In this document: piece after piece, positions 1-64,000 of the stretch
Position numbering within the stretch: the stretch's first letter is position 1
Layout: every line of letters starts with the position of its first letter
Assembly (NCBI RefSeq): GCF_002127325.2
Contig: NC_035438.2
Coordinates: forward strand, 146,953,207-147,017,206
Direction: 5' to 3'
DNA: 64,000 nucleotides
Source of the DNA: Helianthus annuus
Lineage: Eukaryota > Streptophyta > Magnoliopsida > Asterales > Asteraceae
Position numbers and translations under genes: made by a program
The notes under the pieces: generated by a model
What the model saw: the letters and a program-made list of their open reading frames with translations, nothing else
Told to the model about the DNA's origin: nothing
Database searches by the model: none

Positions 1-1
1 A

Positions 2-250
2 CCAGTTGAAATCACGGACCGGGATGTGAAGGTCCTCAAAAACAAGAGAATCCCTCTTGTTCGAGTTCGCTGGAACTCCAAACGTGGCCCTGAGTACACA
101 TGGGAACGCGAAGACAGGATGACAGAAAAGTACCCTCAGTTATTCGACACCAATGCAACCACTACTGAGACTGAAGCTACTACTTCGGAATTTCGGGACG
201 AAATTCCAGATCAACGGGGGGAGGATGTGACACCCCAAGAAAACCAGTGA
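2..250 (+). pseudogene. Pol C-terminus with chromodomain tail (Gy1, partial)
   Basis: This is the last 82 codons of a gypsy integrase. It contains the chromodomain-like stretch typical of Tekay/Del chromoviruses (IPLVRVRW, then GPEYTWERE, then KYPQLF), which in this family is thought to steer integration to heterochromatin. The visible part is open, but the N-terminus lies off the window, so intactness is unknown. The frame runs through the polypurine tract and stops 25 nt inside the 3' LTR, so the final residues are LTR-encoded. It also passes through the pre-PPT hairpin at 187-207. Confidence 0.8.
187..225 (+). promoter_or_regulatory. Pre-PPT hairpin and polypurine tract of Gy1
   Basis: GGAATTTCG (187-195), loop GGA, then CGAAATTCC (199-207) form a perfect 9-bp stem. 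It is followed by a purine-rich tract (ACGGGGGGAGGA, about 214-225) that directly abuts the LTR start TGTGACACCCC. The purine tract is the expected plus-strand primer. The hairpin recurs in the other elements (see findings). Confidence 0.75.
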
Positions 251-1084
251 ACAATACAGTTTACCTAGCTTCCTCAGTGAGTGCATACCAAATTTCGGGA
301 CGAAATTTCCAATTAGTTGGGGATAATGTGACAACTCGAACTTTAGACTTGCTTTGATGTAACGTTACGTGCTTATGAGAACTGAATTATATGATTTTAA
401 ATGAATATTTGTTTATGTGCGTTATGTGTGTATGTATGTTATGTGTTGCACGAGCCCAAACTACACAAACCGGTCACACAAGCCCGTTTGGGCCACACTT
501 TGAAATCGGATCCATTAGGCAGCCGAGTTGGGCTCGGCCCACCCCTCTACCGTGTAAACACCTTAGGGACTTGGTTATTTTCTCATTTGTTACAAACACC
601 ATCACACACACACAACCCTAGACTCTTTTTCTCTCTCTCTCTAGGTCGCTTGGAACCCGACGGCAAGAATACCCCTACTCGGATCACCCTCTTTTCCTTC
701 TTTAATCCGGTTAGTGATTATGTTATTGGTTGTGTGTTATTGTTTGTATGTTGATAATTGCTTGATACCCGAAGGATTCTTGTTAACATGTTGTTTATGA
801 TAATAGTTATTATTGATTGTGAACCGGCTGCATGATTATTGAATTGGATTGGTCCGGATGTTGTTTGATAACCGGTTGTGATTAAAGAGTTAGGTTGCAT
901 GCTAGTATGATGATATGATTATGATTCGGTTTAGTTTTGATGCTGTTCTTAAACATGAAATGAACATGTTGAATGTGTTTTGAAACTGATTAAATTATGA
1001 GTTTGATCTGATTTCCGAAACTGCCAAACTTGTTTGCTGAATTTACGGTAGTGATTGGGATTGAATTTAGGAAATCAGGAAAAT

Positions 1085-1322
1085 CAGTTACACACTGGGT
1101 TGCGACTCAGATTGCGAGTCGAAACCTCACGGTCACGACTCGAGACCACAACAGCACCAGTCGAGACCATGGTTGCGAGTCCCGTTGCGACTCGTAACCG
1201 GACCATGATGAGCCGAAATCACCATTGCGACTCGCAACCTCCTGTTGCGACTCGTAATCTCCTGCTGTGACTCGTAACTCTCGGTTGCGACTCGAGATCG
1301 CCGGTTGCGACTCGAGACCACC
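1085..1322 (+). repeat. GTTGCGACTCG short repeats in the Gy1 LTR
   Basis: About ten imperfect copies of a core GTTGCGACTCG(AGACC), some as the reverse form, are packed into 240 bp. The soloB LTR has a matching block at 28975-29180, so this is a family trait and not local noise. Spacing is irregular (roughly 20-30 bp), unlike a satellite or CRISPR array. The function is unknown. Confidence 0.8.
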
Positions 1323-1843
1323 TTTGCACGTACATCGGTTTGGGCCTACACTGTCACGGGCCCAACCGTTTGGACCAATGATTGGATTTGTGGACTGTTT
1401 GTTATTGGACTTGTATGCGTTTACTATTTGGGCCGATTGAGAATCTGGACTGTTTAGATTGGGCCGTTATATGAATTGGCTGATATGTTATTTGGGCTGT
1501 TTGTATTTCGGGCTTAGACATTGGATCGCACATGAATATTCATGCTATGCTTTTACCTGTTCACATGCATACGTGATAGTAACGTGTTAACAAATGTGGT
1601 GCACACGTGTATTACCTTAGTCAAAACCTGACTTGTATAATAACCATGATAGGACGAGGTTGACCATTTACTTGCTACCTGTACTCTTTGTGTATCTGCC
1701 GAGCAAACCAAGGTGAGTTCACACAGCCAAGGCATGGGATTCCCGGGTTGGGAAGTGGGTTGAATATGTTGATATTAAAAGAGTTACTCGTACTTACGCA
1801 TTCTCTAGACTATAGACCATCGTCCTCAGGTTAGTCAGGACAC

Positions 1844-2218
1844 GTTGCGTAAAGCCTACGTAACCCAGTAATTTCCATATGTCTCCCGGGTCGGGAGGAC
1901 ACGTTACGTAAAGCCTACGTAACCCAATACCATCCACTGGCTTCCGGGTCGGAAGGCCACGCTGCGTAAAGCCTACGTAGCCCCCACGCGTACCAATGTC
2001 CTCGGGGAAGGGCACGTCACGTAAAGCCTACGTGACCCTGTATGTTTTCCTGTTCTCGGTAAAGAAGAACACATGGTTGGAAGTTAGTCTAGTAAGTACC
2101 ACTAATGAGAAGCCCTCATTAGTAAGGATAAACGTGGGAAGCCCCCACCAGTAATATAAACACAAGGTTTGGGAAGCCCCCACCTTTAGTACACACTAGT
2201 ATGGGAAGCCCCCACTAG
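1844..2218 (+). repeat. Array of eight AAGCC-loop hairpins in the Gy1 LTR
   Basis: Eight inverted repeats share an invariant AAGCC loop. Stems are at 1844-1864 (GTTGCGTA/TACGTAAC), 1903-1923 (GTTACGTA/TACGTAAC), 1961-1981 (GCTGCGTA/TACGTAGC), 2016-2036 (GTCACGTA/TACGTGAC), 2101-2123 (ACTAATGAG/CTCATTAGT), 2134-2148 (GTGGG/CCCAC), 2164-2186 (AAGG..TGGG/CCCA..CCTT) and 2196-2218 (CTAG..TGGG/CCCA..CTAG). Units 2 and 3 are each preceded by a second hairpin (CTCCCG-GGT-CGGGAG at 1883-1897; CTTCCG-GGT-CGGAAG at 1941-1955). Stems vary while pairing is kept. The position is in the downstream half of the LTR, so it is probably transcribed. Confidence 0.85.
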
Positions 2219-2577
2219 CTAAACTTATGCACTATGTTATGAACTCACTTTCTGTGAACTCGCTCAACTAGTTTGTTGATTATTTGTTGCATGCCTTGCA
2301 GGACCTTAGGTACATTATGGAGCTTGCACAGGGAGGGGCAGGTCATTGTGGGATCTGGATCATGAACTTTATCTGAACTTATAACTATTTTGAGATTTCA
2401 TACTATGCTTCCGCTATTTGAACGATGTTTGGTTTTTGAAACATCAATCATGTCATGATGATTTACATTAACTGCTTTTATTATTAAATGCTATGTTTGA
2501 TATGATTGATGGCTTGATCCTGGTCAGTCACGCTCCCAAGCGGTGGTACTCCGCGGGTGGATTTTGGGGGTGTGACA

Positions 2578-3090
2578 TACCCAATACTACGTCGAAACCA
2601 GCTAGTTTAAAGGGTAACATGGATAAAGGAAATGAGTGATTCCTAATGGATATAACCCATCCATCTAAAACAGTTGAGACTGTTTCCAAGCTCCCATCAG
2701 CTAATTCTACTTCAAAGTTCACTTTCAAGGCTTTAACAGGCAATTTTAATAACTCACAAAACTTATTATCCACAAAGGATTTATCTGCTCCAGAATCAAA
2801 TAATACTCTTGCGAATACATCATTGATAAGAAACGTACCGGTTATGACGTTGTCGTTCTGGATAGCCTCTTGAACATTCATCTGAAAGACCCTGGCATTG
2901 GTCTTTTTCCCTTCTTCAGCCTTCTTCACTATCTTCGGGCAGTTAGTCTTGATGTGCCCTTTTTCGTTGCAACTATAACAAGTTGCATCCTTCAGTTTCT
3001 AACATTCAAGGGTCCTATGCTCAGAGGACTTGCAAATCCCACATGCCTTCGGCTGGGATTTCTGTTCACCTGCACCTTCCGAAATGGTGC
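2578..3090 (-). pseudogene. Zinc knuckles and protease fragment (Gy2)
   Basis: On the minus strand this continues gag in a shifted frame: a knuckle-like CGICKSSEH..C, a TAG stop at 2999-3001, a second knuckle (CYSC..H..C), then an aspartic protease with the active-site motif FDSGADKSF and the later GFDVVLGM motif. The fragment ends at the Gy1 insertion, just after the flap-to-C-terminal part of protease. The frameshift from gag and the stop make it non-functional as it stands. Confidence 0.8.
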
Positions 3091-4106
3091 TTCTTGCAAA
3101 CATTGCACTTGGGCCTATTGCCCGACTGTCGGTCATTCTTCTTGGTCTCTGATCCCTTCTTGTGGTCACGATTCCCCTGATGCTTCTTGCTTGACCTACG
3201 TGAATCGTCATCTTCACGTTTTCTCTTCTTAGTGTCAGCATTTCTCAGAGATCTCTGTCTTACTGCATCCAGCGTAAGAGACAGAGATATATCTGCCACG
3301 GATCTAAATGTAGCAGGCCTAGAAGCCTTCACGCTAGCTTTTATCTCTGGGGCCAAACCCCCAATGAAACGCGCGATCCGTTTGGGTTCCGGGGTCACAA
3401 GGTACGGAACCAATCTTGACAGGGTGTTGAAACTTGTGAGATAAGCCTGGCAGTCCAGGTTCTTCATGACCAGTGATAGGAAATCAGACTCTATCTTCTC
3501 AACCTCATGCTGAGGGCAGTAGTTTTCTTTGATGAGAGCAATAAATTGCTCCCATGCCATGCTATACAAAGCAACCTTCCCAGAGGCTTGAACCAATGAT
3601 CTCCACCAAGCTAGGGCTTCACCCTTGAATGACTGGGATACAAACTTCACCACATCCCTCTCAGCACAACCACTAATGTCCATAACTATGTCCATTTCGT
3701 CTAGCCAGGTCATACAATCCACCGCGCCTTTTTCCCCAGTAAAATCTCGGGGCTTGCAGGAAACAAAGTACTTATACGTGCAACCCTTGGCGCGAGGTGT
3801 ATCATTGAACACTTTATTCTTAGGACGGACACTATTCTCATTTGATGAGTGCCGATCGTCGTCCTTCTTAGGCTTAGATTGGGTCGAGGGTGGTTTGCTG
3901 TGAGGTTCAGAATGGGTTCTTGGTTTAGAGTGTGGTGCAGATTGGGTCCTGCTTCGAGACTCGCTATATTCTTCGTACTGCCGATCCAAGGCCATCTTAA
4001 CAGCGTCGTCTACCAAGGCTTTTAATTCCGTGCCCGTTATATTAATTTGGGCGTTATCATTGTCATCCTCTTTTGAATGACTATCAGCTCCATTTGGGTC
4101 AGCCAT
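3066..4106 (-). pseudogene. Gag polyprotein of Gy2
   Basis: This is a 346-residue minus-strand ORF. Residues 1-105 are hydrophilic, with a short SKPRTHSEPH-type repeat. Residues about 108-260 match the retrotransposon gag domain (GCTYKYF, FTGEKGA, ALAWWRSL, FRSVADIS landmarks). A basic stretch and a knuckle-like CNVCKKHHFGRC close the ORF. Gag forms the cytoplasmic particle and binds genomic RNA. The ORF ends at a frameshift within the nucleocapsid region, so two knuckles and protease are out of frame. On the minus strand, CAG lies 14 nt upstream of the ATG. Confidence 0.85.
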
Positions 4107-5083
4107 TGAAATCTTGATCTGCTACAAAGAATATGACAGAATTTTATTAAGGAGTTTATTATGGAATTGTCTTTTATGGCAATTCATTAACCATGGTAAA
4201 CATAGACCATATTTGGTTAATTTGTTACTCACTTTTATTTAGGATTTGAATATAACTTATCCTATTTACAACAATATTGTTAGTGGCACAAAAGCCTAGT
4301 CACATGGACGTTTTATATATATCAGCCAGGATTTCAGAGAATCAAGGCATGAAGGTTTGAACCATAGTCCTTTTACCTTTTCTGACAGGGAGTCATAGAC
4401 TACAACTGTCTTTTGTTCTTATATAACAATAAGTATGGCCCGTAGGCACTACATCACTATTGGATGTTTGATAAGTGATCATCTTAATTGATGATTTAAA
4501 CCCATGATTTATGAATCATTAATTTAGGTCTAGGAATCATTTGAAGGATTCTTATATAAGAATGACGCGTGCGATTTTAACGGATCACATCTACCAAGAA
4601 TGTTAACATGTTTACAAAGGTTAACAGGAATCTGAATCTTTTACTCAGGTCTCACCATCTTGGCCAGGTCTTATAATGACACCAGGCTAGGTCTCACTAT
4701 TAAGATTCTTTATTTAGGTAGACTTATTTAAAAGGAATGATTTTTAATTTATTTCATATAATAATGTATTAAAATGACAAAAATGAAATTTATAAACTTA
4801 ACATTCCATTAATCATAAGAACGATTACACCCTGCCCTAAACGGGACTTTTAAATAGATGAAATACCTACGCAGAGGTTTACAGAAAACAAGTCCACGCA
4901 GAGACCAAATACAAGGATAGATGTCCGCACAGGGACAAAAGATAAGTCCACGCAGGGACTGAATGGCAATGGTCCACGCAGGGACTAAACATACAATAAA
5001 TGTCCATGTAGGGACTAAACATACAAATAAATGTCCACACAGGGACTTGATTAAAATAGGAGATACAACAGAACATATAAAGA
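4107..5083 (-). other. Gy2 region between ORF0 and gag, no gene
   Basis: This AT-rich stretch of about 980 bp between ORF0 and gag has no convincing ORF. The end next to ORF0 contains the tandem repeats at 4888-5050. Elsewhere I see only two-fold echoes of a short 'aggtctcac' phrase (about 4650-4700). It could be an intron or leader spacer. Confidence 0.5.
4888..5050 (-). repeat. Tandem TCCACGCAGGGACT repeat
   Basis: Six imperfect units of 26-33 bp, each built on the core TCCACGCAGGGACT followed by an A-rich spacer. Units lie at about 4893, 4920, 4947, 4973, 5000 and 5031. The block lies just downstream of ORF0 in the element's own direction. It creates a short spurious Cys/Trp-rich ORF on the minus strand that I do not regard as a gene. 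Confidence 0.8.
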
Positions 5084-6283
5084 CTAATGATCTCGCTTCT
5101 TCTTCCCCTTTAACAGGTTTGCTAAGCCCTTGAAGAATCCACGATTGTTCTTACGTTCTTGCTCAAAATCTCGTTCTACCTTATTCAAACGGTGAAGGAT
5201 TTCTTCCTGCTCCGGTGGGGAAAAACGTGGCTGCTGTGACGGTTGTTGAACCGGAGGTCTAGCAGGTGCTGGATACCCATGGGCTGCGTATCCTAATCCC
5301 CAAGGAATTCCATAAGGTCCTTCGGGATGGAGAGCGTTGTAATTGGCCGGTACCAAGTATGGGTCGGCATCAGCATAATTATAGTGAGTGTGAGTCGGCA
5401 ACTCAAACGGGTTATGTGCTGTGGATCCGGCGTATGCTGGTATCGGGTTATCATAGCCGAATGGTGGCGGAGGTGGTGCAACTGGTGCAGAATTCACCTC
5501 TGCAGGGTGACTCGAAGGTCCACCCATTGCTGGGTCTTTAGGCAGTGGCGGAAAATGGTTTGCACTCGAGTGGCGAGGGGTGCTAAAGTGAAATTCCCCT
5601 CCTCGTGTGGACATCCGTGTGCCTGATCTCCTACACCTTGGCGGATCTGGAGGTGCTTGATGAACTGGTGGCGGTGGAGGCGGTGGCGTAACTGCTGCTG
5701 TTGTTGTTGCTGCTGGTGAGGTGAAGAATGGTGAGAGGGTGTAAAGTACCATTCGCACTGGTTGAACCTCGCCTGGTAACTGTCTGGACCCTGATAGGGT
5801 TCCATGAAAGGATGACCCATCAGAGATCTCGATAGGATGGTTGGGAGTACCTCTTGCAGGTTCGATGGGATCCGTGTCCTCGTCCATATCTACCGCATCA
5901 TCTTCGGAGAAATGGTCTTTGGGTCCTAAAGGGTTATAACCTATTGGTTCTTGGACATAATCAGCCGGGTTGAACTGGCCTTGGAAGAAAGGAGTGGGAT
6001 CGCCATAGGAACGGTGCGAAACAGAACGCTGGAGAGGTATAAACGAAGGTTGAGGGTTAATGGGCTCGTTCTCCGAATTTGGTCCAAAAGAGTGACGGTA
6101 TGAAGGTGTCGAACTGTGTGAGGTAGACCGTCTTGCGGGCTCAAAGAGGTTCCTCCTACGCCTCTGAGGTTCCTCATTCCTTGTGCTGGAAGGTGCTCGC
6201 ATGTTGGAAGGTCCGGCCTCGTGATCATTGTGAGTAGTGATCGGCCCTTTGCCTCTTCCTCCTCTTCTGATTGCTGGTGGCAT
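5084..6283 (-). CDS. ORF0 upstream of gag (Gy2), proline-rich, 399 aa
   Basis: An intact minus-strand ORF lies between the primer-binding site and gag. It starts MPPAIRRGGRGKG. It has a basic Arg-rich N-terminus (QRRRR near residue 40), an acidic patch (about 128-137), PPPPPPP and PPPPPF runs, a Tyr/Pro-rich part (about 290-345), and a C-terminal predicted helix ending in the cationic FFKGLANLLKGKKKRDH. No known domain is recognised. Gy5 (44849-45700) and Gy4 (30630-31174) have an ORF in the same slot. CAG precedes the ATG by 6 nt, possibly a splice acceptor. An accessory nucleic-acid-binding role is a guess. Confidence 0.7.
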   Translation of the reverse strand: MPPAIRRGGRGKGPITTHNDHEAGPSNMRAPSSTRNEEPQRRRRNLFEPARRSTSHSSTPSYRHSFGPNSENEPINPQPSFIPLQRSVSHRSYGDPTPFFQGQFNPADYVQEPIGYNPLGPKDHFSEDDAVDMDEDTDPIEPARGTPNHPIEISDGSSFHGTLSGSRQLPGEVQPVRMVLYTLSPFFTSPAATTTAAVTPPPPPPPVHQAPPDPPRCRRSGTRMSTRGGEFHFSTPRHSSANHFPPLPKDPAMGGPSSHPAEVNSAPVAPPPPPFGYDNPIPAYAGSTAHNPFELPTHTHYNYADADPYLVPANYNALHPEGPYGIPWGLGYAAHGYPAPARPPVQQPSQQPRFSPPEQEEILHRLNKVERDFEQERKNNRGFFKGLANLLKGKKKRDH

Positions 6284-6440
6284 ATTTCCTGCTTAACAAA
6301 TTTTAAATCAACAATAAACACTAAAAGACAAACTAGAACCACAATTCGAATTTGTCCTATGTTCTTGTCTAGACTCGAGTATGTGCAATTGTGTCATCGA
6401 GATTAAACACATAAGGACAGTGTTTAATTCACTCAACGTT

Positions 6441-6453
6441 GGCTCTGATACCA
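6441..6453 (-). promoter_or_regulatory. Primer-binding site of Gy2
   Basis: Minus-strand TGGTATCAGAGCC lies three bases inside the 5' LTR end. It matches the plant initiator tRNA-Met primer site used by most Ty3/gypsy chromoviruses and fixes the orientation of Gy2. Confidence 0.9.
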
Positions 6454-8875
6454 ACCTGTCACACCCCGATTTCCACACATTTCACCGGTGGGCCCGGTGG
6501 GGGATTACCGTGACGTAGTTGGCAACAATATATCAAACCACACAATATTTAAATGCACAGCGGAAGCATAAAGATAGATATATTTCAACCATCGAATGTA
6601 ATATCCAAGTATCACAAGTAGTCGAAATAAATCCACAGGGGATCAAAATAAAATAGAAACATTTTTCAACAGATAGTGGCATCCCAAGCATGCGAGACTC
6701 TAACGATGCTAAGGAGTGGCCAGCCTATTTCGTGTAGAACCTGCATTTAATCTTTTTGGGGAAAATACGTCTGTTTACACTGGTAAATACATTCAACCGA
6801 CACTTTTGTAAAAGGTTTAATAAAATTGATTTGAATGCACAAGGCACAAACTCTTTATAACTTGGGATAATTAATCAAATTGAATCTTGTAAAAGAATTA
6901 CATGTTCACTATGCGTTCAGTCACCCGGGTCGTGCCGGGTTTAAGGTTAATTAACACACCACATAGCATAAAACCGTGGCGGGAAAACCAACGGTCATAC
7001 CTTTATCATCATGGACACATTGTCGGGTGTACGCCTACACCCGCGTGTCAAGGTCGTGGCCATTTCGTAAAATGATGCCAAGGATATCCGGGACATGGTC
7101 ATTAAGCTCCCAAAGGCGTAAAGCCAACAAAACAAATTTTTAAACGGGTCACATTGATAATACCCAACTACTAATGAGTTGGGGTCAATTGCCCGACCAA
7201 GCGGTATTTTGTATACCGTAACCCAAGCCCGTATAACGGAAAATACGTTAAAAGTATTTACCTGAGCAAGTAATAACCTCAACAAACAAATGCAAGTATC
7301 TTTTACTGGTCTCCTATTCTGGAACGAAGGTTTATAACAACCTATTATAATCCTAACGGGTCTTTAATTTAGCCTTAGCTTAGACCGGTCAGTTTCAAAG
7401 GATAATTACGGTTTAATCGCGTGAAAGGCGAAAACCGGGAATGGAATGTGGTTTGGACCCAACAAGTTTGAAGACTTGTTTTATATGGGTAATATAACCA
7501 CACTCTGGATTTTGAAGTAAAAACGATAAGGTTTGACCCGTTTCGGCTAGTTTATGTAAACTAGTTACATAAACCTAACCGTACGCGTAAAAGGCGTAAC
7601 GGGTAACCGTAAGAGTCCTACACAGGTTTCCTAAGTTAATATGCTCTAAAGAGGTTGTGGTATCAGTAGGATACCTTCCATTATGCCCATAACGAGTTTA
7701 ATCCCAATATACGCCCCGTAGGGGTATTTCGGTCATTTTAAAGATTATAAAAGAGGTTTCCGAGTTCTACAGGAAATCTGAGTTTTCCGAACAGTTTATA
7801 AAGTCCAAAATACTCTATTTACTATTTAAAATCAGTAACAACTGGATTCGGGTCAAAATACCTTGTAGAACTCATTTTATGTTCGAAATGGGTATATTCG
7901 GTATTTACCGAATCAATGCCATAACCGTAGGTTATGAGCAGGTTAAAAATAGTTAAAAATCTTTAAAAATCCCAAAATATTATTTTACATCAGTGTGTAA
8001 AAGGTTTGGTGTCGAATTTGGGTTTAGATAGGCTTTATGCTAATTGCGCCGTTTAATTACTAAAGTTTCCGTAATTGCGCTATTTAGCATAACTCCTATT
8101 CTAGACCTCAGATTAACGTGAAATTTTAGGGACATGCTTAGAAATCAGTAACTAAGGTTAACGTTCTTTCACATGTCCAAAATTCTCGTTTTAAAGTAAA
8201 AAGGGCGTTATGGTCAACTTTTAAGCATTTAACGGAAATGTGCAAAAGACTCGGACAAACAATGAACCGGTCACAGAGGGTTATACCATCACGTAACCTG
8301 GCCCTAAGAGAGTCCTAAGGCATATCTAAATCATACCATAACGGGTCAGAACTGAAGTCAAAGCAAAAGTCAAAGTTTTGCGACTTTCGGTTCCGAACCG
8401 GGTCAAAATAGTAAATGGTCGGATCAAACAAGCTTAGACCACTTATAATACTTATTATCATGTTGTATGAGTGTTAGAACAGGTTACACACCATCTACAT
8501 TACTGATTATGTATAAAATCGAAAGTTAGCATTCTGTTGACTTTTTCTAAGAAACTTTGACCCGACATTTGGACTAGTTAGAGTGGGAATCAGAGGGTGC
8601 CCTTTTAAGGGTTTAAAGCCCACATAATTACCAACATATAACTACCTTTGATTCGGCTAATCACTGGACCAATTGTGATTATCCGTTAAGTCAATCGTTA
8701 ATTACGACGGATTGACTTTTAAGCTATATCTAAGCAAAACTTAACCAAGAAAGGGTGGAGCACACTTACAAGAGTCCTATGCACGACCAGGGATGAGTAT
8801 TGAAGGCACTTGAGCTCCAGAAATGATCAGAAGTGTTGTTTGAAGGTGTGAAGAACATTGATGCACTAAGTGGCC

Positions 8876-8882
8876 CTTTATA
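8876..8882 (-). promoter_or_regulatory. Putative TATA box of the Gy2 LTR
   Basis: Minus-strand TATAAAG, about 180 bp downstream of the GC-rich palindromes and about 910 bp from the LTR 5' end in element sense. This is a plausible core promoter for the genomic RNA; no start site can be seen directly. Confidence 0.5.
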
Positions 8883-9060
8883 GTAAACTACACACCTTAG
8901 ATCATTGACAACAATGCCTACAAGTGTTCTTGGATGATCACCAAGTGTCCCTGAGTGCTAGGGACATTTAGGGGGCGCCCATGCTCTTAATAATGGTCCA
9001 TAAGTCGGTTAAAACAGCAAACAGTGCTTCTGTCTGACTTTTCTGCATCTGGGAGGCTGA

Positions 9061-9181
9061 CGCGGCCCGCGTCCAAGATCATGTAACCTTTACGCGGCCC
9101 GCTTGAATCTCAATGTCAGAGCCCATATCTTCACTGTCAGCGCGGCCCGCGTAAAGCCCTTTGCTACCTTTACGCGGCCCG
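9061..9181 (-). repeat. Four CGCGGCCCGC palindromic motifs
   Basis: Copies at 9061-9070, 9093-9102, 9141-9150 and 9172-9181. In element sense the motif is GCGGGCCGCG, the same motif repeated in the Gy5 LTR and present in Gy6, although the LTRs are otherwise unlike. It lies upstream of the TATA box. Confidence 0.8.
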
Positions 9182-9785
9182 CCTGAGACCTAAAAGTAAG
9201 ATTTTCAAATCTTTTTCATTATTGCAGCTGGCCTTTGGCGTTTCGAAGGGGTAACTTTGCGTTTTGGGCCTCTTTTAATTACGTATATGGGCCCCGTGAC
9301 TTTTACCCGCGCCGTTAAGTCCTCGGTTAATTTATTACTACCCGAAAAGTCCTAACTTTCATCGTTGACGCTTTTAACCCCTCGCATACGAATTTGATCA
9401 TAACTTTCTCGTTTTAAAACAGAACTTCGCGAAATTTATATCGTACAATCTAATGAGCGTAATTTACTGTTACAATGTCTCGGGTTCGTTAAAGGGTCAC
9501 TCAGAGGTATGACTTAAACATGTTGACACATTTAACCCCTGTAGTTTGTAATCTCTCACTTTCTTCCGCATTTCGTTCCGTACGATCCATGATTCATTCG
9601 TTTGAAGGTACGAGCATCATTTAGGGTTACTGTATAGTATATTTATCCCTTGTTGACATTTTGAACCCTCGGATTCACATACTTTCTATGTTTGTCAACT
9701 TTAGTCCTTATTTAGCATTTATTACCACGTGTAAACTTATGACACGTGTCAATACATTATAGGACGCAAAATTTTGAGGTGTTAA

Positions 9786-12070
9786 AATAGGGTCTGCAAG
9801 CCTTATTTAGATAAGTTCATCATCGTTTTTATTGATGACATTTTGATATATTCTAAGACGCGAGCCGATCATGAGCAACATCTTCGTCTTACTTTGGAAC
9901 TCCTGAAAAAAAGAGCAACCTTTTGCCAAATTCTCCAAGTGCGAATTTTGGCTTATGGAAGTTCAATTTTTGGGACATATTGTCAACGAACAAGGTATTC
10001 ATGTAGATCCCTCCAAGATCAGTGCGATTAAGGATTGGGATACACCTACTACTCCTACTGAAGTTCGTTCTTTTCTTGGTCTTGCGGGTTATTACCGCCG
10101 CTTCATTGAAAACTTCTCAAAGATTGCAGTTCCCCTAACTGCTCTAACTCAGAAGAACAAACCCTTCGAATGGGGAACCAAACAAGAAGAAGCGTTTCAG
10201 ACCTTGAAGCAGAAGCTTTGTGATGCGCCTATTCTATCTTTGCCTGAGGGCAATGATGATTTTGTCGTGTATTGTGATGCATCAAACTTGGGTCTTGGCT
10301 GTGTTCTAATGCAAAGGAACAAAGTCATAGCGTATGCATCAAGGCAGTTGAAGGTACACGAGAAAAACTACACCACTCAAAATGCGTGGTTTTCACGGAC
10401 CACAAAAGTCTTCAGCACATCTTCAATCAGAAAGAACTCAACATGAGGCAACGACGTTGGGTTGAACTTCTAAACGACTATGATTGCGAAATTCGCTACC
10501 ATCCTGGTAAGGAAAATGTCGTGGTTGACGCTTTGAGTTGTAAAGAACGTGTCAAGCTTCATTGTGTTCGTGTTCAATCTGATATTCAAGCACGATCCGA
10601 TATCCAAACCCGCATTTCTCAGGCTCAACATACTTGTGTTTCATAAGGTTTGATGGGTAAGGAATTACCCTATCACATTAAGCCTGATCTTGAACTGAAG
10701 GACAATGGATCATATTATTTCATGGACCGTTTGTGGGTCCCAAGCGAAGATGATCTTCGCACCTTACTTATGGATGAAGCCCATAAGTCTCGTTATTCTA
10801 TTCATCCTGGCTCAGACAAAATGTATAAGGATCTTCGTACTCAGTATTGGTGGCCTGGTATGAAGAAAGACATTGCCTTATACGTTTCAAAATGCCTTAC
10901 TTGTCTTAAGGTTAAGGCTGAACATCAACATCCTTCTGGTTTATTGGACCAACCAGAGATTCCAATTTAGAAATGGGAAAACATTGCTATGGATCTTGTT
11001 ACCAAACTTCCGCGCACCAAGAAAGGTCATGATGCCATCTGGGTAATTGTTGATCGCCTTACAAAATCAGCGCATTTCTTGCCGATCCGTGAGGATCTAC
11101 CTGCTGACAAGCTTGTTAAAATCTATGTGGATGAAATTGTGTCTAGACATGGTGTTCCTTTGAACATTATTTCTGACAGAGATGTCGATTCTCATCTCGT
11201 TTTTGGAGAACGATGCAATCTGCCATGGGGACCCAACTTAATCTGAGCACAGCTTATCATCCACAATCAGATGGCCAAACTAAAAGAACAATCCAGACTT
11301 TGGAGGATATTCTTAGAGCTTGTGTGATCGATTTTGGTGGTAGTTGGGATTCGTATCTTCCATTGATTGAATTCTCTTACAACAATAATTATCACTCCAG
11401 CATCAACATGGCACCTTTCGAGGCTCTTTATGGTCGAAAATGTCGTTCACCAGTCTGCTGGAATGAGATCGGTGAGGCTCAGCTTACTGGACCTGACCTC
11501 ATTCTAGAGACAACCTATAAGGTTAAGAAAGTTCGTGATAACCTTCAGACAGCTAGAAGCTGTCAAAAGAGTTACGCGGACCGACGACGCAAACCCTTGG
11601 AATTTCAAGTCGGTGATCGCGTATTACTTAAGGTCTCACCTTGGAAAGGTGTGATCAGATTTGGAAAGACAGGAAAACTTGCACCTAGATATGTTGGACC
11701 ATCCAAGATCATCGAAAGAATCGGTAAGGTAGCCTACAGACTTGAGTTACCTCCTAAACTTGGAAATGTTCATCCAACCTTTCATGTGTCCAATCTCAAG
11801 AAGTGTCTAGCTGATGAGAACCTCCACATACCACTTGACGAAATTCGTGTTGATAACACAATGCATATCGTTGAGAAACCTGTGGAAATCATGGACCGTG
11901 AAGTCAAGTGGCTTAAACGCAAGCGCATTCCATTGGTCAAAGTTCGCTGGGAATCTAAACGTGGACCAGAATTTACTTGGGAACGTGAAGATCAAATGAA
12001 AGCGAAGTATCCACATTTATTCTCACGAGTTTCCTCTAAACAAATTTCGGGACGAAATTTCCGCAAGTAG
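9786..12070 (+). pseudogene. Pol fragment of Gy3: RT end, RNase H, integrase, chromodomain
   Basis: Landmarks in order: RT palm motif [10 protein letters not shown] (about 9825-9850), RT connection, RNase H (YCDAS, DHKS, DAL), integrase HHCC zinc site ([14 protein letters not shown]) and DDE core, then chromodomain ([19 protein letters not shown]). Breaks: a frameshift near 9905, a deletion of roughly 70 bp in RNase H near 10380, a stop after about 10646, TAG at 10968-10970 where relatives have Trp, a frameshift near 11185, and Lys at 11282-11284 in place of the catalytic integrase Glu. It is clearly dead. Confidence 0.9.
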
Positions 12071-12077
12071 GGGAGAC
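12042..12077 (+). promoter_or_regulatory. Pre-PPT hairpin and polypurine tract of Gy3
   Basis: AAATTTCG (12042-12049), loop GGA, CGAAATTT (12053-12060): a perfect 8-bp stem inside the last codons of pol. It is followed by GTAGGGGAGAC (12067-12077), which abuts the LTR start TGTGACACCTG. Confidence 0.8.
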
Positions 12078-12928
12078 TGTGACACCTGTGTCTGTAATCA
12101 TTGTAAACAGTTCAGTTATCAATAAAATAATGTTATTTGACCCCAATATTTGTTTGTTTATGTTTGACATTTTTCATGTTTTGATTTTCGTTAAATTTCA
12201 AACTCTATATCGCTTTCTGGAGAATTATACGCAAACTGGTGCGTAAACGTAATCAGTATAACGCGAAAAATACTCTGGAGCATCAATTTATGCTTAACAT
12301 ACCTTAAATAACCTTTATATAACTTGGAAATAAGCTTTGAAGGCTTTGGTATGGCAAAATCAAGTTTATTCGCTTACAGGGACTAAATTCGACAAACGGT
12401 GAAAGTATGCCGATTCGTACTGTAACGAACAATCCGGAACTTGATCATATGTTAAACATACCCTAAATATCCTTCACATAGCTTAGAAATAGGCTTTGAG
12501 GGGTTCGGTGTGCTAAAATAAACTTTTTGGTCATTCAGGGACTAAAAGCCTCAAAAAGTGCATAAGTTTGCATTTTCACGCATATCTTACGTTCTGAATA
12601 CATTTGGACATCGAAAAATTTTTGTAATTATTAAAATATTTTATTTTAGTGATTGGCATGATAAAAATCCATTCGTCGCGCAATTTGGATCGTTTTTCGC
12701 GTTCGTGCGCATTTCGTCGTAATTAAGCAAATAACGCGACCGTACGACCAAACGAACCAATATCCGGCATATTTTTGGGCACGTTTCATGTCCACTATGT
12801 TTAGACATCATTGTAGGGCCTTAAAGTTTGCTTAACGGACCTTAGATGTGTCGGAATTGAGCTTAAAACACTGCAGGGACTGAAACTGTAATAAATAAAA
12901 GCTGTTGTTGATCTGTGAAGTCCAGGCG

Positions 12929-12962
12929 CCCCGCGTAGCCCCTGTCTGACTCTTACGCGGGG
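12929..12962. repeat. GC-rich inverted repeat in the Gy3 LTR
   Basis: CCCCGCGTA (12929-12937) and its complement TACGCGGGG (12954-12962) form 9-bp arms around a 16-nt loop, about 200 bp upstream of the TATA box. Confidence 0.75.
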
Positions 12963-13075
12963 TGCGTAGGTGCAGCAGATCTGCACAAAATGTTTCCCAG
13001 CCTGTTTCCAGTTGTTCCAACTGATTTAGGGACTTGCAAATGGTATTTTAGCAACCTATGCGCCATTTTTAAGTG

Positions 13076-13099
13076 CCCATGGTTTTGCAAAACCATGGG
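13076..13099. repeat. Perfect 24-bp palindrome in the Gy3 LTR
   Basis: The half-site CCCATGGTTTTG is followed directly by its exact reverse complement. It lies 66 bp upstream of the TATA box. soloA has two copies (25035-25058 with a changed centre, and 25094-25117 perfect) in the equivalent place. Confidence 0.9.
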
Positions 13100-13164
13100 T
13101 GCATGTGTACGGCTGAGATTGAAGCTCGGTTTTCGATGAACGATCCTAACGATTGTACGAAAAC

Positions 13165-13172
13165 TATAAATA
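13165..13172 (+). promoter_or_regulatory. Putative TATA box of the Gy3 LTR
   Basis: TATAAATA followed by CCCC, in the same context as other LTR promoters in the window. It probably drives the Gy3-family transcript; soloA has TATATATA in the equivalent position (24962-24969, minus). Confidence 0.6.
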
Positions 13173-14689
13173 CCCCTCATGTTTTCACTCTCAACTCACA
13201 CTTTGATCAGATTTTCCCCTAAGTTGAAGGATAAAACCTTCACACCTGGGAATTATTGGATCAAAACTTCCGTTCTTGGACCCGTTGTAAGTATTCTTTC
13301 GTTCTTTTACGCGTTTTAGCGTGAAAGTCAAAATTTGTTTTACTTTCCACATTGACCATTTTATGGTCAACACGAAGTTCGTTTGAACTTCATAACGTGA
13401 GCGTAATCATGATGGTTATAATCACTTATGACTATACCTACTGATTACCACGTTATCTAGGCATAGTGACGAGTCGTAGTTTCGGCCAAAATGCGTATTC
13501 TTGCATATTTTGTAACCAAACTACTTTTAGGTATCAAGACCCTTTGTTGTGATACCAAACCTGTTTTCAAACTTCGTTAAACATGTTTTAACATGTTTAG
13601 CTCGTCACTTTAGATTTAGTGCTTATATAGGGTCGTAAGGTAAGCGATCTAAACAATTGCTTATACTTTCGAACCCGACCCGTTTGGTCGATCATTAGGA
13701 TCCGACCAAACACATTAGGTGACCATAGTTGTATAGGGAATAACCTTCCGAGGTTATACCTTATTGTCACGTCATTTAGTTAGTTGTATGATAGGTAGTT
13801 TATATGCCTTAGGAAAATTACCAAAATGCCCTTTCATGCCAAAATTCATTTTAAGCATATGTAACATAAATTTTGACATCTAAACTGATTAGCAACTATA
13901 TTAGACATGTTAAGGCATATATTACTTATCATAGGACTAGTTAGGCGGCCCGAACGCGTTTTACGCGAACGACGCGTTAAAGTAGCGTAAGCTACCTAAA
14001 CAAGTCGTAATGGGTCGTAAGCACTTAGGATAGGTTCCGTTTTAGAATGTAGGCTTTGTTAAACCATACTACATGAGTTCTTACACTCATTTGGTTTAAG
14101 AAACCACATTTTATCCGATCCTCCGATTTAGGTTCGTTTATTAACGTAGTTACCTGTATTAGGTGCCGTTTGTTTCCGTGATCTTTCTAGCATTGCTTGG
14201 TGGTTATCTAAAGACTATTGAGCATCTCAAGTGAGTACATAGACCCCTCTTTTACTGTTTTTCAAACGTGTTGGGGTGAAACACATGTGCCCACTTGTTA
14301 CTTTCGTGCTTTCATGTTTTCATATCATATACTTGCTATGTTCATTAGTACGCATATAGTACATGATTTCATATATGTATTGCTATGTATGTTTACTTAG
14401 CATGCTAGCACATTTATTTACATTACATTGTTTTGCTATGTATGTTTACTTAGATGCTGATGTGCACAAAATGCAACATATAAATTACATCAATTGTGGC
14501 ATAAAACTAACCCCTTTTTAGTACTAATGTTGGAAAAAGTGTGTTTTTGTCTTCCTTTTGTATTTTCAGGATTAAATGAGCTAAAATGAACAAAAGAAGC
14601 AAAAAGGCAGCTAAATCTAACATAAATACAAGAAAAGGAACAAACGTGGCATGCCCGACCCCCCGACAACATCTTCCCAAGCAAAAACA

Positions 14690-14995
14690 AGAGAACAGAA
14701 GGCTGAACACGCCCGTGCTCGGCGTGCCCAAGTGTCAGCAGAAAAGACAAAGTTGTTGAAGCTTCTATCACCCACCACGGGGGCATGCTCAGCGGACACG
14801 GGGCCGTGGTCAACTCTAAGATTCGCAAAATCTATGGAAATCTTGATAGTACAGATACGCTTCTGCACATGGGGTCATGCTCAGCGGACACAGGGGCATG
14901 GTCAACTAATGCAGACAAACTGCAATTAATGAAGAAAGAGAAGAAGGATGGACACGGGGCCGTGCCCAATGGACCCGGGGCCGTGCCCGAGCTGC
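14690..14995. repeat. ACACGGGGCCGTG doublets in the At1 LTR
   Basis: Short imperfect palindromes of the form ACACGG-GG-CCGTGT occur as spaced pairs (for example near 14775-14815, 14870-14905 and 14950-14990). Similar doublets recur through the whole element (see findings). Confidence 0.75.
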
Positions 14996-15004
14996 TGTTC
15001 AGAC

Positions 15005-15012
15005 TATAAATA
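15005..15012 (+). promoter_or_regulatory. TATA box of the At1 LTR
   Basis: TATAAATA followed by GGGG, about 20 bp downstream of the last GC palindrome. A CCA/CAT-rich, purine-poor leader follows, as expected for the start of the transcript. Confidence 0.65.
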
Positions 15013-15061
15013 GGGGTGCTTGGCTCATTTGCAAACCATCCCTTGGCACACCACCTCTCTC

Positions 15062-15150
15062 ACACTTCACCCACCCACCACCACCATCACAACACCATCA
15101 TCCACCACCATCATCCACCACCATCATCCATCATCCATCATCCATCATAG
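15062..15150 (+). repeat. CCACCATCAT low-complexity stretch
   Basis: Repeats of CCACCATCATC and CATCATCC immediately downstream of the At1 TATA box. It is probably part of the untranslated leader. It encodes a Ser/Thr/His-rich phantom ORF that I do not call. Confidence 0.7.
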
Positions 15151-16235
15151 AGTGTGTGAGTCGTCTCGGGATCCAAGATTGATCGTAAGAGTTCTTGACA
15201 ATCAAAGGCCATGTTTGCCTAAGTCTCTTACATCACTTGGTGAAGACAAGTGTTTAGTGTAATACTTTTTATTTTTAATCTTTTCACACTTCTTATTTGG
15301 TTATGTATTAATGACTTTAATAACTAGTTTCTTATGTTGAAGGTGATTCTTCCTTATCGTTTGTCCGTGGTGTCTTGGCATTATTTTACTGTCTATATAA
15401 AATAAAAGATTTTGACCATTCATATCTCCACGGTCTATATGGAGATATGTTGGCTACCTGGTCGGGGGTTAAGGGAACGGTTTGGTAAGAGTCTTGCCTT
15501 GTTCAGTGTATAGATCCTTCAAGGAGCTGGGTCAAATTTAGTAGGACCTCCTTCAATACCCATCGGTATTGGATGGCAGGAGTCCAAACTCTTTGATCCC
15601 CTCATATGTAAGCTACTATTAAAACTTTAACCCGGCTACTTAGGACTGTATCCCTGCTGACTCAGACTACTTAGCCGAGGGTAACGTCACCTTCAAAAGA
15701 GGGGCCTACCACATTATGCATTAATAACTTAATTAATTATCTTTCAATAATCCGACCCTTTAGGATTGTATCCTTGTTGACTCAAACTACTGGGTTGAGG
15801 GTAGCGTCACCTTCAAAAGAGGGGCCTACTACAATAACTAAGATGATCTCTTAAAAAGGGCAAAAGTGCGGAAATAATCAAAGGTTACGCTACACACGAG
15901 TCGGATCCAAGTGATTCATCTTCTCTATCTGTTTTTATTTTTATTTTATTTTTCAGCATTTTAGTTAGTTTTATTTTTCTAGTTTAAAAACCTTTTTCTA
16001 ACTTTTTGATTTGATTAGACGTTGAGGATAAACCGGTACGAAAAGCTCTTATGTCCTTTGAAGACCTCGGTATCTTACCAACACTATACTACGTCCACGA
16101 TGGCTGCACTTGCCCATATGTGTGTTTAGTGTTAGTAAATATCGTGTTTTTATAAATTTAAAACTAGGCTAAAAAGTGTAAATGAGCTTAAAATACACAT
16201 AAAAAATATAATACACTTCACGCACATCAAGTTTT

Positions 16236-16253
16236 TGGCGCCGTTGCCAGGGA
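16236..16253 (+). promoter_or_regulatory. Athila-type primer-binding site of At1
   Basis: TGGCGCCGTTGCCAGGGA lies 6 bases after the LTR. It differs by one base from the site of At2 (33757-33774). This is the tRNA primer site typical of plant Athila/Tat elements. Confidence 0.9.
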
Positions 16254-16617
16254 CACAAGGATTTTAAGAAATCTTAAAATCGACAACCTAATCAGTTTTT
16301 CAAAACTTTTTTAAAACGCGCGCACATTTTTCTGCATTTTAGTTTAGTTTTGCATTTACAGTAGCCTAAACACGGGCCGTGTCCACCGAACATAGGGCCG
16401 TGCTGCATATTTTTCATAAAAACACCCAGATACAGAGTCTGAACACGGGACCGTGCTCACTAAACACGCCCCTGTGTTGCACAAAACCAGTAACTTTTAT
16501 TCAAACGCCCAGATACAGATCCTGAACACGGGCCATGTCCACTGAACACGGGACCGTGTCCAGCCTCTGTTTCCGCTTTTTTTTTTCTGGTCTCGAGACT
16601 CTGTTGTGGTCTGTTGA
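16254..16617 (+). other. At1 leader, no gene
   Basis: A stretch of 364 bp between the primer-binding site and the gag-like ORF. It holds three more pairs of the ACACGGGCCGTGTCC palindrome (about 16370-16410, 16440-16480, 16525-16562) and a poly-T run. No ORF was found. Confidence 0.6.
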
Positions 16618-17553
16618 GTGATTCTTGTGGATCAATACTCAGGAGGCTACAACTACACCTATGAGGAGGATGATTATAGGGAAGACTATTGCACTAATTG
16701 TGGTAACCCGCACTCAGTTCAATATTGTAACTTATTTCAACCATCCACTTCATACACCTACTATGAGGAGCCCAGGTACGAGCCATCGACTTCAAACACA
16801 TCCTATGAAGACCAAAGGTATGAACCTTCTCCCTCATACTCATATTTTGATGAACCAAGGTATGAGCCTTCATACTCATACTTTGAGGAACCAAGATATG
16901 AGCCACCATCTTCATTTGCTTATTATGAGGAACCATGGCATGAACAACCCACCTCATATGAGTATTATGAAGAACAAAATTACAACCCTTATCCATCGTA
17001 TACTTGCAATGAAGAACAATGGTATGAAGCATCTACTTCATATGAGTACTATGAGGAACCAAGGATCGAACATCCGGATTCAAGCTTTGAAAATCCTGAT
17101 CCTTACTCTATAGCCGATGTAACCGATAGGATACTAGAACACCTTAAAACTATCGAGCGATACATAAAAGAATCTCGCGCAAGGGAAGAGGAGTCCTGCG
17201 CAAGAGAAGAATTAACATGTAATAAAGAAGAGATAGTTGAAGAGGTAAAAATGGAGGAACAAAAAAGTGAAAAACCGACACATGAGTTAAACAACGAAAA
17301 AGGTGAGTCCGTTAACGTTAAAATTCAAGAAGAGTCTAATTTTGAAAAAAATAATCTCTTGTCACCTTCTTTTGAAATTCATTGTTTAGTACCTACTCAT
17401 GCTAAGTTTTTAAAAGAGTTAAACACTAACACTAAAATTGTCGAAACGGTAAATAATAAGTTAACTAACGATCAAACTTCACTAATAAAAGAAGACCCAT
17501 TTGAAATCAACATTACACCGGTTCCATGTTTTTTTTCAAAATTCCTTTATTAG
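16618..17553 (+). pseudogene. Gag-like ORF of At1 with Tyr/Glu-rich repeats
   Basis: An open frame of about 311 codons with no nearby ATG (it opens at a GTG), so the start is lost or lies elsewhere. Residues 25-37 form a compact zinc knuckle, CTNCGNPHSVQYC, spaced CX2CX3HX4C as in At2. Residues 40-150 are eight or nine repeats of a YYEEPRYEPS-type unit. The rest is charged and Glu-rich, with a coiled-coil-like stretch near 165-220. A conventional gag capsid domain is not evident. The frame ends just before protease, which lies in another frame. Confidence 0.65.
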
Positions 17554-18170
17554 TAATGTCACGATTGATAAAGATCTTTGTGTTAACATAATGCCTAATT
17601 ACATTTTCGAAAAATTAAGTATTAGTGATTTTTCTCCATTTCCAATACCCATTTTTCTATCCAATCGGAAAGTAATAAAATCAATCGGTGTAGTTGAGGA
17701 TGTCTTGGTTCAAACAAATCAAATGGTAATCCCAACTGACTTTGTCATCCTCGATGACGCTCCTCTAGTGTTGGGATGACCTTTTGTAAAAACCCACGAA
17801 GCTTTGAAAAACCGGAAGTACAACAATCTATCTCTTCAATTAGGGGCATTCTCAAAGAGCATCGATCTTGAGCGTTCAATGAAATATCATTTCGGCAATA
17901 ATTACCCCCTAATTGAAGATGAAGATGAACCACCCGATACAAGTGAAAAGATTGATCACTTTGTTGAAGAAGAGGTCGCCATAGGACAAACTTTAAAGTT
18001 CTTGATCAAAATGAGCAACCAAATAAGGAGTCTCCTAAAGACCCACCTCTTGAGCTCAAAGAACTTCCGAAAGGTTTTGAATATGCTTTTCTAGACAAAG
18101 ATGGTAAATCACTTGTAATTATTTCGTCTAAATTAAGTATTGTAAAAAAAGAAAAATTAATTAAACTTTT
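17501..18170 (+). pseudogene. Protease region of At1
   Basis: Athila-type protease remnants: VNIMPNYIFEKL, VEDVLVQTNQMVIPTDFVILD and LVLG. The catalytic D-(L/T)-G-A motif that normally precedes VNIMP is missing; only DLC remains, consistent with a small deletion. A TGA at 17778-17780 replaces an expected Arg codon. Linker sequence before RT follows in other frames. Inactive. Confidence 0.75.
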
Positions 18171-19590
18171 GAAAAAACACAAAAATGCGATCGCTTGGAA
18201 GCTTGAAGATATTAAAGGAATAAGTCCTTCCATGTGCACGCACAAAATTTTAATGAATGATGACTACAAATCGGTAATACAACCACAACGTAGAGTAAAT
18301 CCAAATGTCCAAGAAGTGGTTAAAAACGAAGTCATCAAATTACTTGACACCGGACTTATTTAACCTATCTCTGATAGTCCTTGGGTAAGTCCTGTCCAAG
18401 TAGTTCCAAAGAAAGGAGGTATGACAGTAATAACTAACGAAAAGAATGAATTAATACCAACGAGAACCGTCACAGGATGGAGAGTATGTATATATTATAG
18501 AAGGTTAAATGAAGCAACAAGGAAAGATCACTTTCCTTTGCCCTTCATTGACCAAATGTTAGAAAGATTATCCGGCCATAAATTTTATTGTTACTTGGAT
18601 GGTTTTTCAGGTTACTTTTAAATCCCGATAGCACCCAAAGACCAAGAAAAGACAACATTCACATGTCCCTATGGAACTTTTGCTTATCGACGCATGCCAT
18701 TCGGTCTATGTAACGCCCCCGCAACCTTCCAACGTTGCATGGTGGCCATCTTCCATGACATGATAGAAAAGACAATGGAAGTCTTCATGGACGACTTTTC
18801 TATCTTTGGAGATTCATACGACCAATGCCTCGATAACCTTGAACGAATGCTATCCCGATGTGAGGAAACTAACCTCGCCCTTAATTGGGAAAAATACCAT
18901 TTCATGGTAACGGAGGGAATAGTACTCGGTCACAAAATCTCAAGCGAAGGAATGGAGGTTGATCGAGCAAACTCCAACGTTGCATGGTGGCCATCTTCCA
19001 TGACATGATAGAAAAGACAATGGAAGTCTTCATGGACGACTTTTCTATCTTTGGAGATTCATACGACCAATGCCTCGATAACCTTGAACGAATGCTATCC
19101 CGATGTGAGGAAACTAACCTCGCCCTTAATTGGGAAAAATGCCATTTCATGGTAACGGAGGGAATAGTACTCGGTTACAAAATCTCAAGCGAAGGAATGG
19201 AGGTTGATCGAGCAAAAATAGACACCATTTCTCGATTACCACCACCATCCTCTGTTAGAGCAATCAGAAGTTTCTTAGGGCATGCCGGATTTTATAGGCG
19301 GTTTATCAAAGACTTTTTTAAAATTTCAAGACCACTAACAAAATTACTTGAAAAAGATGCCCCTTTCATCTTTGACAAGGATTGCAATCAGGCATTTCTA
19401 ACACTCAAGGAAATGCTAGTCAATGCACCTATCATGATAGCGCTGATTGGAAATTACCTTTCGAAATCATGTGTGATGCAAGTGACTTTGCAGTTAGAGC
19501 AGTCTTGGGACAAAGAAAAGAAAAGCATTTTCACCCAATTTATTATGCTAGTAAAACACTTAACGATGCACAAGAAAATTACACAATAAC
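18171..19590 (+). pseudogene. Reverse transcriptase region of At1
   Basis: Athila RT landmarks: WKLEDIKGISPSMCTH, VRDSPWVSP-like segment, WRVCIYYRRLN (Tyr where relatives have Asp), LDGFSGYF, MPFGLCNAPATFQRCM and the catalytic FMDDFSIF. Stops occur at 18361-18363 and 18619-18621 (TAA in place of the Gln of GYFQIPIAP). A 245-bp tandem duplication (18728-19217) repeats the FMDD motif and shifts the frame. Inactive. Confidence 0.85.
18728..19217 (+). repeat. 245-bp tandem duplication within At1 RT
   Basis: Copy 1 spans 18728-18972 and copy 2 spans 18973-19217. I see only two or so differences (for example AATACC/AATGCC and GGTCAC/GGTTAC). Both contain the RT motif FMDDFSIF. The unit is not a multiple of three, so it breaks the reading frame. 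Confidence 0.9.
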
Positions 19591-21191
19591 TGAAAAAGAG
19601 TTACTAGCTGTGGTATTTGGTTTTGATAAATTTCGTTCTTATCTTGTTCTTTCTAAAACAATAGTCTATACAGATCATGCAGCCATTCGATACCTTTTCA
19701 AGAAACAGGATGCTAAACCCCATTTGATTCGGTGGATTCTACTCCTCCAAGAATTTGATATTGAAATCAAAGACAAAAGAGGAGCAGAAAACACCGCAGC
19801 AGATCATCTTTCGCGCTTAGAAGACCCAGCTTTGGAGGCAACCAGGGACGAGCAAATCAACCAAAAATTTCCAACAGAGTCCCTAGAAATGGTGGAATAC
19901 AGAAAAGAACCATGGTATGCCGACTATGCTAACTACCTAGCTAGCGGTATAGTCGCCAAAGGATGGCCACATCACCAAAGAAAGAAATTCTTTGCTGATG
20001 TAAAGCATTACTTTTGGGAAGATCCTTGTCTTTTCAAAATATGTGCTGACCAACTCATCCGACGGTGCGTACATGGTAGCGAGGCAAGAAGAACTCTTCG
20101 CCATTGTCATGAAGGTCCATACGGAGGACATCATGGTGCCGCTAGTACCGCACGAAAGGTATTTGATTCTGGATTTTATTGGCCTACCATTTACAAAGAA
20201 GCCCAAAGTCTTGTCAAGACATGTGACGCTTGCCAAAGACCAGGTAATATTTTTCCAAAAACGAAATGCCACAAAATGGCATTCTTGTTTGTGAAATTTT
20301 TGATGTGTGGGGACTCGACTTTATGGGACCTTTCCCACCGTCAAAAGGAAACAAATATATACTTGTGGCGGTAGATTACTTGTCTAAATGGGCCGAGGCC
20401 GAGGCAGTTCCAAAAAACGATGGAAGAGTCGTGGTAAGATTTCTGAAAAAATTATTCTCTCGTTTTGGCACACCTAAAGCATTAATAAGTGATAGAGGAA
20501 CCCATTTTTGTAATCATCAACTTGAAATTTTTTAACAAGATATGGGGTCTATCACAGGGTCTCAACAGCATATCACCCTCAAACAAATGGACAAGCCGAA
20601 GTGACTAATAGAGGTTTAAAACGAATACTTGAAAAAACCATAGGGTTAAATAAAAAGGAATGGGCCGATAAATTAGATAATGCTTTATGGGCTTTTCGAA
20701 CTGCTTATAAAACAACAATAGGTACAACCCCATATAAGCTCGTATATGGAAAATGCTGTCATTTGCCAGTAGAAATAGCTCACAAAGCCTACTGGGCAAT
20801 TAAAAATGTAAACTTAGATTTAGAATTTGCCGGTAAAAATAGTTTTTGAAAATTAAATGAATTAGACGAATTAAGGAATTATGCATACTCTAACTCTGAA
20901 ATTTATAAGGAAAGAATGAAAAATTTGCATGATAAACACATTAAACCTAATGAATTTTGAGTAGGAGATCAGGTTCTATTGTTTAATTCACGACTTCGAT
21001 TGTTTCCTGGTAAATTAAAGTCTAGGTGGTCAGGACCTTTTTCCATCACCCATATTTTCCCACACGGTGCAGTAGAAATTAAATCTCGAAATGGAATTCC
21101 ATTCAAAGTCAATGGCCAACGGCTGAAGCTCTATCAAGGATTCATGGAGGATGAAGAGGAAGAAATCTCGCTTCAAACGGTCGAAGAGTAA
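19382..21191 (+). pseudogene. RNase H and integrase of At1
   Basis: RNase H motifs ([30 protein letters not shown]), an integrase zinc site ([12 protein letters not shown]) and the DDE core: [22 protein letters not shown] and a Gln/Ala/Glu-containing strand in another frame near 20590. The C-terminal part (VGDQVLLFNSRL, PGKLKSRWSGPF) is also present. At least two frameshifts and stops (20533, 20847, 20958) break it. No chromodomain is seen, as expected for Athila. Confidence 0.85.
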
Positions 21192-21972
21192 AAGCATCAA
21201 CATCATACCTGGTGAGTTACGAACAAGCGGGTTGACATCTTAATCGGTAAGTATTCTAACCAAGTTTTGGGAAAACAGGGCACTCACACGAGCAATTAAA
21301 AAAAATAAAATAATAATAATAATAAAATCGCTCGGCACGAGGCCATGTCCGCTGGACACGGGGCCCTGTTCGTACGACTGCAAGGATAAAACCCCTTTTT
21401 CATAACAGTTTCTTCATTCCACACGCCCCGTTTCCCCGAAAACTCTCTGGTTCAGGCGATTTTTCTACAAAATTTTGACGTCTCCTCTACTTCTAACAAC
21501 ATCAAGGTATGATTCTATCATCAACAGTAGTTAGATTAAGCACTTGCATGTAGTTAAAACATCAAAAATTTGGGGAAAATCTAGGGTTCTTGAACTTCAT
21601 CCGGATTGAACCTCAAATTTTTGCATACATCTGTTAGCATTAGTTTAGATTAATGTTATAGGAAGTAAATCCACTTGTATTGTTCAAAGATTCGCCCAAT
21701 TTCTCATAAAAACCCCAAACCCTTGTTTTTAACCGAAAAAGATAAAATTGAAGGGGTAAACGGTTTATTTTGGGAAAAACGGCACTTGGGGTTTCATTTT
21801 CGGGGAAAACCGCACCTACTGGACTAAAAATTTTCAAGTTTTCGGGACCGGGTCAAAAAATGAAGTTTTTGAGTAACAGACATCTGGACACAGGGTCGTG
21901 TCCGTTGAACACGGGGCCGTGTCCAGCTAACTGTTTTCAGTTTTCTCCGAAAATTTCACTATTTCGTGCTAA
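21192..21972 (+). other. At1 spacer between pol and env-like ORF
   Basis: About 780 bp with no gene. It contains two palindrome pairs (about 21330-21372 and 21890-21932). It ends GTGTATTCTTTCAG directly before ATG at 21973, which is a good match to a plant 3' splice site, so the env-like ORF may be made from a spliced RNA. Confidence 0.6.
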
Positions 21973-22680
21973 TTGTTTGGTGTATTCTTTCAGATGTCCA
22001 AGAAATTCACAAGGTTCAATGCAAATGAGCTGGATGCTAAGGCAAGATACGATGTGCTTCAAACCAGGCTGGAGGAATACCCACGACAAGCGTGCATGAA
22101 ACTTTTAGGAGCAGTGAACCAATGGGACCGTTTCAACAACCTAGTCACCGGGCCACTAAGAGTCGCCCTAACTACTCGCCTTCGCTCGGTCTACGAATAT
22201 AATCTGGAATTCTATAGCACATTCATGTTCAATTCAAGGTGCGACCCATTTGATAGTGAAGTGGTAGAATTCAGATGTGGGGGGACCAAATACTCGATTT
22301 CGATGGCACAGTTTGGGCCGATGGTTGGGTTGTATGTAGAGGAAGATGCGGGTAATGAAGAAAACAGCGGAGGGTTACGTGAATTAGGAGAAAACTAACG
22401 CCAAGCCGCTTGGGCTCAAATAGGAGAAGAAATCTACAACCCAAGTAGCACTAAGAGCACTAAGTTGAGGAACCCTCTTTACTGCTACATCCATATGGCC
22501 TCACTTACTCTCTTAGTCAAAGGCATGATAGCAGTGGCATCGTAGGGTTAAGAGATCTGGTGGTCCTTCATTGCATTCACACCCATAGACACCTCGATGT
22601 TCCGTACCTCCTGCTCCGAAACATGCATTGGAACCGGCTAGCTACTCCTCCAATCCCTATCTTCTTCGGGGGGTGGATAT
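21973..22680 (+). pseudogene. Env-like (ATHILA ORF-1 type) protein, 5' part
   Basis: Starts MSKKFTRFNANELDAKARYD and resembles the second ORF of Athila elements, often called env-like although no envelope function is proven. It includes an FRCGGTKYSISMAQFG..GLYV segment that parallels the At3 ORF. A TAA at 22396-22398 and further stops near 22542 break it. The segment ends at soloA. The reading frame resumes at 25965 if soloA and one target duplication are skipped. The remainder is at 25960-26312 and 42696-42858. Confidence 0.75.
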
Positions 22681-24961
22681 TGTAACACCCCGACCACGTA
22701 GGACAACAAACCGTGGCGGAAACGTCGGGGAGTGTTGCAACAGAAGCTATTGTTTCACAACCATGGATACAAAATAGTTTTGTTTTATTGATAAAATTAA
22801 TCATTTCATTTGTCTTAACACATAGAACAAACTAGTTTTATATCGTCTATCATAGTTGTTATGTCACTAAGGCCTTGTCCAGATCCTATGTGACGCATGC
22901 ATCCTAGAAATCAATCAAGCATCAACACCTGAAACATATGTAAAAACTTAGTCAGCAAAGAAATGCTGGCGAGTACATAGGTTTTATAAGAGTATCAGAA
23001 TCATGGCTCGTTTATATGTTGCAGTACTTTATTAGACTACAAGAGTCAAAATACAAACCTTGTTTTGAAAGTGTATTGCAACATAGTTAACCAACTCAAA
23101 TCAAGTGGGTTATAGTTTGTAAAATCCCATAGCCATGCTTCTTAACCCAAAAACATTTGATTTAGAAAACCAACTTGTAAAACATCTTGTAAAAATTCGT
23201 TAAAAACTTGTATGGTTTATAACCTTTAGAAAACATCGTTTGTGTGACATCGTTTCAAAATCGTTTACCTAAGTGAACTAAATAACGCCACGGTATGTAA
23301 TATATTGAAAACACTTATATATAAGAAGTACCAGCGGCGTATCTACCATGTTTCACCATATTACACCCGTCCCGTTATCTAAACACTAGTCAAAAACCAA
23401 TCGTTTACCCAATTCGTATAACTTGTTCAAATCGTTTTCAAATCGTTTCCAAATCGTTAACTCGTTTAAATCGTTTAAAATCATCCTCGTTTTAATTGTG
23501 AAAACTTATTTATGGTCGTCTTGCTAACAACATTCAAACCTTCGTGACTCGATCACCTCGCTTCTCGCTTCTCGAATTAACAAACCACCAAAGGGTAAGT
23601 TAACAAACATCAGATTCAGTCGCTACCCACAACCCCCACACATAACCATGGGTGCAGTGCAATAACGGGATTTGTCAGATCCTACGGTACCATAACCTAA
23701 TACTGGTCGGCTTGATCAATGCTAATGAATGTCATTTGTTATGTAACTACAACCATCAAGTTTCGTTCACATTATTGAAATCGTTATTAGTTTAGTAAAA
23801 ATCGTTTTAATCGTTTTTGAAATCATCGTTTAAACCTTGAAAACATTTCATACATATGAATCACCCCAAAACATTTAAAAACAGTAAAATAGGGGAACTA
23901 TGTACTCACATGAATTGCAAAGTATCCTCAATCAATAGAACTTCAAATAACCTCAAGCAAACCAAAGGAATCAAGTAGCACCTAGTAATCGAACCACTAG
24001 TCAAACAATAGACGCCTAATCGGACGATCGGATAGAATGAAGTCTCATAAACCAAATGAGTGTTGGAACACATGTGATATGGTTTGACAAAGCCTACATC
24101 CTAAATCGGAACCTAACCTAAGTGCTTTTGACCCATCGTGACCCATTAAGGTAGCTTACGCTACTTTAACGCGTCGTGCGCGCAAAAGCGCGTTCGAGAC
24201 GTCTAACTAGTCCTATGACAAGTATTATATGCCTCTTTATGTTTAAATATGTTACATAATCAGTTACGTGGAAAAAGCTTAGGTTACATATGCTTAATTA
24301 CCAATTATGCATGAAAAGGGTATTTTGGTAATTTACCTAAGGCATATAAACTACTTATCATAAAACTACTTAAAACTAGGTGACCATAAGGTATAACCTC
24401 AGAAGGTTATTCCCTATGCTACTATGGTCACTAAACATGTTTGGTCGGATCCTAATGATCGACCAAACGGGTCGTGTTCGAAAGTCTAAGCGGGTGTTTA
24501 GTCCGCTTGACTTACGACTTTACATAAGCACTAATCTAAAAAGTGACGAGCTAAACATGCTAGAACATGTTTAGTTAAGTTAGAAAACAGGTTTCGATAT
24601 CCTAGAGTAGTTTGGTTACAAAATACGCGAGAAAACGCATTTTGGCCGAAACTATGACTCGTCACTGAGCCTAGATAACGTGGAAATCAGTAGGTATAGT
24701 CACTAAGGACTATAACTATCGTGATTACGCTCACGTTATGAAGTTCAAACGAACTTCGCGTTGACCATAAACTGGTCAAAGCAGAAAGTCAAACACAGTT
24801 TGACTTTAACGATAAAACGAATGAAAAGAACGAAAGAATACTTACAGAACGTCCCCGCAAGATTTGATTTTGATTTTTCTCTCAGGTAGGAAGCATATAC
24901 TTCCACTTAGAGAGCATAAATCAGATTTCAAATTGTGGGTTTTGAAGTGAAATGGATGGGG

Positions 24962-24969
24962 TATATATA
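24962..24969 (-). promoter_or_regulatory. Putative TATA box of soloA
   Basis: Minus-strand TATATATA followed by CCCC, at the position equivalent to the Gy3 TATA box. It lies 66 bp downstream, in element sense, of the nearer palindrome. Confidence 0.5.
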
Positions 24970-25034
24970 GGATTTCTAGAACCGTTAAGATCGTTCCTCG
25001 AAAACTGAGCTTTGATCTGGACCTTACATGTGTG

Positions 25035-25117
25035 CCCATGGTTTTCTAAAACCATGGGAGCCCCTAATGTGGACTATGTTCATTGAATACCAGCCCATGG
25101 TTTTGCAAAACCATGGG
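25035..25117. repeat. Two copies of the CCCATGG palindrome in soloA
   Basis: 25094-25117 is the same perfect 24-bp palindrome as in Gy3. 25035-25058 keeps both CCCATGGTTTT arms but has CT at the centre. The pair is spaced 59 bp start to start. Confidence 0.85.
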
Positions 25118-25959
25118 TGAAAACCATCAACACTTCAAAATGGACTAGGTTCATCGAATCTGCCAGAAATTTCAAAAATGGTCCCTATACTTATAAAACT
25201 TGATTTTTTTGGCACTTTTAAGCCCCGTTAACCCCATTTCAAGGATCTAAAATAAAGTTAAAGTATAGGGAACTTAAAATATGCTCAAAAACATCTCGGA
25301 TGTCGGTTCGTTTGGTCGTACGGTTGCGTTATTCGCTTAATTACGACGGAAGTCATAACGGACGCAAAAACGATCCAAATCAAGCGACGAATGGAATTTT
25401 CTTATGCCAAACACTATAATAAAATATTTTAGTGCTTACATAATTTTTTTTTTGGATGTCCGGATATATTCAGAACGTAAGATATGCGCGAAAATGCAAA
25501 CTTGTGCACTTTTTGATGCTTTTAGTCCCTATTGATCAATAAAGTTTATTTTAGCATACCGAACCCCTCAAAGCCTATTTCTAAGCTATGTAAAGGATAT
25601 TTAGGGTATGTTAACTTATGATCAAGTTTCGGAATGTTCGTTACTATAAAAATCGGTATAGTTTCACAGTTTGACACAAATAGTCCCTGCGATCGAACGA
25701 ACTTGATTTCAACACACCAAACCATCCAAAACTTATTTCTAAGTTATGTGGAGGTTATTTAAGGTATGTTAAGCCTATTTCACTATTCCGGAGTGTTTGT
25801 TGCATTAAACTGGTTATATTTACGCATCAGTGCGCGTATAACCTTCCAGAAGCGATTTAGAGCTTGAAATCGGAATCTAATTAAATTGCAAAATCACCAA
25901 ACACAAATACACACATAATAACACAAAAACACATATAATAACACCAAAGCACATTGTTT

Positions 25960-26312
25960 TATATTGAACCACGACTACAGAACACAGTTGTCACAGATAT
26001 ACCGTCTCTTCAAGCATTTCGTGAACATGCCCAGGTCTTTCCAAAAGTGCCCATGGTCGGGAAGAGTGGACACACACATCTGCCGCTCCATGAACTTGAT
26101 TTATGAAGCCGAAGACGGGTCGGTTAGCTTCCAAAGAGTCCAGGGGCATGCATGCAACCCGCAAGAGGCACTCGTCCTTCACGCTCCACAGTTCCAACCA
26201 CCTCCTCAATACCAATACCAGCCTCACAGTGATCCAGGCCAGTCCTCCTCACAAGGAGGCGGTTTTCCAAACTTCCAAAGTTTACATGATTTATTGCAGG
26301 AAAACCTCATGT
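25960..26312 (+). pseudogene. Env-like ORF of At1, middle part
   Basis: Continues the 21973 ORF after soloA: a Tyr/Arg-rich stretch, a Gln/Pro-rich region (QFQPPPQYQYQPHSDPG, residues about 75-95 of the local frame) and a short C-terminal helix (FQSLHDLLQENL). It is cut at 26313 by Gy4. The last five bases, CATGT (26308-26312), are duplicated after Gy4. Confidence 0.75.
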
Positions 26313-27747
26313 TGTAACAACTCTCACTAAAACCAATACTTAGTGTATTAATTGTCTATTAAGAAAACCCTAATTGAGACACCCAAGTGATTCTACGCAA
26401 ACCCTAAAATTTTCAGAATCATCAGAATCAGGATCAGGGCCCCTAAAACTCAGGGGGGTAAAACCCTAGTTACGATTATCTTAATAACTATCTGTCAATA
26501 CCGAATTTTGAGAAACTGTCGACTCAGCAAGCCTAGTTAGGGACGTGGCTACCTATAGAAAATAGGTGACCCCTCGTGCTACGCGAAGCCCAGGGGGGTA
26601 CCCCTCGCATCACGCGAGGGGGTCCAAATTTTATGTATAAATAGGGGTGTCTGGGACTTGATTTTGGGCACTGAAACGACATTAAAACTCCAAATACACA
26701 CGGAGATATCGCCTGTATACTATTAAAACACACACAGATCTCGAATCGCTGCCGCAATCAGGGTAATAACTCGATCGCTATTACGATTCAACGTCCGATC
26801 GATTGTAACTATCCAACGCTTGTTTAAGTGCTGCTCAAATTGAGTTTATACTTTGTTATTCATCGTGATTTCGACTTGAATGTTTGAGTGCTGTTCGAAC
26901 TCGGACTATACTCTGTCATTCGTTGTGAATCCGCTGAATTGTTAAGTATTGCACTTGTAAACCGTTGTGAGGGTTTAATCTCGTGAATTGTCGTAACTGC
27001 TGTATTAGTTACTAACCCGTTTGTGTGTACACTGTTATTAAAATTAGGTTAAACAAGGCTAAATCAGTAGGCTTATACTCTGCTCGTTAAATCTGCAATG
27101 TGAGTCATTCTCTTTTTTATCAACTGTTACTGTTTTACAGTACCTCAAATTATTTTCAAAGTGTTATAATTACAGGGATTAAGTCGTGGTTATCTTGAAA
27201 CACTGGCTAGTGGGGTATTGTGCACATTACTAATTTCTCCCAGTTAGGTTCATTGACCTACTAGGGATAATCATCACTATTTCGGGTTCATTAACCTAAT
27301 AGTGGTAAGACCATCGTCACCATTGTGACAGAGCGCCAGATAAAAATAAGATAGAAGCCATTGTAATCGCTCTTATGCTGTAATTAATAACTATGCACTC
27401 AGTAAAACGAATGATTCACTCAGTATTTCCCTGCTGACAAAACCTTTTTCAAACATGTTTCAGGTGATCTATTGTGATCCAAGAAAAGTGCCGTGAAGCA
27501 CTACAAGCTTAGAGATGTGGCTCAATGTAAATTAATAAAAGAAACATGTTTTGTAAAATAAAGATTTCCCAGTGAAATCACCTTATTGTAAATTATGGGG
27601 TTTCACCCCTAAATTATATAAATGGGCAGTTTTAAATATTGAAAGATCCTGTTTTAAAAAGACTTCCGCTGTCGCCTAAATTAAATACCACGGGATTTCT
27701 GTCCCGCGGCTCCTGAAACGGGTCAAACCGGGTCGGGGGCCGTGACA
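26313..27747 (+). repeat. 5' LTR of Gy4 (1435 bp)
   Basis: Starts TGTAACAACTC and ends GGCCGTGACA. It is nearly identical to the 3' LTR (41241-42695), with scattered substitutions and small indels such as a longer G run at 41381-41391 and a duplicated GTCACCATTGTGA phrase near 42240-42270 in the 3' copy. TATA is at 26636-26643. A GTGAGT donor-like site follows CTGCAAT near 27101. Confidence 0.95.
26601..26643 (+). promoter_or_regulatory. GC hairpin and TATA box, Gy4 5' LTR
   Basis: CCCCTCGCA (26601-26609) faces CGCGAGGGG (26613-26621) across a short TCA loop with one mismatch; the 3' LTR copy (41535-41555) is perfect. TATAAATA follows at 26636-26643, only 15 bp downstream. Confidence 0.65.
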
Positions 27748-27755
27748 GAAAAAGG

Positions 27756-27768
27756 TGGTATCAGAGCC
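27756..27768 (+). promoter_or_regulatory. Primer-binding site of Gy4
   Basis: TGGTATCAGAGCC, the initiator tRNA-Met site, 8 bp after the LTR. soloB begins 19 bp downstream at 27788. Confidence 0.9.
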
Positions 27769-28046
27769 ATTGATCGAGCCACTGATTTGTGACACCCCGT
27801 TGAAACATTCTCACTTATACTAGCTTGGCAGTGACTGCCTTAACTTTCGGGACGAAAGTTCTTAAAACTTGGGGATAATGTGACACTCTAGGTTTTCCGA
27901 ACAATTACCTTGTATTACATTGTGCGTGTATATGTGTTATAAAATGAAAGTTGTGATTTCTTTTGCGCTATGTACCGATAATGTGTTGTATGTATGTATG
28001 ATATAAATATATATTAGAGTAGAAGTGAGCCGAGACCACGAAACCC

Positions 28047-28072
28047 CACTCGAGACCACCCGGTCTCGAGTG
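28047..28072. repeat. 11-bp inverted repeat upstream of the soloB TATA
   Basis: CACTCGAGACC (28047-28057), loop ACCC, GGTCTCGAGTG (28062-28072): a perfect stem 66 bp upstream of TATAAAA. Confidence 0.85.
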
Positions 28073-28138
28073 AACAATGAACATTTGGGCCGGTTGGGCC
28101 ATGCCACTCAGAACCAAATGAGCCGGCCTTGAAACGGG

Positions 28139-28145
28139 TATAAAA
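28139..28145 (+). promoter_or_regulatory. TATA box of soloB
   Basis: TATAAAA followed by ACCC and a C-rich, T-rich leader (CTCTCCTTTACACTCTC), typical of a plant transcription start region. Confidence 0.6.
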
Positions 28146-28974
28146 ACCCAAAACCCTCACCACACTCTCCTTTACACTCTCATTCATTTCACTCTCACAA
28201 CCCTCACACTCTCTACTTCTCACTAAAACCCTAAAACCCTAGATCATCAACCTCCTCTCATCTCCTTCTTCTCAGATCAAATCGGTGACCACTAGGAGCT
28301 CTCGGATCAACGCACACACACCCGTTAGAAGTTTCATACTCACCCTTGAACCTCATCAACCGGTTAGTGTCTTTATGATGTTTGTTGTTGTTAAATGATA
28401 GCATGAATGACATGATTTAACTAGTGTAGTTGTATGCTTGATGATGTTGTTTTGTGTGAATCAAATATGTGTAATATGGATAATCGGCAAACATGTGTTC
28501 ATTTCGGATATGTGCTAATGAGCTCATGATATCTTATGACTAAATGTGATACAAATCATTGATTCTTGATGTTCATGAAAAACCGGCTTGCTCATGTGTA
28601 GCACCATGTTAATCGGAATTAGTGTAGAGATGATTTTTGAGATATTAGGTGATGATTTGAAACCATTTGATGGGCATATTTTAATGTGTTGATTTGTTAT
28701 TCATGATTATGATTTGATTTATGCAAGAAAATCCGGAAATATGATGAACTTGTAGTAACATGAATATGACTTGATGTTCATATGAAGAACAGCTTGAAGA
28801 TGCTATGAATATGTTATGAACATTTGAAATTGCCATGTTTGATCCATTTTGGTGCTTAGTTAGACAAGAAAACATGTTGGTGGAATATTACTGGATAGTA
28901 CATGGCTGCATGATATTACAATTCTATTGGTTAGTACACATAACATGTTCTAGAAGGATTCAGGTGCACGTAAC

Positions 28975-29180
28975 AGTGGTTGCGAGTCGGAACCCTTGGT
29001 TGCGACTCTAGACCAAAACGTGATTCGTCGAGATCTCCCGGTTGCGACTCGCAAGCAGCACATGATGAACCGAAACCGAGGTTGCGAGTCGGAACCCCTG
29101 GTTGCGACTCGAGACCAAAGCATGATGAACCGAAACCAGGGTTGCGAGTCGGAATCCCTTGGTTGCGACTCGAAACCGTG
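28975..29180 (+). repeat. GTTGCGACTCG repeats in soloB
   Basis: About eight imperfect copies of GGTTGCGACTCG and the variant GGTTGCGAGTCG, equivalent to 1085-1322 in Gy1. Confidence 0.8.
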
Positions 29181-30276
29181 CATTCTCGAGTCAAAACCGC
29201 CCTTGTCTCGACTGGGCTGTTATTGGGCCAAAAGCTTGTTGGACTATCTGTTGACTGGACTGCTTGTGTATCTGTTACTTTTGTGAATGTTAGAACAGGC
29301 CCAATAACCCAACTGTTGAATGTGTGCTTTTTAAGTGTGTCTATACGTGATTACTTGTACCCCAACTTGACCTATATTTGGTAACCATACTAGGACGTGG
29401 TGACCAACGTGTTTGACCAAGTAAATAATCTACCGAGCAACCCAAGGTGAGTTCACAACCTAAAGCATGCGTTCCCGGTGGTTTGGGAAACGGAACTACA
29501 AACAACACTATCCCCTACGAGGGATACAACTTACTTTTCTTCCCTTGTTATTGGGAACCTTTAGTTAATTACTGTTTATACGGATTGCAACTAACGGCAC
29601 TAAACGAAACTCTATCACTCAAGTCCCTACTACATAATACCGATTAGTCGCCGGGGCCAGGCGAACGGGTTATTAGTTGATAGCGCTATTTAGGTTTTAC
29701 CAACCTCACACCGTGCCATGGTTTGGGATCGGTCGTGAACTAATGTACTCAGGCATCCGTCAATGATGATAGAACATTGACATCGGGGCATCCTGCGGAA
29801 ACGCAAACGGTTACCTAGTGTTCGGTATTGGAAAAACAGTTTAGTCGCTAACTTTTGGGGTAGCTCCCCATGGCATGTATAAACGAGTAAATTAACTGGT
29901 GAAACAAGTTTTTGGTAATTAAAACTGGGCAACTAGTGAACTCACTCAGCATTATTGTTGACACCTTACTGCATGCTTTGCAGGTAACCAGTGACTGAGG
30001 AGCTGCTGCTTGGGGATGTGTAGTGTTCGTCAAAACCCGTGTGTTGGGTTTTATTTATCTTGAACCATGAACTATCTCTTAAAACTATTCGGTTTATGCT
30101 TCCGCTGTTTTGTTTAAACTTACTATCGAACTCAAACTACGATGTTGCTAACTACTTTAGATAGCAATTACTTTACTATTAACCAATGCTTAGTATAATT
30201 GGTGGCTGGATCCTGGTCAGTCACGCCCTCAAGCGGATGTTACTCCGCAGGTGGAATTTGGGGGTGTGACATGATT

Positions 30277-30629
30277 TAAGCCAATTAAGTATTTAGAAAA
30301 TACTTAATTTTATTAATTGCTATTTTGTGATTATGTGTTTTATTATCTGACTAATTGTGTACAGTATGGGCAGATCTTTATATGCTAAGCCACTGTAGCA
30401 GTAAATAGAAATCTTTAAATATTTTGATTCAAGTTTTAGCACCCTTATTAAATATAAGCCAGAAACTTGATTTAGTAAATAAATAAATAAATTTATAAAT
30501 AAAACCTAATGTGTCTTAATTTTTCAGTTGTTTTGGTAGTTACCTAGTATGAAATAATATTTAAAAGTTTTTCTATAAAATTTTGTTATAAATTTTAACT
30601 TAGTAATTGTGTGTATTTTGCTAAACAGC
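30277..30629 (+). other. Gy4 leader after soloB, no gene
   Basis: An AT-rich leader of about 350 bp. It ends TTTTGCTAAACAGC immediately before the ORF0 ATG, which resembles a 3' splice site. Confidence 0.5.
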
Positions 30630-31174
30630 ATGAGTAACTTGTCTGACGCCCTTCAGAATTTAAATCTCTATCCAGTAAGCATAGAGGTTTCCAGAGATTT
30701 CAATAGGTATATACCAGACATAGAAGAACCTATAGAATTCAACACTTTACCTCTTGAGAAACCCAAGCCTAAGAAAATGGAAATTGGGGAAAGCTCTAGG
30801 CAAATTGAGGGGTTACCATCTCAGGAAAAGCTAGATTTTATAATGGCAAGCTATAATACTATTAAGCCTGATATGAAAATGTTTTTATTCACTCTTTTGA
30901 AACACAACTACCAATGAACTTAGAACCAGCTATTCCGAACCCTTCAATCCACTCGCAAATAGACGAATGGTTGACTAATGAAATACAGTTACAAAACAAT
31001 CCCTATAAGCTTTTTCCTCAATTCAATCCAGAACCTTTACCAAATCCACCAATAAGTAACGAGAATACGACTGAACTTCGCTTTGGTGAAGAACTAATGG
31101 ATACTGGGAATAGGATCCAAGAGATTGGGGGACAGATCTCCTGGAAATACGATGAGAGGGAACGCCGTTACTAG
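30630..31174 (+). pseudogene. ORF0 of Gy4, broken by a frameshift
   Basis: Two overlapping frames: 30630-30917 (from MSNLSDALQNLNLY) and 30914-31174, joined by an ATGA overlap that is most simply a frameshift. The second part ends with a motif shared with Gy5 ORF0: FGEE, then Arg-(Met/Ile), Gly and WKYDE (nt 31069-31158). The rest is divergent, with Pro- and Asn-rich segments. The slot between the primer-binding site and gag is the same as in Gy2 and Gy5. Function unknown. Confidence 0.65.
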
Positions 31175-31400
31175 AATATGATCTGACAAAGGATAGGGGA
31201 TTTATGGAAGTGTGGTTGTGTAACAGTATGTGTAAAATAAATAATAAAACAGTTGTATATAGAAGCATGATATAATCAATAAAACAAATGAAATTTTAGA
31301 AAATTTACAAATTTTGTTCGTTTACGTGATTATGTGCAATTAAGTGTGACATTGGATTATTTCTTGTATACTAATTATTTATCTATAAATTAGTTATCAG

Positions 31401-31998
31401 ATGGAAAACGCGAATAATGAACCCGTTAATGAGGTTAATCAATCTGAGCAACAACCGGGGGATCAAGATATGACTAGGCAGGATATAGAGAATATCGTTG
31501 CACAAGGGATAGCCAACACTATTCCAGCAATAATTGCTTAAGGGATAGCCAACGCTATTCCAACAATCGTTGCTGCTGTTAAAAATCCAATAGAACCACA
31601 ACAAATCGTTCCTAGCAAACGTATTTCTGAAGATAACTTCAGTAATAGCGTAAACGGAGGCAATAATCATGTTAATCATGATAATGAACCACGACAAGCT
31701 CCGCTCCCTAAGAAAATGAAAGCTGCAACGCCTGGTTGCACTTACAAAGAATTTCTTGCTTGTAAACCATCTGAGTTTGCAGGCAATAAAGGAGCAACTG
31801 CGGCACTGCGTTGGTTAGAAAAAACCGAGGCAGTAATTGCCATAAGTAAATGTGCTCAGGATGATCAGGTCATGTACGCATCAAACCTTTTCAAAGAAGG
31901 GGCGCTAGAGTGGTGGAATACGGTGTTACAAGCAAAAGGAAGAAGGATGGCGTATGCTATGAATTGGGAAGAATTTAAGAGCTTGGTAGAAAGAAAAT
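31401..31998 (+). pseudogene. Gag of Gy4, N-terminal part
   Basis: ATG at 31401 follows TTAGTTATCAG directly. The frame encodes an Asn/Gln-rich N-terminus, two echoes of a (V/I)AQGIAN(T/A)IP phrase, and the gag domain (GCTYKEFLACKP, FAGNKGA, ALEWWNTVL). TAA at 31539-31541 stands where the repeat predicts CAA (Gln). At 31999 the ORF is cut inside the VERK segment by At2 and continues at 38314. Confidence 0.85.
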
Positions 31999-33750
31999 TG
32001 ATGTGTTGAAAAACACCGTCATTTTCCCCTTGTATTTTGTATATTATTTTAATAGTTTAGAGTCATTTTTATAATATTTAGACATATATTTTATTGTTTA
32101 TTATTATCACAGGTCCCGATGAAAAAGGAATCGAAATGAGCTTAAATGATAAATAAACGAAGAACCGAGAGTTGGGACTAAATTTCAAGAGACTAAAAAT
32201 GTCATACGGTGAAAGATTGTTTAAAAATAGTTTGTTAAAGACGAGGGACGGATATTGTCAAAGAACTGAAAGTTAATTAATTCATTCATCCTTTGTTTGA
32301 ATTTTACAAAGTCACGTGAAAAGAAAAATAAGTAAATGATGCCATCGCCATTTATGTCATTATTTTTGGTGGATTCGGCTAATGAGAGACACGCAAGAAA
32401 TTGGCCCACTTTGACTTTCAAGATATGTTTAGTTGAAAAGCCCATTTACAAGGGAATTGAACATAGACGCCTATTATATTTCTTGGGCTGCCATATAGAG
32501 ATTTGAAGAGGCGGCCTTATATATATCGAACAGAAACACAACAATCAACGGACGGCAGCAGGTTTTGAACAAAGAGACTACGAAGGAGAAGATCAAGAAG
32601 GTGATTGGTTCGAGGGTTTAAGTCACGATCAAGAATCAGGTCGAGTTCACAAATAGTTAGTGTTCAGTTTTAATTACTTTGTGTTTTTAGACTTATGAAC
32701 ATGAATTATTTGTTATTTCAGACTTGTTTATTATTGTTCTTGACTATGATTCTTGGCTAATTAGTTTATCTACCCGGGTTTGTGATGATTATTCGTGTCA
32801 ATTGGTAATTTGTCGGCTTTTGGTAATTTTGTGATGGATAAATATTAAAGTAAAAGACCTAATAATAATTGGCTAGATGTGTGTGTGTGCTTTATTCTAA
32901 TTTATTATCATTTAATCGTTCCTCATGTGTCTTTGTGAATGTCTTTCATGTATAGATGCATGTTAGGTTACCTACTTTGTGTTCGTAACTAGTTGATGGT
33001 TTATGGTGCACGTACTCCATAGGAACTTTGTTTGGTGATCTAGAGGAGTTTAGTGTTCTACCTATTCTTGAGACCAGGAGGAGATCTGTCTAAGTGGCCT
33101 AGTATTATTTGTTTTCCTAAGTCTTGTCAAGTGTTTTTAGGTTACCCCGTGCACTCTAGGGTGTATTGTGATTAGTGAGACCGAGAGGAGATCTAGTCTT
33201 TGGGTACTTTAGTATTGTTGGAGAGACCGGGAGGTGATCCAACCCATACCAGTGAGCTTTATTTGACTTCTAGGACCTTAGGAGAAGTTGATGAGACCGG
33301 GAGGAGATTCAACCTGTCTTTAGTCTTAGAGTGTCATATTATAAGAACCTGGTTCCATCATAGTTACCATTGCCGAGAGAAAACCGATAGTTACGAATAG
33401 GATTCCAAACCTGGGTAGTACTTTCTCATCATTGATTTCACCTTAGTAGCCTTCAATGTGCATCTAGGTAGTCTAGTTCGTCTTGGTTAATTCCTTTAGT
33501 TTAATTAGTTAAAACCCCAAAATCCAATCAAATCAAATAAACCAATTAAGTAACTAGTTGAGTCAGAGTCTAGTTTAGCGTCGCTAGTGTCTCGTGGGTT
33601 CGATACTCGGACTTCATTAGGCTTTACTACGTACGATAGGTACACTTGCCTGTCAGTGGTCTAGCATTTAAAGAGTCTTAGTTTATAAATTTAAAACTAG
33701 GGTGTCTAGATTAGGTTAGTTTTTTTTTATAGACCATAATTTGCACATCA
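31999..33750 (+). repeat. 5' LTR of At2 (1752 bp)
   Basis: Nearly identical to the 3' LTR except for about 59 bp missing near 33076, where the 3' LTR has two GGGAGGAGAT repeats 59 bp apart. Putative TATATAT is at 32518-32524. Repeated GAGACCGGGAGGAGAT phrases occur at 33075-33310. No gene is present. Confidence 0.95.
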
Positions 33751-33756
33751 AGTTTT

Positions 33757-33774
33757 TGGCGCCGTTGCCGGGGA
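33757..33774 (+). promoter_or_regulatory. Athila-type primer-binding site of At2
   Basis: TGGCGCCGTTGCCGGGGA, 6 bp after the LTR. It is the canonical form of the site seen with one change in At1. Confidence 0.95.
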
Positions 33775-33868
33775 CACTTAGGCGATTGCGTTATTAGCTT
33801 TGACTGGTCTTATTTGTTTAATTGGTCTTATTTGTAATTTGAGTCTTAGGATTTGAGTCATAGAGTTT

Positions 33869-35083
33869 GTGTCTAGTAGTAGTGTGTCGAGTCTTTATTT
33901 TTGTAAATACTTTTTATTAGTTAGTTTGTTTTTTTTTCTTTGTTTCCTCTCTCTACTTTGTGGTGTTTTTGCTACTCTCTTCATGGCAAGTTATCATAGC
34001 GAGTACCCTCCCTATGTTTGGGCGTTCGTGGAATCATGTCAAATATTCGCTCAGATAACGTCAATAGCACAGGACCAAGGAGATCCGAGGTTTCCCGAAA
34101 TGTTCACCATTCTTCAGCGAATGATCGAGACACTGAGTCAAATGATTAAGGAAGGAATGAATCAACATGTATATCCAAGGTGTCAACAATGTGGTGGACT
34201 ACACCGGTGTGAAGATTGTCCGATTTACGTGAATCAGAAGAAAAATCAAAGTACAATACGCTTTACCTGGGATGATTACTATGCTGATAATATTGACTTT
34301 GAGAGCTATGAAGGGGTGAAGGGAGAAGAAGTTGAGGAAGAACAGGTTAAAGAAGAGCTTCCCGGTGATCCAGAGTTGTCAGATGTAGAATTGGAGACGA
34401 CAATGGACGATTTAGTCCCACCTCTGGTTCAACAGGACGTGATGCCTAATTGGTGTTCCACGCCATGGTATTATGGTCCTGAACCCATTGATGACGACTT
34501 CTGGAATGATGATGAGGGGGAAGACGTGGATGAGCCACTTGACAAGATGGAAAATGAGAGAGGGATGCATATACCATCTTGGGAGGATGAGTTTGGTGAA
34601 GAGTTGGTGGGTTTACCAACTCTTGAAGAGGGAGAATTTGACCTGGTTGGTGATTTAGCATATCTAGAGACATTACTTGAAGAGAAGCCAACCATGGAGA
34701 TCAAACAAATACCAAACGTAAAAGAAGAGAAAGTGGCTGAAGAGTTTGACAGCTGGCCCGTGAAAGATTTAGATGTTGGATCGCCATCATATATAAAATC
34801 ACAGGAGAAGGCACAGAGAAACTTGGATCAACATAGTCTGAGGGTGCAGAGATGGTACAAAAGGAAGCTTAATGGAACATTAAAGTGTACAGAAAACCAT
34901 TCTCCTCATTACATGCCACGAATCAAGTTTGGTCCAGGTAAGTTTAAATATTGGTGGGTTGACCCATTTGAGTTTTCTAGATTGTTTTTCAATTTCACAA
35001 ACAATTTCTTATTGAAAGCTGGTAAAAGAGTGGAATTGAATGGGTTGGACCGAGGTTGGATAAAGGAGAAACCTCCTGATTAA
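33869..35083 (+). CDS. Gag-like protein of At2, intact ORF
   Basis: The frame is 404 codons; I prefer the ATG at 33983 (MASYHSEYPPYVW, 366 aa) because the upstream part is Leu/Phe-rich leader-like sequence that could be mistaken for a signal peptide. It has a helical N-terminal part (FPEMFTILQRMIETLSQMI), a zinc knuckle CQQCGGLHRCEDC (residues 105-117, CX2CX3HX4C as in At1), a long acidic region (about 140-280), and a basic/aromatic C-terminus (KFKYWWVDPFEFSRLF, then LKAGKRVELNGLDRGW). No enzyme domain. It probably binds RNA and packages the element; the acidic and C-terminal parts are unrecognised. Confidence 0.75.
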   Translation: MSSSSVSSLYFCKYFLLVSLFFFLCFLSLLCGVFATLFMASYHSEYPPYVWAFVESCQIFAQITSIAQDQGDPRFPEMFTILQRMIETLSQMIKEGMNQHVYPRCQQCGGLHRCEDCPIYVNQKKNQSTIRFTWDDYYADNIDFESYEGVKGEEVEEEQVKEELPGDPELSDVELETTMDDLVPPLVQQDVMPNWCSTPWYYGPEPIDDDFWNDDEGEDVDEPLDKMENERGMHIPSWEDEFGEELVGLPTLEEGEFDLVGDLAYLETLLEEKPTMEIKQIPNVKEEKVAEEFDSWPVKDLDVGSPSYIKSQEKAQRNLDQHSLRVQRWYKRKLNGTLKCTENHSPHYMPRIKFGPGKFKYWWVDPFEFSRLFFNFTNNFLLKAGKRVELNGLDRGWIKEKPPD

Positions 35084-36503
35084 ATTCAAGTGTGGGGAGG
35101 TTTGTAGAGTTTGTATTTTAAGTCGTTTATTTTGTACCATGAGTCTAAGTTAGTATCGTTTGAGTCGTTTTTTTAGAGTCAGTACTGCTTTGGTTTTGCT
35201 TGTTTTTGTTTATGCAGGTTTGGATATGTACCACCCGTACTCAATCTCCATTCGGGTGATTTCGGAGCTGTACAACAAATTTCAAGGCATTTACCGAGCA
35301 TGCCAGTCAGTGTCAGAGCCGGTCGCGACCGAAATGCTATACGATCGAGCTGGATTGGGCGAGAGTTTTGGAGCTTGCGCATTATTTAACCAGCTAAGTC
35401 CTTTCCAATTTGCCCTTTGTCTTTTATTTCTTATTTATTTTTAGTTTTTGAGTCGGTTTCCATCCTACATTGAGGGCAATGTAGTGTTTAAGTGTGGGGA
35501 TGAGAAACTAAAGTTCAGTGTCTAGTTAGTAGAGTCTTGAGTCAAAAAAAAAAAAATTTGAAAAAATACAAAAAAATTAAAAAAATTTAAAAAGTCCAAA
35601 AAAATTGAAAAATAGAAATGTTCCTGTGTTTAGATGTTTGCAAAATAAAAAACGGAAAATGATAGAAAAATCAGATATGTTTGGGTTTCAAATAATAATA
35701 ATATGAGAATAAAAAGTTGAGCTTGTGTCTAATTTGGGATGTGTGAGTAGGCCCGATTCGGTTCTAGGTTCCTTTGATCTTAATATACATTAATTGTCGG
35801 TTTACTAGTGGGTTCTCATCTAGGAAAAGTGGGGAAATCGAAACCGCCAATAATAGTATAAGGGATGCCGTTATAAGTTAAGATCGTTAGAGTTTCTTAT
35901 CATATCTCGTTGAAAAAAAAAAGAAAAAAAAATGATGAGCTAGAAACTGAATGAAAGTAGCGCAGGCCTATGTAATCTTGGTTGGGGATAGCGACTCTAC
36001 AACCGGAATACCTCTAGGATGTGTGAAATCGAACATGCAAATAAAAAGTACCGAAGCAAAGTAATTCGAGTTGGGGATAGTGACTCTACAGCCGGAATGC
36101 CTCTGGGTTAGGGAAAGCAACGTCTACGCTCATTAAAAGAAAAAAAATGAAAAAAAAGAAAAAAATATTTGATTTTAAATTCTCTTGGTTTTGATATAAG
36201 ACGGTTGGGAATTGGTCCAGTGATCGTTCCTTTTGTCCTATAAGCTTGAGGCGGGATTAGGTGGACCGTAGCTTCTAGCATGAGACCCTAGGTAGATTGA
36301 CCGCACTTGAACTAAATTTGCATGATAAGGGGCTTAGAACTGAGTTTGGGTTTAAAAGGGACAAACATATTTGCAATTGCGGCTAACACAAGTTTTGATT
36401 TTAACAAATATAAATAAGTTTTTGATCCGAGTATTTATCCATCTCTGATTCCGTATGCATAATTCTTTTTCGGGGACGAAAAAGGTTCAAGTGTGGGGAT
36501 ATT
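35084..36503 (+). other. At2 3' untranslated region
   Basis: About 1.4 kb. It contains a hairpin CTACATTG-AGGG-CAATGTAG (about 35466-35485) followed by TTTAAGTGTGGGGA, a poly-A-rich stretch (35540-35700), a pair of repeats with TTGGGGATAGYGACTCTACA (about 35980 and 36070), and a second hairpin CTTTTTCG-GGGA-CGAAAAAG (about 36464-36483) just before the polypurine tract. A 94-codon ORF (35160-35444) has a hydrophobic start and end but no recognisable domain; I leave it uncalled. Confidence 0.7.
36464..36503 (+). promoter_or_regulatory. Pre-PPT hairpin and polypurine tract of At2
   Basis: An 8-bp stem CTTTTTCG/CGAAAAAG with loop GGGA, then AAGTGTGGGGATATT abutting the 3' LTR. Confidence 0.75.
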
Positions 36504-38313
36504 TGATGTGTTGAAAAACACCATCATTTTCCCCTTGTATTTTGTATATTATTTTAATAGTTTAGAGTCATTTTTATAATATTTAGACATATATTTTATT
36601 GTTTATTATTATCACAGGTCCCGATGAAAAAGGAATCGAAATGAGCTTAAATGATAAATTAACGAAGAACCGAGAGTTGGGACTAAATTTCAAGAGACTA
36701 AAAATGTCATACGGTGAAAGATTGTTTAAAAATAGTTTGTTAAAGACGAGGGACGAATATTGTCAAAGAACTGAAAGTTAATTAATTCATTCATCCTTTG
36801 TTTGAATTTTACAAAGTCACGTGAAAAGAAAAATAAGTAAATGATGCCATCGCCATTTATGTCATTATTTTTGGTGGATTCGGCTAATGAGAGACACGCA
36901 AGAAATTGGCCCACTTTGACTTTCAAGATATGTTTAGTTGAAAAGCCCATTTACAAGGGAATTGAACATAGACGCCTATTATATTTCTTGGGCTGCCATA
37001 TAGAGATTTGAAGAGGCGTCCTTATATATATCGAACAGAAATACAACAATCAACGGATGGCAGCAGGTTTTGAACAAAGAGACTACGAAGGAGAAGATCA
37101 AGAAGGTGATTGGTTCGAGGGTTTAAGTCACGATCAAGAATCGGGTCGAGTTCACAAATAGTTAGTGTTCAGTTTTAATTACTTTGTGTTTTTAGACTTA
37201 TGAACATGAATTATTTGTTATTTCAGACTTGTTTATTATTGTTCTTGTCTATGATTCTTGGCTAATTAGTTTATCTACCCAGGTTTGTGATGATTATTCG
37301 TGTCAATTGGTAATTTGTCGGCTTTTGGTAATTTTGTGATGGATAAATATTAAAGTAAAAGACCTAATAATAATTGGCTAGATGTGTGTGTGTGCTTTAT
37401 TCTAATTTATTATCATTTAATCGTTCCTCATGTGTCTTTGTGAATGTCTTTCATGTATAGATGCATGTTAGGTTACCTACTTTGTGTTCGTAACTAGTTG
37501 ATGGTTTATGGTGCACGTACTCCATAGGAACTTTGTTTGGTGATCTAGAGGAGTTTAGTGTTCTACCTATTCTTGAGACCGGGAGGAGATAGATAGTTAG
37601 GATTGTCTTTGGTGCTAGGTATTTAGGTGCAGTGAGGCCGGGAGGAGATCTGTCTAAGTGCCCTAGTATTATTTGTTTTCCTAAGTCTTGTCAAGTGTTT
37701 TTAGGTTACCCCGTGCACTCTAGGGTGTATTGTGATTAGTGAGACCGAGAGGAGATCTAGTCTTTGGGTACTTTAGTATTGTTGGAGAGACCGGGAGGTG
37801 ATCCAACCCATACCAGTGAGCTTTATTTGACCTCTAGGACCTTAGGAGAAGTTGATGAGACCGGGAGGAGATTCAACCTGTCTTTAGTCTTAGAGTGTCA
37901 TATTATTAGAACCTGGTTCCATCATAGTTACCATTGCCGAGAGAAAACCGATAGTTACGAATAGGATTCCAAACCTGTGTAGTACTTTCTCATCATTGAT
38001 TTCACCTTAGTAGCCTTCAACGTGCGTCTAGGTAGTCTAGTTCGTCTTGGTTAATTCCTTTAGTTTAATTAGTTAAAACCCCAAAATCCAATCAAATCAA
38101 ATAAACCAATTAAGTAACTAGTTGAGTCAGAGTCTAGTTTAGCGTCGCTAGTGTCTCGTGGGTTCGATACTCGGACTTCATTAGGCTTTACTACGTACGA
38201 TAGGTACACTTGCCTGTCAGTGGTCTAGCATTTAAAGAGTCTTAGTTTATAAATTTAAAACTAGGGTGTCTAGATTAGGTTAGTTTTTTTTATAGACCAT
38301 AACTTGCACATCA
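36504..38313 (+). repeat. 3' LTR of At2 (1810 bp)
   Basis: Starts TGATGTG and ends CACATCA. It retains the 59-bp segment (37581-37649) missing from the 5' LTR. Putative TATATATAT is at 37023-37031. Right-hand target duplication AAAAT follows. Confidence 0.95.
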
Positions 38314-39238
38314 AAAATTTTGTCCCGAGTATGAAAAAGAACAAATGACAAATAAGTTTCTAACCCACCGGATGGTGGATGTAGATTGTCGAGGGTATAC
38401 TTCGACATTCTTCGAGTATGCTCGAGTAGTACCAACCCTGGCCTCGCCAGAGCCGGTACTTATTTCTCGTTATATTTGGGGATTGGTTGCTGAAATCCGC
38501 AATATCGTCAAGGCTGCGAAACCTCGCACGATTGATGATGCGGTGGATTTAGATAATACTCTAACTGACGAACTAGTAAGGACAAGAGAAGAAAATAGAA
38601 GGAAGGAAGTAGCCCAAAAGATTACCCAAGAATTCTGTCCGGGTAACCATAACAAATTCAAGAAAGGAGGGAATGGGCAATCTTCCACTAGCCCGTTTTG
38701 CAATTCTTGCAAAAGAAAACATTTTGGAAGATGCAAAGGATATTGCAATTTTTGCAAAATTCCAGGACATCAAGAAGAAGATTGCAGGAGGAAGAAATTT
38801 TCAGTCTGCTACAACTGTGGAGAAACTGGACATCTGAGGCCAGATTGTCCAAAACTGAACAAACCATCTGACAATAAAGCCAAACCTGCAGAAGGAGCAA
38901 AGAGGAATGTAAGAGCCTTCCAACTGACTGCTAAGGAAGCAGAGCTCATTCCAGATGTGATAGCCGGTACGTTCTTAGTTCACAACGTTTACACAAGAGT
39001 ATTATTTGACTCTGGTGCAAACCAAAGTTTTATAAATACTTCCTTTTGCCAAACTCTTAACTTACCTTCAACTAGAATTAGGCAAATTTCTACAGTAGAA
39101 ACGGCAGATAGGAATTCAGTCAAAATAAATAAGGTTCTGCAAAACATAGAAATAGAATTTTTAAGTCATAAATTTTCTGCAATCCTATTACCTATGAAAT
39201 TAGCTGAATTTGATGTTGTGTTAGGAATGGATGGTTAG
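38314..39238 (+). pseudogene. Gag C-terminus and protease of Gy4
   Basis: Resumes the gag frame after At2 (FCPEYEKEQ). It carries three zinc knuckles (CNSCKRKHFGRC; CNFCKIPGHQEEDC; CYNCGETGHLRPDC) and an aspartic protease with [11 protein letters not shown] and EFDVVLGMD. The frame stops at 39238 because one base is missing in the MDWL motif. The interrupted gag would otherwise be in frame with the 31401 segment. Confidence 0.85.
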
Positions 39239-41229
39239 TAGCCAATCATGCTCGAATTCTCTGTGATAAGAACTTTATAGAAATTCAGGCACCGCCGGGG
39301 AAGTAATTGTGATTACAGGAAATAAACCATGTAAGGTCACGAGGTTCATATCAGTAATGAAAGTTGCTAGTTATGCACGAAAGCAAGGAATAGTATATAT
39401 GATTTCAGTAATCATTAGTACTAAGAGTAAAGAACTTAAGGAAATTCCTGTAGTTTCAGAATACCTAGATGTATTCTCAGAAGAGTTACCAGGATTACCA
39501 CCAGATAGGGAGATAGAATTTAGGATTAATCTAATTCCAGAAACTATACCGATAGCCAAGGCACCTTATCAGTTAGCACTCACAGAAATATTAAAACTGA
39601 AAAATCAATTAGATGAATTATTAAGTAAAGGTTTCATACAACATAGTTCATCCCCTTGGGGAGTACCAGTGTTGTTTATTAAGAAAAAAGGATGATCCGA
39701 TGAGAATGTGCATTGATTATAGAGAATTGAATAAGGTTACAATTAAGAATCGATACCCATTACCTAGGATTGATGATCTTTTCGATCAACTTCAAGGAGC
39801 TAGATATTTTCTAAACTATACCTACGTTCCGGATATCATCAATTGAAAGTACAAGAGGAAGACATACCTAAAACTGCTTTCAGAACTATAGTCATTACGA
39901 GTTTACAGTCATGCCCTTCGGATTAGCGACTGTACTTGCACCATTCATGGACAAAATGAATAAGATCTGTAAACCATATTTGGATAAATTTGTAATTATC
40001 TTCATCAACGATATACTTATTTATCAGCACTTGCATGCACTCTTAACTTTGTTAAGAAAAGAGAAGCTTTTCGCTAAATTCTCGAAGTATGAATTTTGGC
40101 TGCCAGAAGTACAATTTCTGGGTCATATGGTGAATCATGAAGGTATTCACATAAGATCCTGATAAGATAGCAGCAATTATCAAATGGCAGGTTCCGCAAT
40201 CCGCAATGGAAATTAGGAGTTTTGTAGGTTTAGTCGGATACTATAGACGGTTTATTAAGGATTTTTCTAGATAGCTATATCATTAACTAAGCTAACCTGT
40301 AAAAACAATTAAGTTTGAATAAGGACCTAAACAACAAGAAGCCTTTAGGATCTTAAAGTATAAATTAACAAATGTCCCAATCTTAACCTTACCAGAAGGA
40401 ACAGAAGATTTTAAAGTATATGGTGATGCTTCAAAATTAGGATTTGGATGCGTGTTAATGCAACGCAAAAAGGTAATTGCGTATGCATCAAGGAAATTGA
40501 AAAAGCACAAAGAAAACTATACCACTCATGATTTAGAATTAGGAGCCATAATTTTTGCCCTTAAGATTTGGAGACATTATCTGTATGGAAGTAAGTTTAC
40601 TGTCTATACGGATCATAAGAATTTAAGATATATATTTGGGTAAAAAGAATTAAACATGAGGCAAAGGAGATGGATGAAAATCCTAAGTGACTACGACTAT
40701 GATATTCAGTATCACGAAGAAAAAGCTGAAGACGACTAGAGATCGCCAGAAGAGTTATATAGATAATAGACGAAAGCCGTTGGAGTTTAAAGTTAGAGAC
40801 AAAATGCTATCGAAAATATCTCCTTGGAAAGGAGTTGTTAGATTCGGTAAGAAAGAAAAGCTAAGTCCAAGGTACGTAGGACCATTTCCAGTAATCCAAC
40901 GTATAGGACCAGTTGCTTATCATTTACAACTACCAGAAGAATTAGCTGGAATACATGATGTGTTTCATGTATCCAATCTCAAGAAATATTTATCTGACGA
41001 ATCCCTGGTAGTACCTCTTCAAGATATAGAGGTAAATGAAAAGCTGAAATTCGTAGAGAAACCACTACAGATAGAAGATAGAAAAGTCAAGTTTCTCAAA
41101 CACAAGCGTCTAGTGCTAGTCAAAAATCAAATGGGAGGACCAGAATACACTTGGGAGCTAGGAATCAGAAATAAAGACGGAAATATCCTCATTTATTCCA
41201 ATAAATCTCGAGGACGAGATTTTTCTTAA
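39239..41229 (+). pseudogene. Pol of Gy4: RT, RNase H, deleted integrase, chromodomain
   Basis: RT landmarks ([31 protein letters not shown], then [12 protein letters not shown]) and the palm motif read IFINDILIY, with Asn where the first catalytic Asp belongs. RNase H follows ([18 protein letters not shown]). At about 40720 the sequence jumps from the end of RNase H to the integrase C-terminus ([16 protein letters not shown]), so the zinc site and DDE core are gone; Gy5 has about 1 kb here. The chromodomain is frameshifted near 41120. Several frameshifts and stops are present. Confidence 0.9.
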
Positions 41230-41240
41230 GGTGGGGAGGA
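41203..41240 (+). promoter_or_regulatory. Pre-PPT hairpin and polypurine tract of Gy4
   Basis: AAATCTCG (41203-41210), loop AGGA, CGAGATTT (41215-41222), then AAGGTGGGGAGGA abutting the LTR at 41241. Confidence 0.85.
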
Positions 41241-42695
41241 TGTAACAACTCTCACTAAAACCAATACTTAGTGTATTAATTTTCTATTAAGAAAACCCTA
41301 ATTGAGACACCCAAGTGATTCTACGCAAACCCTAAAATTTTCAGAATCATCAGAATCAGGATCAGGGCCCCTAAAACTCAGGGGGGGGGGGGTAAAACCT
41401 TAGTTACGATTATCTTAATAACTATCTGTCAAAACTGAATTTTGAGAAACTGTCGACTCAGCAAGCCTAGTTAGGGACGTGGCTACCTATAGAAAATAGG
41501 TGACCCCTCGCGCTACGCGAAGCCTAGGGGGGTACCCCTCGCGTCACGCGAGGGGGTCCAAATTTTATGTATAAATAGGGGTGTCTGGGACTTGATTTTG
41601 GGCACTGAAACGACGTTAAAACTCCGAATACACACGGAGATATCGCCTGTATACTATTAAAACACACACAGATCTCGAATCGCTGCCGCAATCAGGGTAA
41701 TAACTCGATCGCTATTACGATTCAACGTCCGATCGATTGTAACTATCCAACGATTGTTTAAGTGCTGCTCAAATTGAGTTTATACTTTGTTATTCATCGT
41801 GATTTCGACTTGAATGTTTGAGTGCTGTTCGAACTCGGACTATACTCTGTCATTCGTTGTGAATCCGCTGAATTGTTAAGTATTGCACTTGTAAACCGTT
41901 GTGAGGGTTTAATCTCATGAATTGTCGTAACTGCTGTATTAGTTACTAACCCGTTTGTGTGTACACTGTTATTAAAATTAGGTTAAACAATGCTAAATCA
42001 GTAGGCTTATACTCTACTCGTTAAATCTGCAATGTGAGTCATTCTCTTTTTATCAACTGTTTTACAGTACCTCAAATTATTTTCAAAGTGTTATAATTAT
42101 AGGGATTAAGTCGTGGTTATCTTGAAACACTGGCTAGTGGGGTATTGTGCACATTACTAATTTCTCCCAGTTAGGTTCATTGACCTACTAGGGATAATCA
42201 TCACTATTTCGGGTTCATTGACCTAATTTTGGTATGACCATCGTCACCATTGTGACTTGTCACCATTGTGACAGAGCGCCGGATAAAAATAAGATAGAAG
42301 CCATTGTAATCGCTCTTATGCTGTAATTAATAACTATGCATCATTTTATATAAATAGAATGATTCACTCAGTATTTCCCTGCTGACAAAACCTTTTTCAA
42401 ACATGTTTCAGGTGATCTATTGTGATCCAAGAAAAGTGTCGTGAAGCACTACAAGCTTAGAGATGCGGCTCAATGTAAATTAATAAAAGAAACAAGTTTT
42501 GTAAAATAAAGATTTCCCAGTGAAATCACCTTATTGTAAATTATGGGGTTTCACCCCTAAATTATATAAACGGGCAGTTTTAAATATTGAAAGATCCTGT
42601 TTTAAAAAGACTTCCGCTGTCGCCTAAATTAAATACCACGGGATTTCTGTCCCGCGGCTCCTGAAACGGGTCCAACCAGGTCGTGGGCCGTGACA
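41241..42695 (+). repeat. 3' LTR of Gy4 (1455 bp)
   Basis: Starts TGTAACAACTC and ends GGCCGTGACA. A perfect GC hairpin at 41535-41555 (CCCCTCGCG-TCA-CGCGAGGGG) and TATAAATA at 41570-41577. Followed by the target duplication CATGT. Confidence 0.95.
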
Positions 42696-42858
42696 CATGT
42701 GCACCCGGAACACCTATAACATGGCGAGCAACACGTACACCCGGGTCAGAGCAATTGAGAGAAACATCTCCGACATTCAGGATGACATCGGGAACATCCG
42801 GGAGTACATGGCGGGGCACGGAGGAGGAGGTGATGATGAAGACGAGGACATGGACTAG
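42696..42858 (+). pseudogene. Env-like ORF of At1, C-terminal end
   Basis: The final part of the At1 env-like frame after Gy4. It encodes a short helical stretch (RAIERNISDIQDDIGNIREYM) and a Gly/Asp/Glu-rich tail ending at TAG 42856-42858. The frame matches that of 26308-26312 once Gy4 and one CATGT copy are skipped. Confidence 0.7.
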
Positions 42859-43215
42859 GCGGGAGGAGCAGAGGTAGGAGCAGCTGGTAGGAGGTCCCAC
42901 AAGTTAACCCTCTTTTATCTTGAACAATTTTCGGCATGCATGCCGTGTGTTGAACAATTTACTTTCCTTTAACTATTTTTTACTTTCTGCATTTGCTTTT
43001 CTTTTTAACTTTGTGATGTGGATGTTGAACTATGATAATTTAGGATGCTTGCTATGGTTTGGTGTAGTGTTTCTTGATTAAACAGGTACATACGAGGCTT
43101 AGAGTGCTAAATATTAGTATTACTACAGCCGGGATAGCAAAACCGAAGCCAGAAACCTGTTTTTCGCCTTTGTAGATTGTCTACACGGGGTCGTGTCCAG
43201 CCAATACGCCCCCGT
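42859..43215 (+). other. At1 3' untranslated region, part 1
   Basis: 357 bp, no gene. It ends in an ACACGGGGTCGTGTCC palindrome pair (about 43184-43215) that is split by Gy5; the second half of the pair resumes at 52002. Confidence 0.6.
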
Positions 43216-44699
43216 TATAACAACCCTCGGTAAAACCGACATCCTCATAATAATTTTGACACCCTAATATATCTTAAAATGTCTCAATGTGTCTTTATAT
43301 GCACCCCGTATATGAAAACCGAGCCCAAAATACAATATAACATATAAAATAAATTAAAAACTTTAAATCTTAAGTTGAGGCGGGCCGCGTATGACCTCAC
43401 CTCAACTTAACGCGGGCCGCATTAGGGTGTAACCGGACTCCGCTGAAATCCTTAGTTCATGCGGGCCGCGTATGAGTTCGTCTAAGTTCATGCGGGCCGC
43501 GAGCGTCCTAAAATCTGACACGGCCCTGGGCCGCCACGTGGCCCAACAACCGGACAAGCTAGTGATGACCCAGCCAAGCTACGCGTTGACCCAGCGTTGA
43601 CGCGGGCCGCGTAAGCTTGGCATGTTCTTTACGCGGGCCGCGTGGAGACGAGATTACAGCCCTATAAATAGAAGGCAACAGGCCTTCAGTCCGATCGTTC
43701 ACTTTCTTTCTTTCTTTCTAAATTTCTGTAGTGGCGTTATTATACCCGGGCATTATACCCCTAATTAGCGAGGTTCTGCTACGATGTAAGTATTATAACC
43801 CCTGGAGACGTATTAGATACTCTGCCCGATTGATCTAGGGTTCCGTAACGGCTGTCGTGGTTCTGCCCGACGTAGTCGTTGGAATACCGTCTCGGGGAGG
43901 GTATTACTAATGTTAAAATGGGTTATTATACTAACACACGTGCATTTGTGTAAATTATAGATATTCACCAGGAAACCCTAAAGAATAACCTAAGACAGCA
44001 ATGTGAGTTAATACTCTTTTTATATACTCATTTTTGTGAGTTGATCCACTTTTTGTAAACCTTTTTTGGTTACTGTTTTTACAAAACCTCACTTAATTAA
44101 TATATACAAAGCAGTTATTGAGTATTTGTAAGAATACAATTATCGTGGGTATGTTGGGGTTTTGTATACATTTGTTACAACCTGGTTAAGGAGTAACATT
44201 TCCACAAGTCGGGTTCGACAGTACCAACGGGTGATAATTGATATAACTTGGAAACAAATGTAATTGCGGGATCGCCCTCAATACTGTTCACTGTGAAATA
44301 ATTTTATTTAAACTTGATTAAACTGGGATTCACTCACCAGTATTTCCCACTGACAAAATGTTTTTAAAACGCGTTTCAGGTAACAAAATGTGAAAGCCAA
44401 ATAGAAGCCAGCTGGACAGCACTGAAGGCTTGGAAAAGTGGCAATAAAGTTACCTAAGAATAAAATAGATGTTTTTATCAAATAAATAGGATTTATTCCT
44501 ATAAAATGTGTGTACTGAAAACTTGGGTTTTACCCATATGTTTAATATTATCAAACATGGTGGTTTACTCTGATAAAATATTTCCTAACTACGGTCCTGA
44601 TGAAAATTTCCGCTGCCAAATTGGATAAATAAACGTGATACCACCGAAACTGGCTCACGGCCGCCCGTTCCCGGGAACTAGGGATCGGGGGTTGTGACA
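43216..44699 (+). repeat. 5' LTR of Gy5 (1484 bp)
   Basis: Starts TATAACAACCC and ends GGGTTGTGACA. GCGGGCCGCG palindromes at 43379-43641, TATAAATA at 43663-43670, donor-like GATGTAAGT near 43783 and AATGTGAGT near 44001. The 3' LTR is nearly identical. Confidence 0.95.
43379..43670 (+). promoter_or_regulatory. GCGGGCCGCG motifs and TATA box, Gy5 5' LTR
   Basis: Six copies of GCGGGCC(G)C(G), at about 43381, 43421, 43461, 43491, 43600 and 43634, lead up to TATAAATA. The 3' LTR repeats the block at about 50677-50941 with TATAAATA at 50961-50968. Confidence 0.7.
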
Positions 44700-44704
44700 G
44701 AAGG

Positions 44705-44716
44705 TGGTATCAGAGC
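44705..44716 (+). promoter_or_regulatory. Primer-binding site of Gy5
   Basis: TGGTATCAGAGC, 5 bp after the LTR, the initiator tRNA-Met site. Confidence 0.95.
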
Positions 44717-44848
44717 TATGCCACTGATTCAGCCACAGAAGTGTTCTGCTGACGTCAAAATTCAAAGTGTTAGGAAATAAATTACGAGAATACGTGCATA
44801 ATGGTATTTTCTTGCTATGTGTTATCTGACTATTTGTTAGTTTACAGT

Positions 44849-45700
44849 ATGAGCGACCAAGGACCCTCTGACGCATATCGTCAATTGTCCGGTTCGCCTA
44901 GGAGCGAAGGCACCTCCTCTTCTCAGCCTGCCCTCTCAGGGTACTCTGCTGATACGGAAGAAGGAATCTTTGTGTTTAAGGCTCAATCTGAAGAGCCATT
45001 TCCTCAGAAAAAGAGGGGATGGTTCAGTAGGGGAGCACACGAGCGTAGGAAACGAATGAAAAAGTTGCAGGAACAGCGAGTGTTTGCCGCAGCAAAAAGA
45101 GAGACTGATGCCTATAATCTGGATATGCTCAATAGGGGTATAGCTAATATTCATATTTTAGCAACCACTGCTGCTGACCCAAACCTGGAACAAATGCTAG
45201 CAGCCCAACCACAAAATCCTGACCAACCCATGGAAGTAGAAAATCAAACAGAAATGCCTGATTACAACCCAGAGGAGATACCTAGGATACCTGCACCAAA
45301 TCCCCTAGACCCAAATAACTACGACCCCTGGTGGGACGATGTTAGGGACTACGTGCAACAAAACCCAATCCAGGAAAATGTGCTGATACCCAACTTAGGA
45401 GCCTACCCAGGGTTAGATCCTCAAGATCCCTACAACATTAGTGATGCATATGTTAGGGAAATTTTAGAGAATCCATACCCATACCAGGCCCCTATGCCTC
45501 CATATCAGGAACCCGTACCACAGATTCCAAACCCAGTCCTAGAACCTGCACCCCCAATGAGTGCAGAAAATGTCCAAGAACTTAGGACTTTTGGGGAGGA
45601 AATTTTAGAAAGCAGTGAGAGAATGCGACAGGTGGGAGAACGCCTCGTATGGAAATACGATGAGTGTAATATGGATTTTTGGATGAATCCATATCTGTGA
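44849..45700 (+). CDS. ORF0 upstream of gag (Gy5), 283 aa
   Basis: Intact. I choose the ATG at 44849 (MSDQGPSDAYRQLSGSPRSEG) because TTTACAG lies one base upstream and the preceding codons are hydrophobic and unlike the rest. Features: Ser-rich N-terminus, a basic patch (KKRGWFSRGAHERRKRMKK, about residues 51-69), an Asn/Pro/Asp-rich middle, a Pro/Tyr-rich part (YPYQAPMPPYQEPVPQIP) and a C-terminal helix with FGEE..R(M)..G..WKYDE shared with Gy4. No known domain. It lies between primer-binding site and gag; some gypsy elements such as Ogre also carry an ORF there, but no similarity is claimed. Confidence 0.75.
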   Translation: MSDQGPSDAYRQLSGSPRSEGTSSSQPALSGYSADTEEGIFVFKAQSEEPFPQKKRGWFSRGAHERRKRMKKLQEQRVFAAAKRETDAYNLDMLNRGIANIHILATTAADPNLEQMLAAQPQNPDQPMEVENQTEMPDYNPEEIPRIPAPNPLDPNNYDPWWDDVRDYVQQNPIQENVLIPNLGAYPGLDPQDPYNISDAYVREILENPYPYQAPMPPYQEPVPQIPNPVLEPAPPMSAENVQELRTFGEEILESSERMRQVGERLVWKYDECNMDFWMNPYL

Positions 45701-46002
45701 ATGTGATGGTAGGAACGGTAGTAGTAATAATAATAATAAGATAATATAATATAATAATATATGTGTGTATGTGTTAGAAAAAAAAACACACACTACGGAT
45801 GCCTACTATTAGTATTGTAGCTTTACATTTCAGTCGGTATTGTAATTTAAATTTCAGTACTGGTGTGTAATGATGCATACTATATAAAAAGAGTAAAAGT
45901 CGCAATGCCCGACGCTTTTGACCAAAAAGTGCTTGTCATGTGATTGGCTATATTCAAATATTATTTGTGATATTAATATTTGGTAAATGTTTAAAAATTC
46001 AG

Positions 46003-47110
46003 ATGGCCGACAAGGAAAATCAAGATAATCTGAATAACGATAACCAGAGTAACATTAACGTGGTTAATGAGAATCTGGACAACAATAACAATGGAAACCA
46101 AATGGATAATAGTGCCGTTCAACACATAGTGGCACAAGGAATTATAGATGCAATGCCATTTATTATTCAAACGGTTCAAGAAGCGAATAATAAAAGTAAG
46201 CATAGCAGTAAACGACCAAGTGAACTGGAACACAGCGTGAACAATGGACCCATACTTCAAGCGCCCATTCCCAAAAGAAGAAGAACCATGCCATATGGTT
46301 GTTCTTACAAGGAATTCTGGTCCTGTAAACCAATAGAATTCTCGGGCAATGAAGGACCCATTGCAGCCCTACGCTGGATAGAGAAGACTGAGGCTGTTCT
46401 AAAAATAAGCAAATGTGCTGAAGAAGATAAGATAATGTTTGCTTCAAATCTGTTTAAAAACGCAGCCTTAGAATGGTGGAACACTATCCTCCAGTCAAGA
46501 GGAAGTGATAGAATTTATAGCATGGAATGGGAGGAGTTCAAAAATATGGTAGAAAGGAAATTCTGCCCTCCCAATGAAAAGGAACAGATAGCAAATAAGT
46601 TCTGAATCTTAGAATGGCCGGGGTAGACAGTAAGGGTTACACTACCACATTCTTTGAATATGCTAGGATAGTACCAACCCTTGAATCACCTGAACCAGTG
46701 TTAATCTCCCGTTATATCTGGGGATTAATTGGAGAGATTAGACATGTAGTCAAGGCAGCTAGACCCCAAACTATAGAAGAAGCTGTAGAACTAGCCAATA
46801 CCTTGACAGATGAGTTAATCCGTACTAGAGAAGAAGACCAGAGGAGAAACCTAACCCAAAGGCTTACTCAAGAATTCCGTTCAGGGAATTTTAACCGTAG
46901 GAATGTAGGTTCTACCTCTGCGCCATACTGCAAAGCCTGCAAAAAGAAGCATTCTGGAAAATGCTCTACTTACTGCAATTACTGTAAGGCACCAGGACAC
47001 AAGGAAGAAAATTGCAGGAGAAAAACCAGTAATGGAATGTGCTACAACTGTGGAGAAAAACGTCATATTAAGACAAACTGTCCGAAATTGGCTCCAGCTG
47101 CAAACAACAA
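46003..47110 (+). pseudogene. Gag of Gy5, one frameshift
   Basis: ATG at 46003 follows AAAATTCAG directly. Asn-rich N-terminus, gag domain (GCSYKEFWSCKP, FSGNEGP, ALEWWNTIL, VERKFCPPNEKEQ). A missing T near 46600 relative to Gy4 ends the first frame at 46605. The second frame continues ([21 protein letters not shown]) into knuckles [26 protein letters not shown] and [14 protein letters not shown]. Confidence 0.9.
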
Positions 47111-50100
47111 GAATCCTAAAAATGCTAGAGCTTTCGTTCTAACTGCAGATGAAGCTAGAGTAATTCCGGACGTCATTGCTGGTACGTTTTTAGTTAATGA
47201 TATTTTTGCTAAAGTATTATTTGACTCTGGTGCAAACCAAAGTTTTATTAATACTTCATTTTGCAAACTCCTAAATCAATCATTAACTAAACTACCACAA
47301 GAATGTCTAGTAGAGATAGCAAATGGAGAAACCGTTAAGATTTCTGAAATCTTGCAAGGAGCAAGGATAGAAATTTTTAATCAAAAATTTATTACAAACC
47401 TTTACCCAATGAATCTGGTAGGATTTGATGTCATGTTAGGAATGGATTGGTTAATAGCCAATAAAGCCAATATCTTATGTGATCAAAAGTCAATTCAGGT
47501 AAAATCACCAAGAGGTGAAAAGATCACAATTAAAGGAGATAAACCATCTAAATCCACTAAATTCATCTCTATGATGAAAACTGCAAGTTATATAAGGAAA
47601 AGATCTATAGTGTATTTGATTTCTATAATCACTAACACTAAAGGAAAAGAATTAAAAGATATTCCAGTAGTGTCCCAGTTTTCAGATGTCTTTCCAGAAG
47701 AATTGCCAGGACTACCGCCAGACAGGGAAGTTGAATTCAGAATACACCTGCTACCAGGAACAGCACCAATTGCCAAAGCACCTTATCGTTTGGCACCCGC
47801 TGAAATGCAAGAACTAAAGAAACAACTAGACGAATTATTGGAGAAAGGATTTATACAGCCAAGTTCATCGCCATGGGGAGCGCTGATTTTATTTGTTAAA
47901 AAGAAGGACGGATCAATGCGTATGTGCATTGATTACCGTGAATTGAACAAAGTCACGATTAAGAATCGGTATCCATTACCAAGAATCGATGATTTGTTTG
48001 ATCAACTTCAAGGAGCTCGATTTTTCTCTAAAATTGATTTAAGATCAGGATATCATTAATTAAAGGTACAGGAAGAGGATATTCCTAAAACCGCATTCAG
48101 AACAAGGTATGGTCATTATGAATTTACTGTCATGCCATTTGGTTTAACCAATGCCCCAGCCGCATTTATGGACATGATGAACCGAATATGTAAGTCATAT
48201 TTGGATAAATTCATAATTGTCTTCATAGATGATATTCTAATTTAATCTAAAAGTAAAGAGGAGCATGCAAAGCACTTGCACTTACTTTTAAGTTTATTAA
48301 GAAAGGAAAAGCTTTATGCTAAGTTTTCAAAATGCGAGTTTTGGTTAGAACAGGTACAATTTCTAGGACATTTAGTTAATCATGAAGGAATTCATGTAGA
48401 TCCAGCAAAGATCGAGGCAATTACCAGATGGAAGACCCCTGAGTCACCAACTGAGGTTAGAAGTTTCTTAGGATTGGCCGGTTATTATAGAAGATTTATC
48501 CAAGATTTTTCTAGAATAGCCATTCCTTTAACTAAGTTAACCTGTAAATCTGTTAAGTTTGAATGGGGACCAAAACAAGAAGAAGCTTTTAGAATCCTTA
48601 AGCAAAGATTAACCCATACACCCATACTAGCATTACCAGAAGGAACTGAAGACTTTGTAGTCTTTTGTGACGCTTTGAAGTTAGGTTATGGATGTGTATT
48701 AATGCAACGTCAAAAGGTTATAGCTTATGCCTCTAGACAGCTTAAGAGTCATGAAGAAAATTATTCAACCCATGATTTGGAATTAGGAGCTATAATTTTT
48801 GCCCTTAAGATTTGGAGACATTATCTTTATGGTAGTAAGTTTACCGTTTTTACAGATCATAAAAGTTTAAGGTATGTCTTCGGGCAAAAAGAGTTGAATA
48901 TGAGACAAAGACGCTGAATGGAATTACTTAGTGATTATGATTGTGATATCCAGTATCATGCAGGAAAAGAAAATGTAGTGGCAGATGCTTTAAGTCGAAA
49001 GTATCATGAAAAGCCAAAAAGGGTACGTTCTCTTAAATTAAATTTACAAGTAGATTTAAATGATCAGATTAGAAAAGCACAAGAATCAATAATCAAGGAG
49101 GATACTGAAAAATTAAAAGGAATGATTAAGGAATTAGAACAAGGAACAGATGGAATTTGGAGGTTCCATAAAAAGAGAATGTGGAAACCTAAATTAGGAA
49201 ATTTACGTCACCGTATATTAGAAGAAGCTCATAAGTCTAAATATACAATGCATCCAGGAAGTGATAAAATGTACCAGGATTTAAGGAAAAATTTCTGGTG
49301 GATAGGAATGAAAAAAGGACATAGCAGCTTATGTTTCTAAATGTTTAACTTGCTCACAAGTAAAAGCTGAACATCAGAAACCCTCAGGTTTATTGCAACA
49401 ATTAGAAATGCCAGTTTGGAAATGGGAATTAAGAACAATGGATTTTGTTACCAAATTACCCAAAACAAGAAAAGGTAATGATACAATCTGGGTGATTGTA
49501 GATAGGCTAACCAAGTCAGCTCATTTCCTACCAATGAAGGAAACCTTTAGTATGGAACAATTAGCCAAATTGTATGTAAATGAAATCGTTTCTTTACATG
49601 GCATTCCTTTATCAATTGTTTCTGATAGAGATAGCCGTTTTACTTCTCATTTTTGGTCAAGTTTCCAAAAAGCAATGGGAACTAGATTAAATCTAAGCAC
49701 AGCTTATCATCCTCAAACGGACGGACAAAGCGAAAGAACAATCCAGACAATGGAAGACATGCTTAGAGCTTGTGTAATTGATTTTGGAGGTAATTGGGAC
49801 GAACACTTACCTTTAATAGAATTTTCTTATAATAACAGTTATCACACAAGTATCAATGCTGCACCATTCGAAGCACTTTATGGACGAAAGTGCAGAACCC
49901 CAGTCTGTTGGGCAGAAATTGGGGAAAAACAATTATCTGGACCTGAGATAGTACAAGAAACAACTGACAAAATCATTCAAGTCAAGGAACGACTGAAAGC
50001 AGCGCGTGATCGACAAAAGAGCTACGCTGACAACAGACGCAAACCATTAGAATTTCAAGTAGGAGATAAGGTATTGTTAAAAGTCTCTCCTTGGAAAGGA

Positions 50101-50478
50101 GTGGTAAGATTCATCAAAAGAGGAAAGTTAAATCCCAGGTATATTGGACCTTTCAAGATTCTTAAAAGAGTAGGACCTGTAACCTATTAGCTACAACTGC
50201 CAGAGGAAATGGCAGGAATACATGATGTATTTCATGTATCTAATCTCAAAAAGTGTCTAGCCGATGAATCACTCGTAGTACCTCTTAAAGATATAGAGGT
50301 AAATGAACAACTCAAATTTGTAGAGAGACCTCTACAAATTGAAGATAGAAAAATTAAGAATCTCAAGCATAAGAGATTAGTTCTGGTCAAAGTGAAGTGG
50401 GACTCCAAAAGAGAACCTGAGTACACATGGGAGCTTGAATCAGAAATGCAAAAGAAATATCCACACTTGTTCCAGTAG
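47111..50478 (+). pseudogene. Protease-pol of Gy5 with chromodomain
   Basis: Domains in order: protease ([11 protein letters not shown], about 47213), RT ([22 protein letters not shown]; palm VFIDDILI at about 48218-48242), RNase H ([22 protein letters not shown]), integrase HHCC site and DDE residues (MDFVTK, VSDRDS, GQSERT), and chromodomain (LVLVKVKW..PEYTWELES). Breaks: TAA 48057-48059, TAA 48243-48245, TGA 48915-48917, an extra A near 49311, and TAG 50188-50190. Catalytic residues seen are otherwise conserved, so damage is recent. Confidence 0.92.
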
Positions 50479-50514
50479 ATCTCGAGGACGAGCTCTAAAA
50501 CAAGGTGGGGAGGA
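50477..50514 (+). promoter_or_regulatory. Pre-PPT hairpin and polypurine tract of Gy5
   Basis: AGATCTCG, loop AGGA, CGAGCTCT (50477-50496), an 8-bp stem with one mismatch, then AAGGTGGGGAGGA up to the LTR at 50515. Confidence 0.75.
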
Positions 50515-52001
50515 TATAACAACCCTCGGTAAAACCGACATCCTCATAATAATTTTGACACCCTAATATATCTTAAAATGTCTCAATGTGTCTTTATATG
50601 CACCCCGTATGTGAAAACTGAGCCCAAAATACAATATAACATATAAAATAAATTAAAAACTTTAAATCTTAAGTTGAGGCGGCCGCGTATGACCTCACCT
50701 CAACTTAACGCGGGCCGCATTAGGGTGCAACCGGACTCCGCTGAAATCCTTAGTTCATGCGGGCCGCGTATGAGTTCGTCTAAGTTCATGCGGGCCGCGA
50801 GCGTCCTAAAATCTGGCACGGCCCTGGGCCGCCACGTGGCCCAACACCCGGACAAGCTAGTGATGACCCAGCCAAGCTACGCGTTGACCCAGAGTTGACG
50901 CGGGCCGCGTAAGCTTGGCCTGTTCTTTACGAGGGCCGCGTGGAGATGAGATTACAGCCCTATAAATAGAAGGCAACGAGCCTTCAGTCCGATCGTTCAC
51001 TTTCTTTCTTTCTTTCTAAATTTCTGTAGTGGCGTTATTATACCCGGGCATTATACCCCCCTAATTAGCGAGGTTCTGCTACGATGTAAGTATTATAACC
51101 CCTGGAGACGTATTAGATACTCTGCTCGATTGATCTAGGGTTCCGTAACGGCTGTCGTGGTTCTGCCCGACGTAGTCGTTGGAATGCCGTCTCGGGGAGG
51201 GTATTACTAATGTTAAAATGGGTTATTATACTAACACACGCGCATTTGTGTAAATTATAGATATTCACCAGGAAACCCTAAAGAATAACCTAAGACAACA
51301 ATGTGAGTTAATCCTCTTTTTATATACTCATTTTTGTGAGTTGATCCACTTTTTGTAAACCTTTTTGGTTACTATTTTTACAAAACCTCACTTAATTAAT
51401 ATATACAAAGCAGTTATTGAGTATTTGTAAGAATACAATTATCGTGGGTATGTTGGGGTTTTATATACAAAATTTGTTACAACCTGGTTAAGGAGTAACA
51501 TTTCCACAAGTCGGGTTCGACAGTACCAACGGGTGATAATTGATATAACTTGGAAACAAATGTAATTGCGGGATCGCCCTCAATACTGTTCACTGTGAAA
51601 TAATTTTATTTAAACTTGATTAAACTGGGATTCACTCACCAGTATTTCCCACTGACAAAATGTTTTTAAAACGCGTTTCAGGTAACAAAATGTGAAAGCC
51701 AAATAGAAGCCAGCTGGACAGCACTGAAGGCTTGGAAAATTGGCAATAAAGTTACCTAAGAATAAAATAGATGTTTTTATTAAATAAATAGGATTTATTC
51801 CTATAAAATGTGTGTACTGAAAACTTGCGTTTTACCCATATGTTTAATATTATCAAACATGGTGGTTTACTCTGATTAAATATTTCCTAACTATGGTCCT
51901 GATGAAAATTTCCGTTGCCAAATTGGATAAATAAACGTGATACCACCGAAACTGGCTCACGGCCGCTCGTTCCCGGGAACTAGGGATCGGGGGTTGTGAC
52001 A
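50515..52001 (+). repeat. 3' LTR of Gy5 (1487 bp)
   Basis: Starts TATAACAACCC and ends GGGTTGTGACA, followed by CCCGT. Differences from the 5' LTR are few (for example GTATGTGAAAACT versus GTATATGAAAACC near 50608). Confidence 0.95.
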
Positions 52002-53222
52002 CCCGTGCCCACTTCCCTAGACCTGCTATTTGTTTAATTCTGCAGATTTTTGCGAGACACGGAGTCGTGATCAGCCGACACGCCTCCGTGTCCGCCTTCT
52101 GTAAGTTTTCGTTACTGGCACTCTGAACACGGGGTCGTGTTCATCCGACACGGGGCCGTGTCCAGACGCCCAGTAACATAAATTTTTACTTTTCACACCT
52201 TTTTACACATTTAATCAACCTAAAAACTTATTTTTGAGACACATTGAAGACAATGTGTAATTTAAGTGTGGGGGGATTCTAAAACCTTGAATCTTGCAAG
52301 TCCTAATTACAAGCCTTACACAATACTCTATTGGAACCGCTAATCACCCCAAATTTTTTCAAAAAAAAAAAATCATTTTTTTACTTGTCTAGGTTTAAAT
52401 TGGGAATTTCAAGTTCTAAAAAAGTTTATATTTTTACAAATTTACAACCGATAGCGTCGTGATAAAAAGAACCAACATAAGAAAATTATGAAACGACATG
52501 ACAAGTTTAGTTAAAATTTGATTGTATATACTTGATCACATAAAAACTCATTCCCACAAAAAGTGAGTTTTGAGCGTTTTTTTAGCATACAAATACATAT
52601 ATTTAAACTAAACGCTCATTTTTTTGTTTATTGTGTGAATAGCCGCTTGGTTCTTACGACTCTAGAACTTGCCACGACGATACATTCCCGGTTCTTACCA
52701 ACTTAAACCCGAGTAAGTAAATGATGGAGGCATTAGGACTAACCCTTTTTATTTCTACACCATTATTTTTTTTTTTACCACCTACCCAAAATCCCCATAG
52801 TTAACCCCTTTGTGCCTAAACCTTTTCATTTCTTAACCCAAAACAAACACCCTTTTACCACACCAAAACCCTTTTTCATTTTAAACCCTTTATTTTAGTA
52901 ACAAGGCTCGGTTTTTCTTATGACTTGCTTATGAAAAAAAAAATATTTTGATGATGAAGCCAAAAGAAATAAACAAACAAGTTTGTCAAAAAGAACTTTG
53001 TTTGGAAGAAATGCTTCATCAAAATAAAAAGTTACAAAAATAATAACAAGTCTTACGAAAACCGACGCTTTTTTACGCCTTTCGCCCTTTTACTAACCAC
53101 TAACCCAACCACCCACCTTTAGCCCAAGCCTTACCCTTCACCCCAAAAGTCCTCTTGATATTTACAAAGGTGTATAGTTAAAAAGGAGGAGGATTGATTG
53201 CTTGGCAAGCTTATGGTAGGAG
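52002..53222 (+). other. At1 3' untranslated region, part 2
   Basis: No ORF of note. It continues the palindrome pairs (about 52066-52105 and 52128-52170), then has the hairpin ACACATTG-AAGA-CAATGTGT (52236-52255) followed by AATTTAAGTGTGGGGGG, as in At2 and At3. AT-rich sequence with long A runs follows to the Gy6 insertion. The 3' LTR of At1 has not been reached. AGGAG (53218-53222) is the candidate Gy6 target duplication. Confidence 0.7.
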
Positions 53223-55674
53223 TGTCACACCCCAACCGATGGCGGAAACATCGGGATGAGACGAAGTGTATAAAGATTGCTAGAGACGTCATAACACTAT
53301 GTGACAATATTTAATTAAATTCAAATTTCATTTAAAAACTAAATGTCATACAAATTCGAAAGGAAATAACAACATTGTTTCAACAAATAACATAACAAAA
53401 AAAGATAGATAAATTTAGGTGTGTATCTAGGCCACCCTAAACTTGTTTCATCAATCATCCATACTTCAATAATCAACTTGCAACATGTATTAAAATAGAG
53501 TTTCAATGCAAAACCAAAGAGCGAGTATACATGTTTGTTTACATAGCATAATAGAATAAAAATTCGTATCCAACATGAACATATTAAAATAGTTTCAACC
53601 ATGCTAGTTTACGCAGTCCAAGTGATAGCCCAAGTTTCCAATGCGTTAAAGTACCTAACCCAAAGTTTCACGGGAGGTTAATATGTCTCCTCCTAACAAT
53701 ACCCCAAAGACTAACGGGGAGGTGCATTACCCCTATAGCGCTACCATTGTTAAGGCGGAACTACACACAAGGATTAAACGTTCATATAGCACAAAATAGT
53801 CTCAAGTATCACAAGTTTCATGTTTCATGTTTAAAAGGATAGAGCATGTTTCAAATAAGTTTCAAGTGTGTGCGTTTAATATAGAATACATGTTGCACCC
53901 AAAGTGTTTAAAAGTAAAATGGGTTCGAGTATACTCACGGTGGTTACAAGCTTTCCCACTTGAAATCCCGCGAGCGAGTTTGGTGGATGGATTAAGTTGG
54001 AGCACCTAGTCCTTCTACACAAGGTAACGTAGGTGTGTGAGTTTGGCGTATAACGGAAGATTATAATTTGGAGTTTAACATAGCATAAAGTAGGATATCA
54101 AAATAGTCATCTTTGACTTATACTTTTATATGACACTACGTAACCACTAGGGTTATATTGTATTTCATGGGTAGTAAGCCCATTAGAATCATACTTGGAG
54201 TGTTAAGTCTTAGATGTCATTCTACTACTTTAACATATAAACACGAGTTTAATATTAAAGGTTCGAATGTGTGTATATATATATTTAAGTATTACGTATT
54301 ATTAAGTTCAATATTTCAAGTAGGAGGTAGAAGATTAAGATCTTCGTTTAGGCACCTCTAGTCATTCATGAATGTCATGTATGGGGTAGGAGGAACATGC
54401 TTCCGTTTAGGGACCCCTTGAATGTTCACCACTTCACTTGATGTAAAGACAACCAAGGAGGGTCACGAACTAGGGTTAATACAAATATGTAAATAATCTA
54501 AACTAAAGGAAATCATCAAATTATGTGAGGATTTTATGTTGGAACAACCCAAGTTGTTCTACAATCACTCATTCATCAAGGTCTAAGCTTGACATGACTT
54601 GTGGGTTAAATACCCTAACAAAACAGAAAGTTTATGAGGTTTAATCCTCTGATTTAAGTGTCTCAACCATGTTTTTAAGCTTAACCAACCATAAGAGGGG
54701 TTGTAAGCATTAGGACATTGGTTTGAGTTGTGTTAAACACAAGTTGAATGAAGTTTGCATAAGATGTAACAAAACAGAAAGTTTTTGGTCAATTTCGGAG
54801 CAATTCCAGGTCTGATTTCTCCAAGGAGAAGTCAAGGAATCAAACTCCATGATTAACCAAGCAAATAGGAAGAAGAATCAAGTGTTTTCATCAAGAAATG
54901 AGCAAGTTATACCAAGTTTAGTGTAGAGGTATGAATCTGTCTGAAAATGCAGATTCTTGCTGGAACTTGAGAGTGTTTTTGAGAGATTTGAGTGTGATGA
55001 AAGTGTCCAAGTGCTTGGAGGGCCTTGGGTACTTATAGGGAGGTGCTTAGGGTTGATTAGAGGTGTTTACAAGTGCCAAAACTCGGTTTAAACTCGAAAT
55101 CCTGCTCAAAAATGGAGGCTGGTCTCGACCATCCATCTTTCTGTAGATATGAAGGTCCACGCGGCCCGCCTGGGATATCCAGGCAAGTTCGCGCGGGCCG
55201 CGAGCCCTTTGTGGTTCCGGATATGTTTCATTTTTTTACAATTTGGCCCCTGGAGTTGTGTATTTGATGCATTTAGGGTATTTTAAGGGCCATATTTGCC
55301 ATAAAGGCATAGTTTAAGACATGATTAAGTATGAGAAGTATAAACCAAGTATAATCACGCGTATAAGTATCAAATCAAGTGTCGTTCTCGTTCAAAATAC
55401 GTTCCATGCATAAGTTTAGATTAATTACAAGTTTCGCACATAGTTTCTAAGAATCACGATTAAACATAGATTGATTCACCAAATCGAACATACGAGTATA
55501 CATAGAATGCGTTTAACATAGATGTAACAATATATAAGCTTCATTAATGATCCAAGTCTCGGTTTGACAATGATTACAAAGAAGGGAACGATTACAAGAA
55601 TACAAAGTTTCCAAAAAAAGAAATACGAACAAAACCTTCTATAAATGGAAAGTACAAAAGAGCCGGGCGTTACA
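53223..55674 (-). repeat. 3' LTR of Gy6 (2452 bp)
   Basis: In element sense it starts TGTAACGCCCGG (55674) and ends GGTTGGGGTGTGACA (53223). GC motifs CGCGGCCCGC and GCGCGGGCCGCG at 55158-55202, TATA-like TATAAGT at 55031-55037 (minus). No gene is present. Confidence 0.85.
55031..55202 (-). promoter_or_regulatory. GC motifs and TATA-like box of the Gy6 LTR
   Basis: Two GC palindromes lie about 120 bp upstream, in element sense, of TATAAGT followed by ACCC, the same layout as the other LTRs. Confidence 0.5.
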
Positions 55675-55710
55675 GTCTCCCCTCCTTTAGGAAATTTCGT
55701 CCCGAAATTT
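55675..55710 (-). promoter_or_regulatory. Pre-PPT hairpin and polypurine tract of Gy6
   Basis: In element sense AAATTTCG, loop GGA, CGAAATTT (55710-55692), then AAAGGAGGGGAGAC (55688-55675) abutting the LTR. Confidence 0.85.
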
Positions 55711-58700
55711 AGGAAGACGCAGGGAAAAGATGAGGATACTTTGACTTTATATCCTTTTTGAGTTCCCAAGTAAATTCGGCGCCACGTTTTCCTTTCCACC
55801 TAACCTTGACGATAGGAATCTTACTGCGCCTTAGTAACTTGACTTGCTGGTCCATGATTTCTACAGGTTTTTCCACAAAATGCATAGTTTCGTTGATTTG
55901 AAGATCTTCGAGAGGAACTTGAAGTCCTTCATCAGCGAGACATTTCTTTAGGTTAGAGACGTGGAACGTTGGATGAACGTTGTTGAGCTCTTGAGGTAAA
56001 TCGAGTCGATAAGCCACCTTACCAACCCTTTCGAGTATCTTGAAAGGACCAACATAGCGAGGGGCAAGTTTTCCCTTTTTACCAAAACAAACCACTCCTT
56101 TCCAAGGAGACACCTTGAGAAGAACGTGGTCACCAACGTTGAATTCCATAGGCTTGCGTCCCTTGTCAGCGTAGCTCTTTTGATGACTTCGAGCCTTGAG
56201 TAGATTGTCACGGATTTGAAGAATCTTATCCGTTGCTTCTTGTATGATCTCAGGGCCAGTAAAATGTTTGTCACCAATCTCGTGCCAGCTTAAAGGAGAT
56301 CAGCATTTGCGACCATACAATGCCTCGAAAGGAGCCATTTGAATACTGGAGTGGTAGCTATTGTTGTATGAGAACTCGATCAAAGGTAAATGCACATCCC
56401 AACTACCACCAAAGTTGATGACACAAGAACGGAGCATGTCCTCTAGGGTTTGGATAGTACGTTCAGTCTGTCCATCCGTTTGAGGATGAAAAGCCGTACT
56501 GAGATTCAGATGAGTACCCATAGCGGACTGAAAAGTTTGCCAGAGACGCGAAGTGAAGCGACCATCACGATCAGAAATGATGTCAAGAGGAACACCATGA
56601 TGGCGTATGACTTCATTGGTATAGACACGAGCAACTCGTTCAACCTTGAAATCCTCGCGAATGGGAATGAATTGTGCGGACTTAGTCAAGCGATCAATGA
56701 CTACCCAAATGCTATCGTAACCAGAAGGTCTACGTGGGAGTTTAGTTATAAAGTCCATCGCAATGCTATCCCATTTCCAAACGGGAATTTCGGGTTGTTC
56801 GAGTAGGCCAGACGGTCGTTGATGCTCGGCTTTGACTTTCGAACAGGTAAGACACTTGGAAACGTACACAGCAATGTCTTTCTTCATACCGGGCCACCAA
56901 TAGGATGTACGTAGATTATGGTACATCTTGTCAGCTCCAGGATGAATTGAGTACTTAGATTTGTGTGCTTCGTTCATGATAAGGTCACGAAGATTATCAC
57001 GATCTGGTATCCAAACGCGATCGCAACAATAGAGGAGACCATCAGGTTTTGAAACGAGTTGACTTTCAGATGCTCCACGTATTTCTACAGCCATGGAACC
57101 TTCATTGATAGATGAGTACTGCGCTTCACGAATACAATTGTGAAGATCGCTCGAGATATGAAAACAACGAATGACATCTACATGAGCCATACGACTAAGT
57201 GCATCGGCCACAACATTCGCCTTACCAGGGTGGTAGCGAATCTCGCAGTCGTAGTCGTTGAGCAATTCCACCCAACGTCGCTGTCGCATATTGAGTTCTT
57301 TTTGGTCAAAGATGTGTTGTAGGCTCTTATGGTCAGTGAAAACCACACACTTAGTACCATATAGGTAGTGTCGCCAAATCTTTAACGCAAAAACAACTGC
57401 GCCAAGCTCGAGGTCGTGGGTAGTATAATTTTTCTCATGTATTTTGAGTTGGCGAGAGGCGTAAGCGATGACTTTGTCTCGTTGCATGAGCACACAACCA
57501 AGACCACGATTCGATGCATCACAATACACCACGAAGTCATCATTCCCATCAGGGAGAGCGAGGATAGGAGCGTTGCAAAGCAAGTCCTTGAGAGTTTGAA
57601 AAGATTCCTCTTGCTCAGGACCCCAAGCAAAAGGTTTCTCTTTTTGAGTCAACGAAGTGAGAGGAACGACGATCTTTGAAAAATTCGAGATGAATCGACG
57701 GTAGTAACCCGCCAATCCTAAGAAAGAACGGATTTCAGAAGGAGATTTAGGCGCGGTCCAGTTCTTCACGGCTTCGATTTTTGAAGGGTCGACATGGATT
57801 CCTTTTTCACTAACAACGTGCCCAAGGAATTGAACTTCCTTGATCCAAAACTCGCATTTAGAAAACTTAGCATATAAACGCTCAACACGCAAAAGTTCAA
57901 GTATAAGGCGGAGATGACGCTCATGATCGGCTCGAGATTTAGAATAAATGAGAATATCATCAATGAAGACGATCACAAAGCGATCCAAGTAAGGCTTACA
58001 AATACGATTCATGAGATCCATGAACACAGCGGGTGTGTTGGTCAAGCCAAAAGGCATAACCACGAACTCGTAATGTCCATAGCGTGTGTGAAAAGCGGTT
58101 TTGGGAACGTCCTCTTCGAGGACTCGAAGTTGGTGATAACCAAAACGAAGATCGATTTTGGAGAAACAGGTAGCGCCTTGAAGTTGATCAAAGAGGTCGT
58201 CGATACGCGGAAGGGGATAACGATTCTTGACGGTGAGTTTATTGAGCTCACGATAGTCGATACACATGCGGAAAGAACCATCTTTCTTTTTAACGAAAAG
58301 CACAGGAGCACCCCAAGGAGAGGTACTTGGACGGATAAAACCCTTATCGAGGAGTTCTTGAAGCTGAGAAGACAATTCTTGCATCTCGGAAGGTGCAAGG
58401 CGATAAGGAGCCTTGGCAACAGGAGTCGCACCAGGTACGAGGTCAATACGAAAATCAACAGATCGAGGAGGAGGAGGACCGGGTAGATCTTCAGGAAAGA
58501 CATCAGGGAAGTCGCGCACCACTGGAACATCACTTAAACTTTTTCCCTTGCCCTTTTCTTCCACAACGTGGGCTAAAAAGGCAAAGTACTGTTTGCATAA
58601 GTACTTGTTCGCTTGTGTGCAGGACATCAACTTTAGTCCCCTTGAAGGTCGGTCTCCATAAACGTGCAAAACGTCACCAGATGGAAGAGGTAAGCGAACG

Positions 58701-58882
58701 AATTTCTCGTGACAGGCGATTTCAGCATGATTCTTTTGAAGCCAATCCATGCCTATGATGACGTCGAAACTACCCAATTGCATGGGTATAAGGTCAATAG
58801 AGAAAGCATGCTCGTTAAGAGTAAGACGGCAATCGAGGAGTATGGAATCGACTAGGTGATCGGAGTGTCGCGCTCCGGTCAA
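55709..58882 (-). pseudogene. Pol of Gy6: nearly intact RT, RNase H, integrase, chromodomain
   Basis: A single frame of about 1057 codons broken only by TGA at 56297-56299, just after YGRKC. It opens inside protease ([12 protein letters not shown], residue about 37-48). RT spans about 165-400 with palm [10 protein letters not shown] (306-315). RNase H spans about 445-565 (CDAS, DHKS, ADALSR). Integrase zinc site uses H640, H647, C677, C680; DDE residues D710, D771 and E807 give the D,D35E spacing. The tail (56149-55709) has [14 protein letters not shown] and the chromodomain ([15 protein letters not shown]). Gag and the protease active site are absent. Best preserved enzyme set in the window. 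Confidence 0.92.
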
Positions 58883-60248
58883 AGATAATATTTATATGCC
58901 CAAATTACCCTTAACAATGTGTTAGTGGTAGTAAGGGGTCGATCCACGAAGAGTATGTGGTTTGTGTATGGATTTGACTGAATTATAAAAACTTGTCACA
59001 ATTATGAAGCTTGCCAGATATTTTTGTATTTTTGTTTAGAAGAAAGATGTGAATTTGGACTATCGAAATTGAATTACTTAATTAACAACTACTATGTAAC
59101 GATTGCAAGAGTTTCTGGATATGAGAACAATAATATTAAAAGGGAATCACACCCGGTTTCGGTAATTATTAACCTAGGATTTCTACAAGTTCTAGTTTCA
59201 ACTCAAATGCATTTGATTAACGGATTTAGTGTACCGTGACTTAGGTGCTACTAACTATCAACGCCCCGAAGAACGGACAAAAAGACACTTTGTAATCAAC
59301 ACAAGTAAATCCTAACAATGACAATGCACAATTACATATCATCGTTTCGCAAAGTCATAACTTTTAACATCGCTCGACAATTCACGAATTCATAACAAAT
59401 GTAATACTATTGTCAAGAGTTTCAAAAACCAAATACAAATTGTCACTAAGTTAAAACAAGAACAATTCAAAACCCTAGAATTAACAACTACCTACACCGG
59501 GGTGAAACCGAGATGATTAGCCGCTCATGGTTGATGCAACTTGATCACCGGATGTTTGGAACGCGGAAGGAGTCATCTTGAAGCTTGTAGGATGAAGGAA
59601 TGATGGAGAATTAGGGTTTATGGGATGGTGATGATGAGAAGGGTGTTGGATTGGTGAACTAGGGTTTGATGATTGATTCTTGGATGAGGATGATTCGGAT
59701 TGATGATCGTGATGATCGATGGAATGTGGGTGATAGTTGTTGAGATTAGGCTCCAAACTCAAGATTCAAACTCCCCTCAAAGTGTAACTCCCGTATTAGT
59801 TGGTCAACATCCAATAAAAATTGATCCCAACACCTAAAAACCCAAATTTCGCGTTCTGAAAAACCACTACCCGTCGCCGACGGGCCTGACCCCGTCGCCG
59901 ACGGGTTCCCTAAAACCGTTCTTTGGCCGACGGCCTAATTGACTGGTTACGCGAACATGCTGCCTACGGGCTTATCTGGAGGGCGTCGCCGACGGTCTGG
60001 ACCCCGTCGGCGACGGGCTCTCCTTTGTGAATCCTCCATTTTTCGCTCCCGACTCTCCCGGTTGATCCATGACGCATTCTGGTGCTTCGGTTTTCGACCC
60101 GGTGATCCGTAAAGTTCCCGAAAAGCTCCTTAAACTTCATTAAACCTGCAAAACACAAATCTAATTAAAAGTAGGCTATTCAAGATTAAAAGTCGAATAA
60201 AAACATCAACTTAAACATCAACGAAAACCGGTTTTCAACCACGCATCA
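58860..60248 (-). repeat. 3' LTR of At3 (about 1.39 kb)
   Basis: In element sense it starts TGATGCGTGG (60248). The 3' end is unclear: either near 58884, where pol homology begins, or near 58857, where CGATCA could be a degraded CATCA. It contains CCGTCGCCGACGG palindromes (59870-60021) and the Athila-type phrase CGTGGATCGACCCC. The reverse-strand Ser/His/Pro-rich ORF at 59517-59762 lies within it and is not called. Confidence 0.75.
59870..60021. repeat. CCGTCGCCGACGG palindromes in the At3 LTR
   Basis: Five full or partial copies of CCGTCG-(C/G)-CGACGG in 150 bp, mostly in spaced pairs, a different sequence from At1 but the same arrangement. Confidence 0.8.
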
Positions 60249-62146
60249 CATCCCCACACTTGTCTTTTGCTTTCCCTCAAGCAAATCTGTTTTTCACTTT
60301 TGCGTGGGTCGAACAACGAATACACATCCCATTCCCGAGACAGAGGTTAAGGTCTATTGTCATACAAAAGTTCAAACATTTTACAAATTTCACATATTTA
60401 CCGGTTAAGTGAATAATCACATATACTAATGGTTATCCAAGATTAACCCGCCCGTAAAACTAACAACTCATGCATATCCCTCACAATGTGCTATCCACTC
60501 GGCTTAAAACTGGCTAACGTGTATAATGTGTTAGCACTTCAACAATTAATCACTCAAAACCAATTAGAACACGTACCCGCATAGGCTTGCAACTCAATCA
60601 TTCTCCACTATCGAACACAAATACGAAGCACAAGTCAAAAGGTGTTTGAAGGGTTGTAACGGGGCTAGGCGAAGGGTAGGAAATAGGATATTTTTAAAGT
60701 GGCTAAAGTGATGAAAATTCGACTTTTTATTACAAAAGACTATCCTAAACAAAAGTAAACTATAACATCAACTATGGGCAATAATCTTTCACCCTTTTAT
60801 TCGACAACTACTAACGCTTCTTTTTGTGTTTTTCTTCAACAATTTTCAATTCTTTTTCACACATTTTCTGTTTTCCTCTTTTTTTTTCAATAATGCAAAC
60901 AATTAAGAATAACTATACAAATACGACTCCTATAATCGAATTTTCATCACACGGGTTTAAAGAAAAAAGGTTTAAGGTTTATGGGCTGTATGGTGGTCAA
61001 ACGAAAGGTTTAGGCTCAAAATGGGCGACTAAGGAATTTGTTCGGATAAGGATAGAAAAATGGTTTTAAGAGAAAAGGGTTTACCTAATGCCTTAATCAT
61101 TCTCGTACTTGTATTTGGTCTATAGTCTCAAACGTATCAAAAGTTGCAAGTTCTACAATACGCGACTAATGGTCCACTCAAACAAAGAAACATGTAAATG
61201 TAAATCTATGATATATAAGTGGCTCAAACCTCACGTATAAGGGTATGATATGTGATATGCATAAATTGCTAGTTCCTTAGGCGAATTATTCCCAAATAAC
61301 CACCCGCTAAATACCCGTTATGCTTATTAATTTGAACTTGACCATGACAAAAGACCAAATGGATTGTGACATCCCTCGTTGACTTGGTTACTTGTGCTTT
61401 TGAGATTGCTTTGAAAACAAGACATTTTTGAAAAATTTTTGAAATTTTCCCCCATCCCCACACTTGAGGTAAACATTGTCCTCAATGTGTAGTGTTTAAA
61501 TGAACGGGTCAAAATCGAAAATTTTTACTACTCCCCCATCCCCACACTTGAAGTACATATTGTCCTCAATGTGTAAGAACTAGAGTTTTAGTAATGCACA
61601 AGGGATGTGACACGACTAACCTTCCCAACTTTTCACCCCGGAAATTAAAATACACATTACAATCCACTTATTCTAAACTACCAATCAAAGTAAAAAGAAA
61701 CACATGCACCTGATTTTTATCGCTTGATGCTCATATCCTTCGTCTCTTCATAAAAATGGTTGTCCCGCAAACATGTTGTACCTACAAATTCTAATCCTTG
61801 TGTAGAAGCATGCTTCTCACAACCATCAAAATTTGTTAGTACGTAGTTCTACCCTTTTTATGAACATATTACCAAGTCATGCATTATTTTACTTTGATTT
61901 TTGTGGAAAAAATTTTACAACAACAATAAACCTAACTCACTTTCGTAGGAATCACGGTTGCATTTAGCTTATGCAACAAGCCCTTTTAAACCCCCCAATA
62001 GCTTAGGAGGACGAGAGGTCTCGTGAGGGTTATATAGGGAACACACCCACAAAGTTCATTTAACTAGACATAAATTAAATAAAAAAAACAAAAAGAAATA
62101 ATGAAACAAAATATACAACAACAACAACATAAAACATACCATACCT
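60249..62146 (-). other. At3 3' untranslated region
   Basis: About 1.9 kb with no convincing gene. Next to the LTR is the polypurine tract AAGTGTGGGGATG. Further in are two tandem copies, about 80 bp apart, of a module ACATTG-AGGA-CAATGT followed by AAGTGTGGGGATGGG (about 61452-61495 and 61532-61580, minus strand). The second hairpin has one mispair. Confidence 0.7.
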
Positions 62147-64000
62147 CTACCGCTGATATCGCTCGTTTGGATCCATTGGCGGGTTGGGTTGGTATGGATA
62201 ACCAGTGAGGGCCTCGAACATCTCCCTATAGTTATCTAGGGGACTTTGCTCCCCTTGAGGTGGCGGTTGGTACGGGATCAGAATGAAGCTAGACCCTACC
62301 GCTTCGGGCCAATGTGGAGTCGGGTCGGATGGGCCTTGCGGGTAGGGAAGATCGGGGTAATTTGTCCACCCCGAGTGCTCGGCGTATGGGAGGCCGACTT
62401 GGTAATCTCTTTGGTGCCGCTGCTGATCATGCAGCACTTTGGTGTTATTAATCGCCATTTGTTGAGAGACGTACAAAGCACTCCAACGGCGTCGGTTCAA
62501 TTCTGTTTCTTCTTGTTGACGTGCTGCTTCTGCTTCTTCCCATGCCCGTCTTCGGGCTGCCTCATCCTCCTGCATCTTTGCCAACTGTTCCATGTGTGAT
62601 CTTTGCATTGCTTGGAACAGTTCTTGTTCTTCCATAAACTTGTTCATTCTTTCTCTCTGGGCTTCTTGAGCTGCCCAATATTCTTGCATTGCGGATCCAT
62701 GCGACCCCTCCCAAGTTTCCCTTCTTCGACTGTACTCCCTTCCTTCACCTATACAAGCGGAGACATTGTCATATATCTCCTGCTGCCCCCGATCAAAATT
62801 CTTGTAGGAAGGCACCCGTCTCATAGTCACAAAACCCGCCACGTCTGCGTTAATTTCCCTATGTGGCCGCATGTATCGTTGCCTCGGTCTTTGTGTACCG
62901 GAGGGTTCAACTTCCTCTTCTTCTTCCCCCATTTCCTCATCTTCTTCTGCTACGGGTGGTGCTCCAGCAGTACGGATCTCATACTTGTTCCCCAAATCAT
63001 CAGTCACAACGTACTTGTTTCCCGAGAACTTGACTTTGATCTTCCAATTCTTCCGCATGTACCCCAAATTAAACTCCTCCACCGGCTTAGACACCCATAG
63101 TGATTCCAGGGGTAAACAATTTTGTTGCACAATCATGGCGCTAATGAGGCGTGCATACGGAATAAAACGCCTCTGGGACGACTCCTTGGTGGCCCATGTG
63201 TTCATCATCACTATATGGCGCCATGACAACGTTGGGGTTCCATAAAGCAATGCGTCCACCACCCTACAATCGCTCACTCTAATACCTCCACGATCACCAA
63301 ACCTCGCCAAGATATTCTCCACCGAAATCCCTTGAAGAATCTTTCCCTCAAGCGACATTTGCTTCTTTTTCATCTCTCCCCCTTTGTGAAATGGTAAGAT
63401 AATATCTAACAATTGCTCGAAATCGTTGTTGTTCAAATGATTATCCAAAAACTGCTCGATGGAAGGGTAATCATACGCTTGTACTCCCAAAGAGTCGAAA
63501 CGAGCAATACGATTCATGGTCTCGAAAGACATTGTCATGCTCCCTCGAGTAGTCTTCCCCACCAACTTCCACTGTGAAGGAGATTCATTCTTGTTCACCA
63601 AGTTCAAGGTAGACAACCATTTACATACTTCCGACAAGTAAATCCTGGAAGTATTATCTTCGCACCAATCAAGAACGCTTTCCCATCCTAAACGCTCAAA
63701 CATTTGCACAATCCCGATGTTACGAAATTCTTCCACGTTCACCACCCTTTCACATATTACCCTTGTTGGCACTGAGGTATTCACACCGTTCACCATCTTC
63801 CACTTCCACAACTTAGCCTCTAACTTCCTGTCTTGATAGTGGGACAACGGTTTGTTCTTCTCGTCATCCCAAATTTTAGCACTTTGGCTATCCCTGAACT
63901 TCGCCCACTCCCAGTCTTGTCTAAATAATCTTGCATCATTCTCCTCTACGGAGCTTAGTTGCTCCCATTTCTTCGGTATTAAACCGGAAGAAAAACCAAC
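62147..64000 (-). CDS. Env-like (ATHILA ORF-1 type) protein of At3, partial
   Basis: Open from the window edge to 62147 with no stop (617 codons); the true start lies beyond 64000. It shows the Athila second-ORF landmarks: KLWKWKMVNG, a RFGDRGGIRVSD..VVDALLYGTPTLSW region, and LWVSKPVEEFNLGYM. A Glu-rich stretch (about residues 350-370 of the visible frame), a Gln/Glu/Arg-rich coiled coil (about 440-520) and a Pro/Tyr-rich tail follow. I see no hydrophobic transmembrane segment in the visible part, so envelope function is doubtful. Compare the broken At1 copy at 21973. Confidence 0.8.
   Translation of the reverse strand, partial: VGFSSGLIPKKWEQLSSVEENDARLFRQDWEWAKFRDSQSAKIWDDEKNKPLSHYQDRKLEAKLWKWKMVNGVNTSVPTRVICERVVNVEEFRNIGIVQMFERLGWESVLDWCEDNTSRIYLSEVCKWLSTLNLVNKNESPSQWKLVGKTTRGSMTMSFETMNRIARFDSLGVQAYDYPSIEQFLDNHLNNNDFEQLLDIILPFHKGGEMKKKQMSLEGKILQGISVENILARFGDRGGIRVSDCRVVDALLYGTPTLSWRHIVMMNTWATKESSQRRFIPYARLISAMIVQQNCLPLESLWVSKPVEEFNLGYMRKNWKIKVKFSGNKYVVTDDLGNKYEIRTAGAPPVAEEDEEMGEEEEEVEPSGTQRPRQRYMRPHREINADVAGFVTMRRVPSYKNFDRGQQEIYDNVSACIGEGREYSRRRETWEGSHGSAMQEYWAAQEAQRERMNKFMEEQELFQAMQRSHMEQLAKMQEDEAARRRAWEEAEAARQQEETELNRRRWSALYVSQQMAINNTKVLHDQQRHQRDYQVGLPYAEHSGWTNYPDLPYPQGPSDPTPHWPEAVGSSFILIPYQPPPQGEQSPLDNYREMFEALTGYPYQPNPPMDPNERYQR

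Follow-up and report, generated by a model that had tools for sequence, protein, structure and literature searches.

An array of tandem hairpins in a leader intron of a sunflower Ty3/Gypsy LTR retrotransposon is very probably a selected RNA domain

Introduction

In retroviral leaders such as that of HIV-1, the packaging signal, Psi, is made up of small hairpins downstream of the splice donor. The constitutive transport elements of simple retroviruses likewise present repeated loops on unspliced RNA.

The available text of a recent review (PMC12786077) describes plant LTR elements as generally lacking introns and calls it unclear whether they have export motifs comparable to the leader of cauliflower mosaic virus. 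It credits the introns of Ogre and EVADE elements with the production of subgenomic RNAs, and BARE1 is reported to have an optional intron within gag in the available text of PMC3735527. Three Tekay groups are active in sunflower according to PMC11728184, in the main text of which the words hairpin, intron and splic are absent. Among the literature matches listed, from a coverage in which subscription journals are mostly not included, no paper dealt with the array described here or with an intron inside a plant Gypsy LTR.

Here, we analyse an array of small hairpins in an LTR carried on a 64-kb stretch of sunflower DNA (the window, to which all plain coordinates refer). As in HIV-1 Psi, several small hairpins lie just past a 5′ splice site and are carried on unspliced RNA only, and the element encodes a Gag with two CCHC knuckles. 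Unlike Psi, the sunflower array lies inside the LTR, in the second leader intron, and consists of four similar tandem units with a common AANCC loop and a helix that closes on the splice site; packaging is here a proposal. By analogy, the array may work in the same general way as retroviral leaders, without being a member of a named signal family. Constitutive transport elements share with it the repeated loops on unspliced RNA but differ in sequence and architecture, and export, too, is a proposal here. As far as the available texts on Ogre, EVADE and BARE1 go, the likeness is that splicing sorts RNA into classes of different fate; BARE1 has its intron in gag, whereas two introns are found in the leader, within the LTR, in the present element. 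With the sunflower Tekay chromoviruses, as described in the text of PMC11728184, it has in common a Gypsy pol and, to judge from a weak match, possibly a chromodomain-like integrase end.

Results

The hairpin array and its host element

The array lies in the 3′ LTR of a Gypsy element, Gy1, of which the window holds the following parts:

2..247, + strand: integrase C terminus, matching Pfam Chromo weakly (E 0.025; 15 bits, cut-off 25.1)
327..2577, + strand: 3′ LTR of Gy1, 2.25 kb, with TG...CA ends

The 5′ partner LTR is found ~7.4 kb upstream, outside the window, where the copy of the array is 100% identical over 200 bases (G000:C6:146947668). The PBS-like sequence TGGTATCAGAGCC, which we take to fit the initiator Met tRNA, begins 3 nt past the 5′ LTR. 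An open piece of the same element matched Ty3_capsid (4.7e-12), RVP_2 (1.1e-21) and RVT_1 (3e-33), representing Gypsy capsid, protease and reverse transcriptase, and its Gag contains two encoded CCHC zinc knuckles. Judged by its sequence, the element is Ty3/Gypsy; a Tekay-like clade is likely but not proven because the chromodomain match is under the cut-off. Elsewhere in the window, three LTR-size direct-repeat pairs share 95-98% identity (31998-33751/36503-38314, 43216-44699/50515-52001 and 26313-27747/41241-42695).

All eight AAGCC-loop hairpins named by the original prediction were found in their places, between 1844 and 2214 of the window:

1844..1864, + strand: AAGCC hairpin 1, 8 bp with one G·U
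1903..1923, + strand: AAGCC hairpin 2
1961..1981, + strand: AAGCC hairpin 3
2016..2036, + strand: AAGCC hairpin 4
2101..2123, + strand: AAGCC hairpin 5, 9 bp
2134..2148, + strand: AAGCC hairpin 6
2170..2182, + strand: AAGCC hairpin 7, 4 contiguous pairs
2202..2214, + strand: AAGCC hairpin 8, 4 contiguous pairs

Hairpins 6-8 have one short stem in common, TGGG/CCCA. The rest of the window contains only two other AAGCC hairpins of at least 4 pairs: a 4-bp one on the + strand and, on the − strand, one of 5 pairs that include two G·U. The prediction had further described two upstream companion hairpins. Both exist (companions 2 and 3 below), but a hairpin of the companion type can be drawn upstream of each of the four main units, hairpins 1-4:

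1822..1841, + strand: companion hairpin 1, GTCCT...AGGAC
1883..1897, + strand: companion hairpin 2, CTCCCG-GGT-CGGGAG
1941..1955, + strand: companion hairpin 3, CTTCCG-GGT-CGGAAG
1998..2013, + strand: companion hairpin 4, GTCCT-CGGGGA-AGGGC, read from the sequence and present as the same hairpin in relatives
2051..2071, + strand: companion-type hairpin TGTTCT...AGAACA, without an AANCC partner

A spaced exact pattern of two main units had 12,362 matches in the genome (3.01 Gb, 334 contigs), where a single LTR can yield up to three, as against 12 for the reversed pattern. Rfam gave 0 matches at gathering score in the 64-kb window. Two pattern scans of viral contigs returned 11 and 0 stretches, and the 11, as printed, resembled the LTR only in the pattern itself.

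The window also contains a different type of hairpin, in which the loop is nearly constant and the stems vary with their arms matched, at 187-207, 290-308, 12042-12060, 27842-27860, 41203-41222 and 55692-55710. Its forms include AAATTTCG-GGA-CGAAATTT, AACTTTCG-GGA-CGAAAGTT, GGAATTTCG-GGA-CGAAATTCC and AAATCTCG-AGGA-CGAGATTT. At 290-308 and 27842-27860, it stands directly before the purine tract and LTR start. Possibly, this hairpin is another RNA element, situated at the genome's 3′ end.

Two leader introns and rare intronless copies

Relatives were sampled using a donor-block pattern with 19,430 genomic matches (reversed control, 0). From the first-listed matches, all on contig C1, 65 loci were fetched, meant as one per element. 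Together with Gy1 and soloB, they make up 67 rows, all of which, except the two from the window, derive from one stretch of one chromosome.

The array had been placed in the probable transcribed part of the LTR. It indeed lies there, within the second of two leader introns, the splicing of which is shown by rare intronless copies:

710..1652, + strand: leader intron 1; the last base of exon 1 is 709, with AATCCG followed by GTTAGTG
1653..1712, + strand: exon 2, 60 nt
1713..2301, + strand: intron 2, 589 nt, 25% T and 48% GC, containing the entire hairpin array

In 15 of 17 LTRs, the corresponding region carries the donor of intron 1, CGGTTAGT or AAGGTAAT; all 17 have its acceptor, TAG followed by G, ~60 nt ahead of donor 2. 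Conservation in the 17-LTR alignment peaks at 1703-1752, at 2253-2352 and at the LTR end. The first block holds the intron 2 donor (AAG followed by GTGAGT); the second holds GCAG followed by G, after a branch-like TTGAY site. An intron 2 acceptor of CAG or TAG plus NNNNTTAGGTA occurs in 56 of the 67 rows; of the GT...AG ends, the donor was selected by the pattern and the acceptor was not.

If the intron is real and spliced RNA is reverse-transcribed, LTRs with the exact exon junction are expected. The exon 2/exon 3 junction pattern, fixed prior to the genome search, was found at 5 places (reversed control, 0): once on contig C10, twice on C11, 5.1 kb apart, and twice on C16, 7.2 kb apart, each pair on one strand. 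These places show three different exon-3 starts and were taken as three elements, for each of which one place was read:

G000:C10:16692560-16692780: intronless LTR stretch L148
G000:C11:74992320-74992560: intronless LTR stretch L149
G000:C16:83346100-83346560: intronless LTR stretch L147

In all three, the join of exon 2 to exon 3 is exact and intron 2 is gone. Intron 1 has also been removed from L149, exactly at the donor and acceptor of its relatives L126 and L131. Intron 1 is missing from L147 too, where exon 2 begins at the acceptor position seen in L137 and other relatives and exon 1 lacks a parent, and L148 appears to have lost intron 1. The double junctions on C11 and C16 would each fit a single element that is intronless in both of its LTRs.

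The intact donor with the same exon end has 40,707 genomic matches versus the 5 junction places, a ratio that is approximate because the junction pattern covers only families with TTAGGTA in exon 3 (55 or 56 of 67 rows) and decayed copies are missed by both patterns. From these genomic copies we conclude that splicing occurs and that spliced RNA can be retrotransposed, its offspring being extremely rare. The rarity of intronless LTRs may reflect either poor amplification or rare splicing.

This placement bears on the idea that the structured leader controls translation through a ribosome shunt or internal entry. The leader is long and structured, and plant pararetroviruses shunt, as stated in the available text of PMC5902531. 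The domain is an intron, however, and is therefore absent from the spliced messenger, which leaves translation control highly improbable.

Separately, intron 1 contains TTGCGACTCG repeats in both orientations (1081-1320 and 28980-29177), which are common to Gy1 and soloB.

Loop sequence among relatives

Units of the AANCC type were located in the 67 rows by a sequence-only score that made no use of pairing and was seeded by hand. The score found 162 units in 45 rows, comprising 70 distinct windows, versus 2 matches in shuffled loci; the unit counts used below are of distinct sequences, not independent events. The loop had been described as an invariant AAGCC, which does not extend to the relatives: there it is mostly AANCC (157 of 162 units), the others being AGACA (4 units, in two rows) and ATACC (1 unit, in one row), and the middle base changes in concert. 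A conserved loop is nonetheless what the Gy1 clade has, the AA and CC of hairpins 1-4 being unchanged in 28 of 28 loci.

The middle base is G, A or T and mostly switches together across the four hairpins of an element. Four units are present in 36 of the 45 rows; their middle bases are all G in 15, all A in 10, all T in 3, A-T-T-T in 6 and otherwise mixed in 2. Within the Gy1 clade, identity of this base is 0.88 between slots of the same locus and 0.41 for the same slot between loci. The corresponding values are 0.84 and 0.91-0.95 for the stems and 0.42 and 0.80 for the downstream spacer. These means are uncorrected for kinship, so that as few as three or four independent switches may have taken place.

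Two other accounts of the loop were set aside. Had whole units been subject to gene conversion, stems and spacers would not have kept their slot identity, and loop-loop dimerisation is unlikely because AANCC is not self-complementary.

Covariation and the strand under constraint

Pairing in the AANCC stems exceeded that of shuffled controls. In 60 distinct units, 93.1% of cells were paired versus 85.7% after shuffling, and 30 cells were doubly changed versus 6.9; none of 500 shuffles reached either value, and slid controls gave at most 43.3%. Two of the five measures failed against shuffles on this set, the number of pairs with a double change (3 vs 3.2) and that of further pair types (10 vs 10.1). 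Using 29 composite units, hand-chosen from the 60 for diversity, 99.1% of cells were paired versus 91.3%, and 26 cells were doubly changed versus 5.5 (0/500 shuffles; slid controls at most 48.0%). In this set, pairs with a double change numbered 6 versus 3.6 (12/500) and further pair types 15 versus 11.0 (2/500). RNAalifold, run without a given structure, recovered the same two hairpins, with double changes at 6 of 11 pairs. Among the 60 units, stem pair 1 occurs as UA, CG, AU, GU and GC, pair 2 as UA and CG, and pair 3 as AU, GU and GC.

Because shuffles ignore kinship, a tree-aware null was built from 132 contexts, 351 column pairs and 60 simulations using a purpose-written script rather than R-scape. 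Stem pairs 2 and 1 ranked first and second of the 351 and were equalled or bettered in 0 and 1 of the 60 simulations, respectively; the other five of the seven AANCC stem pairs were below significance. For the companion hairpin, 37 distinct flanks were compared: all of them have a standard pair at the first outer position and 35 at the second, values that 0 of 2000 shuffles reached in either case. The third is at chance (684/2000). Within the Gy1 clade, the AANCC stems vary nearly as much as the spacers (0.087 and 0.098), and the companion stems far less (0.010).

Changes on one arm had been described as matched on the other. This is so for hairpins 1-4 and their companions, for which the shuffle tests and, for two AANCC stem pairs, the tree-aware test bear out a selected RNA structure, but hairpins 5-8 show no clear covariation across relatives. 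Taken in register as the GGG-AANCC-CCC type, the latter had no outer pair clearly above shuffles. The best values were for outer pair 3 beyond GGG/CCC (9 vs 4.9; 9/2000 shuffles) and outer pair 4 (19 vs 13.4; 20/2000), while outer pair 2 included 28 A·C. An expression of the C2 type, which mixes registers, yielded nothing significant.

The mismatches carry a strand signal. In the 29 composites, G·U outnumbers A·C by 24 to 0, the three unpaired cells being UU, UU and UC, and in the 60 units by 28 to 10. Reconstructed on the tree, the events number 19 to 9 overall (8 to 2 on internal branches, 11 to 7 at tips), with 15 leading to other mispairs. G·U is, moreover, common to 14 and 8 distinct units at two stem pairs. 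The bias points to constraint on the + strand as RNA rather than on palindromic DNA, and the data favour such constraint, blurred by the decay of old copies. No strand signal came from folding energy (shuffle z of −3.27 for sense and −4.09 for antisense).

The alternative of protein-bound palindromic DNA, which the prediction had allowed, fares poorly by this measure. Many stems do contain TACGTA, as would suit ACGT-type factors of the bZIP family, yet compensated stems lose ACGT, as in GTGCGTA/TACGCAC, the G·U bias is specific to one strand, and hairpins free of ACGT occur in other families. We consider binding by such factors to be scarcely credible. A process free of selection could also imitate covariation: reverse transcriptases switch templates within hairpins and might thereby perfect quasi-palindromes, for which short, tandem hairpins such as these would be suitable. 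Repair of this kind should eliminate G·U as readily as A·C, contrary to the ratios above and to the G·U common to many units, and it does not explain the conservation of the loop. Palindrome repair is thus very improbable, and selection for RNA structure is the preferred explanation of the paired changes.

A closing helix and the exchange of hairpins among families

Beyond the hairpins, intron 2 is predicted to fold through the following elements:

1712..1723, + strand: 5′ arm of helix P1, GGTGAGTTCACA, over the 5′ splice site
2253..2264, + strand: 3′ arm of P1, TGTGAACTCGCT
1740..1754, + strand: hairpin TTCCC-GGGTT-GGGAA after the donor, in the conserved block
1805..1812, + strand: 5′ arm of helix P3, CTAGACTA, enclosing the four-unit array, from folding
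2085..2092, + strand: 3′ arm of P3, TAGTCTAG, from folding

P1 comprises 12 bp, two of them G·U, and has a mean helix probability of at least 0.92 in 20 of 21 representatives (0.06 in L059); its donor arm is fixed by the search pattern and so is not open to covariation testing. Mononucleotide-shuffle z values for the domains of the 21 representatives ranged from −0.2 to −5.9, four being above −1. P3 rests on folding because it varies little: its probability is at least 0.86 in 11 of the 14 representatives that have both arms, 0.59 in Gy1 and near 0 in two.

In other families, the same intron slot is occupied by different hairpins, namely TTCGCACACCTGCC...GGCCGCGA, GTATTCTCCTTGGGTAGAATAC or tandem ATCCTCGGTTGTGAAGGAT. 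This finding qualifies the suggestion that the array, being absent from soloB, was recently gained. SoloB does lack the AAGCC hairpin, but its donor, closing partner and acceptor are the same, which speaks against a simple recent gain.

Some individual loci are worth recording. Arrays of TTCGCACACCTGCC-loop-GGCCGCGA occupy the same intron at eight loci (L061, L068, L078, L085, L101, L115, L117 and L119), with 3-5 matches per locus. In L076, the intron 2 array gives way to unrelated sequence once the first companion hairpin has begun. For the hairpin type of L060, a single pair exceeded shuffles (6/2000), from 10 flanks of which two are unrelated matches.

The architecture of the intron raises the possibility that the domain controls splicing, with the closing helix masking the 5′ splice site and the hairpins compacting the intron, which would set the share of RNA left unspliced; pairing would matter and hairpin sequence would matter little. 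Consistent with this, the P1 partner is present in 64 of 67 rows, P1 folds in nearly all representatives, and hairpin types turn over among families while the intron ends stay. The intron is also poor in T, at 25% compared with 34% for intron 1 and 36% for that portion of exon 3 which lies in the LTR, whereas plant introns are generally more U-rich than exons in the available text of PMC3735527. Splicing control nevertheless leaves the fixed AA/CC and the concerted middle base of four hairpins unexplained, and we regard it as possible though unlikely.

The same turnover weighs on a nuclear export element for unspliced RNA, comparable to a constitutive transport element or the cauliflower mosaic virus leader. 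RNA that stays unspliced, its splice sites intact, has to exit the nucleus, and the structured leader of that virus recruits export factors according to the available text of PMC12786077. A host factor as reader should, however, keep the loop constant across families, and both hairpins and loops differ; export by this route is improbable.

Discussion

The results argue strongly for a structured, selected RNA domain in a leader intron, and we hold this structural part of the interpretation with high confidence. On this reading, a sense-RNA domain fills the second intron of a two-intron Ty3/Gypsy leader. A helix of the 5′ splice site with a site just upstream of the branch-point region closes the intron, and tandem two-hairpin units, each a companion plus an AANCC hairpin, are kept paired by compensatory change.

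What the domain does is a more tentative matter. Only unspliced RNA carries the array because the array lies in intron 2, and a repeated, constrained loop confined to an intron fits a mark on genomic RNA. The array might mark unspliced RNA as the genome for packaging and reverse transcription, with the spliced RNA acting as messenger. An RNA-binding protein acting in trans would then recognise the repeated loop, the likeliest candidate being Gag with its two CCHC knuckles. We put this complete mechanism, with Gag as the reader, at a little short of an even chance. Packaging, with Gag or a partner as reader, is the most likely function, and splicing control comes next. CCHC knuckles were found in 5 of 8 pieces; they are alike between elements with different arrays and do not track the loop base. 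Retroviral knuckles favour sites with an exposed G, which AAACC and AATCC loops, having no G, do not fit.

An extension of the packaging proposal, which we offer as speculation and think rather doubtful, is an address code. The concerted loop base would track the specificity of the reader, co-resident families would thereby keep their genomic RNAs apart, and splicing would serve as the switch between messenger and genome.

These observations bear on how plant LTR elements pick the RNA that becomes the next insertion. In sunflower, a donor with tens of thousands of genomic matches heads a leader intron that very probably holds a selected RNA domain, and the rare intronless copies constitute a natural experiment. 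The concerted loop base, for its part, would be a directly testable specificity code.
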